Below, in pieces: positions 1 through 64,000 of a stretch of 64,000 nucleotides of DNA. The position numbers and the translations under genes are program-made. Origin of the DNA: Sphingomonas sp. (GTDB taxonomy: Bacteria; Pseudomonadota; Alphaproteobacteria; Sphingomonadales; Sphingomonadaceae); NCBI GenBank assembly GCA_019753375.1, contig JAIELC010000024.1, positions 1 through 64,000 of the forward strand, in the 5' to 3' direction. Under the pieces are notes generated by a model. It was given only the letters and a program-made list of their open reading frames with translations, was not told where the DNA came from and ran no database searches. Position 1 is the first letter of the stretch. Every line of letters begins with the position of its first letter.

Positions 1-2
1 AG

Positions 3-566
3 CAAAAGCCAAAAGCCGGAACGCTCGACATCGGGCGTGGGGTCGAACGCTACGCCCGTGCCGTGGCGGACATCGAGCGCACCGCCGCCAAGGGCCTGGA
101 ACCCATGCCGCACCAGATTGCTGCGCGGGAAAGAGCGTTTGCCGGATTGAACGACATCCGCCCTGAGGCGGGCAGTGACCTTTCGGCGGCGTTTCGTAGG
201 CAGCCCGAACTTGTCGGGCAAGCAGCAAGTGGGCGCACTGCCAATGCCATCCGCGCGATGCAGCTTGAGGCCGAAATCCGCACCAACCCGGCCATGCGCG
301 CCGACCGCTTTGTCGAGAATTGGCAGCGGCTGCACCGCCAGCGCGATCAGGCTTTCCAGACTGGCAACGACAGTCGGGCACAGGCGGTATCTGCCAGCAT
401 GGGGGCAATGGCCAAGAGCCTGGAGCGTGACCCGCAGGTCGATTCCTTGCTGCGCAATCGCAAGATTGAACTTGGCCTTCGCGCCAGCGGATCAGGCGGC
501 ATCGCCCATCAGCTTCATGAAACACTCGGTCTTGGTCGCGGACGCGGCCTTGGCATCGGCATGTAA
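3..566 (+). CDS. C-terminal part of a MobA/TraA-type conjugal transfer relaxase (5' truncated by window edge)
   Basis: Frame is open to the left edge (QKPKAGTLDIGRGVERYARAVADIERTAAKGLEPMPHQ...), followed by the region starting at GTG 63. Resembles the helical C-terminus of relaxases paired with DUF6118 proteins in alphaproteobacteria. Confidence 0.6.
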   Translation, partial: QKPKAGTLDIGRGVERYARAVADIERTAAKGLEPMPHQIAARERAFAGLNDIRPEAGSDLSAAFRRQPELVGQAASGRTANAIRAMQLEAEIRTNPAMRADRFVENWQRLHRQRDQAFQTGNDSRAQAVSASMGAMAKSLERDPQVDSLLRNRKIELGLRASGSGGIAHQLHETLGLGRGRGLGIGM

Positions 567-578
567 AGGAGACGAACA

Positions 579-1094
579 ATGGAAAAGGAACCCGTGACGA
601 CCGGCGCGATCGATCCAGCGGCGATGGCCTTCGACACATTACGTTTGGAGGTGACGACCCTGCGGCTTGCCGTTCAGCAGCTTGCGGCGGCACCGACGAC
701 GATCGACATTCCCGACTATACCGAAACACTGGCGGAAATCCGTGGTGCGACCCAGGCCTTGGCGGACCACTATCGTAAGCTGCGCGAGGCACCGGCCCTG
801 ATGGTGACGCCCGATAAGCTGGCAGCCCAGATCAATGCGGCGGGTGCTGCGGCCAGAGCAAGCGAGCGTCAGTCCCTGCAAAGCGCCGAAAACAGCTTCG
901 TCGCAATTACCCGCGAGCTGACGGGTTTTGTCGAATCAGCACGCACTGCCGACCGGCAAAACAAATGGGTTTTGGGAGCTTTTGTGCTTGGGATTGCAAC
1001 GTGCGCGGCGTTTGTTATGATGATGACGCGCTGGAACAGCACGGAACGGCCTGCGACCACGGAAGTGCGGCAAAGCGTGCAGAAACTGCGGTGA
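579..1094 (+). CDS. DUF6118-like protein with one C-terminal transmembrane segment
   Basis: Starts 12 bp after the relaxase stop, with AAAGGAG upstream. Coiled N-terminal region and TM helix WVLGAFVLGIATCAAFVMMM. Confidence 0.6.
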   Translation: MEKEPVTTGAIDPAAMAFDTLRLEVTTLRLAVQQLAAAPTTIDIPDYTETLAEIRGATQALADHYRKLREAPALMVTPDKLAAQINAAGAAARASERQSLQSAENSFVAITRELTGFVESARTADRQNKWVLGAFVLGIATCAAFVMMMTRWNSTERPATTEVRQSVQKLR

Positions 1095-1180
1095 AGCGAG
1101 TGTTGGTAAGGGTGCAGGTAACCCGAAAAACGCTCGCTAACCTTCTAAAATCATTAGAAAATGTTGGACGAGAAGGCGCA

Positions 1181-1198
1181 ATCCTGTCTCCCCGACCA
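1181..1198 (+). other. Putative attachment-site remnant: 18-nt tRNA-Pro-like 3' end (ATCCTGTCTCCCCGACCA)
   Basis: Matches the expected 3' T-arm/acceptor of alphaproteobacterial tRNA-Pro (acceptor CTCCCCG + ACCA). No tRNA body precedes it. Confidence 0.5.
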
Positions 1199-1207
1199 TT
1201 TCGCCCG

Positions 1208-2494
1208 ATGGAGAGGTTCGTGGCGCCAGCATCGGCACCTGTCGCAGCCGCGGGCATTCCCCGGGTGCTTGTTGCGAGCCTGATCGGGACATCGGTCGAA
1301 TTCTACGATTTCTATATTTACGCAACGGCGACCAGCCTTGTGTTCGGGCCGATATTCTTTCCGTCCAGTTCACCCTCTGCGCAATTGCTGTCGGCCTATG
1401 CCAGCTTTGGTCTGGCGTTTCTGGCGCGTCCGGTGGGCGGCATCATCTTTGGTCATTTCGGCGACCGGGTCGGCCGTAAATCGACGCTGGTTGCGTCGTT
1501 GCTGCTGATGGGGCTGTCGACCGCCGCCATCGCCCTGCTGCCCACCTATGCAATGGTGGGCTGGGTTGCACCGGCGCTGTTGTGCTTGTTGCGGTTGGGG
1601 CAGGGGATCGGCCTTGGCGGCGAATGGAGCGGCGCTGCGCTGCTGGCGGTCGAGAATGCGCCGCCGGGATGGCGTGGACGCTTCGGATCGGTACCCCAGC
1701 TTGGCGCGCCGATTGGTTTTATTGCCGCCAATGGTTTTTTCCTGTTGCTGGGGGCGGTGCTGACGCCTGCGCAATTTGTGGCCTGGGGGTGGCGAATCCC
1801 GTTTCTGGCGAGCGTCAGTCTCGTCGCGCTCGGCTTGTGGGTTCGGTTGACCCTGGTCGAAACACCAGCGTTTCGCGATGCGGCTGACATCAGCGCGCCG
1901 CCCATTTTGCCGTTGCGGACCGTGTTGCGGAGCCATTTCGGCGCGGTTGCGGCGGGGACGCTGGGGGTCGTTGCCTGCTTTGCCATTTATTACATCGCGA
2001 CGGCCTTTGCGCTCGGATATGGAACCACACAACTGGGCTATGCGCGGCAAAGTTTCCTGGAGATTCAGCTGGGCGCGATCCTGTTCATGGCGCTGGGTAT
2101 CGGCATCGCCGGCTGGGCATCAGACCGGTGGCGACCCGATGCGGTTTTGCTGGCCGGCTGTGCCGGCACGGTGGTTGCTGGATATCTGATTGCTCCGCTG
2201 TTGGGCAGCGGCACATTGTCGGGGGCGTTCCTCTTCCTGGCCTTCGCGCTGCTGGTGATGGGCTTTGTCTATGGCCCGCTGGGCGCCTGGCTGACTGGTC
2301 TGTACCCGGTGCAGGTGCGCTATACCGCCACCTCGGTGGCCTTCAATGTCGGCGGGATCATTGGTGGCGGGCTGACCCCGGTTATTGCGCAATTGCTCGC
2401 CGAACGCGGCGGCCTTGGGCTGGTCGGCGGGTATCTGGTCGCCGCCGCCTTGCTGAGCGCGACCGGCATCGTTGCGTTGCGCGGTCGGCGCTGA
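1208..2494 (+). CDS. MFS transporter, metabolite:H+ symporter (MHS) family
   Basis: 12-TM pattern; FGHFGDRVGRKSTLVASLLLMG and LLRLGQGIGLGGEWSGAALLAVE are typical MHS motifs. ATG at 1208 preferred over the 965 ORF start, which lies in the mobile element. Confidence 0.85.
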   Translation: MERFVAPASAPVAAAGIPRVLVASLIGTSVEFYDFYIYATATSLVFGPIFFPSSSPSAQLLSAYASFGLAFLARPVGGIIFGHFGDRVGRKSTLVASLLLMGLSTAAIALLPTYAMVGWVAPALLCLLRLGQGIGLGGEWSGAALLAVENAPPGWRGRFGSVPQLGAPIGFIAANGFFLLLGAVLTPAQFVAWGWRIPFLASVSLVALGLWVRLTLVETPAFRDAADISAPPILPLRTVLRSHFGAVAAGTLGVVACFAIYYIATAFALGYGTTQLGYARQSFLEIQLGAILFMALGIGIAGWASDRWRPDAVLLAGCAGTVVAGYLIAPLLGSGTLSGAFLFLAFALLVMGFVYGPLGAWLTGLYPVQVRYTATSVAFNVGGIIGGGLTPVIAQLLAERGGLGLVGGYLVAAALLSATGIVALRGRR

Positions 2495-2497
2495 CCG

Positions 2498-4105
2498 TTA
2501 CATCACCGCACCGAAGCGTTCTGCCCGTGCGCGGTCCCAATTGCTACGATAATAGGGAAAAGGCGCGCTGTCATCGATCAGCGATCCGGGCTTCAGAAAG
2601 GTCAGTACTTCGTCGAAGGGCAGGACCTGGGTATCGCTGACCCGGCGGAACAGATGGTGCGGGCCAAGTTCGTCGGGGTGTGAAAGGCCCGACGCCGCGA
2701 GCATGTCTGCAAGCACATGCACGGTCCGGTCGTGAAAGCGGCGGACGCGTTCTGCCTTGTCGGGGACCACCAACGCGCGCTGGCGCAACGGATCCTGAGT
2801 TGCGACGCCTGTCGGACATTTATTGGTGTGGCATGACAACGACTGGATGCACCCCAGCGCGAACATGAAACCGCGCGCGGCGTTCGCCCAATCGGCACCG
2901 ATCGCAATCACGGTTGCCACGTCGAACGCGCTGACGATCCGCCCCGCGGCGCCAATCCGTATTTGCTCACGCAGGCCCGCCCCGACCAATGTATTGTGGA
3001 CGAACAACAACCCTTCGCGCAGCGGCGTGCCGATATGGTCGCTGAATTCAACCGGTGCTGCGCCGGTGCCGCCTTCACCACCATCGACAACGATGAAATC
3101 AGGCACCACGCCGGTTGCCAGCATCGCCTTGACGATCGCCATGAATTCCCATGGATGGCCGATGCACAATTTAAAGCCGACCGGCTTGCCACCTGACAAT
3201 TGACGAAGCTGGGTGATGAACGCCATCATCTCGGTCGGCGTCGAAAAGGCAGAATGACGGGCGGGCGAAATACAATCCTGTCCCAGCGGCACGCCGCGCG
3301 TTTCAGCGATTTCGGGGGTAACTTTTTGAGCGGGCAGGATGCCTCCATGGCCGGGTTTGGCGCCCTGACTCAGCTTGATCTCGATCATTTTGACCTGGGC
3401 CGAGCCCGCCTGACTGGCGAATCTATCGGGATCAAACATGCCTTGATCGGTCCGGCACCCAAAATAGCCGCTGCCCAGTTCCCAGACCAGATCGCCGCCA
3501 CCCTCGCGGTGATAGCGGCTGATCGATCCTTCCCCCGTATCGTGATAGAAATTGCCCATTGCCGCGCCCTTGTTGAGCGCGCGGATTGCCGCCGCCGACA
3601 ACGACCCAAAGCTCATGGCGGAAATATTCAGGATGCTCGCGGAATAGGGCTGGGCGCACTGATCGTTGCCGATCGTGATACGAAATGATTTGGGGTCTGG
3701 CGCATCGACCGGGCGCATCGAATGCTGGATGAATTCATAATCATCCTTGTAGACATCCATGATCGTGCCGAACGGGTGGTCCGACGATACCCCTTTGGCG
3801 CGGCGATAAACCAACGATCGCTGGGCGCGCGTGAACGGCGTCGCTTCGTCATCGGCCTCCAACAGATATTGCCGGATTTCGGGGCGGATCATTTCCACCA
3901 ACCAGCGGACATGGCCGATCACCGGATAGTTACGAAGCAGCGCATGCTGGGTCTGGGTCAGGTCATAAATGCCCAGCATGATCAGCAGGACGGGGATGGC
4001 GACCGCGACAATCCCCCAGAAACCCCCATGGGTCATCCCGACACTGAGCCACAAAAGGCCAAAGCAGAGCGCGAAAAAAACGAAGCGGGAAAGGCGAGCA
4101 AGCAT
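2498..4105 (-). CDS. FMN-binding glutamate synthase family protein (GltB domain 2-like) with N-terminal TM segments
   Basis: SAMSFGSLSAAAIRALNKGA, GGEGGTGAAP, CHTNKCPTGVATQDP motifs. Confidence 0.85.
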   Translation of the reverse strand: MLARLSRFVFFALCFGLLWLSVGMTHGGFWGIVAVAIPVLLIMLGIYDLTQTQHALLRNYPVIGHVRWLVEMIRPEIRQYLLEADDEATPFTRAQRSLVYRRAKGVSSDHPFGTIMDVYKDDYEFIQHSMRPVDAPDPKSFRITIGNDQCAQPYSASILNISAMSFGSLSAAAIRALNKGAAMGNFYHDTGEGSISRYHREGGGDLVWELGSGYFGCRTDQGMFDPDRFASQAGSAQVKMIEIKLSQGAKPGHGGILPAQKVTPEIAETRGVPLGQDCISPARHSAFSTPTEMMAFITQLRQLSGGKPVGFKLCIGHPWEFMAIVKAMLATGVVPDFIVVDGGEGGTGAAPVEFSDHIGTPLREGLLFVHNTLVGAGLREQIRIGAAGRIVSAFDVATVIAIGADWANAARGFMFALGCIQSLSCHTNKCPTGVATQDPLRQRALVVPDKAERVRRFHDRTVHVLADMLAASGLSHPDELGPHHLFRRVSDTQVLPFDEVLTFLKPGSLIDDSAPFPYYRSNWDRARAERFGAVM

Positions 4106-4259
4106 AAGGGGACCGGGCTCCGTTCGGGCAGATGCTATCGGGTACGCCTATCCGGGCAGATCGGGCAAGGGCGATGGCACCCAGGGTGATGGCGGCAATG
4201 TCCCGATGGGCGCCTTTTAATGATGATCCGTCCGGGGATTTTCCTGGGCCCGCGGCCGA

Positions 4260-4511
4260 TCATTCATCCTCTGGCGCTGCTGCGTTGCCGTTGCCGCTGC
4301 TGGTCGGATCGGTGTCGCTGGCCATCCCGTTGGCGGCATCGTCCATCATACCGCCGGCCATGGCGTCCGCGCGATTATTGGCGGTCGCTTCCATTTGATC
4401 GGCCATCGCGGCCATATTGTTATCCATGGCATCGCCGCCCAGTTCGGTCTGATTGCCGGTTCGGCTGCATGCCGACAGCGCAACCAGGATCACCAGAGCC
4501 GCGATCTTCAT
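4260..4511 (-). CDS. Small putative lipoprotein
   Basis: MKIAALVILVALSAC lipobox followed by a Met/Asp/Asn-rich mature region. ATG at 4511 preferred over the longer ORF. Confidence 0.6.
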   Translation of the reverse strand: MKIAALVILVALSACSRTGNQTELGGDAMDNNMAAMADQMEATANNRADAMAGGMMDDAANGMASDTDPTSSGNGNAAAPEDE

Positions 4512-4554
4512 CGGGCGGGGAGGGCTGATCGAGCGGCGAGGTGGGGGCATCATC

Positions 4555-5967
4555 CTATTGATCCTTTTTCGGCGCAACGGGGAGCAAGTCTTCCGGGGCG
4601 TTGGCAACGATTGCCAGCATCGCCGTCCAGGCGGCGACATTCTGGCGCAATTGTTCAGGCTCGATGCGATCCAGCGTATCTTCGGGCGTGTGGTGAAAAT
4701 CGAAATAGCGCAGGCCTGACTGGTTCAGGTCGATCGCGGCCACGCCGGACAGCACCAACGGCGCGATGTCGGCGCCATCGCCCGCCTTGGCGGCCGATTT
4801 TACAATGCCCAGCGGTGAAAGCGCGCTGGTCAGCCGGTCGCCGATCGGCTTGGCAGCGTCGGGCAGATTGACGGCGAAGCGCCAGATCCGGTCGGCGCCA
4901 AAATCGGATTCGGCCGCCAGGGCGTGCTTTTCCATTTTATGGGCGTCGAAATAGGCTTTTGATCCTGCCCCGCCAGTTTCCTCATCGCCAAACCACACTA
5001 CCCGGATCGTTCGGCGCGGGGGTGGGCCGTCCAGCAACCGCTTGGCGGCGGCCGCGGTAATCGCAACGCCGGCTCCATCATCGATTGCACCCGTACCCAG
5101 ATCCCAGCTGTCGAGATGCCCGCCTACCAGCACGATTCCGGCGGTTGGATCGGTCCCGGGGACCTCGGCGATGACATTGCCGGTTTCGGTCATGCCAATG
5201 TTGCGCGGCGTCAACACCAGGTGCAGCGTGATCGGCTTGCCGCGCTTCACCATGCGCGACAGATTGTCTGCGTCGGCAACTGACAAGGAGGCGGCGGGAA
5301 TGGGTTTGACGTCCTTGGCGAAATTGGTTTGCCCGGTGTGGGGCCCCCGGCCATGATCAGACCCGATCGACCGGATCACGATGGCAACCGCGCCCTTCTT
5401 GGCCGCGACATTGGGGCCGATAAAACGCGCCAGCCCAAAGGTGCCATAGCTCGACCCGTCCTGCGTCGCGACCATTGCGTTGGAGACGAAGGCGATCTTG
5501 CCGGCCAGGCTGCCATCAGGCGCAGCGGCCAGATCCGCGAAACTCGCAAAATAGGCAATCGGCGCGGTGATGCCGGCGGCGGGGGTTGCTCCCGACCCGC
5601 CCAGCGCCGTCAATCGCAGCTTTTGTGGAAATGGGCCGACGACCTCGGCGGTTTCTTCACCCCGGACCCAGGTGTCCATCATCGCTTTTTCGATATGGAC
5701 ATTGGCAAAGCCGAGTTCGGTCAGCTTGCGGACCGCCCATGATCGCGCCCGCGCTTCTGCCTCGGTCCCGGCAAGTCGCGGTCCGACCTCGGTCGTCAGC
5801 CCTTCGACGATGCTGAACGCCACATCGTCCTGCAGCGCGGCATCGCGCAACGCCGCGACTTTTGGATCAACGGCGGCGGGCGGGGGCAAGGCGATACCAC
5901 GCTGGGCAGCGGCAGGATGGGCGATGCTGGCGGTGGCGACGAGGACAGTGATGGTGATTTTTCTCAT
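4555..5967 (-). CDS. M28 family zinc metallopeptidase (secreted)
   Basis: Signal peptide MRKITITVLVATASIAHPAAAQ; VGGHLDSWDLGTGAIDDGAG and WFGDEETGGAGS metal-binding motifs. Start corrected from the track ORF at 7287, whose N-terminal half is antisense to ettA. Confidence 0.9.
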   Translation of the reverse strand: MRKITITVLVATASIAHPAAAQRGIALPPPAAVDPKVAALRDAALQDDVAFSIVEGLTTEVGPRLAGTEAEARARSWAVRKLTELGFANVHIEKAMMDTWVRGEETAEVVGPFPQKLRLTALGGSGATPAAGITAPIAYFASFADLAAAPDGSLAGKIAFVSNAMVATQDGSSYGTFGLARFIGPNVAAKKGAVAIVIRSIGSDHGRGPHTGQTNFAKDVKPIPAASLSVADADNLSRMVKRGKPITLHLVLTPRNIGMTETGNVIAEVPGTDPTAGIVLVGGHLDSWDLGTGAIDDGAGVAITAAAAKRLLDGPPPRRTIRVVWFGDEETGGAGSKAYFDAHKMEKHALAAESDFGADRIWRFAVNLPDAAKPIGDRLTSALSPLGIVKSAAKAGDGADIAPLVLSGVAAIDLNQSGLRYFDFHHTPEDTLDRIEPEQLRQNVAAWTAMLAIVANAPEDLLPVAPKKDQ

Positions 5968-6084
5968 AAGCACCTTGCCTAACCACCGTTCCGGGGTTTG
6001 CCAATCCACCGCTCGCTCGCTACATGCGCCATCGAAAATCCCCGGATAGACACCCGCATCAAAACCACGGAGCACGTGCCCGCC

Positions 6085-7764
6085 ATGGCCGTTCAATATA
6101 CTTACGTCATGAAGGGTCTGACCAAGACCTTCCCCGGTGCCAGCAAGCCGGTGTTGAAAGACATTCATCTGCAGTTTCTGCCGTCGGCGAAGATTGCAAT
6201 CATTGGCCCCAACGGGTCGGGCAAATCGACGCTGATGAAGATCATGGGCGGCATCGACACCGACTATTCGGGCGAGGCCTGGGCGGCCGAAGGAATCAAG
6301 GTCGGCTATCTGCCGCAGGAGCCGCAGCTCGACCCGACCAAAGATGTCATCGGTAATGTCCGCGACGGCGCGGGGCCGGTGGCGGCCATGGTGGAACGGT
6401 TCAATGCCATTTCTGCGGAAATGGGCGATCCCAAGGATGACACCGATTTTGACGCGCTGATGGAGGAAATGGGCGATCTCCAGACCAAGATCGATGCGGT
6501 CGACGGGTGGGCGCTCGACAGCCAGCTGGAACAGGCGATGGAAGCGTTGCGCTGCCCGCCCGGCGACAGCCCCGTCGACAATCTGTCGGGCGGCGAAAAA
6601 CGGCGCGTTGCGCTTTGCAAGCTGCTGCTCGAAAAGCCGGATATTCTGCTGCTCGACGAACCCACCAACCATCTGGATGCTGAAAGCGTTGCCTGGCTCG
6701 AAAACTTCCTGAAGGAATATACCGGCAACGTCATCCTCGTGACGCACGATCGATATTTCCTCGATAATGTCGTCAATTGGGTGCTCGAGCTCGATCGTGG
6801 GCGTTATTATACCTATGAGAGCAATTATTCCGGCTATCTTGAAAAGAAGGCCAAGCGGCTCGAGCAGGAAGAGCGCGAGGAAGCCGGCAAGCAAAAGGCA
6901 ATCCAGGACGAACTTGCCTGGATTCGCCAGACCCCAAAGGCGCGCCAGACCAAATCCAAAGCCCGCATCCGGGCGTTCGATGAACTGGTGAAAGCGCAGG
7001 AAAACCGCACCGTTGGCAAGGCCGCGATCCTGATCCAGATGCCCGAGCGGCTGGGCGGTCGCGTGATCGAGGCCAAGGGGCTGACCAAGGCGTATGGCGA
7101 CAAGCTGTTGTTCGAAAACCTCGACTTCAATCTGCCGCCGGGTGGAATCGTTGGCGTGATCGGGCCGAACGGCGCCGGCAAATCGACGCTGTTCAAGCTG
7201 ATCACCGGACAGGAACAGCCAGATGGCGGTGAGATCGAGGTCGGGCAGACGGTGAAGCTTGGTTATGTCGACCAGAGCCGTGACCATCTGTCGCCCGACA
7301 AGACGGTGTGGGAAGAAGTGTCTGACGGTTCAGACGTGTTCCGTTTCGGCAAGCAGGAAGTCGGGACCCGCGCCTATGTCGGCGCCTTCAACTTCAAGGG
7401 GCAGGACCAGCAGAAAAAGGTTGGCCAGCTTTCGGGCGGTGAACGCAACCGCGTCCACCTTGCCAAGATGCTCAAAGAGGGCGGCAATGTGCTCCTCCTC
7501 GACGAACCGACCAACGATCTCGACGTGGAAACGCTGCGCGCGCTTGAAGAAGCACTGGAAAGCTTCGCCGGCTGCGCGGTGGTGATCAGCCATGATCGCT
7601 TCTTTCTGGATCGGCTGGCAACGCATATTCTCGCATTCGAGGGCAATTCCCACGTCGAATGGTTCGAAGGCAACTTCGAAAGCTATGAAGAGGACAAAAG
7701 ACGCCGCCTGGGCGACGCAGCGGATCGCCCGACACGATTGGCGTATAAGAAGCTGACGCGCTAG
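6085..7764 (+). CDS. ettA: Energy-dependent translational throttle protein EttA (ABC-F)
   Basis: Two ABC domains with Walker A (GPNGSGKST, GPNGAGKST) and LSGGE signatures. N-terminus MAVQYTYVMKGLTKTFPG is typical of EttA. Confidence 0.93.
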   Translation: MAVQYTYVMKGLTKTFPGASKPVLKDIHLQFLPSAKIAIIGPNGSGKSTLMKIMGGIDTDYSGEAWAAEGIKVGYLPQEPQLDPTKDVIGNVRDGAGPVAAMVERFNAISAEMGDPKDDTDFDALMEEMGDLQTKIDAVDGWALDSQLEQAMEALRCPPGDSPVDNLSGGEKRRVALCKLLLEKPDILLLDEPTNHLDAESVAWLENFLKEYTGNVILVTHDRYFLDNVVNWVLELDRGRYYTYESNYSGYLEKKAKRLEQEEREEAGKQKAIQDELAWIRQTPKARQTKSKARIRAFDELVKAQENRTVGKAAILIQMPERLGGRVIEAKGLTKAYGDKLLFENLDFNLPPGGIVGVIGPNGAGKSTLFKLITGQEQPDGGEIEVGQTVKLGYVDQSRDHLSPDKTVWEEVSDGSDVFRFGKQEVGTRAYVGAFNFKGQDQQKKVGQLSGGERNRVHLAKMLKEGGNVLLLDEPTNDLDVETLRALEEALESFAGCAVVISHDRFFLDRLATHILAFEGNSHVEWFEGNFESYEEDKRRRLGDAADRPTRLAYKKLTR

Positions 7765-8531
7765 CGAACGCGCCGAACATAAATATGGCCCGAATCGCGG
7801 CGTTCGATGGTGAAGTTTGAAATTGATTCGAGAAGATCAGACAATCGCCTGAAGCCGTAATTGCGCGCATCAAAGCTGGAACGGTTGCCCGCGATTTGGC
7901 CCATATGGGACAAGCTGACATAACCCTGAGCATCATGTTTTGAAGCATCATAGGCATCAATGAGCAGCTTGATTACGTCATTGTCGATCTTCGGACTCGT
8001 ATTAACGGGGGTCGCGGCGGACTGATCGGTTTTCTGACCGTTATCGACAGGGTTTGCGGTCGGATGTTCGACAGCTTGTTGATCGGTCTTCATCAATATA
8101 TCAACGTCGATGAAGCGCGTGCATGCCTGCCTGAAACCCTCAGGCGTATTCTGGTTGCCAAAGCCATAGACCGGCAGTCCGTCTTGCCGAATGCGCATCG
8201 CGAGCGGCATGAAATCCGCGTCTGAAGACATGATTCCAAAGCCTTCCACACGACCCCGAAACAACAGGTCCATGGCGTCGATGGTTACTTTCATGTCAGT
8301 CGCATTTTTGCCTTTTGTCACGTCAAATTGCTGCTGGGGCTCGATCCCATGCTTGATCGTCATCGCCTGCCAGTTTTTGAGCGCAGGTTTCGACCAATTT
8401 CCATAGACTCGTCGGATGTTGACGGTACCAAGTTCTGCTAAAACGGTAAGAACAGGGTCCAGCGCGTGATAACTCGCGTTGTCGGCGTCGATCAGCAGTG
8501 CAATGTTTCGGGGCGCAGATTCATCATTCAT
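7761..8531 (-). CDS. NYN (PIN-like) domain protein with C-terminal OST-HTH/LOTUS domain
   Basis: IALLIDADNASYHALDPVL, GKNATDMKVTIDAMDLL, GFGIMSSDADFMPLAMRIR motifs; C-terminal winged helix GYVSLSHMGQIAGNRSSFDARNYGFRRLSDLLES. An in-frame ATG at 8546 is also possible. Confidence 0.85.
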   Translation of the reverse strand: MNDESAPRNIALLIDADNASYHALDPVLTVLAELGTVNIRRVYGNWSKPALKNWQAMTIKHGIEPQQQFDVTKGKNATDMKVTIDAMDLLFRGRVEGFGIMSSDADFMPLAMRIRQDGLPVYGFGNQNTPEGFRQACTRFIDVDILMKTDQQAVEHPTANPVDNGQKTDQSAATPVNTSPKIDNDVIKLLIDAYDASKHDAQGYVSLSHMGQIAGNRSSFDARNYGFRRLSDLLESISNFTIERRDSGHIYVRRVR

Positions 8532-9018
8532 TGCTGACCTCATCATAGGTTATCGCTATCACCTCATACTCCCGCTCGCCCGCTGGCAGTGTCACGCGGC
8601 GGACATCGCCCGTCGCGGCTCCGCGCAATGCGCGCGCGATGGGTGCATTCCAGCCGATCCGCCCTGCGCTTGCATCGGTCTCGTCGTCGCCGACCAATGT
8701 CAGCACGCGCTGGTGATCGTCTTCATCGGCGATGGTAACTGTGGCGCCGAACCACACGCGGCTGCGGTCTGGCTGCGCGGCAGGATCGACAACCTTGGCG
8801 GCCTTCATCCGCTTGCTCAGCCAGCCCAGCCGCCGATCAATCTCCCGGAGCCGTTTGCGACCATAGATATAATCGCCATTTTCGGACCGGTCGCCATTGC
8901 CGGCCGCCCATGACACCACGTCGACGATGCGCGGGCGTTCCTCCCCCAGCAACGCGTCATATTCCGCGCGCAACGATGCGTAGCCGGCGGGCGTGATGTA
9001 GTTGGGCTGGTCAATCAT
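8524..9018 (-). CDS. greB: Transcription elongation factor GreB
   Basis: N-terminal coiled coil GDRSENGDYIYGRKRLREIDRRLGWLSKRM; C-terminal FKBP-like domain. Confidence 0.9.
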   Translation of the reverse strand: MIDQPNYITPAGYASLRAEYDALLGEERPRIVDVVSWAAGNGDRSENGDYIYGRKRLREIDRRLGWLSKRMKAAKVVDPAAQPDRSRVWFGATVTIADEDDHQRVLTLVGDDETDASAGRIGWNAPIARALRGAATGDVRRVTLPAGEREYEVIAITYDEVSNE

Positions 9019-9033
9019 GGCGGGGGCAGGGGA

Positions 9034-11028
9034 TCAGCCCGGCTTGCGCCCCAGATACCAGCTTAGCCGCGCATTGCCGGTTGACCGGGCATGTTGCGGG
9101 TTGAGCAGGTCATAGACCACCGCATTTTCCAGCACGCGCTGTACATAATTTTTGGTTTCAAAAATCGGAATCGCCTCGATCCAGTCGATCATGTCAACGC
9201 TGCCTGATCGCGGATCGCCATTGGCGGCCAGCCATTTGTTCACATTGCCCGGCCCGGCATTATAGGCCGCCACCGCCAGCGGATAACTGCCATAATAGGC
9301 GTACATTTTCTGGAAATAGGTTGAGCCGAGCTGGATGTTGTAATCGGTATCGGTGGTCAGCGCGTCGCGATCATAGCTGAGCCCAAGCTTGCGGGCAGTA
9401 TCGCTCGCGGTACCGGGCATCAGCTGCATCAGCCCGCGCGCACCGGCATGGCTCACCGCGGCGCGGTCGAACTGACTTTCCTGGCGCGCAATGGCGTGGA
9501 TCATCGTCCAGGCGTCAACCTGGCCGTCCGGGACGCGGACGCTGGGAAAGCCGGCCGCGACATAATCCGTCAGCCCGTTTTTGAGCGCGCTCCGCCCGAC
9601 CATCACGCCCAGATCCGGTCTGCCCAGCGTGCGTGACAATTCATTGGCCAGAACATGATCGGTTTCGGTTTTCGCCGCGAGCGCGATCTGCCGGATAAAC
9701 GCCGTCTGATCCTCATGCGCGCCCGTCGTGCCGAGATAGCGCGCTACGCGAACAACCTCGCTGCTATAGAAAGCCGCGCGCACCGCCGGATCAACGGGAC
9801 GAGCCCCGTTGATGTTGGTCGGCGCGGTCAACGCCCGGCCGAGCCTTTCGGTCGCAAGCTGGCCATAAAACTGGTCACGCAATTCGGTTGCGCGGGCGTA
9901 ATAGCCGATTGCTTGATCACGCTGGCCCGCGGCATCAGCGGCACGGCCGGCCCAGAACAGACCTTTCGCGCGCGTGCCCGGGGTCTGTGACCCCCCCGCA
10001 TAGCGTTCGAACATGGCAATGGCATCACCGGGCCGTGCCAGCGATTTCATCGCGGTCTGCCCCGCCAGCCACACCAGGCTGGTGTAGTCGTCGCGCTCGC
10101 CATAGGGGCGTTCGCTAACGTCGGTGCCGGGCGGATAGGCATCATCCACCTGACGGGCGATGTTGTAGGCCGTTGAATATTGCGCGTCGGCTGCTGCACC
10201 GCGGGCATTGGTCAACAGGGTTTCAAACCATTTTTCCGCGTTGCCGGGTCGGGTCGCAAGTGTGCGCGGCTGGGCGAGCCAGCTTCGTGCCGTTGCCGCC
10301 GACCCATTGTTGCGCAACCAGATTGCGCGATCCGCGACATAACCGGCATCATTTGCAAATTGATCGGCCGTCGCGACGGCGATTGTCGCCGCATCGGGGC
10401 TGTTGGTGCGCAGGGCAAGCCGCGCTGCATAAAGCGCGCGGTGGTCGTTGCCGACAAAAGCCAGCTGGCGTTGTGCCGAGCTGGTTGCGCCCTGCCAGAG
10501 CAACCGGTCCATGCGTGTTTCATGGTCAGCAGTCGTCAGCACGCTGGCAAATCGATCGAGTATCTTTGCTTCGTCACTGGCGGGAAGCGTTCCCTGTACC
10601 CAGGCCGCGCGCGCCGCAGCATTTGCCTCGTTGGTCAGGCCAACAGCCGCCATTGCTTCGGCAAAGCGGACCTGGCCGGTCCCGGTTAGCGGCGGGAAGC
10701 GCCGAAAATAGCTGACCGCAACACCCGGAGACCAGCTTGTCGTGTCCAGTGCGCGCTCTGCAGCGCGCCGCAATAACGTTTCGTTCGGCCAGCCGGGATG
10801 CGCGAGCAGAAACCGGGAATAATCATCGAACGAATAGCTGTTCGGCTGCTGCAATTGCTTCCATTCGGCAATCGCTGCGGTCAGGGCGCTACTGACCTGT
10901 GGCGATGCGGGCGCTTGTTCAAGCCGGTCCCGCAATTGATCCAGTTGATCCTGTGTTCCTGCCGAGCTTGCGGCAAGCCAGGCCGTCGCGGCGGCAAGTA
11001 ATCCGGATCGTAAGAGCGGCGCTACCAT
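9034..11028 (-). CDS. slt: Soluble lytic murein transglycosylase
   Basis: C-terminal SLT domain: [29 protein letters not shown] and [15 protein letters not shown]. Start could be 11046. Confidence 0.88.
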
Positions 11029-11114
11029 GTGGACATGATACGCCATTCCCCCCTATCAGCGCCATGGCAAATTCTGAAACTACATGGTTTTTGTCGGCGG
11101 GAGTTTATTTTACC

Positions 11115-11999
11115 ATGTTCTCGGGGTCTATTCCGGCGCTCGTAACGCCCTTCGATGCCGATGGCGCTTTTGACGAAGCGGCGTATCGCGCGCTGATCGA
11201 CTGGCAAATCGCCGAAGGGTCAGCAGGGCTCGTCCCCTGCGGTACCACCGGGGAAGCCGCCACGCTGAGCGCCGAGGAACATTTCGCGGTCGTGCGGGTC
11301 TGTGTCGAGCAGGCGGCCGGGCGAGTGCCTGTCATGGCCGGCGCCGGGTCCAACGACACGCGGGTAGCGATGGCCAATGTCCATGCCGCCAAGGCAGCGG
11401 GCGCCGACGCGGTGCTGATGGTGCCGCCCTATTATAACCGCCCATCGCAAGAGGGGATATTTCGGCATTTTGAAGCGGTGGCAAAGACGGCACCGTTGCC
11501 GATCGTTCTTTACAATGTGCCTGGGCGCACGGTTACAGACATTCAACCTGCCACGATGGCGCGCATCGTCAACGCGTTTCCTGACGTGTTTATCGGGGTG
11601 AAGGATGCAACCGGCAATCTTGGCCGGGTGACCGAGCAGCGCCTGGGATGCGGGGCTGATTTTATCCAGTTGTCCGGCAATGATGAAACCGCGCTCGCGT
11701 TCAACGCGCATGGCGGGGTGGGGTGCATTTCCGTCACCGCCAACGTCGCGCCGCGGCTTTGTGCAGAGTTTCAGGCCGCCTGGGCGACGGGCGATCGCGC
11801 GCGCGCGCTGGCTATCCACGACCGGCTTTTTGCCCTGCATCTGGCCATGTTCAGCGACGCGTCGCCGGGGCCGGTGAAATATGCAATGACCCGTGTGAGA
11901 CCCGGTTTTCCAACCGGCATCCGCCTGCCGATGACCTGGCCATCCGAATCAAGCCAGCGCACCGTGGATGCCGCGTTGGCGAACGCTACATCGGCCTGA
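11115..11999 (+). CDS. dapA: 4-hydroxy-tetrahydrodipicolinate synthase
   Basis: [60 protein letters not shown]. Confidence 0.95.
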
Positions 12000-12202
12000 C
12001 GCGGGGCAATTAGATAGGCGAAGATCGCCTCGGTAAGATAGGTCGTAGGCCCATAGAATCTGGCATGTCCGCCAACGCCAGTTTTGTTGACCTAGACGGG
12101 TTTTGCCAGAGGACACCGAAATCAGGTAAAAGAGAGGTGCTTCGGGGGCGGAAGGGCTTGGCCAGCGGCGAAATCAAGTCGGTGACAGGCAGGGGGGGCG
12201 TT

Positions 12203-12955
12203 ATGACCGTCGAAATGAGCAAGGGACTGGAACGATACGATGGCCTGTATCTGTGGATGATCATCCCGATGGCCGTCATGCAGATCGGTATATTTCCTGA
12301 TTATTGGGGCGATCTGACAGACAACGCGTGGGCAGTTCATACACATTATTGGACGGCAACGCTTTGGTATCTTTTTCTGATCCTCCAACCCTATTACGCC
12401 GAACGCCGCCAATTTGAACGACACCGGACGAACGGAATCATAGGATTTTTTCTTGCGGGTGGCGTTGCATTGACAGCGCTGAGCGCGCTGCACCGCGATA
12501 TTGCAAACGCCGAACTATCAACCCGGATGCCCGGTCAGTTTGGGCCTTTCGAACCGTGGTTCTTTTACGGCATCGCGGTGGTTGAATTTGTGATGATGTC
12601 GGCATTTATTTTTGCGATCATCCAAGCGATCCGACATCGACGTTCGCTAGCTGATCACGCCTGGTGGCTGATCTCAACCGTGTTCATCATTATGATGCCG
12701 TCTCTTGGCCGTGGATTAGGGGTTCTTTGGGCGGTCATCTTCGGAAAGGATGATCCGGGACAGGTGACGTTGCCGCTTTATCTCACAACAGCAATCATCA
12801 TCGCATTGCTCCTTTGGGCAGCGAACAGATACGGTCGATTCAACCACCCGGCAACCTGGCTGGCGCTGGGAGCGAACCTCTTTAATTTGCTATTCGAGCC
12901 ACTCGGAAAATCGGCATGGCTGCAGGGCATTTTGAGGTCGGTCATCAAAGGCTAA
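12203..12955 (+). CDS. Hypothetical multi-pass membrane protein (about 7 TM)
   Basis: Clear hydrophobic segments; no family recognised. ATG at 12203 follows a G-rich run (CAGGGGGGG). Confidence 0.65.
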   Translation: MTVEMSKGLERYDGLYLWMIIPMAVMQIGIFPDYWGDLTDNAWAVHTHYWTATLWYLFLILQPYYAERRQFERHRTNGIIGFFLAGGVALTALSALHRDIANAELSTRMPGQFGPFEPWFFYGIAVVEFVMMSAFIFAIIQAIRHRRSLADHAWWLISTVFIIMMPSLGRGLGVLWAVIFGKDDPGQVTLPLYLTTAIIIALLLWAANRYGRFNHPATWLALGANLFNLLFEPLGKSAWLQGILRSVIKG

Positions 12956-13061
12956 TTGGCGCCGCTGCTGATTTGTGCGGTCGGTTACCCATTTCCGCGA
13001 TCAGCGTTGGATTGAACGGACGCCAACCAGCTTGTCGGCAATTGCCCAATTGCAGCCGTCA

Positions 13062-13658
13062 CTATCGCTCCGAAAGATCGCGGCTTATTTTCGCGTAGAG
13101 ATAGTAAGATAGCTCGCGGAGGTGCCTGCCCCAATGGATTTGATAATCGAACCTGAAATGCCAATGAGCGTCATCTGCATTAAAATGTTCGAAGCGCCAG
13201 AGCGTGTCGCCAAGGTCGCGGGTGATGTCCGCTAGATCATCAATCGCGTCGTTCAGCCCATTTTCCTGATCAGTGGCACCAGCCGGGTCTACGACCGGAT
13301 AATAACCGTATTCAGGAAACCTTGCGCCCAAGTGGTCGTAAAGTCGCCTGTAGTCATCTTTTGCTCGATCAACGCCATCATCATTATCGTCAGGTTCGCC
13401 GATCGGAGCGTCGTGATACGCTAACGCAAGTTCGTCCAACGCACGCGCCAACACGGCGTCAGCCGGGGGTATCCCTTCCAAAACGAGCGCCAAAAAACGC
13501 CGCACTGCGGCAACTGTTGGAGTATCTTCCATCGCGATAGGGTCGCACGATGAAAGGATTTTCTCAACGGCAGCTAACCACCAATCCCGGTCGTTTAGCC
13601 CGCACTCCGATAGCGGTCGCTTATAGGTTCGCGACCTAGCCCTTTCCTTTGCTGCCAC
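13062..13658 (-). CDS. DUF5063-like protein
   Basis: [60 protein letters not shown] resemble the DUF5063 signature; recalled from memory, not searched. Confidence 0.6.
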
Positions 13659-13681
13659 CCGTGCTTAAATGCGGCGTTCCC

Positions 13682-14164
13682 ATGGCACGTCCAAAACCTC
13701 CTACCTTTGAAAAGACCAGGATCGTCGCCGAGAACCGGCGTGCGCGGTTCGATTATGCGATCGATACGGTGTATGAAGCGGGCATTGCGCTGACCGGCAC
13801 CGAAGTGAAATCGCTGCGATCTGGCACCGGGTCGATCGCCGAAAGCTATGCCGAGGTAACCGACGGCCAGGTCTGGCTGATCAATTCCAATGTGCCGGAA
13901 TTCAGCCACGGCAACCGTTTCAACCACGAACCAAAGCGCCCCCGGAAATTGTTGTTGCATGAGCGCGAGATCAATCGGCTTCACGGCGCGGTCGCCCGCG
14001 ACGGGATGACGCTTGTCCCGTTGATGATCTATTTCAATTCCAAGGGTCGCGCGAAAATCGAGATTGCGCTCGCCAAGGGCAAGAAAGCGCATGACAAGCG
14101 CGAGACGATCAAGGAACGCGACTGGAAACGTGAACAGGGTCGATTGATGCGCGATCGTGGCTGA
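13682..14164 (+). CDS. smpB: SsrA-binding protein SmpB
   Basis: [48 protein letters not shown]-terminus. Confidence 0.96.
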
Positions 14165-14726
14165 TCGCGTCGATCCTGCCGGTTTGTCCGGGTGGCTGCG
14201 TCGCCACATCCCGACCCGCGAGACACTGGCCGACAGCAACTGGCTCCGGCCCGTTTCCGGGCGGTTGCTGCGTCCCGAGCTGTGGCGGTTTACGCGCCGG
14301 TCGGTGCCGCGCGGTGTGGCATTGGGGGTGGCGACCGGCATTCTCATGCCCGTGGCGCATATGCCGCTGGCAGCAGTGCTGGCGCTGCCGATCCGCGCCA
14401 ACATCCCTGCGGCGGTGGCGACCACGCTGATCAGCAACCCGGTCACGGTGCCCCCGATCTGGCTTGCTGCTTATTGGCTGGGTCGGCGCATCCTGCGGCT
14501 TGACCACGGTCTGCCCGGCCAGCCGATTGCCGCCGGCCTGCATGTTGCAAGCCAGCAGGGCTGGCTGACATGGTTCCTGTCGGACGGCGCACCGGCAACC
14601 GCGACGGGATTGATCGCCATCACGATCGTCGCCGCGGTAATCGGCTATACCGGGTCATCGATGGTCTGGCGGTGGCGGATTGGGCGCAAGTGGCGCCGCC
14701 GTGGTAGCGGATCGGGGTTTGACTGA
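14157..14726 (+). CDS. DUF2062 domain membrane protein
   Basis: [56 protein letters not shown]. Overlaps the smpB stop by 8 nt. Confidence 0.82.
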
Positions 14727-14784
14727 GCGTGTCATTTACGTAGAACACGCCGTCCCCTGTGTTCTTTCGTCATGAGGCTAATAT

Positions 14785-16881
14785 ATGCGCACGACCCTGT
14801 TCACGACCCTGCTGTTTGGTTCGGCTGCCTTGGCCAGCGTCGCCGCCGCGAAGGCCGAAAGGTCGGGCGCGGTTGGTGTTCCGGCGACTGCGCTTGCCTC
14901 TGGGCCAACCTCCGAAGCTGCCTCCGCGCCCGCCGCTGAGGGGCGGCCAGAAATTGGTGAATTTGGGTTCGACACGGCCGGGATGGACACCAGCGTTGAT
15001 CCCTCCGATGACTTTTTTGGCTATACCGACGGCGGTTGGGTAAAAGCGACCCCGATCCCCGCGGACAAGGCCAGCTTTGGCGCCTTCGACGTCTTGCAGG
15101 ATTTATCGCAACAGCGGACCAAAGCGATCCTGGAGAATGCGACCCGTGATCCGCAGTCGAAGATCGGTGCAGGCTATGCCGCCTATCTCGACAGTCAGTC
15201 GATTGAGGCGGGGGGCCTGAAGCCGATCATGCCCTGGCTCAACAAGATAAAGCGCCTTCGGACGCGCGATGGCTATGCCGCGCTGGTCGCGGAAGCCGAT
15301 CGGAACGGGGTCGGTGTTCCGTTCGGGAGCGGCGTTGGTCAGGACGCAAAGGATCCGACAAGCTATGTTGTCGGCCTGCGTCAGGCCGGTCTTGGGCTGC
15401 CCGACCGCGATTATTATCTGAAGGACGACGCCAAATTCGTCGCCATTCGTGCGGCATATACCGATCATATCGCCAAGATGTTCACCATGGCGGGCGAGAA
15501 AAATGCGGGCGAACGAGCTGCCGCGATTCTCGCGTTTGAGACGCAGATCGCCAAGGTGCACTGGACCCGGATTGAAAGTCGGGATGCCGACCAGACGTAC
15601 AACAAGGATACGGTTGCCGATCTGCGCAAGATCGCGCCCGGCTTTGATTTCGCCACCTATTTCAAAAAGATCGGGACGCCGACCAACGTCATCGTGATCG
15701 GGCAGCCCGGGGCAATCAAAGGGGAAGCCGCATTGATCGGCGCCGCGCCGCTCGACGTGCTCAAGGACCAATTGCTGATCCGGTCGCTCGATGCGTTTGC
15801 AGACGTTTTGCCCGCCGCGTTCGACGCCGAACGCTTTCACATGTTCAGCACGGTCCTGCAGGGCACGCCGCAGCAGGAACCCCGCTGGAAGCGGGCGGTT
15901 AATTGGACATCGGCGGCGCTGACGGATGACGTTTCCAGAATTTATGTCGCTAAATATTTCCCGCCCGCCACCAAGACCGCGATGGACGATCTTGTCCGCA
16001 ACATTATCGGCGCAATGGATCGGCGGCTCGACAATCTGGCGTGGATGACGCCAGAGACCAAGGCCAAGGCGCACGCCAAGCTTGCCGCGTTCGTTCCCCG
16101 CATCGGCTACCCCGATCAGTGGCATGATTATGCAGCGCTCAAGATCGTGCCCGGGGACGCCTTTGGCAACAAGCTGCGGGCGAACCAGTGGGCGCATGAC
16201 TGGAATGCCCAAAAGCTCGGTAAGCCGGTGTTTCGTTGGGAATGGGGTCTGGCGCCAATGACGGTCAATGCGCAGGCCAATCCCACGCTTGTCGCCATCA
16301 CCTTTCCCGCCGCCATCCTGCAGCCACCGTTTTTCGATCCCAATGCCGATCCGGCGGTCAATTACGGCGCAATCGGCGCGGTCATCGGCCATGAAATGAG
16401 CCATCATTTTGACGATCAGGGATCGAAATATGACGCGACGGGGCGGCTGACCAAGTGGTGGACCGATGCCGATGTTGCCGCGTTCAAGGCGCGCACCGCA
16501 AAACTGGTCGCGCAATTCGATGCGTATGAGCCGCTGCCGGGCATGCATGTGCAAGGCGGGCTTACCCTGGGCGAGAATACCGCAGATCTTGCCGGGTTGA
16601 GCGCCGCCCTTGATGCGTATCACGCGTCGCTTGGCGGCAAGGAAGCGCCGGTGATCAACGGCTTCACCGGCGATCAGCGTTTCTACCTCGCTTATGGTCA
16701 GGTCTGGCGCCGGAACCACCGCGACGAGGACCTCCGCAACCGGCTCCTCACCGATCCGCATGCACCCGCGCAGCAGCGGGTTTGGATCGTCCGTAATCTG
16801 GATGCCTGGTATGCGGCATTTGAACCCAAGCCCTCGGGTAAACTCTACCTGACCCCGGAACAGCGCGTCCGCATCTGGTAA
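14785..16881 (+). CDS. M13 family (neprilysin-like) metallopeptidase
   Basis: Zn motif VIGHEMSHHFDDQGSKYDATG; GENTADLAGL; N-terminal signal peptide. Confidence 0.92.
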   Translation: MRTTLFTTLLFGSAALASVAAAKAERSGAVGVPATALASGPTSEAASAPAAEGRPEIGEFGFDTAGMDTSVDPSDDFFGYTDGGWVKATPIPADKASFGAFDVLQDLSQQRTKAILENATRDPQSKIGAGYAAYLDSQSIEAGGLKPIMPWLNKIKRLRTRDGYAALVAEADRNGVGVPFGSGVGQDAKDPTSYVVGLRQAGLGLPDRDYYLKDDAKFVAIRAAYTDHIAKMFTMAGEKNAGERAAAILAFETQIAKVHWTRIESRDADQTYNKDTVADLRKIAPGFDFATYFKKIGTPTNVIVIGQPGAIKGEAALIGAAPLDVLKDQLLIRSLDAFADVLPAAFDAERFHMFSTVLQGTPQQEPRWKRAVNWTSAALTDDVSRIYVAKYFPPATKTAMDDLVRNIIGAMDRRLDNLAWMTPETKAKAHAKLAAFVPRIGYPDQWHDYAALKIVPGDAFGNKLRANQWAHDWNAQKLGKPVFRWEWGLAPMTVNAQANPTLVAITFPAAILQPPFFDPNADPAVNYGAIGAVIGHEMSHHFDDQGSKYDATGRLTKWWTDADVAAFKARTAKLVAQFDAYEPLPGMHVQGGLTLGENTADLAGLSAALDAYHASLGGKEAPVINGFTGDQRFYLAYGQVWRRNHRDEDLRNRLLTDPHAPAQQRVWIVRNLDAWYAAFEPKPSGKLYLTPEQRVRIW

Positions 16882-16922
16882 ACGCTTGACGGCACAGCGG
16901 ACGGGGCCAAAGAGGAGGGCCG

Positions 16923-19328
16923 ATGGCCAGCCTTCCGACCCCGTCCGCACCCTATCTCTCGCCGATCCGCGGCGCGGCGGTGATTGCCATTGGCTGCGGA
17001 CTGGCCGCCGGGCTGATTATCATCGGATTGATCGGCAATGTCGCGATTGCAGCTGCTTTTTTGGCCAGCGCCCTGGTCATTACGGGCGGATTGATTGCGT
17101 TTCGGCGCTTGTTTCCGCCCAATATTACCGCTGAGCCGATGGTCGATTGGTCGGTCGCGCGCGCGCTTGCCGGGGCCAGCAACGATGCTGTTGCGGTAAC
17201 GGACAGGGCCGGGCGACTGGTCTGCGCCAATGATCGCTACGAGACGTTGTTTGGCGGTTTTCCAACCCCGCCGAACTTGCCAGTGGACGAATCGACGACG
17301 GCCAAGCTGGCGGTTGCAGGGCGGTCGGCATGGCGCGACGGCATCGGCACGCTGGCCAGATTCAACGCGCGGGGGACAACCGTCGCGGCGATGGTCGAGC
17401 GCGCCGGGGACGACGAGGACATATTGGTCTGGCGCTTCTGCAGCGCAGAGGGGCTTGATCTCGCCACGACTGCCCAGTCACTGATTACCGGGGCGACCGG
17501 CGACCGGATGGCTACCGCGGGCATCATGCTGACGCTGATCGCCTCTGATGGCAGGATTCAGGCCGCCAATCGCGTGTTTCGCCTGCGGGCCTGCGGTAAT
17601 GAAGAGGCGGATTTGTCCGGCCGCGATTTCGCGCGCTTTCTGATCACCGATGGCGGCGGCCAGGTTCATTTTGAGCGCGAGGGGCCAGAGGGCACACCGC
17701 TGCGCGTGCTGCAGGTTCCATTTCTCGACGGTGAGGAGGCGCCGATGCTCATCGCGCTGCTCGACGACGAGGCAAGCATGGCGCCAGCCATTGGCGGCAA
17801 TGCGGCAAGCCATGTCAGCAGCCTGGTGTCGTTGATGCCGTTCAGCATGGCCTTGATCGACCGCGAAGGCCGGTTCCTGCAAATGAACGATGCTTTCGTC
17901 CGGGCGGCGGAGATCGATTTGGCGGCGCCACCGCTTTATCCGGGTGATCTGGTGGTGCGTGAGGACAAGGCTGCCGTCGCCGATGCCGTACGCCGCTTTG
18001 CCGGCGGCGCGACCCATTCGGGCGATATGGCGGTTCGGCTGGCGTCGCGCCCGGATGAACCGGTCGCGCTGTCGATTGCGGGCGCGCGGGGGCTGGGCGA
18101 TGCGGCGGTGCTGCTCAGCCTGAAGGATAATGGCGAGGAAACCCGGCTGAAGCGCGAAGTGGCGCAGGCAACCAAGATGCAGGCAGTTGGCCAGCTCGCC
18201 GGCGGCGTGGCGCATGATTTCAACAATATTTTGACAGCGATCATCGGGCATTGCGACCTGATGCTGATGCGGCATTCGCCGGGCGACAGCGACTATGACG
18301 ACATTCAGCAGATCAAGGCGAATTCCAATCGCGCGGCCAGCCTGACCCGTCAATTGCTGGCCTTTTCGCGCCAGCAGACATTGCGGCCGCAGATCTTGCA
18401 ATTGCCCGATATCATTTCGGAAGTGTCCAACCTGCTCAAGCGGCTTTTGGGCGAAACGGTGACGCTGACCGTGCAGCATGGCCGCGGGCTGGGCCCGGTG
18501 CGCGCCGATCCCGGCCAGCTGGAACAAGTGGTGATGAACCTCGCGGTCAATGCGCGCGATGCGATGGTCGCCAAGAGCGAGCATGGCGGCGGCACCCTGA
18601 CCATCCAGACCATTGCCGTATCGGCGGCGGATGTCCGCAAGATGGGGACCGACCTGTTACCGGTGGCTGACTATACCGCGCTGAAGATTTCCGACACGGG
18701 TGTCGGCATTCCGCCCGACGTCCTGCCCAAGATTTTTGAACCCTTTTTTACAACAAAGGAAGTCGGCAAGGGCACCGGCCTTGGGCTGTCGACGGTCTAT
18801 GGTATCGTCAAGCAATCGGGCGGTTACATCTTTTCGGATTCCAAAGTCGGGCACGGCACGGTCTTTACCATTTACTTGCCGGTCTATAGCGCCCCGGCAT
18901 CCGCCGGAACGGCACCGAAGCAGCGCGCCCTGCCACCCAAGGTTCGGCAAGGGGAATTATGGGGTTCGGGCACGATCCTGCTGGTGGAGGATGAAGACAT
19001 GGTGCGCGCCGTCGCCGAACGCGCGCTGACCCGGCAGGGCTATACCGTGATTACTGCCGAAAATGGCGAAGTGGCGCTGGATCTGCTTGAACAGCATGCG
19101 CGTCCTGACTTGCTGATTTCCGACGTCGTCATGCCCTCAATGGACGGACCAACCATGGTAAGGCGCGCGCGCGAACGCTATCCTGACCTGCCGATCCTGT
19201 TCATGTCGGGCTATGCCGAAGAACAATTGCGCAAGTCGATTGATCTTGATCAGGTGTCGTTTCTGGCAAAGCCGTTTTCGGTCCAGCAACTGGCAGAGGC
19301 GGCGCGCATCGCCCTTGCAACCAAATGA
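16923..19328 (+). CDS. cckA: Hybrid sensor histidine kinase CckA
   Basis: PAS region, His[29 protein letters not shown], HATPase [28 protein letters not shown]-terminal receiver domain. Confidence 0.85.
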
Positions 19329-19371
19329 CGGCACGCTGCGTTGACTTGGGTCAGGCTCTGCAAGATGGGAA

Positions 19372-19746
19372 ATGTCGATAGTGGTCGCGCCGCAGCGAAT
19401 TCTGATTGTCGAAGACGAACCACTGATTGCGATGATGCTGGAGGATTTTATCGAAATCCTCGGCAAGCAAGTCGCGGGTTCGGCTGATTGCGTGGTCGAC
19501 GCGCTCGATCTGCTGAACAAGGTGGATGTCCACGCGGCGATACTCGACGTTAATCTGCGCGGCGGCGAAAAAAGTTGGGCGATCGCCGACGCCCTGGCAG
19601 ATCGCGGCATCCCTTTTATCTTTGCCAGCGGCGGCACTGAAGAATCGATCGACCAGCGCTATCGTGGCCGATCGGTGCTGATGAAGCCGTTTACGATGGA
19701 TGCCGTTTCTCGCGCGCTCGACGACCTGGCAACGGCGCGCGCCTGA
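19372..19746 (+). CDS. Single-domain response regulator
   Basis: Stand-alone REC domain: ILIVEDEPLIAMMLEDFI, AILDVNLRGGE, PFIFASGG, LMKPF. Confidence 0.85.
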   Translation: MSIVVAPQRILIVEDEPLIAMMLEDFIEILGKQVAGSADCVVDALDLLNKVDVHAAILDVNLRGGEKSWAIADALADRGIPFIFASGGTEESIDQRYRGRSVLMKPFTMDAVSRALDDLATARA

Positions 19747-19765
19747 TGGCGCCATATCATTTTAG

Positions 19766-20284
19766 TCAGGCGGTGCGTTCGGGTACGGCGGCAGCATCGG
19801 CGGCGATTGCCGTATCGGGGGCTACCGCTTCCCACGGAAAGATGAACCAGTCCTTGGTCACCGCGCGATCGATGGTTTGTGCGCGGTAATCAACGCGCTC
19901 GCTCGAACGGATATTATCCAGCAACGTCGCAAACCGCAGATTTGTCGCATCTGCGCCGTGCTCTGCCAGGATTGATTTGATCCGGCCGATCGTGCCGCCC
20001 GTGTCGTTGATATCGTCCACCAGCAGCAACCGCTCCCCCGCCCGCGTGCGTTCCGCCAGGCGGCTAAGCGGCGCGCGGGCAAAATCGTCGACCTGCGATG
20101 AGTAATCGACCGACAGCGTCGGCAGGCCGGATGCGTGGCTTAGAAATACCGCAGGCACCAGACCACCGCGCCCGATGCCGATCAGAAAATCCGGCTGCCA
20201 GCTGGTGTCGGCGAGCAGCTGAGCCGCCAGAGTCTTAACCGCCGCGACAAAGTCGTGATGCGGAATGGGTGTATAGACGGGCAT
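19766..20284 (-). CDS. Purine phosphoribosyltransferase family protein
   Basis: PRPP-binding motif LLLVDDINDTGGTIGRI; FLIGIGRGGLVPAVFLSHA. Start overlaps the add stop region. Confidence 0.75.
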   Translation of the reverse strand: MPVYTPIPHHDFVAAVKTLAAQLLADTSWQPDFLIGIGRGGLVPAVFLSHASGLPTLSVDYSSQVDDFARAPLSRLAERTRAGERLLLVDDINDTGGTIGRIKSILAEHGADATNLRFATLLDNIRSSERVDYRAQTIDRAVTKDWFIFPWEAVAPDTAIAADAAAVPERTA

Positions 20285-21306
20285 CAGGCGACTCCCTCTG
20301 CGCGGCAAAAGTCGTCTAGCCGGCGCAGATGCGCGGCAATAGACGCGTCATCCAGAAATGATCCAAGAAAACTGTTGCGGGCAAGCGTTGCCAAATCGAC
20401 TTTACTCAGCCCGCGCCCCTGTGCCGCAGCTTTGTAATTGGCCGCGATATAGCCGCCAAAATAGGCGGGATCGTCTGAATTGATCGTCGCCCGCAATCCG
20501 GCGCGCAGCATCCTATCAATCGGGTGCGCTGTCATATCACTTACCACGCAGAGCTTGAGGTTCGACAGCGGACACACCGTCAGTGTCATGGCGCTACGCG
20601 CGAGGCGCGCGGTCAGCACCGGGTCTTCCAATGCGCGATTGCCATGGTCGAGCCGATCGATCTGCAGCACGTCCAGCGCCTGCCAGACATAATCCGGCGG
20701 TCCTTCTTCCCCGGCATGGGCAACGCGCTTCAATCCCAGGGCGCCCGCGGCGGCAAACACCCGCGCAAATTTTTCAGGAGGATGGCCGACCTCGGAAGAA
20801 TCCAGTCCGACGCCGGCGATCTGATCAAGCCAAGGTGTCGCCGACTTCAGCGTCGCGAAGGCGGCGCTTTCATCCAGATGGCGCAAAAAACACATGATCA
20901 GCTTTGCGGTCAGCCCATGCCTTGCCTTCGCATCCGCCATAGCCGCCAGCAATCCTTTGATCACCGTTTCAAATGCAATGCCGCGATCGGTATGCGTCTG
21001 CGGGTCGAAAAATATCTCGGCGTGGACGACGCCATCGGCAGCGGCACGATCGAAATAGGCCATTGCCAGATCGTAAAAGTCTTTTTCTTCGCGCAGGACA
21101 TCGGCACCGGCGTAATAGATATCCAGAAAATCCTGCAGCCTTGAAAAATTATACGCGGCGCGGACGTCGTCGACCGTCGCGAAGGGCAGCGTTATGCCGT
21201 TGCGGGCCGCCAGCGCGACCATCAGTTCAGGTTCAAGGCTGCCCTCGATGTGCAGGTGGAGCTCGGCTTTGGGCAGGCCGGTTATAAATCGGTCGATATC
21301 GGTCAT
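20284..21306 (-). CDS. add: Adenosine deaminase
   Basis: LPKAELHLHIEGSLEPELM; RVAHAGEEGPPDYVWQALDVLQIDRLDHG; TINSDDPAYFGGYI. Confidence 0.9.
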   Translation of the reverse strand: MTDIDRFITGLPKAELHLHIEGSLEPELMVALAARNGITLPFATVDDVRAAYNFSRLQDFLDIYYAGADVLREEKDFYDLAMAYFDRAAADGVVHAEIFFDPQTHTDRGIAFETVIKGLLAAMADAKARHGLTAKLIMCFLRHLDESAAFATLKSATPWLDQIAGVGLDSSEVGHPPEKFARVFAAAGALGLKRVAHAGEEGPPDYVWQALDVLQIDRLDHGNRALEDPVLTARLARSAMTLTVCPLSNLKLCVVSDMTAHPIDRMLRAGLRATINSDDPAYFGGYIAANYKAAAQGRGLSKVDLATLARNSFLGSFLDDASIAAHLRRLDDFCRAEGVA

Positions 21307-21386
21307 GCCCTCCTTGTCGCCGACGTCGGGCTATCGGGCAAGCTTGGTTCGATTCGTCTTGCCCTTCTGCCCCCGAATAAAATTCT

Positions 21387-21410
21387 GTTCCACTCTTGTT
21401 CCAATAGAAC
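21387..21410 (+). promoter_or_regulatory. LexA (SOS) box upstream of recA: GTTC-CACTCTT-GTTC, overlapping GTTC-CAATA-GAAC
   Basis: Exact match to the alphaproteobacterial SOS box GTTC-N7-GTTC, about 80 bp upstream of the recA ATG. Confidence 0.85.
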
Positions 21411-21478
21411 ATTTCCGGTACGAAGCGATCCAACGCATTGAACCTGACCCTTGAACAGTCTAGCGACGGGAGCTTCCA

Positions 21479-22576
21479 ATGGCCGCACAATTGAAGGTAA
21501 TCGATCCCAACATGGCAGCATCAAATGACAAGGCGGCAACCGACCGTCAAAAGGCCCTTGAGGCAGCACTGGCGCAAATCGATCGTGCTTTCGGCAAGGG
21601 ATCAGCCATGCGGCTTGGATCCAAGGAAGCGATGCAGGTCGAATCGATTTCAACCGGGTCGCTTGGACTTGATATCGCGCTTGGCGTCGGTGGTCTGCCG
21701 CGGGGGCGCGTGATCGAAATTTACGGGCCGGAAAGCTCGGGCAAGACAACGCTGGCACTGCATGTCATTGCCGAAGCGCAGAAAAATGGTGGAACGGCGG
21801 CATTTGTCGACGCCGAACATGCCCTTGATCCGGTCTATGCCAAAAAGCTGGGCGTCAACATTGACGAGCTGATTGTGTCGCAGCCGGATACCGGCGAGCA
21901 AGCGCTGGAAATCACCGATACGCTGGTGCGGTCTAACGCGATTGATGTTCTGGTGGTCGACTCGGTCGCGGCCTTGGTCCCGCGTGCCGAAATTGAAGGT
22001 GAAATGGGCGACAGCCATGTCGGCTTGCAGGCGCGATTGATGTCGCAGTCGTTGCGCAAACTGACCGGATCGATCAGCCGCTCGCGCTGTATGGTGATTT
22101 TTATCAACCAGCTGCGGATGAAGATTGGCGTGATGTACGGCAATCCTGAAACCACCACGGGCGGCAACGCGCTGAAATTCTACGCGTCGGTCCGCCTCGA
22201 TATTCGTCGCACCGGGCAGATCAAGGATCGCGAGGACATTGTCGGCAACACCACGCGCGTCAAGGTCGTCAAGAACAAGGTCGCACCGCCGTTCAAGCAG
22301 GTTGAGTTCGACATCATGTATGGTCAGGGCATTTCCAAGATCGGTGAAGTGCTCGATCTGGGCGTCAAGGCTGGCCTTGTCGAAAAATCGGGCGCGTGGT
22401 TTTCCTATGACAGCGTCCGGATTGGCCAAGGTCGCGAAAATGCCAAGACCTATCTGACCGACAATCCGGAAATGGCCAATCGGCTCGAAGCGGCAATCCG
22501 CAGTCGGGTTGATAAGGTTGCCGAGGAAATGATGGTGGGTCCCGATGGCGATGATGCCGGCGACGACCAGGAATAA
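21479..22576 (+). CDS. recA: Recombinase RecA
   Basis: [39 protein letters not shown]; full-length with acidic C-terminus. Confidence 0.98.
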
Positions 22577-22618
22577 TGATCGATCTTTTTCGCGGCGTTC
22601 TCCCCGTCGCAAGCTTGG

Positions 22619-22653
22619 AAAGGCCCGCCTCGCTTGGCGGGCCTTTCATTTTT
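22619..22653 (+). terminator. Rho-independent terminator of recA
   Basis: Perfect 11-bp stem AAAGGCCCGCC-TCGCTT-GGCGGGCCTTT followed by CATTTTT. Confidence 0.85.
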
Positions 22654-22701
22654 GGGCGGCGGCGCTCAACGTGCGTCGCGACGGGATTGGAGGGACGTGC
22701 G

Positions 22702-23532
22702 ATGGCGGCGGCAATGGACTGGACCGGGCCAGTAGGGTCGATCTGGGCGCAGGAATGGGCAAGGACCGACCGCAGTTTTGCTGATCTGTCGCGCTATCTT
22801 GATGCGGCTGTCCTCGATCAGCTTCCAGATCATGCCCGGCGAGCGGTTGATATTGGCGCAGGGGCGGGGGCGACGAGCATTGCGCTGGCCAAGGCGCGGC
22901 CCGATCTGCAGGTCACCGGCCTTGATATCTCACCCGATCTGCTGGCGATCGCCCGTGCACGCGGGGCCAGGCTTGCCAATTTGTCGTTCATCACCGGTGC
23001 CGCCGAGCAATCCGCCGCGCAGCTTGCGCCGATTGATCTGTTTGTCTCTCGCCACGGTGTGATGTTCTTTGCCGATCCGGTGGCGGCATTTTCGGCGCTT
23101 CGTGCGACCGCCGCACCCGGTGCCCGCTTGGTGTTCAGCTGTTTTCGGACAATGAACGACAATCCCTGGGCAACGGCGTTGATAGCCGCGATCGGCGATT
23201 CGCCGCCATCCCCCAGCGGCTATGTCCCCGGTCCCTTCGCTTTTGCTGAGACGGCGTTCGTGGCCGATATCCTGACGCAAGCCGGATGGACCAGCATGCT
23301 GCCGACGGCGGTTGACTATCGATATCGGGCGGGAGAGGGCGATGACCCGGTTGCCGATGCGCTCTCGTTCTTCAAGCGGATTGGCCCGACATCGCGGCTG
23401 TTGTTCGAGGCCGATGACGCTGCCCGGCCGGCCATGCTTGAACGATTGCGAGCGATCCTGACCGCGCAGCGCGTGGGCAATGCAGTCGACTTTCCGGCAG
23501 CTGCATGGCTATGGTCGGCACACGCCGATTGA
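22702..23532 (+). CDS. Class I SAM-dependent methyltransferase
   Basis: Motif I RRAVDIGAGAGATSIALAKARPDLQVTGLDIS. ATG at 22702 chosen because the longer ORF reads through the recA terminator. Confidence 0.82.
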   Translation: MAAAMDWTGPVGSIWAQEWARTDRSFADLSRYLDAAVLDQLPDHARRAVDIGAGAGATSIALAKARPDLQVTGLDISPDLLAIARARGARLANLSFITGAAEQSAAQLAPIDLFVSRHGVMFFADPVAAFSALRATAAPGARLVFSCFRTMNDNPWATALIAAIGDSPPSPSGYVPGPFAFAETAFVADILTQAGWTSMLPTAVDYRYRAGEGDDPVADALSFFKRIGPTSRLLFEADDAARPAMLERLRAILTAQRVGNAVDFPAAAWLWSAHAD

Positions 23533-23548
23533 TCCTGGAGAGCCACGT

Positions 23549-24181
23549 ATGACCATCATTGTCCATCATCTCGAAAATTCGCGCTCACAGCGAATTTTGT
23601 GGCTGCTCGAGGAAGTTGGCCTTCCCTATGAGATCAAGCGCTATGAGCGGAACAAGCAGACAATGCTTGCCCCGCCCGAGCTAAAGGCAGTGCACCCGCT
23701 TGGCAAATCCCCGGTGATCGAGGATCGTGACGATGGCCGCGTGATCGCGGAGACCGGCGCGATCGCCGAATACATCGTGGAAAAAGCCGATGGAAAATTC
23801 GGCCCGCCGGTGCATCGCGATGCGGTGCTCCGCTATCGGCAATTTCTGCATTATGCCGAAGGATCGATGATGCCACCGCTGCTGATGATGCTGGTGCTAG
23901 GGCGCGTGCCGATCTTTGGCAAAAGCGCCATCAAGCGGGTCGCGGCAATGTTCGCCCCGCATCTGGACTATGTCGAAAGCGAACTCGCCAGCCGTCCATG
24001 GTTTGCCGGCGATGACATCAGCGCGGCCGATGTGATGATGAGCTTTCCGCTGGAAGCCGCGCGCCGTCGTGCCAGGCTGGACGCGTCAAGACCAGCAACA
24101 ATTGCTTGGCTCGACAAGATCCACGCGCGGCCCGCCTATCAAACCGCGCTGAAAAAGGGCGGACCCTACGCCTATGCCTGA
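23549..24181 (+). CDS. Glutathione S-transferase family protein
   Basis: IIVHHLENSRSQRILWLLEEVGLPYEI; LGKSPVIED; GDDISAADVMMSFPLE. Confidence 0.88.
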   Translation: MTIIVHHLENSRSQRILWLLEEVGLPYEIKRYERNKQTMLAPPELKAVHPLGKSPVIEDRDDGRVIAETGAIAEYIVEKADGKFGPPVHRDAVLRYRQFLHYAEGSMMPPLLMMLVLGRVPIFGKSAIKRVAAMFAPHLDYVESELASRPWFAGDDISAADVMMSFPLEAARRRARLDASRPATIAWLDKIHARPAYQTALKKGGPYAYA

Positions 24182-24207
24182 TGGCCCTATAGCTGATGGC
24201 CCTATCC

Positions 24208-25464
24208 CTAATTGAGGGGCGTCGGCTCGTTCAGGCCGGTTTCCCACTTCGCGATGACCGTTGCGGCAACCGCGTTGCCGATCACGTTGGTGGCTGACCG
24301 CCCCATATCAAGAAAATGATCGATCGCAAGGACCAGCAAAAGCCCCGCTTCGGGCAGCTTGAACTGCGCCAGGGTAGCCGCGATCACGACCAGACTCGCG
24401 CGCGGGACGCCCGCAATCCCCTTGGATGTGATCATCAGCGTCAGCAACATCGCGATCTGGGTTTCGAGCGGCAGGTTGATGCCATAGGCCTGGGCGATGA
24501 ACAGCGACGCAAAGGTCATGTACATCATCGACCCGTCGAGGTTGAACGAATAGCCCAGTGGCAGGACGAAGCTGGCGATGCGGTTCGGAACACCGAACCG
24601 CTCCAGCGCTTCGAGTGTCCTCGGAAACGCGGCCTCTGATGAGGCGGTCGAAAAGGCAAGCAGCATCGGCTCGCGGATATAGCGAATGAGCGTGCCGGTC
24701 CGTGGGCCAATGATCAGAAAACAAATGCCCAGCAACAACACCCACAGCGCACCCAGCCCGATGTAAACGCTGCCCATGAAGTAAGCGAGCTTGCCGATTA
24801 CCCCCGGCCCTTGTTCGATCAGCGTTGCGGCAACCGCCGCGAAGACCGCGAAGGGGGCAAACCGCATGACATAGTCGGTAATCTTCAGCATCACCGCGAC
24901 CAGCCCTTCCGCCGCGCGCACGAGCGGCGCGGCGACGTCGCCAACCGCCGTGATCGCGACGCCGAAAAAGACCGAAAAGATAACGATCTGGAGGATTTCG
25001 TTTTTGGCCATCGCATCGATGATGGAACTTGGAAAAATATGGGTAATGACCTTCGCGACGTCGAAATTGCTCTTGTCGAGGCCGGCATCGCCGGTGGTTG
25101 GCGGCAACGGCAGATTGAGGCCGATCCCGGGCTGGAGCAGGTGAACGAGGATCAGGCCCAGCGTTAACGACATCAGACTGGCGCAGATAAACCAGCCCAG
25201 CGATTTGATGCCGACGCGACCCAGCGCCCCGGTGTCGCCCATATGCGCAATGCCGACAACCAGCGTGGAAAACACCAGCGGTGCGATGATCATCTTGATC
25301 AGACTTAAGAAGATGGTCGTAACAATGCCGAACCAGTGCGCGATGTCCTTGAGCTGCGCGGTAGCCGCTGCACTGCCATCGTCGATCGATGCATTGATCG
25401 CCCAGCCCGTAGCCATGCCGAGCACCAGGCCAATCAGGATAAAAAGTGTCAGCCGCTTGGCCAT
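24208..25464 (-). CDS. Dicarboxylate/amino acid:cation symporter (DAACS family)
   Basis: AFSTASSEAAFPRTLEALERFGVPNRIASFVLPLGYSFNLDGSMMYMTFASLFIAQ; GIAGVPRASLVVI. Start corrected to ATG 25464. Confidence 0.9.
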   Translation of the reverse strand: MAKRLTLFILIGLVLGMATGWAINASIDDGSAAATAQLKDIAHWFGIVTTIFLSLIKMIIAPLVFSTLVVGIAHMGDTGALGRVGIKSLGWFICASLMSLTLGLILVHLLQPGIGLNLPLPPTTGDAGLDKSNFDVAKVITHIFPSSIIDAMAKNEILQIVIFSVFFGVAITAVGDVAAPLVRAAEGLVAVMLKITDYVMRFAPFAVFAAVAATLIEQGPGVIGKLAYFMGSVYIGLGALWVLLLGICFLIIGPRTGTLIRYIREPMLLAFSTASSEAAFPRTLEALERFGVPNRIASFVLPLGYSFNLDGSMMYMTFASLFIAQAYGINLPLETQIAMLLTLMITSKGIAGVPRASLVVIAATLAQFKLPEAGLLLVLAIDHFLDMGRSATNVIGNAVAATVIAKWETGLNEPTPLN

Positions 25465-25567
25465 TAATGCATTCCCGCAATGGTTGAAGGCGTCAAGGAA
25501 GGGGATTGCGGCCGCGCGGTCAAGCGCCCAAACATCTGGGCAGGCACGAAACCGGGGATTACAAACC

Positions 25568-26836
25568 ATGCGCGCACATGATTTCAGCATCAATCGGCGC
25601 GCCCTGTTGAAGGCCGCGGCGTTTGCGCCGCTGGCAACGCTGCCCGGCATTGCCATCGCCGCGAGCCCTGCGCCTGCCGGGTTGACGAGCATCACACGCG
25701 GCGCGGTGCCAATTGGCCGCGACGAGCGCCACGCCAGAATTGGCCGGGCGCAGGAACTGATGCAGCGTCAACGCATCGGGGCGATTATTGTCGAGCCCGG
25801 TTCGAGCCTTGATTATTTTACCGGGGTTCGGTGGCACCGGAGCGAACGGCTGACCGCGGCGGTGATCCCGGCGGCCGGTGATCCTATCATCATTACCCCG
25901 TATTTCGAAGAACCATCGGTGCGCGAAACGCTTGGCGTGACCGCACAAGTCCGCGTTTGGCAGGAGGATGAAGACCCTATCAAGCTGGTCGCCGATGCGC
26001 TGCGCGAGCGCAATTTTGCCGGATTGCCGGTTGGGATTGAAGAGACTGTGCGCTTTTTCGCGAGCAACGGCATTGCCCGGGCATTGCCGTCGATATCGGT
26101 GGAATCGGCTAATCCGGTGGTGCGCGGCGTGCGCATGATCAAGACCCCCGCAGAACTGGCGCTGATGCAGGCGGCCAGCGATGTAACGATCGCCGCCTAC
26201 CGATCGGTCATCCCGCGAATCAGGGAAGGCATGACCCCGGCCGAGATCGCCAAAATGATGAACGACGCGACGACGGCGCTGGGGGGCGAGCCCGAATTCG
26301 CGTTGATCCTGCTGGGAGAAGCCAGCGCCTATCCGCATGGATCGGGCAAGCCACAGGCGGTGCGCGACGGGAATGTCGTGCTGATGGACTGCGGTTGTAC
26401 GGTCCACGGCTATCAATCGGATATTTCGCGCAGCTTTGTCTTTGGAAAGGCGTCGGCCGAACAGCGGATGGTGTGGGATCAGGTTGCCCAGGGGCAGCAA
26501 ATTGCGCGTGCTGCGGCGAAGGTCGGCGTCCCCGCCGGCAATGTCGACGATGCGGTTCGCCAACAATACCAGGCCTGGGGCTATGGACCCGGCTATAAAT
26601 TGCCCGGTCTGTCGCACCGGACCGGGCACGGCATCGGCATGGACGGACACGAGCCGGTCAATCTGGTGCACGGAGAGGCGACCTTATTGGCGCCCGGCAT
26701 GTGTTTTTCAAACGAGCCCGGCATCTACATTCCCGGAAAGTTCGGCATTCGCCTGGAAGACTGTTTCCATATGACCGATGCCGGACCCGAGTGGTTCAGT
26801 ACTCCGCCGACCAGCATCGACGCGCCCCTGGGCTGA
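25568..26836 (+). CDS. M24 family (Xaa-Pro) metallopeptidase with twin-arginine signal peptide
   Basis: NRRALLKAAAFAPLATLPGIAIA Tat-like signal; DCGCTVHGYQSDISRSFVFG, SHRTGHGIGMDGHEPVNL, FSNEPGIYIPGKFGIRLEDCF. Confidence 0.88.
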   Translation: MRAHDFSINRRALLKAAAFAPLATLPGIAIAASPAPAGLTSITRGAVPIGRDERHARIGRAQELMQRQRIGAIIVEPGSSLDYFTGVRWHRSERLTAAVIPAAGDPIIITPYFEEPSVRETLGVTAQVRVWQEDEDPIKLVADALRERNFAGLPVGIEETVRFFASNGIARALPSISVESANPVVRGVRMIKTPAELALMQAASDVTIAAYRSVIPRIREGMTPAEIAKMMNDATTALGGEPEFALILLGEASAYPHGSGKPQAVRDGNVVLMDCGCTVHGYQSDISRSFVFGKASAEQRMVWDQVAQGQQIARAAAKVGVPAGNVDDAVRQQYQAWGYGPGYKLPGLSHRTGHGIGMDGHEPVNLVHGEATLLAPGMCFSNEPGIYIPGKFGIRLEDCFHMTDAGPEWFSTPPTSIDAPLG

Positions 26837-26966
26837 TCGGACCAGCGGCCATCGCAATGCGGTGCAGTCGCCGCTTCCCGTCGCCGGCGCGAGATCCCAA
26901 CCGACAACGCTAGATGGGGAATGATTTCCCCCAAGTCACGATCGACGGGAGCCGCTTATCTGTGCG

Positions 26967-27743
26967 TCAGGGTGTCGTCTGATCGGCCCTTGCGTCGAGC
27001 CAGTCCGCGAGCGCACGATAGGACAGCGGCCGGGTCAATCGCACGCCGATTTCTCCCCTTGCGTTCCAGCGGACAACGCCGTGCGCCGCGCCAAGCCCCT
27101 CGATCGAAACAACCACGGCCTCATCACGCTGGAACTCCGCATCCCCGATGATCCCGACGCCATTGATCGAGATGTTGGCAACAACGCCGTCGATAGATTC
27201 GGTCGTTCCGGCGACGTGAACGGCGCCATGTCGGATAAATCGCGGCGCCCGCGGCTGGAGGCGAAGAATCGAGGGCCGCTCTTCCTTCAGCATCGCCGCG
27301 ACGTCGATCGGGGCATCAAAATTGACCCCGGCCTCACGAGGGCGGGACCACCGGACAGTCGCATCCAAGCGGCGATCAGAGCGCAACTCAACGGTCACGC
27401 GCGAACCGATTGCGGGCACAATATTGGCCTCGATTGCAACGCCGCCTGCGGAGATATTGCGAATCACGCAGAGCTGGTCCCGGTCCCCGCAGACCAGCCG
27501 GCCAACGCGAAACACCGATACATGGCGATTGCCTTCGCGCCGCTCCACAAAGCCACGCCGACCATCAAGCTCCATGGTCGGCGCGTGCATCATCGCGTTC
27601 GGTTTTTTTGCTTTGGGCGCTGCCGCCTTGGGTTTCTTAGCCTTTGGCTCGGCTGCCTCAAGCGCTGCCGCCTTCGGCTTTTTGGCGTTTGGTTTGGGGG
27701 ATTTGGGCTTCGCGGCGTCCATCTTTCGCTTACTTTCCCCCAA
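26967..27743 (-). CDS. PilZ-domain protein (probably two PilZ modules) with Lys/Ala/Pro-rich N-terminal tail
   Basis: RREGNRHVSVFRVGRL and ISAGGVAIEA plus a second NISINGVGIIG module; N-terminal KPKAKKPKAAAPKAKKPNA. Confidence 0.72.
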   Translation of the reverse strand: MGESKRKMDAAKPKSPKPNAKKPKAAALEAAEPKAKKPKAAAPKAKKPNAMMHAPTMELDGRRGFVERREGNRHVSVFRVGRLVCGDRDQLCVIRNISAGGVAIEANIVPAIGSRVTVELRSDRRLDATVRWSRPREAGVNFDAPIDVAAMLKEERPSILRLQPRAPRFIRHGAVHVAGTTESIDGVVANISINGVGIIGDAEFQRDEAVVVSIEGLGAAHGVVRWNARGEIGVRLTRPLSYRALADWLDARADQTTP

Positions 27744-27940
27744 CGCCGGCTGGCCGATTGATCGTTTCGTTTCGATACTAGATTGCTTGCATTAAAGCTA
27801 TGTCAATACGCGTTTTTTGACGCGTTCGCATCTACTGATTTTCGCAAAAAATCGACCTTAGCCGCAGTGGTTAGGTGGCTAATTGCCGGGAAGCGCGCGT
27901 TTTGCTTGAGCAAGAGGCGCCGCCGCCCTAGATCACCACG

Positions 27941-30601
27941 ATGACCTCGACCAACGATATCCGCCGTTCGTTCCTCGATTATTTCGCGCAGGAAGGACAT
28001 GAACGCGTCGCCTCGGCGCCGCTGGTCCCGCATAACGATCCGACGCTGATGTTCGTCAATGCCGGCATGGTCCCGTTCAAGAACGTCTTCACCGGATTGG
28101 AGACGCGGCCCTATGTCACGGCGACAAGCGCCCAAAAGTGCGTGCGGGCGGGAGGTAAGCACAACGATCTTGATAATGTTGGCTACACGGCGCGGCACCA
28201 CACGTTCTTTGAAATGCTCGGAAATTTCTCTTTCGGCGATTATTTCAAGGAGCGCGCCATTTCATTGGCATGGAATCTGGTTACGCGCGAATGGGGCGTC
28301 GCGAAGGACCGGTTGACCGTTACTGTCTACCACACCGATGACGAAGCCTTTGATCTTTGGCAAAAGATTGCGGGTCTTCCTGAAAGCCGCATCATCCGCA
28401 TCGCGACCAAGGATAATTTCTGGGCGATGGGAGACAGTGGTCCCTGCGGCCCGTGCTCCGAGATTTTCTATGATCATGGCGATCATATTTTTGGCGGGCC
28501 CCCCGGGAGCCCCGATGAGGATGGCGACCGGTTTGTCGAGATCTGGAACCTGGTGTTCATGCAATATGAACAGGAAGCCAATGAAATCGTCGAAGAACTC
28601 CCCAAAAAATCGATCGATACCGGCCTGGGGCTCGAACGTGTCGCGGCAGTCATGCAGGGCGTCCACGATAATTACGACACCGACACGTTTCGGGCGCTGA
28701 TCGCGGCATCGGGCGCGCTGACCCATACGGCGACGACGGGCGACAATCAGGCCAGCCACCGCGTCATTGCCGATCATCTGCGCACGTCGGGCTTTCTGGT
28801 TGCCGATGGCGTGCTGCCCGCCAATGAAGGGCGCGGCTATGTGTTGCGGCGGATCATGCGGCGCGCGATGCGGCACGCCCATTTGCTGGGCGCAAAAGAC
28901 CCGCTGATGCACCGGCTTGTTCCGGCGCTGGTGGCGGAAATGGGCGCCGCCTACCCCGAACTCGTGCGTGCGCAAGCGGCGATTGAAGCGACGCTGCACC
29001 AGGAAGAAACGCGCTTTCGCCAAACCCTCGATAAGGGACTGAAACTGCTCGACGAAGCGACCACCGGCATGGCCGCGGGCGACGTTTTGGCGGGGGAGAC
29101 CGCGTTCAAGCTTTACGACACCTATGGGTTTCCCTTTGATCTGACCCAGGATGCCTTGCGCGCGCAGGGATTTGGCGTCGATACCGCTGGCTTTGACACG
29201 GCCATGGCCGAACAGAAGCGCGCGGCCAGGGCCGCCTGGAAAGGATCGGGCGATCGCGCCTCCGATGACGTCTGGTTTGATATCGCCGAGGAGTCGGGCG
29301 GGACTGAATTCACCGGGTACACATCGACGGTGGGTGAAGGTCAGGTAGTGGCGATGGTGAAGGATGGTCAGCGCGTGGCCACGGCATCGGCTGGTGACAT
29401 GGTCCAGATCATCACCAATCAGACGCCCTTCTATGGCGAAAGTGGCGGCCAGATGGGGGACGCAGGGACTATCAGCAGCGATACAGGGCTGCGGGCGACC
29501 GTCAGCGACACGGCCAAGGCACTGGGCCGGTTGCACGTTCATCAGGCTGTGATCGATGCGGGCGAGATCAAGGTTGGCGACAATGTTCATCTCGCCATCG
29601 ACACCGCTCGGCGGGATGCGACACGCGCCAATCACTCGGCGACGCATCTGCTTCATGCGGCGCTACGGGCGCGGCTTGGCGGGCATGTGACCCAGAAGGG
29701 CAGTCTGGTTGCCCCTGATCGGCTGCGGTTCGATTTTTCCCATCCGACCGCGCTTTCGCCGCAGGAGATTGCCGATATCGAGGCGGACGTTAATCGCCAG
29801 ATCCGCGGCAATCAGGACGTGTCTACCCGGCTGATGACGCCCGATGATGCCATCGCCGCAGGCGCAATGGCGCTGTTTGGCGAAAAATATGGTGACGAGG
29901 TGCGCGTGCTGAGCATGGGCGCGAATGACAATGCGCCCTATTCGGTCGAGCTGTGCGGCGGCACCCATGTCCGGGCGCTGGGCGATATTGCGGTGTTCAA
30001 GATCATCAGCGAAAGCGCGGTGTCATCCGGCATTCGGCGGATCGAGGCGCTGACGGGCGAAGCGGCACGCTTGTGGCTGGTCGATCGCGACGAAAAATTG
30101 CGTGACGTCGCCGCAGCGTTGAAGGCATCCCCCGATGAAGTGCCGGCGCGGGTTGCGACGCTGATCGAGGACCGACGCCGGCTCGAACGCGAGCTGGCCG
30201 ATGCCAAAAAGGCGTTGGCGCTGGGCGGCGCTGGCGCCGCCGCACCGGCTGGACCCGAGATGATCGGCGGCGTCGCCTTTGCCGCGCAAGTGGTCGATGG
30301 GCTGGATCCCAAGGGGCTGCGCGGCGCGGTTGACGACATGAAAGCGCGGATCGGATCGGGCATTGCGATGCTCGTGGCGGTCAATGACGGGCGCGCGTCG
30401 GTCGCGGTCGGCGTATCCGATGATCTGACCGGTACCCACAACGCCGTCGACTTGCTGCGCGTGGCCGTCGCGGCGCTGGGCGGGCAGGGGGGTGGCGGCC
30501 GCCCCGACATGGCGCAGGGCGGCGGCCCTGACGGCGCCCGCGCACACGATGCGGTGGCGGTGGTCAAAGCGGCACTGGCGGAGGCCAAGGCGGCCGCCTG
30601 A
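27941..30601 (+). CDS. alaS: Alanyl-tRNA synthetase
   Basis: [65 protein letters not shown]. Confidence 0.98.
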
Positions 30602-30677
30602 GCGCCTGGAGCGTTTGCAAGCCAGGTGGAAACACCTGACAACTCGGAAAAACGGGCAAACCAACAACCTGGGGTGC

Positions 30678-30700
30678 CGGTTTTGATTCAATCAAAACCG
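30678..30700. terminator. Hairpin between convergent alaS and antiporter genes (possible bidirectional terminator)
   Basis: Perfect 10-bp stem CGGTTTTGAT-TCA-ATCAAAACCG in the 107-bp convergent gap. Confidence 0.6.
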
Positions 30701-30708
30701 AACGCGCG

Positions 30709-32484
30709 CTAGACGGGATCGCCCTTGCGCACCCGCCTTAGGCGTGGCTCGCGATCAAGCCCTGCCTGGTCCTTGATCGCCTTGCGCAGCTCGTCGCGCT
30801 TTTCATGGATGCTGGCAATCACCGGGCCCATTGCCACGCCCAGATCGACCAGCACCGCCTCTGACAGCTGGAGCGAGCTTTCAAGCGTTTCGGGTACAGC
30901 ATCGGTGGCACCGGCGCGATAGAGTTGCGCAGCGTGATCGGGATCGCGCGCCCGCGCAACAATGGTCAACCCCGGCACCCATGCCCGTACCCGGCGCACC
31001 AGCCGGACGCTCAGCACCGGATCGTCCATCGTCAGGATGAGCGCGTCGGCGCGCCCCAGATTGAGCCGATCGGTGAATTCTGATCGCGCCACGTCGCCAA
31101 AGGCGACCGGATAGCCATCGCGACGCGCGGCATTGACGGTATCGATATCGGCTTCGACCGCGATAAAGGCTTTGCCGTGCGCGCGCAGCATATCGGCGAC
31201 CAGCCGCCCGACACGGCCAAAACCGATGACCACGCTGCCCGGCCCCTGCAGATCAAGGTCGAGGTCAAGATCATCATTGATCCGTCGCCGCTCGATCTGT
31301 CGCGACGCATTGCGGCCCAATCGTGCCAAAAGCGGCGTGATCGTCAGGCCGATGGCGGTAACGGTCTGCCAGAAGGCAGCGGTTGACGGCAAAATGAGGT
31401 GCGCCTGCGTCGCCGCACCCAGCATGATCAGCGTAGTTTCCGACGGGCTGCCCATCAGCACCCCGGTCTCCGCCGCAATGCCGGTTCGCGTTCCCGACAA
31501 GCGCAAAAGCCCGAATGTCACCGCGGCTTTGACCGCAACGACACCGGTCACAGCGGCGATCAGCGCCGGCCATTGCTGGGAAACCATGTCGAGATCGAGT
31601 CCCATGCCGACCGTGATCAGAAATACGCCCAGCGCCAATCCCTTGAATGGCGCGGTCATCACTTCGACCTCACCGACATATTCGGTCTCTGCAATCAGAA
31701 TGCCGGCGAGCAGGGCACCGACGATGGGTGATAATCCCGCGGCAGTCGTCGCCAGACTGGCGGTAATCACAACCAGAAGCGAAGCGGCCAGAAACAGCTC
31801 GGGGCTTTTGGTGCGTGCTGCCTGGGCAAACAGCCGGGGTAGCACCAGCCGTCCCGCAACGAACATGATCAGCACGGTCACCAGGGCGCCCGCCGCGATC
31901 TGGACAATCCCGATCCATCCCGCCGCCGCCGCCATTGGCGCAAAGGCACCCAGCACAAAGATGATCGGCACCAGCGCCAGATCTTCGAACAACAGCATCG
32001 CAAAGGCAGATCGACCGACCGGCCCCGTCGTGCCGACAATCGGCAACACCAGGGCCGTGGAGGACAAAGCGAGCGCCAGGCCAAGCCCGATTGCGCCGTT
32101 TACGCTCAATCCGGTAAGGTACAGAAACAGCGCGAGGATCATGCCCGATGCCAGCAGCTCGGCCGCGCCAACCCCGAATACTTCCGCGCGCATCGACCAT
32201 AGCCGCTTCAGGCTCAGCTCCAGGCCGATCGAAAAGAGCAGCAGCACGATGCCGAACTCGGCGAACGGCTCAATCGCCTGAACATCGCTGATCGTGACAT
32301 AGCGCAGCCATGGCAGCGTCGCGTCGAGCGCTCCCAGCCCATGCGGTCCGACCAGGATCCCCACCAGAATGAAGCCGATAACCGGGCTGATGCGGAAACG
32401 GGCAAAGGCCGGGATCACAATCCCTGCCGCGCCAAGAATGACCAGCGCGTCTGAAAAACCGTGACTGTCGAGGGGAGAAGCCAT
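30709..32484 (-). CDS. CPA2 family cation:proton antiporter (Kef/YbaL-like) with TrkA-N domain
   Basis: Multiple TM helices, GPHGLG, SSTALVLPIVG, and C-terminal NAD-binding GPGSVVIGFGRVGRLVADMLRA. Confidence 0.88.
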   Translation of the reverse strand: MASPLDSHGFSDALVILGAAGIVIPAFARFRISPVIGFILVGILVGPHGLGALDATLPWLRYVTISDVQAIEPFAEFGIVLLLFSIGLELSLKRLWSMRAEVFGVGAAELLASGMILALFLYLTGLSVNGAIGLGLALALSSTALVLPIVGTTGPVGRSAFAMLLFEDLALVPIIFVLGAFAPMAAAAGWIGIVQIAAGALVTVLIMFVAGRLVLPRLFAQAARTKSPELFLAASLLVVITASLATTAAGLSPIVGALLAGILIAETEYVGEVEVMTAPFKGLALGVFLITVGMGLDLDMVSQQWPALIAAVTGVVAVKAAVTFGLLRLSGTRTGIAAETGVLMGSPSETTLIMLGAATQAHLILPSTAAFWQTVTAIGLTITPLLARLGRNASRQIERRRINDDLDLDLDLQGPGSVVIGFGRVGRLVADMLRAHGKAFIAVEADIDTVNAARRDGYPVAFGDVARSEFTDRLNLGRADALILTMDDPVLSVRLVRRVRAWVPGLTIVARARDPDHAAQLYRAGATDAVPETLESSLQLSEAVLVDLGVAMGPVIASIHEKRDELRKAIKDQAGLDREPRLRRVRKGDPV

Positions 32485-32531
32485 GTAATCAGCCTAGCGG
32501 CGGCGCGGCGCGGCGTCACCCCATAGCGGGA

Positions 32532-33203
32532 TCAGGTCGCGGGCCTGAACAGCGCGTCGATCGACCCGCCATTGGACTTAAGGATGCCTGCAACGCGCTT
32601 GCGGCCGAGATAATAGGGCAGGGCAGGATGGTCGGCGTTGTGCGCCAGCAACGCCTTTGCTTCGGCATCGCTCAGCGATCCGTTGCCCGCGACATAGTCG
32701 CAATATCCCTCCAGCTTCCAGGCGGGCGTTCGCCAGTCGATCGTCGGGCCGAACCGGCGTCGCAGCAGATTATGCGTCACTTCGTGCGCGATAACGCCCG
32801 ACAGCAACCGGTGGCCGCCAATGATCCGTCCGTTAACGACCTGATCGGCTTCAGGGTCGTTGCGGTTGATGACGATGGCGCCGCTGACCGGGCGACTAAT
32901 CGCGAACGCGCCGACCGACGTGCCCGACAGCATCTTCCAGCGCCAGCCACCCCGGGTAAGATAAATTGTGGTTTGCGGCTGGGGCGTCAGCAGCGCCGAG
33001 CCGCGAAGCCGTGCATCGGCGCGCGCCAGGATATTTCGGATTGCGGGAACGTCGATCGGTGCCTCTGCGTAGAGGACGTAAGAACCGATCGTCGCGGTGT
33101 AAGGAAAGCCGAGCGAGGCGGGCGCGGCAACGGCAGCGCCGTACAGCAGCGCCATGCCGCAAAAGCCGAGGCTGGCGAGCAAACGCCAGCCCCGTGCCCT
33201 CAT
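32532..33203 (-). CDS. Hypothetical HExxH protein (putative gluzincin-like metallopeptidase)
   Basis: [16 protein letters not shown]; hydrophobic N-terminus; 4-nt overlap with the icd stop. Confidence 0.6.
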
Positions 33204-34420
33204 GCCCAGTTGGCCATTTCGGTTTCGAGATTGGCGCGTACCGTTTCAAAGAACTGTTCGGTCGTCATCCAGGGTTGATCCGGACCAATCAGAATCGCCA
33301 GGTCCTTGGTCATTGCGCCTTGTTCAACGGTGGCAATGCAGACTCGTTCAAGGGTTTCGGCGAATTTGGTCACGTCGGGCGTGTCGTCAAACTTGCCGCG
33401 ATACTTCAGACCACCCGTCCAGGCGAAAATCGATGCGATCGGGTTGGTGCTGGTTGCCTTGCCCTGTTCGTGCTGGCGGAAATGCCGGGTCACCGTGCCG
33501 TGCGCGGCTTCTGCCTCAACCGTTTTGCCATCGGGCGTCAGCAACACGGACGTCATCAGCCCCAGCGAGCCAAATCCCTGCGCAACCTGATCTGACTGCA
33601 CATCGCCATCGTAATTTTTGCACGCCCAGACAAACTCGCCGTGCCATTTCAGCGCCGATGCGACCATGTCGTCGATCAACCGGTGCTCATAGACAATACC
33701 AGCTTCTTTGAACTTGTCTTTGAATTCGCTTTCGAAAACCTCGGCGAACAAATCCTTGAAGCGGCCATCATAGGCCTTCAGAATCGTGTTCTTGGTCGAC
33801 AGATAGACCGGCCATTTCAGGTTCAGGCCATAGTGCATTGACGCGCGCGCGAAATCGCGGATTGAATCGTCAAGATTGTACATCGCCATCGCGACACCCG
33901 AGGACGGGTATTGGAAAACCTCTTCATCGATGACCGTGCCGTCATCGCCCTCGAACACCAGGCGCAATTTGCCGGGCCCCGGGACACGGAAGTCGGTGGC
34001 GCGATATTGATCCCCAAAGGCGTGGCGACCGACCACAATCGGTGCGGTCCAGCCGGGGATTAGGCGCGGCACATTCTTGATCACGATCGGCTCGCGGAAC
34101 ACCACGCCGCCCAGGATGTTGCGAATCGTCCCGTTGGGCGATTTCCACATCTTTTTCAGGCCAAATTCTTCGACGCGCGCCTCGTCGGGCGTAATCGTCG
34201 CGCACTTCACCCCGACCCCATATTTCTGGATCGCGCGCGCCGATTCGACGGTCACGCGGTCATCGGTTGCGTCGCGGTGCTCGATCCCGAGGTCATAATA
34301 ATCAAGGTCGACATCCAGATACGGCTTGATCAGGCGCTCACGGATCCATTCCCAAATGATCCGCGTCATTTCGTCGCCGTCGATTTCCACGACAGGCGTC
34401 TTCACCTTGATCTTCGCCAT
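33200..34420 (-). CDS. icd: NADP-dependent isocitrate dehydrogenase
   Basis: [57 protein letters not shown]. Confidence 0.97.
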
Positions 34421-34566
34421 CTATTGCTCGCTTGCTTTCATTAGGGAGGAAAACGTTGACCCGCGTCTAGGATGAAGCCGGGCGTCGATCAACCTCGCAG
34501 GTGTGCGGCGTTAGAGCGGTTGCGAACGGCGTTGAATTGCGACGCGCTGACCGGTAGACCGATCGC

Positions 34567-35292
34567 ATGGCAGATTTTGACCAGCCGCTGGCCACGACCA
34601 GCGCCAAGTGGCGTGTACCCGATGTGCATCCCGAAGGCCGTAAATATGTGCTGATCGCGGCGGCCGTCGCGTTTGTGTCGCTGTTCATTTGGGATTTCCT
34701 TACCTGGCCGCTGATCGGGCTAACCCTGTGGGTGGCGCTGTTCTTTCGCGACCCGGTTCGGGTAACCCCGCAGGGCGACGATATCATTGTCGCGCCGGCG
34801 GATGGGCTTGTAACGATGATCGAGCGCGTCCCGCTGCCACCTGAATTGCGCGGTGATCAGGCCTTGGGCGACGAGCCGTTGGTCCGCATATCGGTGTTTA
34901 TGAGCGTCTTCGATGTGCACATAAACCGGACACCGATCTCAGGCACCGTCAAGCAGGTCATTTATATTTCAGGCAAATTCCTGAATGCAGATCTCGACAA
35001 GGCGTCGGACGAAAATGAACGTCAGCACATCGTCGTTGAAAACCGGCATGGCCGGCGTGTGGGCTTTACCCAGATTGCCGGGCTTGTCGCTCGCCGGATC
35101 GTTGGTTTTGTGAAGCCCGGCGACATGATTGTTTCGGGGCAGCGGATCGGGTTGATCCGCTTTGGCAGTCGCGTCGATGTTTTTCTGCCAAATGACATGG
35201 TGCCGCAGGTTGTGGTGGGCCAACGTAGTGTCGCCGGAGAAACGATCCTTGGTCGCGTCAGCGCGGCGTTGCCGCATGGCATTGCGCAGTGA
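34567..35292 (+). CDS. psd: Phosphatidylserine decarboxylase
   Basis: [51 protein letters not shown], containing the (L)GST-type autocleavage region as FGSR. Confidence 0.93.
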
Positions 35293-35318
35293 CCGACCAG
35301 TCCGATGGTTGACCGCCA

Positions 35319-36143
35319 ATGATTGACGACCATCGGCCCAGGTTTCGGCGCCGGCAATTACCACGCAGTCCACGCGGGTTGCCGCTTCGCGCCGTCGCCC
35401 CCAATGCTGTCACCGCGTTGGCGCTGTGTTCGGGCCTGACCGGTATTCGCTTTGCGATTTCCAATGACTGGCAATTGGCTGCGGCGATGATTGTGCTCGC
35501 CGGGGTGCTCGATGGCCTCGATGGACGAATCGCGCGGATGGTACGGGGGGAAAGCCGCTTTGGCGCAGAGCTTGATTCGCTCAGTGATGCGATATCCTTT
35601 GGCGTTTCGCCGGCACTGATCCTGTATTTGTGGTCGCTCAATTCGTTGCCGAGGCTTGGCTGGATTTGTGCGCTGATGTTTGCCGTATTCTGTGCGCTGC
35701 GCCTTGCCCGGTTCAATGCTGCCATCGATCTGGCCGAACAACCGCACAAAATGGCGGGCTTTTTAACGGGCGTACCGTCACCCGCGGGCGCAGGTCTGGC
35801 CATGCTGCCAATGTATCTGTGGTTTTTGACCGACGAGCCCATGTTCCGATCGAGCTGGCTGGTCGCGCCCTGGGTTGCCCTGATCGCGGTGCTGATGGTG
35901 TCGAGCATCGCCAGCTTTTCCTGGGCTTCGCTAAAATTGCGTCACTCTGTGCGGTTCGAAGCGCTGGCGGTGCTGGTTGTCATGGGCGCCGCCTTTGCCT
36001 CGGCGCCCTGGCACACGCTTAGCTTTGTCTGCGTCGCGTACCTGATCTCGCTACCGTTCAGCATGCGCAATTATGCGCGGATCAAGCGGCTACGCGCAGC
36101 GCCGACGGTGCCACCGACAGCCGAGCAGCGCGAACCGTCATAA
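35319..36143 (+). CDS. pssA: CDP-diacylglycerol--serine O-phosphatidyltransferase
   Basis: CDP-alcohol phosphatidyltransferase motif LDGLDGRIARMVRGESRFGAELDSLSDAISFG; follows psd. Confidence 0.93.
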   Translation: MIDDHRPRFRRRQLPRSPRGLPLRAVAPNAVTALALCSGLTGIRFAISNDWQLAAAMIVLAGVLDGLDGRIARMVRGESRFGAELDSLSDAISFGVSPALILYLWSLNSLPRLGWICALMFAVFCALRLARFNAAIDLAEQPHKMAGFLTGVPSPAGAGLAMLPMYLWFLTDEPMFRSSWLVAPWVALIAVLMVSSIASFSWASLKLRHSVRFEALAVLVVMGAAFASAPWHTLSFVCVAYLISLPFSMRNYARIKRLRAAPTVPPTAEQREPS

Positions 36144-36348
36144 CCTGGCGCCGCGCCGGCAGTTTTGCCGGGATCGCGGCCGCGACATCGCCCGCCAACA
36201 AAGCGCCGATGCGCGGCAGGGCGGGGACCAAAGTCATCCAGAACACGGCGCCAATTGCCATCATTGCCACTGCGAACACACCGAGACCCATCATTGCCAT
36301 CATCACCAGGCTTCCCTTGACAGTTGCAAAACCGAACAGAGGCCGCAT
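36082..36348 (-). CDS. Small membrane protein, putatively LexA/SOS-regulated
   Basis: ORF with a strong hydrophobic stretch LVMMAMMGLGVFAVAMMAIGAVFWMTLV. The track start (36387) falls inside a likely -10 region, so ATG 36348 is preferred. Tandem LexA boxes directly upstream. Confidence 0.55.
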   Translation of the reverse strand: MRPLFGFATVKGSLVMMAMMGLGVFAVAMMAIGAVFWMTLVPALPRIGALLAGDVAAAIPAKLPARRQVMTVRAARLSVAPSALRVAA

Positions 36349-36389
36349 TTGCGGCGATCGGTTCCACGTTCCTTCAATGAACGTCATAT

Positions 36390-36434
36390 GTTCCTTTCAT
36401 GTTCCGCCTGTCAAGTGATGTTCTTGCGATGTTC
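36390..36434 (-). promoter_or_regulatory. Two tandem LexA boxes: GTTC-CTTTCAT-GTTC (36390-36404) and GTTC-TTGCGAT-GTTC (36420-36434)
   Basis: Both match GTTC-N7-GTTC exactly. On the minus strand a TTGACA (-35-like) lies between them, with the proximal box over the -35/-10 spacer. Confidence 0.7.
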
Positions 36435-36614
36435 CCATTTCGAACCAGCGTTGGATGCCGCATAGCGAAGGCACCATTACAGGCCGCTTGATTTCGACGG
36501 CGCGCTCGACTAAGTGCGCGCTCCTCAATCCCACATGGGAAGCGCTCATCACCGGTGTCCGGGCTTGTTTTCGGATATTTGCTTCCCAGCGGCTGAACCG
36601 GAAAGGAACTAATT

Positions 36615-37457
36615 ATGGCGGCTCCTGTCGTCACCATGCAGCAATTGATCGAAACCGGCGCCCATTTCGGACACCAGACTCACCGCTGGAATCCGAAGAT
36701 GAAGCCTTACATCTTTGGCGACCGCAACGGCGTTCATATCCTTGATCTGTCACAGACCGTGCCGCTGTTTGCCCGCGCGCTCGAATTCGTTTCGGCGACG
36801 ACCGCGGCTGGCGGGAAGGTTTTGTTCGTCGGTACCAAGCGCCAGGCGCAGGAACCGGTGGCTGAAGCCGCACGCCGCGCCGGACAGCATTTCGTCAACC
36901 ATCGCTGGCTGGGCGGCATGCTCACCAACTGGAAGACGATTTCCGGGTCGATCAAGCGGCTCAAGACGCTTGAAGAGCAGCTGTCGGGGGACACCACCGG
37001 CCTGACCAAGAAGGAAGTCCTTCAGCTGACCCGTGAAAAGGACAAGCTTGAGCTGTCGCTTGGCGGCATCCGCGATATGGGCGGCATTCCTGACGTAATG
37101 TTCGTCATCGACGCCAACAAGGAAGAGCTGGCGATCAAGGAAGCCAACACGCTGGGTATTCCGGTTGTCGCGATCCTCGATTCCAACGTTTCGCCGGATG
37201 GCATTGCCTTTCCGGTGCCCGCCAATGACGACGCCAGCCGGGCGATCCGCCTGTACTGCGAGGCAATCGCGATTGCCGCGACCCGCGGCGGCCAGGATCG
37301 TCAGGCAAGCTTTGGTGCCGATCTGGGCGCGATGGCCGAACCGATCGCGGAAGTAGCGCTGGAAGACGTGGCCGCTCCGGCGATTGAGCCCGAGCAGATT
37401 GCCGCCGCAACCGACGTTGAGACCGCGTTCGAAGGCGAGCAGCAGCTCGACGCCTGA
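36615..37457 (+). CDS. rpsB: 30S ribosomal protein S2
   Basis: [41 protein letters not shown]. Confidence 0.98.
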
Positions 37458-37493
37458 ACGATGTCCGACCGGACGTCGCCGAACTGACATAAT

Positions 37494-37525
37494 GGCGGGG
37501 TAGGGCGCAGGCGCCTTTCCCCGCC
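37494..37525 (+). other. rpsB-tsf intergenic hairpin (possible attenuator)
   Basis: Outer arms GGCGGGG/CCCCGCC with inner arms GGCGC-AG-GCGCC; no T-run follows. Confidence 0.5.
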
Positions 37526-37550
37526 ACAAACCTATCAAGAGGAAAAGAAC

Positions 37551-38474
37551 ATGGCCGACATCACGGCAGCAATGGTCAAGGACCTGCGCGAAAAGAGCGG
37601 CGCGGGCATGATGGATTGCAAAAAGGCGCTGAACGAAACCAATGGCGACATGGATGCCGCAATGGACTGGCTGCGCGCCAAGGGCCTTGCCGCCGCCGCC
37701 AAAAAGTCCAGCCGGACCGCGGCAGAGGGTCTGGTCGGCGTCGAAGTATCGGGCACCAAGGGCGCCGTGGTTGAAGTGAATTCGGAAACCGATTTCGTCG
37801 CCAAGAACGATCAGTTCCAGACCTTCGTGCGCGACGTGACGTCGGTTGCCCTTGAACTGGGCGATTCGATCGAGACGATCCGGTCGGCCCAGCTTGGCGC
37901 CAAGACGGTCGACGAGATTTTGACCAACAACATTGCCACTATCGGCGAAAATCAAACCCTGCGGCGCGCCAAGCGGCTGGAAGTTTCGCAGGGCGCAGTG
38001 GTGCCTTATGTGCACAATGCAGCGGCGCCGGGGCTCGGCAAGATTGGCGTTCTCGTGGCGCTTGAAAGCCCTGCCGGTGCCGACGTCCTGCTGCCGCTTG
38101 GCAAGCAGATCGCAATGCATATCGCCGCAGCCTTCCCGCTGGCGCTCGATGAAACGGGCCTCGACCAGGATGTGCTGGACCGCGAACGCGCCATCGCGAC
38201 CGAAAAGGCCGCCGAATCGGGGAAGCCGGCCGATATCGTTGCCAAGATGGTGGACGGAGCGGTCAAAAAGTTCGCCAAGGAAAATGCGCTGCTCAGCCAG
38301 TTGTTCGTGATGGACGGCAAGACGCCGGTCGCCGACGTGGTGGCCAAGGCGGCCAAGGATGCCGGTACAACGATCGTGCTGACCGACTATGTCCGCTTCC
38401 AGCTCGGCGAAGGGATTGAGAAGGAAACCAGTGACTTTGCGGCTGAAGTAGCGGCAGCTGCGGGCGTCGCCTGA
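37551..38474 (+). CDS. tsf: Translation elongation factor Ts
   Basis: [45 protein letters not shown]. Confidence 0.98.
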
Positions 38475-38486
38475 CCTGAGAAACCG

Positions 38487-38521
38487 GGGCGACGGGGGCT
38501 GGTGCTCCTGTCGCCCTTTTT
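38487..38521 (+). terminator. Rho-independent terminator after tsf
   Basis: GGGCGACGGGGGC-TGGT-GCTCCTGTCGCCC (13-bp stem with two G-U pairs) followed by TTTTT. Confidence 0.8.
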
Positions 38522-38653
38522 CCGTCCGCCGTTCATCCGGGGCAACTGGCGCTCTGCACGGCTTCTGGACATTCCCTCCCCGGGATCAGCGCTTGGCAGG
38601 GCGATAGTGCCCTACTAAGGTCCGCCCGCCGCCACGCTAGACAAGTTGGACCG

Positions 38654-39379
38654 ATGACGAAGCCACGCTTCAAACGCATATTGTTGAAACTGTCGGGCGA
38701 AGTGCTGATGGGCACCGGCCAGTTCGGCATTGATCCCGGCACCGTCGACCGTGTTGCCGGCGAGATCAAGGCAGCCAAATTGGCCGGTCACGAGCTCTGC
38801 CTGGTGGTCGGCGGCGGCAACATATTTCGCGGCCTGGCAGCGTCCGAACAGGGTTTCGACAGGACCAGCGCCGATTATATGGGTATGCTGGCCACGGTCA
38901 TGAACGCGCTGGCGGTGCAAAATGCGCTCGAGCGGATGGGCATTGAAACGCGCGTCCAGTCGGCGATCCCGATGGCCAGCGTGTGCGAACCCTATATCCG
39001 CCGTCGCGCTGAACGGCATATGGAAAAGGGCCGGATTGTCATTTTTGCCGCCGGTACCGGCAACCCGTATTTTACAACCGATACCGCCGCGGCGTTGCGC
39101 GCAGCCGAAATGAACTGCGACGCGCTGTTCAAGGGAACGAGCGTGGACGGTGTTTACAATGCGGATCCCAAAAAAGTTACCGGGGCCCAGCGGTATGAAA
39201 CACTGAGTTTTGATCGTGTGCTTTCCGATAATCTGAAGGTAATGGACGCGGCGGCAGTCGCGCTGTGCCGCGAAAACGGCATTCCGATCGTCGTGTTCAA
39301 TATTCGCGGCGAGGGAAACCTTGCTGCCGTGCTCGAAGGTCGGGGAACCTCGACCATTGTCGAAGATATCAAGGCATAG
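38654..39379 (+). CDS. pyrH: UMP kinase
   Basis: [43 protein letters not shown]. Confidence 0.96.
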
Positions 39380-39391
39380 TGGGGAGTTTTC

Positions 39392-39949
39392 ATGGCCGCA
39401 TATGACAAAGCCGATCTGGAACGCCGGATGCACGGCGCGGTCGAGGCTCTGAAGGGTGACCTCAGTGGCCTGCGGACCGGACGCGCTTCCACCTCGTTGC
39501 TCGATCCGGTGACGGTGGAGGTTTATGGGTCCCACATGCCACTCAATCAGGTGGCAACGGTATCGACGCCGGAATCGCGGCTGATTTCGGTGCAGGTTTG
39601 GGACAAGGGCAATGTCGGCCCGGTCGACAAGGCGATCCGGTCGGCAGGACTTGGTCTGAACCCGATCGTCGATGGCACAACGCTGCGGATTCCGATCCCT
39701 GACCTTACCGAGGAACGCCGCAAGGAACTCGCCAAGCTCGCCGGGCAATATGCCGAAAAGGCGCGCATTGCGGCTCGCAACGTTCGCCGGGACGGCATGG
39801 ACAGCCTGAAAGTCGATGAAAAGAAAGGTGTGTACAGCGAGGACGAACGCAAACGCCATGAAATCGACGTCCAGAAACTAACCGACGCGACGATCGCCGA
39901 TATCGATGCCGCGGCGACTGCCAAGGAAAAGGAAATCCTGGGCAAGTGA
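39392..39949 (+). CDS. frr: Ribosome recycling factor
   Basis: [51 protein letters not shown]. Confidence 0.97.
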
Positions 39950-40692
39950 TCCCACTTTCCGCCAAGGAACCGCTTGCGGAAGGAGTGACCGACGGCGAGC
40001 GGCCACGGCATGTGGCCATCATTATGGACGGCAACGGCCGCTGGGCGAAACAACGATTCCTGCCCCGGCTTGCCGGGCACCGCCAGGGTGTCGAAACCGT
40101 TCGCAAGATAACCCGGGCCGCGCGCGCCTTGGGGATCGAGGTACTCACGCTTTACGCCTTCTCATCGGAGAACTGGCGGCGTCCCGAGGAAGAAGTGAGC
40201 GACCTGATGGGTCTGCTGAAGCATTTCATCCGAACCGATCTGAACGATCTGGTGCGCGACAATGTCCGATTGCGGGTGATCGGCAATTATCGGCGCTTTG
40301 GCCCGGATATCGTTGCGTTGGTCGATGATGCTTTACGACGTACGGCGGCCAATACCGGCCCCGTGCTCGTGATTGCACTGAATTATGGCGCGCAAGCCGA
40401 ACTGGCCGAAGCCGCAAAATTACTGGCCGCGAAGGCGCGCGATGGAGAGATTGATCCTGATACGATCGACGAAGCTGTTTTCGGTGAAGCCCTGCAAACC
40501 AGTGAATTGCCGCCGCTTGATCTGTTGATCCGAACGTCGGGCGAACATCGCCTGTCGAATTTTCTTCTGTGGCAGGCGGCCTATGCCGAATTGCTGTTCG
40601 TCGATACATTGTGGCCGGATTTCGATGAGCAGGCGCTGAAGGATGCCGTGCAGCAATTCGCGCGCCGCCAGCGGCGGTTTGGCGGCTTGTGA
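39946..40692 (+). CDS. uppS: Isoprenyl transferase (undecaprenyl diphosphate synthase)
   Basis: [46 protein letters not shown]. Confidence 0.96.
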
Positions 40693-41492
40693 CGTCTGCG
40701 TCGGATACCCGCCTGCCTTCTGATCTGGCGCTGCGATCGATTGTTGCCCTGGGCATGGTGGCGGCCACGCTGTCGGCACTTTGGCTGGGCGGCATTATAT
40801 TCTGGATCGTGTGTTCGGCGGTTGGCGTCGGCATGATGGGCGAATGGGGTTCGTTGATCGGCCTGTCGGCGATGCGAACACGGCACGCGCAATTCATTCT
40901 GTGCGTTCCCCTCGCGATTATGGGCCCGTGGGGCGCGGGACCCTATTTTTTTGCATTTGGTCTGCTGATCGGGGCAGCATGCTTCGCGGTCATCGTCACG
41001 CGCCGGGCCATGACCGGATGGGGGGTGCTATATGTCAGCCTGCCGGTAATGGGGCTGTTGCTGATCCGCAACCAGCATGACGGCGTGATATTGACCTTCT
41101 GGGCGTTGGCGCTGGTCTGGGCGTGCGATATCGGTGCCTATTTTGCCGGGCGCGCGATCGGCGGGCCCAAACTTGCGCCTGCGGTCAGCCCCAACAAGAC
41201 ATGGGCGGGCCTGATTGGTGGCGTGGGTGCTGCCGCGATATTCGGCGGGGTGATGCATCACTATGCGGGGCTCCCATGGCGCCTGACCCTTGCGACACCG
41301 GTACTCGCGGTGCTTGCACAATCGGGCGACCTGTTTGAAAGTTGGATGAAACGGCGAGCGGGGGTAAAGGATAGTGGCAATTTGTTACCGGGCCATGGGG
41401 GACTGCTTGATCGGCTCGATGGACTTGCACCGGTTGCTCCAACTGCCGCATTTTTGGTGATGCTGCCGGAAATTTTGGGATTTTTTCGATGA
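40689..41492 (+). CDS. cdsA: Phosphatidate cytidylyltransferase
   Basis: SPNKTWAGLIGG; SQSGDLFESWMKRRAGVKDSGNLLPGHGGLLDRLD-type signature. Confidence 0.94.
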   Translation: MTSASDTRLPSDLALRSIVALGMVAATLSALWLGGIIFWIVCSAVGVGMMGEWGSLIGLSAMRTRHAQFILCVPLAIMGPWGAGPYFFAFGLLIGAACFAVIVTRRAMTGWGVLYVSLPVMGLLLIRNQHDGVILTFWALALVWACDIGAYFAGRAIGGPKLAPAVSPNKTWAGLIGGVGAAAIFGGVMHHYAGLPWRLTLATPVLAVLAQSGDLFESWMKRRAGVKDSGNLLPGHGGLLDRLDGLAPVAPTAAFLVMLPEILGFFR

Positions 41493-42646
41493 AACGCGTG
41501 ACGATTTTGGGGGCAACGGGATCGATTGGCACATCGACCCTGGATTTGATTGAACGCGAGCCCGAAAAGTTTGAAGTGCTGGCGCTGACGGCCAATTGCG
41601 ACGTGGCAAAGCTTGCCGCGGCCGCGATCCGGACCAACGCAAAGCGCGCGGTCGTCGCGGAGGAATCGTGCCTTGCCGATCTGCGGGCAGCATTGGCGGG
41701 CACAGGGATCGAGACGGCAGGCGGTGCCGATGCCGTTAGCGAAACAGCGGCAATGGGCGCCGACTGGACGATGGCTGCAATCGTCGGTTCGGCGGGTCTC
41801 AATCCCGTGATGACGGCGATCAAGGGCGGCAAGACCGTTGCGCTGGCGAACAAGGAATCACTGGTGTGTGCCGGTGACGTGATGACGGCCGCAGCGCGTC
41901 AGCACGGCGCGCGGATGTTGCCGGTAGACTCAGAGCATAATGCGGTATTTCAATGCTTTGACCATGAAGCGCCGGAACGCGTGCACCGCGTCATTCTGAC
42001 CGCCAGCGGCGGACCGTTCCGCGACACGCCTGCCGACCAGATGAGCATGATCACGCCAGCCCAGGCGGTTGCACATCCAAACTGGTCAATGGGGGCCAAG
42101 ATTTCGGTCGATTCAGCCACGCTGATGAACAAGGGCCTTGAGCTCATCGAAGCATTTCACCTGTTCCCCATTCGGCACGATCAGCTTGATGTCATCGTCC
42201 ACCGTCAATCCGTCGTTCATTCGATGGTCGAATATGTCGATGGATCGGTGCTGGCGCAGTTGGGAACGCCCGATATGCGCACGCCGATTGCCCATACACT
42301 GGCCTGGCCCGATCGGATGCCAACGCCCGGCGCGCGACTGGACCTTGCCCGAATTGGCCGGTTGGATTTTCAGGAACCCGATTTCCAGCGATTTCCGTGC
42401 CTGAGCTTGGCCAAGCAGGCATTGGCTGCCGGTGGTGCGCGGCCGGCGATATTGAATGCAGCAAACGAAGTGGCGGTCGCAGCCTTTCTGGCAGGGCAGA
42501 TCGGGTTCCTCGAAATTGCCGCAATCGTCGCGGATACCCTTGATGGCTACGACCCAGGTGCGCCCGAAACGCTCGATGATGTGTTGATCATTGATGCCGA
42601 GACGCGCCGGCTTGCGGGTGAGCGTGTAAGGGAATGTGTCGCCTGA
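41489..42646 (+). CDS. dxr: 1-deoxy-D-xylulose-5-phosphate reductoisomerase
   Basis: ILGATGSIGTSTLDLI; LANKESLVCAG; PVDSEHNAVFQ; SATLMNKGLELIEA. Confidence 0.97.
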   Translation: MKRVTILGATGSIGTSTLDLIEREPEKFEVLALTANCDVAKLAAAAIRTNAKRAVVAEESCLADLRAALAGTGIETAGGADAVSETAAMGADWTMAAIVGSAGLNPVMTAIKGGKTVALANKESLVCAGDVMTAAARQHGARMLPVDSEHNAVFQCFDHEAPERVHRVILTASGGPFRDTPADQMSMITPAQAVAHPNWSMGAKISVDSATLMNKGLELIEAFHLFPIRHDQLDVIVHRQSVVHSMVEYVDGSVLAQLGTPDMRTPIAHTLAWPDRMPTPGARLDLARIGRLDFQEPDFQRFPCLSLAKQALAAGGARPAILNAANEVAVAAFLAGQIGFLEIAAIVADTLDGYDPGAPETLDDVLIIDAETRRLAGERVRECVA

Positions 42647-43767
42647 TGACGATGACTGGCTTTCTGGGTTCCGCGATCGCCTTTGCGCTGGTCATTGGGC
42701 CGCTGATTTTTCTGCACGAGCTGGGTCATTATCTGGCGGGCCGCTGGTTTGGCGTGAAAGCCGAAGAGTTTTCGGTCGGTTTTGGGCGGGAATTGTTCGG
42801 CCTTACCGACCGGCGCGGCACGCGGTGGAAATTCTGCCTATTGCCGCTTGGCGGCTATGTTCGGTTCGCCGGTGACATGGATATGTCGAGCCGCGAAGAC
42901 CCTGCGTGGCAGGCGCTGCCTGATAAAGAGCGTAGCCAGACATTTCCGGCCAAGCCTTTATGGCAACGCGCGATCATTGTTGCCGCCGGGCCGGTCACCA
43001 ATTTGCTGATCGCTTTTCTGATCATCGCCGGATTTGCGATGATTGTTGGCCGGGCACAGCCGACCCCGGTTATTGGCGAGGTAGTGGCGGGCGGAGCAGC
43101 GGCACGAGCCGGGCTGATGAGCGGTGATCGCATTACCGCGTTTGATGGTACGCGGATCGGGTCGTTCGTCGACATATTTGATTTTGTGAAGGACCGGCCG
43201 GGCAAGACCGTTACGGTCAGGCTGGTCCGGGACGGCAATGAAATCACCCGCCCCTTGACCGTCGGATCGATCAAGGCAGAGGATCAGGCCGGTCATTCGG
43301 TTGAAATGGGTCGAATTGGGGTTGGTCCGCAGACCCTTCCGGTACCGTTCCTGGAGGTACCCGGACTGGCGTTACGCAGTATGGGGCTGATTATTGGGAC
43401 GATGGGTCAAACGATCGGCCAGATCATTATCGGCCAGCAATCGGCGGACCAATTGGGGGGTCCGTTGCGGATCGCCCAAGTCTCCGGCGAGCAGATGGCG
43501 GCAGGGATAGCGCCTTTCATTTCGCTGATTGCTTTGGTGTCCATTAATCTGGGATTCATCAACCTGTTGCCAGTCCCGGTATTGGATGGCGGTCATTTGC
43601 TGTTCTATGCGATTGAAGCGGTACGTCGGCGTCCATTGGAACCCCATATTCAGGACTGGGCGTTCCGAGGTGGATTGATGGCGGTTCTCGCATTGATGCT
43701 GTTTGCTACGGCGAATGATCTGGGTGCTTTCGGCTTGTGGAAAAGCCTGTCCGGGTTGATCGGCTGA
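42646..43767 (+). CDS. rseP: RIP metalloprotease RseP (site-2 protease)
   Basis: HELGHYLAGRWFGVK active site; PDZ region; NLLPVPVLDGGHLL. Confidence 0.95.
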   Translation: MTMTGFLGSAIAFALVIGPLIFLHELGHYLAGRWFGVKAEEFSVGFGRELFGLTDRRGTRWKFCLLPLGGYVRFAGDMDMSSREDPAWQALPDKERSQTFPAKPLWQRAIIVAAGPVTNLLIAFLIIAGFAMIVGRAQPTPVIGEVVAGGAAARAGLMSGDRITAFDGTRIGSFVDIFDFVKDRPGKTVTVRLVRDGNEITRPLTVGSIKAEDQAGHSVEMGRIGVGPQTLPVPFLEVPGLALRSMGLIIGTMGQTIGQIIIGQQSADQLGGPLRIAQVSGEQMAAGIAPFISLIALVSINLGFINLLPVPVLDGGHLLFYAIEAVRRRPLEPHIQDWAFRGGLMAVLALMLFATANDLGAFGLWKSLSGLIG

Positions 43768-43827
43768 TACGCTTCGGGCAGGGCAATCTTGCCTGGCCTA
43801 AGAATAAATTCCTGTTGGGGTGGAAGA

Positions 43828-46617
43828 GTGAAAGCGACCAAGGTTTCAAAATATGGCACACGGGCGTGCGCTACACTGCTTGCCGGTACCATTCTGTCCG
43901 GCACGGCATCCGCCCAGATCGCTGGGGCCCAGGCTGCTGGGGCCCAGACCGCAGGCCAGGCCGACGCTCAGTCAGCGCCGGCTGCGCAGGCCCCATTGCC
44001 GCCGGCTCCAGCACCCGCGCCGCCAGCGCCCGTCCGCGTCATCAAATCCTTGCGCGTAGAAGGGTCGCAGCGCATCGAGGCCGACACGGTGCTGTCCTAC
44101 ACCAAGCTGCGCGATGGCCAGGTTTATAATAACGAGATCCTGGATCAGGCGATCAAGGATCTGCTCGCCAGCGAACTGTTCGCCGATGTGACGATCATCG
44201 GCGCCGAGACGGGCGATATCGTGCTGCGGATCCGCGAAAATCCGGTCATCAACCGCATCTTGTTCGAAGGGAATAAGCGGCTGAAGCAGGATAAGATCGA
44301 CAAGGAGATCAAGTTAAAGCCGCGCCAGATATTCACCCGCACGGCGGTTCGGCAGGACGTGGTTCGGATTATCGAGCTGTATCGTCGTCAGGGCCGTTTT
44401 GCCGCGACGATTTCGCCAAAAATGGTCGCGCTGGACCAAAACCGTGTGGATGTGATCTTTGAAGTCAATGAGGGGCCGAAGTCCAAGGTCCAAAAGATCA
44501 ACATTATCGGCAATGAAGTGTTCAACGACGGCAAGCTGCGCGCCCAAATGGCCACAAAGCAGGCCGGTCTGAAGCATCTGCTGAGCTCGGCGACCAGCTA
44601 TGATCAGGATCGGCTTTCCTATGACCAGCAGAAGCTGCGTCAATTTTACCTGACCGAAGGCTATGCAGATTTCAAGGTAACGTCGGCGGTTGCGGAGCTG
44701 ACGCCAAACCGACGCGACTTCATCATCACCTATGTGGTTGAAGAGGGCAAACGCTACCATTTCGGCGATATCACCGTCGACAGCGACATTCGCGATTTCG
44801 ACAATAAGAAGCTGGCCGAGGGGCTGATTGCCAAGAAGGGCGATTGGTATAACGCCAAGAAGGTCGAAGATTCGGTGGACGGGATCAACCAGACCGCCGG
44901 CCTGTTCGGCTATGCCTTTGCCGAGGTGAATCCTGAGTTTCAGCGCGACCCCGAAACGCTGACGATGTCGATCAATTTCCATATCGCGGAGGCCAACCGG
45001 ACCTATGTCGAGAGGATCGACATTAACGGCAATACCCTGACACAGGACAAGGTGGTTCGTCGGGAAATGCGCCTTGCCGAGGGCGATGCCTTCAATACAT
45101 TTCTGGTCAAGCGGTCGCAGGACCGGATCAATTCTCTCGGCTTTTTCCAGGAAAAGCTCGAGATCAACCAAAAGCCGGGGTCCAGCCCTGACCGTGTGAT
45201 CCTCGAAACCAATGTCGAGGAAAAATCGACGGGCGAACTGAACCTGTCGGTCGGCTATTCGAGCCTTGAGCGCTTCATCATTCAGGCCTCGATCAAGGAA
45301 CGCAATTTCCGGGGCAAAGGCCAGGAATTGCGCGCCAGCGTCAACTATTCAACCTATTCCAAGCAGATCGAGCTGGGGTTCACTGAACCCTATCTGTTCG
45401 ACCGAACGATTGCCTTTGGCGGCGATATCTTCCGGCGCGACTATAATTCGTTCAATTTCTCGGGGAATTCGCGGCGGACGACCTATTCGCAGGTTTCCAC
45501 CGGATTCCAGTTCCGTTTTTCGGTGCCGCTTACCGAATTTTGGGCCCTGGCGGGCCGCTATGGGCTGAATTATGATGAAGTTGGCCTTGATCGCGCGATC
45601 TATTTTACCCCGCCGGTCACCGGTGTCTGCGATCCGCTCAAGGCAGGCCGCTATCTCTGCGACGCGATCGGCAACCGGCTGACATCAACGCTCGGCTATT
45701 CGCTAATTTTTGACAGCCGCAACAGCCGCCTTCGGCCGACCAAGGGACAAAGCTTTGTCTTCAGTCAGGATTTTGCGGGACTAGGCGGCGATGTCAAATA
45801 TCTGCGCAGCAAGTTCGATTTCGACAAATATTATAATGTCGGCGGCGGGTTTATTTTCTCGGTGAGCCTTGAAGGGGCGTACATCAAGTCGCTGGAAAAA
45901 AGCCGCGGACCCGGCATCGACCCGGTGCGGATCGTTGATCGCTATTATCTGGGTGATCCCCAGTTCCGTGGTTTTGACATTCGCGGGGTGGGGCCGCGGG
46001 TGCAGCGTATTCAATATTCAAACGGCAACCCTGATCAGGTTCTGTTGGACGCGCGCAATCAGATTATTGACGACGCGCTGGGCGGCAGGGCCTATTATCT
46101 GGGCCGGCTCGAGCTGGAGATTCCGCTCGGCGCGGGGGTTCGCGAACTCGGTTTGCGGCCGTCGATCTTCGCAGATTTCGGCGCGTTGTTCGGCGTGACC
46201 CGGCCCTTGCCCACCGCGACTTTCCCGACATTGGTTGATTCTACCGGCAGAAGCTATGTGGGATCGATCTTCACCCCATCGGTCGATTCAGGCGGTAACC
46301 CGATCTATCTTTACCAGTCGGGTACTGACACCACCGGCGCACCGATCTTTACCCGGACGTTGTGCTCGGCTGGCAATCCCGATCCGACGACCGGTGATTG
46401 CATCGGAACGGGCGTGAATGGTCGCGCCACCGATGAGCAGACGCCCTTCCTCGAGCGTTTCCTGGGCGACAGCCCGCTGCCACGCCTGACCGTTGGCGTC
46501 GGCGTAAACTGGAATTCACCCTTTGGTCCGCTGCGCATCAATGTCGCCAAAGCGTTGCTGACCCAGAAGGGCGATGACCCCAAGCTAATTACTTTCAATG
46601 TAGGGACACAATTCTAA
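43828..46617 (+). CDS. bamA: Outer membrane protein assembly factor BamA
   Basis: POTRA repeats (RVIKSLRVEGSQRIEADTVLSYTKLRDG) and Omp85 barrel; GTG start at 43828 follows GGAAGA. Confidence 0.95.
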   Translation: MKATKVSKYGTRACATLLAGTILSGTASAQIAGAQAAGAQTAGQADAQSAPAAQAPLPPAPAPAPPAPVRVIKSLRVEGSQRIEADTVLSYTKLRDGQVYNNEILDQAIKDLLASELFADVTIIGAETGDIVLRIRENPVINRILFEGNKRLKQDKIDKEIKLKPRQIFTRTAVRQDVVRIIELYRRQGRFAATISPKMVALDQNRVDVIFEVNEGPKSKVQKINIIGNEVFNDGKLRAQMATKQAGLKHLLSSATSYDQDRLSYDQQKLRQFYLTEGYADFKVTSAVAELTPNRRDFIITYVVEEGKRYHFGDITVDSDIRDFDNKKLAEGLIAKKGDWYNAKKVEDSVDGINQTAGLFGYAFAEVNPEFQRDPETLTMSINFHIAEANRTYVERIDINGNTLTQDKVVRREMRLAEGDAFNTFLVKRSQDRINSLGFFQEKLEINQKPGSSPDRVILETNVEEKSTGELNLSVGYSSLERFIIQASIKERNFRGKGQELRASVNYSTYSKQIELGFTEPYLFDRTIAFGGDIFRRDYNSFNFSGNSRRTTYSQVSTGFQFRFSVPLTEFWALAGRYGLNYDEVGLDRAIYFTPPVTGVCDPLKAGRYLCDAIGNRLTSTLGYSLIFDSRNSRLRPTKGQSFVFSQDFAGLGGDVKYLRSKFDFDKYYNVGGGFIFSVSLEGAYIKSLEKSRGPGIDPVRIVDRYYLGDPQFRGFDIRGVGPRVQRIQYSNGNPDQVLLDARNQIIDDALGGRAYYLGRLELEIPLGAGVRELGLRPSIFADFGALFGVTRPLPTATFPTLVDSTGRSYVGSIFTPSVDSGGNPIYLYQSGTDTTGAPIFTRTLCSAGNPDPTTGDCIGTGVNGRATDEQTPFLERFLGDSPLPRLTVGVGVNWNSPFGPLRINVAKALLTQKGDDPKLITFNVGTQF
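43921..43950 (+). repeat. 15-bp imperfect tandem duplication (GCTGGGGCCCAGGCT / GCTGGGGCCCAGACC) in the bamA N-terminal linker
   Basis: Two adjacent near-identical 15-mers encoding AGAQA AGAQT. Confidence 0.7.
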
Positions 46618-47255
46618 TGAAAATGACGTACCAGGTCGCGGCATTCGCCGCAGCGATGACGATCAGCGCCGTCGCACTGCCTCATGTGGCGGTTGCGCAG
46701 ACGACGCTGACGGTTGATGTCGGCACGCTATATGCGGAAAGCGTTGCGGCCAAGAGCGGTAACGCCCAGCTCGAGGCAAAATATGGCGACCGCATCAAGA
46801 CAATCCAGACCAACTACCAGACCGCCGGCAAGGCGTGGAATGATCAGGTCGAAGCCGCGCGCAAGCTGCTAAAGCCCGATGGTACCGGCACCTTGCCGCC
46901 GGCAACCGAAACCAGCCTGGCCCAGGCCCGCAAGAATCTGACCGACGCACAGCAGCAGGTGGACGAGATCCGGCAGGAAATCGACTATGTGCGTCAATAT
47001 GTGCAATCGCAGATCTTTGAAAAGATGGCGCCGATTGCCGAAAAGATCCGCAAGGAGCGCAAGGCTGAAATCGTGATGCCGCGCAATGTCGTGCTGGCCT
47101 TTGACCCGTCGACCGACATCACGGCGTCGGTGCTCCAGCAATTGAATGCAACGATGACGACGGTGTCGATCACGCTGCCTCAGCAGCAGGCGCCTGCGCC
47201 CGCTGGTACCGCGCAACCGGCAACACCGCCAAAGCAGCAGCCCCAGACGCGCTGA
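46617..47255 (+). CDS. skp: OmpH/Skp family periplasmic chaperone
   Basis: Signal peptide, coiled-coil helical OmpH domain, directly downstream of bamA. Confidence 0.87.
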
Positions 47256-47259
47256 TCGG

Positions 47260-47742
47260 ATGACGGACAGCGCTGAAACTTCCCCTGCCAGGGGATACCC
47301 GCTCGATATCGGGCGCGTGATGGCGGCGCTGCCGCATCGGTATCCGATGCTGTTGGTCGACCGTGTCGAGGAGCTCGTCCTCGACCGGTCGATCGCGGCC
47401 ATTAAAGCCGTGACGATCAATGAGGGCTTTTTTCAGGGCCATTTTCCGGGCCGCCCGATCATGCCCGGCGTCTTGATCGTCGAGGCGCTGGCGCAGGCAG
47501 CCGGTGTGTTGGCGGTTGAATCATTGGGCCTCGCGGGCACCGGCAAGCTGGTCTATTTCATGGCAATTGAGGGCGCCAAGTTCCGCAAGCCGGTCGAGCC
47601 CGGCTGCTTGTTGCGATTGGAAGTCGAATTTTTGCAGAAACGCACCAGTGTCTGCAAATTCGCCGGGCGCGCGTTGATCGATGGACAGCTAGCGGCCGAA
47701 GCGAATTTTACCGCCATGATTGCCGATCCTCCCAAGGCATAG
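47260..47742 (+). CDS. fabZ: 3-hydroxyacyl-ACP dehydratase FabZ
   Basis: [46 protein letters not shown]. Confidence 0.95.
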
Positions 47743-47777
47743 CCGCAGTCCCGTTCAGACCGCCGATATGTACCGGA

Positions 47778-49244
47778 TCACCGAAACGGCGGTTCGTTGA
47801 ACGCGCGCAATTTTCTGCTGTGCAGCTTGGCACCTTCGCGGCGAAGCTCTTCGCAGGTTTCGATACCAATCTTCATATGTTCGGCGATTGCCCGCTCGTA
47901 AAACCGATTGGCCTGGCCGGGCAACTTGAGTTCACCGTGGAGCGGCTTGTCGGAAACACACAGCAGCGTTCCATAGGGCACGCGGAAGCGATAGCCTTGA
48001 GCCGCAATCGTTGCGGATTCCATATCGATGCCCACCGCGCGGCTGAGCGAAAAGCGCAGCGCTGATTTTGAATAGCGCAATTCCCAATTGCGGTCGTCGG
48101 TCGTTACAATCGTGCCCGTGCGCAATCGCCGCTTCAATTCGTCGCCCGACTGGCCCGATACCGTCTGCGCGGCGCGCGCCAGCGCTTGTTGAACCTCTGC
48201 GATTGCCGGAACCGGAATCTCGGGCGGTAAAACATCGTCCAGGACATGGTCGTCCCGCAAATAGGCATGCGCCAACACATAATCGCCAATCCGCTGACTG
48301 GGGCGCAGGCCGCCGCAATGGCCAATCATCAGCCAGGCTTCGGGCCGGACGACGGCCAGATGATCGCAGATCGTTTTGGCATTGGACGGACCGACGCCGA
48401 TATTGACAAGGGTAATCCCGGTGCGATCATCGGCCATCAGGTGATAGGCGGGCATCTGGTGGCGCCGCCATGCGCTGGTATCGGCCAGCACTGCCTCGAT
48501 ATCGTCGCCGGATTTGAACAACACGCCGCCCGCACCCGACAGCGCCGTAAAGCGGCTTGGATTTCCGTCCGCGTCCGGGTCAAGCTGGGATGCCGCCCAG
48601 CGGACAAATTCATCAACATAGCGGTGATAATTGGTGAACAGCACGTAACGCTGCACATGTTCGGGTGGCGTGCCGGTATAGTGGCGCAGCCGGGCCAGGC
48701 TGAAGTCGGTACGCAGCGCATCGAACAACGCCAGTGGACGATGGCTGTCGGTCGCATCCAGCAGACCATCTGCAGCTTCATCGCCAATATATGCCAGTTC
48801 GGTTGCCGGAAAATGCCGTGCCAATTCCGACGCCGATACCTCATCGAGGCTCAGCGCGGCACCGGCATCCAGAACATAGGGAAAGGGTATTTCCTGATTG
48901 CCCGGAACAGCCTGAACATGGACGTCATAGTCCTCGATCAACAAGCCGAGTTGCTCGGTCAGATAACCGGCAAACTGGCCCGGCTTGGTGACGCTGATGC
49001 GATACTCACCGGGCGACACCAGGCGGCCGAACGATCGCAGCGGGGTGGGGCGATCATCGCCGCCATGATAGGTCAGCCTGATTTCGGGATAGGCAAAAGC
49101 ACCGCTGGCCCGCATGATGGGATCGGGCACCGTGCCGTCGTTCAGATAGGCGATCAGCGCAGAACGCAGGCGTTCCACCGAAGCGGTGTAGAGGCGGTCG
49201 AGATCGGCAACGATTGCCGCAGCGGCGGGACATGTTGAGGTCAT
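47778..49244 (-). CDS. amn: AMP nucleosidase
   Basis: TSAWRRHQMPAYHLMADDRTGITLVNIGVGPSNAKTICDHLAVVRPEAWLMIGHCGGLRPSQ. Confidence 0.93.
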   Translation of the reverse strand: MTSTCPAAAAIVADLDRLYTASVERLRSALIAYLNDGTVPDPIMRASGAFAYPEIRLTYHGGDDRPTPLRSFGRLVSPGEYRISVTKPGQFAGYLTEQLGLLIEDYDVHVQAVPGNQEIPFPYVLDAGAALSLDEVSASELARHFPATELAYIGDEAADGLLDATDSHRPLALFDALRTDFSLARLRHYTGTPPEHVQRYVLFTNYHRYVDEFVRWAASQLDPDADGNPSRFTALSGAGGVLFKSGDDIEAVLADTSAWRRHQMPAYHLMADDRTGITLVNIGVGPSNAKTICDHLAVVRPEAWLMIGHCGGLRPSQRIGDYVLAHAYLRDDHVLDDVLPPEIPVPAIAEVQQALARAAQTVSGQSGDELKRRLRTGTIVTTDDRNWELRYSKSALRFSLSRAVGIDMESATIAAQGYRFRVPYGTLLCVSDKPLHGELKLPGQANRFYERAIAEHMKIGIETCEELRREGAKLHSRKLRAFNEPPFR

Positions 49245-49338
49245 GTTCCCGAGCTAGTCGAGCCTCGTTACGCTGACAAGACGAAGGGCGCCCGGGGCAT
49301 AAAAACCATCCGCCATCGAACCGGCTATTGCAGGCCGA

Positions 49339-49644
49339 TTACGCGCGATCCGCGGCGCCTATTTTGGGATTCCTTTTGGACATGCCATAAACCGCACCTG
49401 CGGTCACGCCGCTGACAATGGCGGTTGCGACAAGCGGGTATTGCCGAATCAGGGAAACTGTCGCCGCCACAGTATCCGTGAACACTGATTGTGCCTGATC
49501 GCGCAGTGCTTTGATATCAGCTGATGTCGGCAACTGATCTTCCAAACGGCGGACATGATCGTGAATGGCGTCAGCGGCGCCGTTAAATGGTACGGCAACG
49601 GGTTCGACAATGGGGCGGGTAACGGGCGTATCAAGGTCGGTCAT
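49339..49644 (-). CDS. Hypothetical small protein with one C-terminal TM segment (DUF883-like layout)
   Basis: Helical N-terminus plus YPLVATAIVSGVTAGAVYGMSKR. Confidence 0.6.
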   Translation of the reverse strand: MTDLDTPVTRPIVEPVAVPFNGAADAIHDHVRRLEDQLPTSADIKALRDQAQSVFTDTVAATVSLIRQYPLVATAIVSGVTAGAVYGMSKRNPKIGAADRA

Positions 49645-49724
49645 GGCTTGGGCTCCTTTCCAGCACCAAGCGTCAACGGCTGGCCGGGCGTCCGGGTTGC
49701 ACGGTTGGACGCCCGGCAGGCTCC

Positions 49725-50207
49725 TTATAGCTGTTCGAGCATGTGCTCGGCCGAGCTGACCTTGAATTCGCCCGGTGCCTCGACATTGAGCTGGGTGACG
49801 ATGCCATCATCGACCACCATCGAAAAGCGCTGCCCGCGCGTGCCCATGCCAAATTTGCTGCCATCCATCGTCAGGCCGACGGCTTCGGCAAAGGCTGCAT
49901 TGCCGTCGCCGAGCATCGTCACCGTATCGCCGGCGTTGTTCATCTTGCTCCAGGCGCCGAGCACAAACGCGTCATTGACGGCGGTGCAGGCGATTTCGTC
50001 GACGCCCTTGGCCTTAAGGGCGGCCGCTTGTTCAAGATAACCGGGCAGATGCTTGGCCGAACAAGTTGGCGTAAAGGCGCCAGGTACCGAAAAGAGTGCA
50101 ACCTTGCGCCCCTTGAAATAGCTGTCGCTGTCGACGGCTTCGGGGCCGTGGTCGGTTGCCTTGGTGAACATCGTCGTGGGCAGCTTGTCGCCAACTTTGA
50201 TCGTCAT
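49725..50207 (-). CDS. Peroxiredoxin (Prx5-like)
   Basis: MTIKVGDKLPTTMF; ALFSVPGAFTPTCSAKHLPGYLE. Start corrected to ATG 50207. Confidence 0.92.
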   Translation of the reverse strand: MTIKVGDKLPTTMFTKATDHGPEAVDSDSYFKGRKVALFSVPGAFTPTCSAKHLPGYLEQAAALKAKGVDEIACTAVNDAFVLGAWSKMNNAGDTVTMLGDGNAAFAEAVGLTMDGSKFGMGTRGQRFSMVVDDGIVTQLNVEAPGEFKVSSAEHMLEQL

Positions 50208-50372
50208 GATGCGTCCTTTCCTTATGAAAATCTTGGCTTCATCTAGGGGCGGATCGATCGGGTTTGAAGCGGGGATATTCAAAATCGTCCGCGCGTCTTT
50301 TATGCGATGGGCCGAGACGCCAAACCGCAAGGATGATTGGACCTGGCGCAGGCGTGGGGGTAGGATGGTGCC

Positions 50373-50933
50373 ATGGCAGGCGAAGTCTTTCTGTCGGGGC
50401 AATTCCTGCTCGCGATGCCCGGCATCGGCGACCCTCGGTTTGACCATGCGATCATCGCCATGTGCGCCCATGATGCGCACGGTGCGATGGGTATTGGGAT
50501 TGGCGAGCAGATCGACGATCTGGGTCTGCATGAGCTTTTGGAGCAATTTGAAATCGATGTGGGTTGCGCGCCCGATTCGCCCATTGTTCTTGGCGGCCCG
50601 GTAGAACCGGGCAGGGGCTTTGTCCTTCACAGCAATGATTGGGGCGGACAAGGGACGATTGATGTCGCGGGACGGTGGTCGCTGTCGGGATCCATCGATA
50701 TCCTGCGGGCGATTGCCGAAGGCCGGGGGCCGCGCAAATTTGTGATCGCGCTGGGGTATGCGGGTTGGGGTGCAGGCCAGCTCGACGAAGAACTTACGCG
50801 GCATGGCTGGTTCAGCATCCCGGGCAATCCGTCGTTGATCTTCGATACGCCGTCAGATCGCCGATGGACCGAGGGCTTTCAACGCGCGGGCGTTGATCCC
50901 CGACTTTTGTCAAACGTCTGCGGCACGGCCTGA
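50373..50933 (+). CDS. YqgE/AlgH family protein (UPF0301/DUF179)
   Basis: FLSGQFLLAMPGIGDPRFDHAIIAMCAHDAHGAMGIGI; GYAGWGAGQLDEEL. Confidence 0.92.
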   Translation: MAGEVFLSGQFLLAMPGIGDPRFDHAIIAMCAHDAHGAMGIGIGEQIDDLGLHELLEQFEIDVGCAPDSPIVLGGPVEPGRGFVLHSNDWGGQGTIDVAGRWSLSGSIDILRAIAEGRGPRKFVIALGYAGWGAGQLDEELTRHGWFSIPGNPSLIFDTPSDRRWTEGFQRAGVDPRLLSNVCGTA

Positions 50934-50949
50934 CCCGGCAATAGTCGTC

Positions 50950-50969
50950 ATATAAAGACATCTTTATAT
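50950..50969. promoter_or_regulatory. 20-bp palindrome ATATAAAGACATCTTTATAT upstream of ahcY; candidate SAM/SAH-cycle regulator operator
   Basis: 9-bp perfect half-sites with a CA centre, about 95 bp upstream of the ahcY start, in an AT-rich island. Confidence 0.6.
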
Positions 50970-51062
50970 TTGATCTGGTCGGTTCGACGGGCTATGGGCG
51001 CTCATAACGGTGCCGGGTAGAGCTGCCTGGTCCAGTGCCTTTCATCCTCAGGAGATCCCGAC

Positions 51063-52466
51063 GTGGCCACCAACGTTCTTGAACGCGATTATGTCGTCGC
51101 TGACATCAGCCTTGCCGATTTCGGCCGCAAGGAAATCAACATCGCCGAAACCGAAATGCCCGGCCTGATGGCGCTGCGCGACGAATTTGGTGCCTCGCAG
51201 CCGTTGAAGGGCGCCCGCATCACCGGATCGCTGCACATGACGATCCAGACCGCGGTGCTGATCGAAACGCTGACGGCGCTGGGTGCCAAGGTTCGTTGGG
51301 CGACCTGCAATATCTTTTCGACGCAGGACCATGCCGCAGCTGCCATCGCGGCATCGGGCGTGCCGGTATTTGCGATCAAGGGCGAGAGCCTGGCCGATTA
51401 TTGGGATTATGTCGGGTCGATCTTCGACTGGGGAGATGAAACCGCCAACATGATCCTCGACGATGGCGGCGACGCAACGATGTTTGCGCTGTGGGGCGCC
51501 AAGCTCGAAGCCGGCCATTCCTTCCCCGAGCCCGAGAATGAGGAAGAAGTGGAAATGCAGCGCGCGGTGAAGGAATTCATCGCTAAAAAGCCGGGGTATC
51601 TGACCGAGAGCGTCAAGAACATCAAAGGCGTATCGGAAGAGACCACGACGGGCGTGCACCGCCTCTATGCCATTGCCAAGAAGGGCGAGCTGCCCTTTCC
51701 CGCCATCAACGTCAATGACAGCGTCACCAAGTCGAAATTCGACAATCTTTACGGCTGCAAGGAATCGCTGGTCGATGCGATCCGCCGTGGCACCGATGTG
51801 ATGCTGGCGGGCAAGGTGGCAACCGTCGCGGGCTTTGGTGATGTTGGCAAGGGATCGGCCCAGTCGCTGCGCAATGGCGGCGCGCGGGTGCTGGTAACCG
51901 AAATCGATCCGATCTGTGCGTTGCAGGCGGCGATGGAAGGCTTTGAAGTCGTCACGATGGAAGAGGCGGTGACCCGCTCGGACATTTTTGTGACCGCGAC
52001 CGGCAATGCCGACGTCATCACCGCCGATCACATGAAGAACATGAAGAACATGGCGATCGTGTGCAACATTGGCCATTTCGACAGCGAAATCCAGATTTCG
52101 GCCCTGTCGAACTATAAGTGGACCGAAGTGAAGCCGCAGGTTGATCTGGTCGAGTTCCCGGATGGCAAGCAGATCATCATCCTGTCGAAGGGCCGATTGG
52201 TCAATCTGGGCAACGCCACCGGCCATCCATCGTTCGTGATGTCGGCAAGCTTTACCAATCAGACGCTGGCCCAGATCGAACTCTTCACCAATCCTGCACA
52301 GTATAAGAACGACGTGTACGTCCTGCCCAAGCATCTGGACGAAAAGGTCGCGGCGCTCCATCTGGAAAAGCTGGGCGTCAAGATGACGCAGCTGACGAAA
52401 AAGCAGGCCGATTATATCGGAGTGCCGGTCGAAGGCCCGTTCAAGCCGGACCATTACCGCTACTGA
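51063..52466 (+). CDS. ahcY: Adenosylhomocysteinase
   Basis: [87 protein letters not shown]-terminus. Confidence 0.98.
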
Positions 52467-52498
52467 TTTCATCACCGATCATCAAAGATTGTTGCTTC

Positions 52499-52528
52499 GC
52501 GCCACGACCAGCCGGCTGGTCGTGGCGC
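52499..52528. terminator. Perfect 30-bp inverted repeat downstream of ahcY (15-bp arms)
   Basis: GCGCCACGACCAGCC / GGCTGGTCGTGGCGC, followed by GCTTTGC; no strong T-run. Confidence 0.6.
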
Positions 52529-52532
52529 GCTT

Positions 52533-52558
52533 TGCATGTGGCAATAATGCCACATGCA
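52533..52558. other. Second adjacent perfect hairpin (TGCATGTGGCA-ATAA-TGCCACATGCA)
   Basis: 11-bp perfect stem, 4-nt loop, 4 bp after the previous inverted repeat. Confidence 0.6.
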
Positions 52559-52657
52559 GTACAAGTCCCTAATTTCACAATTCCGTTCCCTGTAACAATC
52601 CAGCAAGGAGGCAACAAACGAGCAATAAATTGCTCGACAGGGTAAAAGGGGACGAAA

Positions 52658-55600
52658 ATGCGAACTGGACCTATTCGGCGGGTCGCCGATCGCCTGGCGA
52701 TTGGCGTTTCCGGCGCCGCGCTGGCATTGGCGAGTTATTCCGCGCAGGCGCAGACCGTGACAGCTGCCGGCAGCGTCCAGAATGTGGCATTGGACGATGA
52801 ACTTCCTGCATCGTCACCCGATGCTGCCGACGGTAAGGATATCATTGTCACCGGGTCGCGCATCGCACAGCGGGGGACGGATACGTCGTCGCCGCTGCAG
52901 GTGGTGACCTCACAGGATCTTGATGCGCGCGGCTTTCAGACGGTAGCGCAGGCGCTGAATGAACTGCCGACCTTTGGTGTGCCCGGGGCATCTCCCGTCG
53001 GCTTCAACCAGTCTGCGTTCGGTGCGGGTCAGAGCTTCGTCAACTTCCTTGGCCTGGGATCACAGCGGACGCTGACCCTCGTTAATGGCCGCCGTTTTGT
53101 GTCATCGAACACGTCCTCGATCTTCGGACCGACCGGTTCGGGCGGCAACCAGGTCGATCTCAACGTCATTCCAACCAAACTGATCGACCGCGTAGAAACA
53201 GTAGCCGCCATTGGTGCCCCAATTTATGGATCGGATGCGGTCGCTGGTACGGTCAATATCATTCTGAAGCGGAATTTTGAGGGCTTTGATCTCGACGCGC
53301 AGTCGGGTGTTTCCGCCAAGGGAGATGCGCCGGACTATCGGTTCCGGTTGCTAGCGGGCAAGAATTTTGCCGGCGGGCGCGGCAACATTACGATCGCGGG
53401 CGAATATGACGAGTCCAAGGGTCTCTTGTTTACCGATCGCGCGGTGACCGCGTCCGACGATCGATTTGCGACCAATCGGGACGGCCTGTTTGCCGCTAAC
53501 GGTTCGCGTGTTCAGGTTATCTACAAGGACTTCCGGGTTCCATCTGTCGACCCATTCGGCACCCCGGTTGTTGGTGGCGCCAATGTCGGCCTCGACTTTC
53601 CGCTTAGCCCGCAACAGGCTAATTTGTTGTTTGGCGATCCTACGCTCAATTTCGGGGTTACAAATTCCGGCGGACAGCAGTTGCGTTTTGGTCAGGACGG
53701 GTCGCTGATCCCGATCGATTTCGGAAATACCGTCGGACGGGACGAAAGCTTCAACGTGTTCACGAGCGGCGGCAATGCCTATTCGCTCACGAGCGTCGAG
53801 AACCTGCTTACCGACATTAAGCGCTACAGTTTGAATGCTCAGTTGTCCTATGATCTGACGGACAACATCCGGCTGTTTGGGGAAGCCTGGTACAGCGTCA
53901 GCCAGGGGCGCAATCTTGCATCCCAGCCAGCCTATAATGTGGGCTTGTTTGGGGCCGCGGGAACCCGAGACGGAAACCTCATTATCCCGCTCAGCAACCC
54001 GTTCCTGACCCCGGCCAATCGCGCGGCGATACAAGACGCCATCACCAACAACCCGCTGAGTGATCAGAACAACCCGTTTGGTGATCCGGCGCTGAACGGC
54101 ATTACCCAGGATTACTTTTATCTCGGTCGGGCCAACGTTGATTTGTCGTCGGGCGTTTCGACTGGCAAGTCGCAGATTATCCGCTTTGTCGGGGGCGCTG
54201 ACGGAACGCTCCATATCCTCAAGGACAAGGATTGGCATTTTGAGGCCTTTTTCAATTATGGGCAGTCGCGGGTCACCAGCCGGAACCCGGAATTGAATGA
54301 GATTAACTTCCGAAATGCGCTTGATGCGGTCACTGATGCGAGCGGCACGATCGTTTGTCGTCCCGGCTTCACCAATTCCCCGATTGCAACATTGAGTTCG
54401 ACCTGCGCCCCGTTAAACCTGTTCGGCGGCCAAGTCTCGCAGGCGGCAAGGAATTACATCACCACCATCGCAACCCCCAAGAACGTCAACAACCAGTATG
54501 ATGCTGTGGTGTCGGTGTCGGGACCCCTCGTCGCGTTGCCGGGCGGCAATCTTGCCTTTGCATTGGGATATGAACATCGCGCTGAAGATTCGAGCTTCGA
54601 TCCGGGCGCTTTCTACTTTGGGACCGGCACAGGTGATTCGTCGCAGCGTGGCAGCTATGGCCGGTCGGTGCCGATCGATCCGGTCTTCGGCAAGTATTTT
54701 ACCAACGAGATTTTTGGTGAGCTGAACGCGCAGATTATTTCACCTTCGAATAATATCCCGTTTGTGCACGAATTGTCGATCCAATCGGCCGGGCGTTACA
54801 TCTGGAATTCGCAGGCTGGCGGCGATGCGACGTACACGGTGCAGGGTCGCTATGCGCCGATCAGCGACATAACATTCCGGGCGGCGTTCACGCGTGCCGT
54901 CCGGGCGCCATCCATCACGGAGGCCTTCAATCCACGATCAAGTGCCTTTGGCTTTGCGACCGATGTGTGCGATCAGAACTTTGTCAATAATGGACCTGAC
55001 CCTGCAACGCGCCGGGCAAATTGCGCAGCCGCCGGCGTTCCGGCCAACTTCACGTCTTTGTCCGATCAGCGGTCGATCCAGACATTCACGTTTGGCAACA
55101 CCGATTTGACCAACGAAAAGGCGAACAGTTTCACCGTTGGTACTGTGTTGACGCCGCGGTTCATTCCGGGATTGAGCGCGACGATCGATTATATTGACAT
55201 CACATTGAAGGATTCGATCAGCCAGTTCTCGAACAACCAGGTCGTTTCCGCTTGCTACGATTCGACCAATTACCCCAACAATCCATTCTGCGCTTTGTTG
55301 TCGCGTGATCTTACCGGGTCTAATGATCCAACATCAGCGAACTTCAACTCCAACTTTGGGCAGTTGAACAGTGTTGGCTCCAGTTACTTCAATTCCAACC
55401 AGCTTCGCTACAAGGGCATCGTGGTGGAAATGAAGTACCGTACCAGCACCGATTTTCTCGGGAAGGGCAGTCATTTAGGTTTCGGGATCAGTTATCAATA
55501 TCTCGATACTCTCTCGACGCAGGTGACGGACGGTTCGGCACCAACGCTGACGAGCACCTCGGTTGGGTATTCGCGTCACAAGGGTGTCGGAACGGTACGC

Positions 55601-55891
55601 TATGATAATCGCGGGTTTTTTGGCCAGTTGCAATTCAACTATATTGGCAAAGCGCTGGTTGATCCGAATTCTCCACTCGATTTCTATTCGGTTCCGGTGG
55701 TTGGCTCGTTCACATTTGTGAACTTGTCGGTTGCGCAGGATATCGGCAAGAATTTCTCAATCCACGCAGATGTGGATAATTTGTTCAATGTGAAACCACC
55801 GGCCACATTCCCCGCAAGTGGTGGCTTCTCGACCTATTTTCAGGGTATTCTTGGAACCTATATTCGCGTTGGTGCTTCGGTTCACTTCTAA
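52658..55891 (+). CDS. TonB-dependent receptor
   Basis: Signal peptide, DIIVTGSRIAQRGTDTSSPLQVVTSQDL TonB box/plug region, long beta-barrel ending ...GTYIRVGASVHF. Confidence 0.93.
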   Translation: MRTGPIRRVADRLAIGVSGAALALASYSAQAQTVTAAGSVQNVALDDELPASSPDAADGKDIIVTGSRIAQRGTDTSSPLQVVTSQDLDARGFQTVAQALNELPTFGVPGASPVGFNQSAFGAGQSFVNFLGLGSQRTLTLVNGRRFVSSNTSSIFGPTGSGGNQVDLNVIPTKLIDRVETVAAIGAPIYGSDAVAGTVNIILKRNFEGFDLDAQSGVSAKGDAPDYRFRLLAGKNFAGGRGNITIAGEYDESKGLLFTDRAVTASDDRFATNRDGLFAANGSRVQVIYKDFRVPSVDPFGTPVVGGANVGLDFPLSPQQANLLFGDPTLNFGVTNSGGQQLRFGQDGSLIPIDFGNTVGRDESFNVFTSGGNAYSLTSVENLLTDIKRYSLNAQLSYDLTDNIRLFGEAWYSVSQGRNLASQPAYNVGLFGAAGTRDGNLIIPLSNPFLTPANRAAIQDAITNNPLSDQNNPFGDPALNGITQDYFYLGRANVDLSSGVSTGKSQIIRFVGGADGTLHILKDKDWHFEAFFNYGQSRVTSRNPELNEINFRNALDAVTDASGTIVCRPGFTNSPIATLSSTCAPLNLFGGQVSQAARNYITTIATPKNVNNQYDAVVSVSGPLVALPGGNLAFALGYEHRAEDSSFDPGAFYFGTGTGDSSQRGSYGRSVPIDPVFGKYFTNEIFGELNAQIISPSNNIPFVHELSIQSAGRYIWNSQAGGDATYTVQGRYAPISDITFRAAFTRAVRAPSITEAFNPRSSAFGFATDVCDQNFVNNGPDPATRRANCAAAGVPANFTSLSDQRSIQTFTFGNTDLTNEKANSFTVGTVLTPRFIPGLSATIDYIDITLKDSISQFSNNQVVSACYDSTNYPNNPFCALLSRDLTGSNDPTSANFNSNFGQLNSVGSSYFNSNQLRYKGIVVEMKYRTSTDFLGKGSHLGFGISYQYLDTLSTQVTDGSAPTLTSTSVGYSRHKGVGTVRYDNRGFFGQLQFNYIGKALVDPNSPLDFYSVPVVGSFTFVNLSVAQDIGKNFSIHADVDNLFNVKPPATFPASGGFSTYFQGILGTYIRVGASVHF

Positions 55892-55911
55892 TAACCGCGA
55901 CATGGCACAAT

Positions 55912-55942
55912 GACGGGGGACCTTGTTCCCCCGTCTCTTTTC
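55912..55942 (+). terminator. Rho-independent terminator after the TonB-dependent receptor
   Basis: GACGGGGGA-CCTTGT-TCCCCCGTC followed by TCTTTTCG. Confidence 0.8.
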
Positions 55943-56120
55943 GTTGCGAGCACCAAACACGGTGAGGTTGTCTGCCCGGCAATCGGACGACACCGACGCG
56001 TGAGCTGTCCAGCTTCAGCATCGGGCGGCGTCATTTCTGAACGCTTGTTGAGCATAGTTTGCCATCGGGGCTGCAGGAAGCATTGGGAATCCCGCCTGAG
56101 CACGGCTATCAGCGGCGATA

Positions 56121-58475
56121 ATGATCGGCACGGCAACGATTTCGGTGGTTTTGATTGGTGTGGCGCTCGCCATCTTGGTGGTCGGCGCGTCCCTGGCGTT
56201 GTTCGCCGGTCTTCGCCTCAGGCGCGAAGCACAGGCATCGCTGGATGACGCTGCTCGCCTGGAGGCATTACTTGCCAGTGCCCCGATGTTTGCCGTGGTT
56301 GTCCGGGCCGATGGCAGAGTGGAGGCGCCGGAACGATTTTCAGATTGGCTTGGCCTTCCGGTCGTACCCAAGTTCCTGCCCGAGCTCGCGAATGGGTCGT
56401 CGGGGCTTACCGAGGCGGATTTTCAGGGTATCGCTGACGATATTGCAGCGGCGCAGAAATCGGGGCGACCATTTAAGCGGGCCGTCCGGCCGCAAGGGTC
56501 GTCGCGAAGCCTGATAATCCGTGGGCAACGGGCCCCGCGAGACCTGAAGGCGGCGGGCGGCATCGTGTTGTGGGTCTATGATTCTACCGAGAGCCAGATT
56601 GAGATTGGTCGGCTCGCCGACGAAGGCGCCCGCGTTCGGGCGGCATTTGACGCGCTGACCGGGCTGATTGAGGCTGCTCCTTTGCCGATGTGGTACCGTG
56701 GGCCGGACCTGCGTCTGATGATGGTCAATTCGGCCTATGTCGATGCGGTCGAGGGCCAAAACGCCGAAGAAGTCGTCAGTCGCGGCCTGGAACTCGTTGA
56801 GGGTTCAGGGATTGGTGGGCCACTGGCCAGTGCCGTGGTCGCCCGCGATTCGGGCAAACCCCAGATGCAGGCGATGCCGGCAACCATCCTCGGCCAGCGG
56901 CGCATGCTGCGGGTTTTCGACGTGCCGCTGCCGACTGGGGGTGTCGCCGGCTTTGCCGTCGACATCGAAGATCTGGAGCAGGCGCGGTCGGGGATCAAAC
57001 GCTTTGCCGAGGCGCAGCGTGCCATGCTCGATCGACTGTCCGCCGGCGTCGTGCAGTTCGCTGCCGATCGCAGCTTGGTGTTCTGCAACCAGCCGTTTCA
57101 GCGGCTGTTCGCCATGCGCAGCGAGTGGCTTGCCGATCGCCCGGAATTTGATCGCGTGCTCGAACGGATGCGCGAGGCGAATCGGCTCCCCGAGGTGCGT
57201 GATTTTCCGGGCTGGAAGGCAGAGCGGCGCGATTGGTTTGTCGCTGCAGATAGCCAGATCGAGGAAAATTGGCACTTGCCCGGCGGCGTGCACCTGCGCG
57301 TCGTTGCCCAGCCATTGCCCGATGGCGGGTTGTTGCTGATTTTTGAGGATCGCACCGAACAGGTTCAGCTCGCAAGCGCCCGCGACACGCTGCTCCGCGT
57401 CCGGACAGCGACATTCGACAATCTATTTGAGGCGCTGGGGGTATTTGCCGCAGATGGCAGGCTGCAATTGTGGAATAATCGTTTCCGGGCGGTCTGGGGC
57501 TTCGAAGAGAGTTTTCTGGCAGATCACCCGCGCGTCGATGCGCTGGCGAAGGCGGCGGAGGAAAAGCTCGCCACACCGTCGCAAGCCGTTCTTATCACGG
57601 AACTTGTTCGATCGGCGACTGTCGAGCGCCAGCAACGGGGTGGTCGGGTTGGCATGGCGGACGGGCGCCATTTCGAATTTGCCGCCGTGCCGCTGCCCGA
57701 TGGCAATGCGTTGTTTACGATGCTCGATATTTCCGACAGCCGACGGATCGAGCGCGCCTTGCGCGATCGCAACGAAGCGCTGGAGGCAGCTGACCGTGTG
57801 AAAACGGCTTTTGTCGCCAATATGAGCTATGAATTGCGGACGCCGCTAACGTCGATCAGCGGCTTCGCGGAAATGCTCAAAGGTGGCTATGCGGGCGAGC
57901 TTCCGCCGACCGCGAATGATTATGTCGATGCCATCGTCGAATCGGTCGGGCGTTTGGGCGGACTGGTCGATGACGTGCTCGATCTGACGCTGGGCAGGGA
58001 CGATGGTCCCGAACTCGAACGGTTCGATGTTGATCTTGAGCGTGTTGCGCGCGACGCTGCCAACAAGGTGCGCGCGCAGATCGAGCGCAAGCGAATCGAT
58101 TTTGCGATCGATATTCTCCCATCGACCGGCACAATCAGCGGCGACGCGCGCCGTCTGACGCAAACCATCGAAAATCTGTTGCGCCATGCGGTTTCGGGCA
58201 CGCCAGATGGCGGCAGGATCTTGCTGCACAGCGACGGGACGGCGGCGCATGCCCGCGTGATTGTATCGGACAATGGCCGTGGCATGAGCGAGAAAGCGAT
58301 CGCCCGCGCTTTTGATCGGTTTGCCGAGCCGGGCAATACCCGCAATGGGGAAAGGGCACTCGGTCTCGGCTTGCCGCTCGCCAAACAATTTGTCGAGGTG
58401 CACGGTGGGACCATCGAGCTGGTCTCCGAAGCGGGTCAGGGCACGTTGATTACGGTCAAGCTCCCACGCCGATGA
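56121..58475 (+). CDS. divL: PAS-domain DivL-type sensor kinase (Tyr at the phospho-acceptor position)
   Basis: N-terminal TM, multiple PAS-like regions, HisKA motif FVANMSYELRTPLTSISGFAEML with Tyr (codon 57828-57830) where His is normal; directly upstream of tsaE. Confidence 0.87.
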   Translation: MIGTATISVVLIGVALAILVVGASLALFAGLRLRREAQASLDDAARLEALLASAPMFAVVVRADGRVEAPERFSDWLGLPVVPKFLPELANGSSGLTEADFQGIADDIAAAQKSGRPFKRAVRPQGSSRSLIIRGQRAPRDLKAAGGIVLWVYDSTESQIEIGRLADEGARVRAAFDALTGLIEAAPLPMWYRGPDLRLMMVNSAYVDAVEGQNAEEVVSRGLELVEGSGIGGPLASAVVARDSGKPQMQAMPATILGQRRMLRVFDVPLPTGGVAGFAVDIEDLEQARSGIKRFAEAQRAMLDRLSAGVVQFAADRSLVFCNQPFQRLFAMRSEWLADRPEFDRVLERMREANRLPEVRDFPGWKAERRDWFVAADSQIEENWHLPGGVHLRVVAQPLPDGGLLLIFEDRTEQVQLASARDTLLRVRTATFDNLFEALGVFAADGRLQLWNNRFRAVWGFEESFLADHPRVDALAKAAEEKLATPSQAVLITELVRSATVERQQRGGRVGMADGRHFEFAAVPLPDGNALFTMLDISDSRRIERALRDRNEALEAADRVKTAFVANMSYELRTPLTSISGFAEMLKGGYAGELPPTANDYVDAIVESVGRLGGLVDDVLDLTLGRDDGPELERFDVDLERVARDAANKVRAQIERKRIDFAIDILPSTGTISGDARRLTQTIENLLRHAVSGTPDGGRILLHSDGTAAHARVIVSDNGRGMSEKAIARAFDRFAEPGNTRNGERALGLGLPLAKQFVEVHGGTIELVSEAGQGTLITVKLPRR

Positions 58476-58921
58476 CCGTCATCCGACTGGCAACACCTGC
58501 GGATACCCATGCGTTGGGCTTGCGGCTCGCGTCGGTTGTGAAGCCGGGCGACGTGATCGCCCTGACCGGGGGGCTGGGCAGTGGCAAGACCAGCCTGGCG
58601 CGCGGGTTGCTCCAGGGTCTGGGACTTCAGGAGGAAGCGCCATCGCCGAGCTTTGCAATTGTGCAACCCTATGATCGGCCGGAAACGCGCATCCCGGTGC
58701 TCCATGTCGATCTGTACCGCATTGATGATCGCGCGGAGATGGAGGAATTGGGGATTGATGACGCTGCAGACGCCGTGCTCGTCGTCGAGTGGCCAGAGCG
58801 GGCAGGGGGTAATTACTGGCCCGATGCCCTGTTATTATCGCTTTCAATCGACAATGACGGTGGTCGATCCTTGACAGCACAAGTCCCAACGGCATGGAAG
58901 GCACGATGGCCGCTTCAATGA
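58472..58921 (+). CDS. tsaE: tRNA t6A biosynthesis ATPase TsaE
   Basis: GDVIALTGGLGSGKTSLARGLLQGLG; HVDLYRIDDRAEMEELGIDD; VVEWPERAG. Confidence 0.95.
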   Translation: MTVIRLATPADTHALGLRLASVVKPGDVIALTGGLGSGKTSLARGLLQGLGLQEEAPSPSFAIVQPYDRPETRIPVLHVDLYRIDDRAEMEELGIDDAADAVLVVEWPERAGGNYWPDALLLSLSIDNDGGRSLTAQVPTAWKARWPLQ

Positions 58922-59886
58922 TCCCCCCCGTCACAGCGCGCGATTTTCTTGATTCGAATGGCTGGACCGACGCAGTCATTGTGCCGTTGGCGGGAGATGC
59001 TTCGTTCCGGCGCTATTTCCGCGTAGTCGATGGATCCCGGCAAGCGGTGTTGATGGACGCACCACCGCCCCACGAAGACCCACGCCCCTTTATTGGTATC
59101 GCGCGCTGGCTAAGCGATCATGGTTTTGCGGCGCCGGCGCTGCTTGCGGTTGATCTGGACAAGGGGTTGTTACTGATCGAGGATTTCGGCGATGCAAGGA
59201 TGCGCGAAACGATTGATGCCGCCCCGCATCGGACCGAACAACTATACGCCGAGGCGGTTGATATTCTGGTGGCACTGCACCGTCATCAACCCGGCGATCT
59301 GCGCGCTTATGATCGGCAGGAACTGCACCGCGAAGCCGGGTTGCTGACCGAATGGTATTGCCCGGCTGTCGGTCTGGACGTTGATCTGGCCGGGTATGTT
59401 GCGGCGTGGGACGCTGTTCTTGACACCGTGATGACCGCGGCGCCCGTCACTGTGTTGCGCGACTATCATGCCGAAAACATCATGCTGAAGGCGGATGGTT
59501 CATTGGGTTTGCTGGATTTTCAGGACGCGCTGGCAGGACATCCCGCCTATGACCTTGTATCGCTGTTGCAGGATGCGCGGCGCGATGTTGAACCGGCGAT
59601 CGAGACCCAGATGCTGGCGCGCTACAAGGCCGCTACGGGGGCGGGTGATGACTTTGATGCCGCCTATCATGTGCTTGGCGCACAGCGGAATGCGAAGATT
59701 GTCGGGATCTTCACGCGACTTTGGAAGCGCGACGGCAAATCGCGTTATCCTGCCCTGTGTCCACGGGTCTGGCGCTATCTCGAACAAGATCTGGCGCTTC
59801 CCGCGCTTGAACCGGTTGCCGGCTGGTTTGCGACGAACATTCCATCGAGCAAACGGGGCGATCCGATGGCAATTGCTGGCAGATGA
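58894..59886 (+). CDS. amgK: Anomeric MurNAc/GlcNAc kinase AmgK (aminoglycoside phosphotransferase fold)
   Basis: VPLAGDASFRRYFRV; LRDYHAENIMLKADGSLGLLDFQDALAGHPAYDLVSLLQDARRDV; followed by murU. Confidence 0.85.
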   Translation: MEGTMAASMIPPVTARDFLDSNGWTDAVIVPLAGDASFRRYFRVVDGSRQAVLMDAPPPHEDPRPFIGIARWLSDHGFAAPALLAVDLDKGLLLIEDFGDARMRETIDAAPHRTEQLYAEAVDILVALHRHQPGDLRAYDRQELHREAGLLTEWYCPAVGLDVDLAGYVAAWDAVLDTVMTAAPVTVLRDYHAENIMLKADGSLGLLDFQDALAGHPAYDLVSLLQDARRDVEPAIETQMLARYKAATGAGDDFDAAYHVLGAQRNAKIVGIFTRLWKRDGKSRYPALCPRVWRYLEQDLALPALEPVAGWFATNIPSSKRGDPMAIAGR

Positions 59887-60644
59887 CCCTCAAGCGCACG
59901 TTGACGATCCGGCCCGATCCGGGCGTCGCGGTTCCCGAAACCGCGATGGTCATGGCGGCCGGGCTAGGCAAGCGGATGCGCCCGTTGACGGCAACACGTC
60001 CCAAACCGCTGGTCGAGGTCGCAGGTCGGGCATTGCTCGATCATGCGCTGGATCGCCTACGCGCGGCGGGCGTAAAGCGCGCGGTCGTGAATGTTCATTA
60101 CCTCGCAGACGCGCTGGAAGCGCATTTGAAGTCCCATGCGCGGGGTATCGACATCGTCATTTCGGATGAACGCAAACAGCTGATGGAAACCGGCGGTGGG
60201 CTTGTACAGGCCCGGGCGCTGCTGGGCGACAAGCCCTTTATCTCGGTCAATAGCGACAATCTGTGGATTGACGGGCCGATGGACAGCATCAAATTACTGT
60301 CGGCACGCTGGGACGATAGCGCGATGGATGCGTTGCTGTTGATGGTGCCGCTGGCACGGGCACATTGTCATGCCGGGCAGGGCGATTTTCACCTCGACGC
60401 TGACGGGCGCATTACCGGTCGCCGCAAACCCGGCCGGCTTGCGCCATTCGTCTGGACCGGCGTTCAAATCCTCTCACCACGGTTGATCGCGGATTGGCCC
60501 GAAGGCGCGTTTTCAACCAATATCTTTTGGGACCGGGCAATCGCTGGGGGACGCGCTTTTGGGCTCGTCCATCAGGGGCTGTGGTTCGATGTCGGCACAC
60601 CGGGCGCCATCGCAGTTGCGGAGCATATGATGGCCGATGGCTGA
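59883..60644 (+). CDS. murU: MurNAc-alpha-1-phosphate uridylyltransferase MurU (nucleotidyltransferase)
   Basis: AMVMAAGLGKRMRPLTATRPKPLVEVAGRALLDHALDRL; ISVNSDNLW. Confidence 0.87.
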   Translation: MTLKRTLTIRPDPGVAVPETAMVMAAGLGKRMRPLTATRPKPLVEVAGRALLDHALDRLRAAGVKRAVVNVHYLADALEAHLKSHARGIDIVISDERKQLMETGGGLVQARALLGDKPFISVNSDNLWIDGPMDSIKLLSARWDDSAMDALLLMVPLARAHCHAGQGDFHLDADGRITGRRKPGRLAPFVWTGVQILSPRLIADWPEGAFSTNIFWDRAIAGGRAFGLVHQGLWFDVGTPGAIAVAEHMMADG

Positions 60645-63603
60645 CCAAGGCCGCCTTGGTCTGTTCACCATTCCGCCGCACCGGTCATTTGCGGACTCGC
60701 TTGTCGCGGGGCTGCTGCGCCAATTCGGGGGCGATCCGCTGCAATTGGCGCGTGGCCTTGTCCTTGTGCCAAATAATCGCGCCAAACGAACCATTACCGA
60801 CGCGTTCGTGCGCGCCAGTGCCAATGGTCTGCTATTGCCGCGCCTTGTCGTCGTTGGCGATCCCGGGATCGACGAGGCCATTGGTGCCGCCCTTGATCCG
60901 GTTGACGATGTCGATCCGGTCCCGCCGGCAATCGCGCCACTTGCCCGTCGCATGATTTTGGCTCGGCTTGTCGGAGACGCGCGCGCGGCAGACGGTCACC
61001 CCGTCGACGCGGCGGAAGCTGTTCGCCTCGCCGGAGATTTGGGCGCGACGCTCGACCAGCTTTTGGTCGAAGAGATCGACCCCACTGCGTTGCGCAGGAT
61101 TGAGCTGACCGAAGCGCTTAATCGTCATTGGGAAATATCACTGCACCAGTTTTCGCTGATCCTTGATCAATGGCCGCGCGAATTGGCGGCACGCGGGATG
61201 ATTGATCTGGCAACAAGGCGAACGGCCTTGCTCAATCGACTTGCCGGGCGCTGGAAGCGATCCGCGCCTTTAGGGTTCGTGTGTGCCGCGGGTATCACAA
61301 CGGCGGCGCCGGCGATTGCAAGGTTGTTACGCTGTGTAGCGGAACTGCCCGGCGGGTTGGTCGTCCTCCCTGGGCTGGCGATTGATATGGCGGAGACCGA
61401 GTGGCAAGCGATTGGCCCGCACAAGGCCGATCCGACGACCGGATTGCGGCAGCGCTCGATCGAATCTCACCCGCAATTTCAGTTGAAGGTGCTGCTGGAC
61501 CGGATGGGGGTTAACCGCCGCGAGTTCGCGCTTTGGCGCGACAGCGGCGGGCACGATTCGGCTGCGGCACGGAGCAGGGCGATCGGCCATGCCATGGCGC
61601 CCGCCGAATTCACCAGTAAATGGACAAGCCTGCCCGCTGCCGAAAGGCGGCTGAGCGATGTGCAGGCAGTCGAACTGGCCAACCCGGCTGCCGAGGCGCA
61701 AGCGATCGCGCTTGCGCTGCGCGAAGCGCTTGAAACAGAGGGAAAGACGGCTGCGCTGGTAACACCGGATCGCGCCCTTGCGCGGCGCGTTGCGGCGCAT
61801 TGCGCGCGTTGGGGGATCGTCGTCGACGATTCTGCCGGCCGCCCCTTGTCGATCTTGCCGTCGGGAACATTGCTGATCGAGTTGGCGGACGCGGCTGCTC
61901 AACGCTTTGCTCCACTGCCACTTCTTGCGGTATTGAAGCATCCGTTGGTTCGCTTTGGCGAAGAACGGCTGGCGTGGCTGGAGGGGGTCCGTGCGCTTGA
62001 TCTTGCGTTACGCGGTCCGCGACCGGCCGCCGGGCTAGATGGCATTGATCATTATCTGGCCGATCGCAGCGGTCGCGACGCCGACATCCGCGCCCGGGCC
62101 GCGCCGTGGTGGCCGGCTGCCCGATCAATGCTCGCACCGCTGGAGCTGGCATTTGAGCGAGGCCCGCAGCCACTTTCGGTGCTGCTCGGCGTGCTTCGTG
62201 ATGTCGTAACGGGTCTGGGCGGGGACGCGCCATGGAGCGGATCGGCCGGTCGGGCGGCGGCCGATTTGCTTGCTGAACTCGAACTGGCCGCCATCGATGG
62301 ACCGGCAACGGTTGAACCGCGCGTGCTGGCCGGGATGTTGCGCATGCTAATGGATGACGTGGCAATTCGTCCACCGCAGGGCGGCCATCCCCGTATTGCC
62401 ATTTATGGACCGATCGAAGCACGCCTGCAAAATGCCGACCTCATGATCCTCGGCGGTCTGAATGAGAGTGTCTGGCCGGGGCAGCCGGCCCCCGACCCCT
62501 GGCTAGCGCCCCGAATCCGGAGCGAGCTCGGGCTGCCCGGGCTTGAGCGACGCGTTGGCTTGGCAGCGCATGATTTTGCCAATGCGTTGGGTGCTCCTTC
62601 GGTATTGCTGACCCGGGCGCAGCGTGATGCAACCGCGCCGACGATCGCCTCGCGCTTCTGGTTACGGTTGGAAGCGATGCTGGATCGGGGCATTGGACGC
62701 GCTTACGATTATGTCGATTGGTCGCAACGAATTGATGATCCCGGTCGGCATCAGCCAGCCGCGCGTCCGGCGCCTTCGCCTCCTCAGGAGCTTCGACCCC
62801 GCAACATTTCTGTGACCGAAGTCGATCGGCTGAAGTCCGATCCCTATGCCTTCTATGCGCGGCGGGTGTTGCGCTTGATCCGACTGGAGCCGGTCGATGC
62901 TGATCCGGGGCCAGCATGGCGGGGGACAGAAGTACACGCGATCCTGCAGGCATGGGCAGAACATGACGCGCTTGATCCCAGTGCGTTGATGGCACGAACG
63001 CTGAAGATGCTGGCGGCCGAGCACATCCATCCGATGTTGCGGGCCCTGTGGCAGCCACGCCTTGTCGAGGCGATCGCGTGGATCGCCGATCAGGTGGCGA
63101 TTGATGCTGCGGCCGGTCGGCGGATCTTGTCGGTTGAGCAAAAGGCAGTGATGACGATTGCCGATGTAAAACTGGACGGCCGGGTAGACCGGCTTGATCG
63201 ATTGGCCGATGGTCGGCTGGCGGTCGTCGACTACAAGACGGGCAAGGCGCCTTCGGCAAAGGCCGTCCGCGACGGTTTCAGCATGCAGCTTGGCCTGTTG
63301 GGATTGCTCGCCGAACAAGTGGGCTTTGACGGTAATGTTGGCGAGGTAGGCGCATTTGAATATTGGTCACTGGCCAAACACGGCGACGCGTTCGGTTCGC
63401 GATCGAGCCCGGTCGATCCAGAAGGCGCGCGTGACAAGATCAGAACCGAAGATTTCATTGCACGATCGGCTGACCAGTTCACCACGTCGGCCAACCTCTG
63501 GTTGACGGGCAGCGAACCCTTTCTCGCCAAAAAGCACCCTGAATATGCGCCCTTTACCGACTATGACCAGCTCATGCGACGTGACGAATGGTCTGGCCAA
63601 TGA
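60637..63603 (+). CDS. addB: Double-strand break repair protein AddB
   Basis: GLFTIPPHRSFADSLVAGLL N-terminus; C-terminal RecB-like nuclease region LAVVDYKTGKAPS. Confidence 0.9.
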   Translation: MADQGRLGLFTIPPHRSFADSLVAGLLRQFGGDPLQLARGLVLVPNNRAKRTITDAFVRASANGLLLPRLVVVGDPGIDEAIGAALDPVDDVDPVPPAIAPLARRMILARLVGDARAADGHPVDAAEAVRLAGDLGATLDQLLVEEIDPTALRRIELTEALNRHWEISLHQFSLILDQWPRELAARGMIDLATRRTALLNRLAGRWKRSAPLGFVCAAGITTAAPAIARLLRCVAELPGGLVVLPGLAIDMAETEWQAIGPHKADPTTGLRQRSIESHPQFQLKVLLDRMGVNRREFALWRDSGGHDSAAARSRAIGHAMAPAEFTSKWTSLPAAERRLSDVQAVELANPAAEAQAIALALREALETEGKTAALVTPDRALARRVAAHCARWGIVVDDSAGRPLSILPSGTLLIELADAAAQRFAPLPLLAVLKHPLVRFGEERLAWLEGVRALDLALRGPRPAAGLDGIDHYLADRSGRDADIRARAAPWWPAARSMLAPLELAFERGPQPLSVLLGVLRDVVTGLGGDAPWSGSAGRAAADLLAELELAAIDGPATVEPRVLAGMLRMLMDDVAIRPPQGGHPRIAIYGPIEARLQNADLMILGGLNESVWPGQPAPDPWLAPRIRSELGLPGLERRVGLAAHDFANALGAPSVLLTRAQRDATAPTIASRFWLRLEAMLDRGIGRAYDYVDWSQRIDDPGRHQPAARPAPSPPQELRPRNISVTEVDRLKSDPYAFYARRVLRLIRLEPVDADPGPAWRGTEVHAILQAWAEHDALDPSALMARTLKMLAAEHIHPMLRALWQPRLVEAIAWIADQVAIDAAAGRRILSVEQKAVMTIADVKLDGRVDRLDRLADGRLAVVDYKTGKAPSAKAVRDGFSMQLGLLGLLAEQVGFDGNVGEVGAFEYWSLAKHGDAFGSRSSPVDPEGARDKIRTEDFIARSADQFTTSANLWLTGSEPFLAKKHPEYAPFTDYDQLMRRDEWSGQ

Positions 63604-64000
63604 GCGAGGGGCAAATCAAAATTCTCCCCACGCTTCTTGGGGAACAGGCACGGGCGAGTGGGCCTGGTGCGCATATATGGCTTTCGGCGTCGGCGGGGAC
63701 CGGCAAGACGCAGGTGCTCGCCGCGCGGGTTTATCGATTGCTGCTGGGCGGGACGGAGCCGGGGGCGATCCTGTGTCTGACCTTCACCAAGGCTGGCGCA
63801 TCAGAAATGGCCGGTCGGATCAATGAGCGGCTCGCCGCCTGGGTACGGATGCCCGAACTTGACTTGCGCAAAGACCTGGCGGCGCTGGGGGAGAATTGGC
63901 AGGCGCCGGGCATGATCCAGCGCGCGCGGACGCTGTTCGCGCGGGTGCTGGATGCGCCAGGGGGCGGTATTCGCATCCAAACGATCCACGGCTTTTGCCA
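63600..64000 (+). CDS. addA: Double-strand break repair helicase AddA, 3' truncated by window end
   Basis: ATG overlaps the addB stop. Manual translation: MSEGQIKILPTLLGEQARASGPGAHIWLSASAGTGKTQVLAARVYRLLL...LCLTFTKAGASEMAGRI...IRIQTIHGFC. Absent from the ORF track because the frame stays open. Confidence 0.9.
   Translation, partial: MSEGQIKILPTLLGEQARASGPGAHIWLSASAGTGKTQVLAARVYRLLLGGTEPGAILCLTFTKAGASEMAGRINERLAAWVRMPELDLRKDLAALGENWQAPGMIQRARTLFARVLDAPGGGIRIQTIHGFC

Follow-up and report, generated by a model that had tools for sequence, protein, structure and literature searches.

Locus organization of a small gene between pssA and rpsB

The window analyzed here, that is, the whole 64,000-nucleotide stretch of Sphingomonas sp. 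contig JAIELC010000024.1 (source assembly, 2.6 Mb and 88% complete), carries on its minus strand a small gene for a predicted 73-aa membrane protein (36082–36303). Its convergent neighbor on the plus strand is an ORF (35319–36143) with homologues by protein search, which we take to be pssA, encoding CDP-diacylglycerol-serine O-phosphatidyltransferase; the name was recognized from the sequence and has no profile search behind it. The two genes overlap at their 3′ ends by 62 bp (36082–36143, both strands). The divergent neighbor is rpsB, encoding ribosomal protein S2 (36615–37457, plus strand), homologues of which were found in 98 of 98 family genomes.

An earlier note on this DNA had claimed two exact GTTC-N7-GTTC boxes upstream of a hydrophobic minus-strand ORF, with TTGACA between them and an ACATAT/CATATG element 17–18 bp downstream. 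Both boxes match exactly, and the promoter elements are present at the claimed positions. In minus-strand order, the second box (36434–36420; GAACATCGCAAGAAC, or GTTCTTGCGATGTTC on the plus strand) lies immediately upstream of the −35 element TTGACA (36414–36409), and the promoter-proximal box (36404–36390; GAACATGAAAGGAAC, or GTTCCTTTCATGTTC on the plus strand) lies within the spacer that separates it from the −10 element CATATG (36390–36385). The spacer is 18 nt long; the ACATAT reading would give 17. A strict sigma-70 scan did not pick up this window promoter because its −10 element is weak. Downstream, a Shine-Dalgarno-like AAGGGA (36313–36318) precedes the ATG at 36303, with GTG 36306 as an alternative start, and the stop codon occupies 36084–36082. 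On the other side, the box array ends 181 bp from the rpsB start.

GTTC-N7-GTTC as the LexA operator of this genome

The bare GTTC-N7-GTTC pattern occurs five times in the window compared with 1.78 expected, and genome-wide it occurs 65 times compared with 62 for a reversed control, which is no enrichment. Because the bare pattern is this common, the sequence of one genome cannot decide whether a given box matters, and significance has to come from comparison with relatives. The genome encodes its own LexA (PF01726 match), and a box begins 35 bp before the matched domain. Further, exact boxes of the form GTTC-N5-AT-GTTC, which both window boxes share, lie 23 bp ahead of uvrA and likewise 23 bp ahead of a Y-family polymerase gene, 21 bp ahead of an mmcB-like repair gene, and 107 bp ahead of rmuC. 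GTTCN7GTTC is also the published LexA motif of Caulobacter (PMC12700426). Judged from its placement before lexA and known SOS genes, GTTC-N7-GTTC is the LexA operator in this genome, as the note had assumed. On sequence alone, the locus has the features expected in an alphaproteobacterial LexA regulon: its operator overlaps the promoter and is conserved in relatives, and the genome has lexA as well as this motif ahead of known SOS genes.

Conservation of the gene and its operator across Sphingomonadaceae

A direct search with the 101-aa ORF described in the note found no relative because its first 28 codons are probably non-coding and the family diverges fast. Relatives were located by synteny, using rpsB as the anchor. 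In the 30 genomes of the genus, the layout reading divergently from rpsB begins with TTGAC, followed after a few nucleotides by GAAC-N7-GAAC and ATA; next come a leader and a ribosome-binding site, and then the small hydrophobic ORF. Beside rpsB, the divergent strand had an exact box in 29/30 genus loci and 71/90 family loci (box and ORF together in 70/90), compared with an expectation of 1.2% per locus in Markov-shuffled sequence. In other alphaproteobacterial families, only 3 of 85 loci had a box on either strand within 1 kb. The promoter is conserved with the box: TTGAC is retained family-wide, GAAC-ATA stands at the position of the −10 element in relatives, and the proximal box keeps its place with respect to TTGAC in 86 of the 96 distinct promoters of the family. 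Two or more boxes were seen in 23 of the 120 examined loci.

The family ORFs, called by hydrophobicity and ribosome-site rules, so that a few individual calls may be wrong, are 52–111 aa long with a single transmembrane segment and occur throughout Sphingomonadaceae; AGGAGG-like sites precede their start codons. When named genomes were scanned with the protein profile, 80 loci were retained, almost all of them labeled Sphingomonas, with S. paucimobilis and S. melonis included. In each of the 79 evaluable loci, rpsB is divergent and a box precedes the matched stretch by no more than ∼200 nt; because these relatives were chosen by protein alone, the box played no part in their selection. The search for orthologues with conserved upstream boxes, proposed in the note as a check, was thus passed decisively, and the idea of a LexA-blocked promoter reading into the minus-strand ORF is supported. 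Operator conservation is near certain; LexA binding and damage induction at this promoter are inferred. Nearly all sphingomonads apparently carry the small gene with its predicted LexA switch, and the best reading of the genomes compared is that it is sphingomonad-specific, the other alphaproteobacterial families having been sampled without finding it.

Some records deserve separate mention. Two loci titled Microvirga sp. SRT01 (L308) and Arthrobacter sp. TPD3018 (L315) have a Sphingomonas-type gene beside rpsB and are probably mislabeled sphingomonads. An AT-rich 2.1-Mb family member (G025, locus L152) has two boxes and a divergent transmembrane ORF that ends in NLA, not AA. In the S. faeni/aurantiaca group (L039–L059), box and ORF are separated by a long, conserved leader in which GAACAGATGTTC forms an inverted GAAC repeat.

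The small gene is linked to pssA

We examined 17 family pssA loci, comprising those of family genomes without a box beside rpsB plus some unchecked there. A box lay beside pssA in 14 of them, most of which have none near rpsB, 113–332 nt past the pssA stop, and nearly all 14 had a small hydrophobic ORF between the pssA stop and the box. In other families, none of 10 pssA loci had a box beside pssA. The 3′ end of the small gene overlaps an opposite-strand ORF in 95/98 loci, and this ORF is pssA wherever its motif was recognized. By gene order, then, the small gene is tied to pssA and not to rpsB. The note had left room for the box array to affect rpsB also or instead. This is now disfavored: the promoter points away from rpsB, and because the box stays beside pssA in genomes without one near rpsB, a role in rpsB expression is unlikely.

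Upstream of rpsB itself, at ∼36500–36550, every genus locus shows strong conservation of a block (CTTCCCATGYGGG..TTAGC, minus strand). It has no Rfam match and may represent either an S2 leader or the promoter region of rpsB.

Coding status and predicted topology

The minus-strand hydrophobic ORF was confirmed to be open. Its start had been placed at ATG 36387, which we reject because this codon lies inside the −10 element, upstream of any transcription start from the promoter; in alignment, relatives begin at the position of ATG 36303 (or GTG 36306). Transcription would be expected to begin some 7–8 nt past the −10 element, near 36377–36379. Among 22 distinct close homologues, pN/pS was 0.18 in frame (0.21 in the helix and 0.18 in the tail), compared with 1.6 and 2.6 in the shifted frames of the same homologues. 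On this comparison, it is near certain that the ORF is protein-coding and under purifying selection. The window protein matches the family profile at E = 3.6e-19 (it is itself among the profile sequences) and is 61% identical to the homologue from genome G138 over 36 aa.

The predicted 73-aa protein (MMAMMGLGVFAVAMMAIGAVFWMTLVPALPRIGALLAGDVAAAIPAKLPARRQVMTVRAARLSVAPSALRVAA) was modeled by AlphaFold2 as one confident helix spanning residues 2–36 (pLDDT >90) followed by a low-confidence tail, with a mean pLDDT of 79.6 for the whole model. Hydropathy and the model place the transmembrane segment at about residues 1–26 (36226–36303, minus strand). The N-terminal flank is positive in no family member, and the Arg-rich tail has a mean charge of +6.8. 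Because of this asymmetry, we infer from the positive-inside rule that the C terminus is cytoplasmic; the predicted topology is N-out/C-in with a disordered cytoplasmic tail. One clade shares the tail motif AERRIAVRRWA. No convincing relative of the protein was found in Pfam, NCBIfam, PHROGs, or the PDB, and Rfam gave no match at the small-gene locus. An Rz-like spanin, matched by a single family member at 7e-4, was considered and found unconvincing.

A conserved Ala-Ala end and antisense codon choice in pssA

The small protein ends in Ala-Ala (36085–36090, minus strand), as do 87 of 95 distinct family proteins, compared with 25 of 477 long ORFs (a 5% background). The ssrA tag, which ClpXP reads, has LAA as its terminal signal. 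In Caulobacter, ClpXP recognizes SsrA-tagged proteins (PMC5422525). This conservation need not by itself signal a degron, because the end of the small protein faces conserved pssA codons and -AA could be a by-product of the overlap: the stop of the small gene lies opposite the conserved pssA motif Y-x-x-V/I-K/R-R. The codon choice in this motif was therefore compared with that elsewhere in pssA. Where the basic pair of the motif opens with Arg, the codon is AGG in 54/54 cases, whereas in the body of pssA only 18 of 384 Arg codons are AGG. A TGA or TAA arises on the opposite strand when AGG (or, for Lys, AAG) follows a codon whose last base is C or T. The next motif Arg is encoded by CGG in 82 of 87 cases, compared with a background of 35%, and this choice retains Ala at position −2 of the small protein. 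The associated probabilities ignore relatedness and should be taken as large, not literal. Sample selection cannot explain the bias, because the ORF was called in 98/100 box-bearing loci. From these patterns, pssA codon choice appears to be constrained so as to keep the small gene's stop and Ala intact, which is independent evidence, from the opposite strand, that the small ORF encodes a protein.

Members whose -AA end does not face the pssA motif include ...FRLAA (L364, no overlap), ...ELALAA (L112), ...MRLAA (L080), ...PLPLAA (L370), and ...IRLAA (L372). Together with the pssA codon bias, they support selection on the small protein. The -AA end nevertheless remains partly confounded by the antisense overlap, and we regard it as a candidate ClpXP-type degron, degradation being inferred. 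A cytoplasmic degron would fit an SOS effector that has to be removed after repair. The codon pattern in pssA also illustrates cleanly how, in an antisense overlap, the end of one gene can be protected through the codons chosen in the other.

Proposed function and alternative explanations

Several phyla have small SOS membrane proteins that block late division, with examples in Caulobacter, Bacillus, Mycobacterium, and Staphylococcus, several of which act via FtsW (PMC4211646, PMC13396833), and no PF03846 (SulA) match was found in this genome (assembly 88% complete). Because of this precedent and the missing SulA, an inhibitor resembling Caulobacter SidA is the best single reading. We consider it somewhat probable that the gene encodes a LexA-repressed, rapidly degraded, single-pass inner-membrane division inhibitor of Sphingomonadaceae. 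The gene, its coding status, the conservation of box and promoter, the single predicted helix, and the -AA end were computed; LexA binding, induction, topology, degradation, division arrest, and its target are inferred. LexA would occupy the promoter and the region just upstream, keeping the gene repressed until DNA damage leads to LexA cleavage and the promoter fires. The small protein would then block late division in the membrane via the septal synthase complex FtsW/FtsI/FtsN, in the manner of SidA. Its -AA end would allow clearance by a cytoplasmic ClpXP-type protease, and division would resume as LexA re-accumulates. Against this reading, no homology to a known inhibitor was detected by database search, there are no induction, binding, or phenotype data, the predicted cytoplasmic tail is unlike the extracellular C-terminal domain of YneA, and the fixed placement opposite pssA might point to a role connected with phospholipid synthesis. 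That the gene stands for a family-wide, hitherto unnamed class of SOS checkpoint proteins whose 3′ end is genetically interlocked with pssA and whose cytoplasmic-side degron times release, possibly coupling damage to both septation and phospholipid synthesis, is a more speculative proposition, which we think rather unlikely.

An SOS-induced membrane-active peptide of the TisB/DinQ type would lower membrane potential and cause dormancy with no specific divisome target. LexA control, one hydrophobic helix, and a strongly basic tail would all suit such a peptide, and DinQ is a toxic single-TM peptide under SOS control (PMC3567139). However, the family proteins exceed TisB and DinQ in length, the tail is constrained at the protein level and carries the AERRIAVRRWA motif in one clade, and no known regulatory RNA in Rfam was matched at the locus, so that we hold this explanation to be unlikely. 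Much the same doubt attaches to some other function for an SOS-induced membrane protein, for instance as a membrane tether linked to repair or as a modulator of envelope stress. Homology does not fix the function and so leaves room for it, but known small single-TM SOS proteins mostly target division or membrane potential (PMC13396833, PMC3567139).

In another reading, pssA is the target: the SOS transcript, through convergent antisense transcription, or the protein, through binding to PssA in the membrane, would lower phosphatidylethanolamine synthesis during damage. The retention of gene and box with pssA where none was found beside rpsB and the near-constant 3′ overlap speak for such an action, but two genes can be locked together by overlap alone, the non-overlapping members L112 and L364 indicate that overlap is not needed, and the protein-frame constraint extends outside it; we give this possibility little weight. 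A further alternative is that the boxes serve rpsB or match by chance next to a spurious ORF. The lack of genome-wide enrichment and the 181 bp between the boxes and the rpsB start would agree with it. It is hard to reconcile with the antisense codon bias in pssA and with the gene and box found away from rpsB, and the chance reading is already contradicted by these findings together with the conservation across relatives and the frame-specific constraint. We regard it as very improbable.

Comparison with known systems

Caulobacter SidA is, like the protein described here, a small single-TM inner-membrane protein of an alphaproteobacterium that is SOS-induced and LexA-controlled via GTTCN7GTTC (PMC4211646, PMC12700426), induction being inferred for the sphingomonad gene. 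It differs in length, having 29 aa (PMC4211646) compared with 73 aa here (52–111 aa in the family) and the long basic tail; the small single-TM character of SidA is thus met and its length of ∼29 aa is not. Binding to FtsW, a property of SidA, has not been shown for the sphingomonad protein. DidA of Caulobacter, with 71 aa and one TM helix, is similar in build, but is DriD-induced and SOS-independent (PMC4211646), whereas the sphingomonad gene has LexA boxes. Bacillus YneA, Mycobacterium ChiZ, and Staphylococcus SosA are likewise small SOS-induced membrane division inhibitors, and YneA is removed by proteolysis (PMC13396833, PMC6851548). YneA, however, has an extracellular C-terminal LysM domain and is the substrate of membrane proteases, whereas the sphingomonad tail is predicted to be cytoplasmic, with its degron-like end facing the cytoplasm; the LysM domain of YneA and ChiZ had no Pfam match in the sphingomonad protein. 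E. coli SulA is an SOS-induced, proteolytically cleared division inhibitor that is soluble and acts on FtsZ, in contrast to the predicted membrane-spanning protein here. TisB and DinQ share LexA control and a single TM segment, but are shorter and have partner antisense RNAs (DinQ: PMC3567139), none of which was seen here (Rfam only). Because the protein exceeds SidA in length and departs from DidA, YneA, and SulA each in a feature that was checked, we assign it to none of these four.

No description of the small gene was found in open-access full text (subscription journals were not covered), and how sphingomonads stop division after DNA damage is apparently undescribed in the open-access literature. 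In anaerobic RNA-seq of Sphingopyxis granuli, SOS genes go up (PMC6472365). The analysis provides one testable gene per genome across most of the ∼90 genera examined, S. paucimobilis and S. melonis among the species covered, with start codon, operator, and degron candidate defined. The gene would be a further, independent example of tiny membrane proteins in SOS control, one whose predicted topology and turnover signal are unlike the known ones.

Additional LexA-like boxes

The window contains a further exact box at 21387–21401 (GTTCCACTCTTGTTC) and another at 36595–36609 on the minus strand; the latter overlaps the rpsB ribosome-binding site, is at most rare in relatives, and is probably a chance match. 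Elsewhere in the genome, LexA-like boxes precede a FAD-linked oxidase-like gene (G000:C3:79591-79605, L204) and a gene for a 210-aa protein resembling a LexA/S24-type regulator (G000:C105:906-920, L213), both of which are possible further SOS members of this genome.
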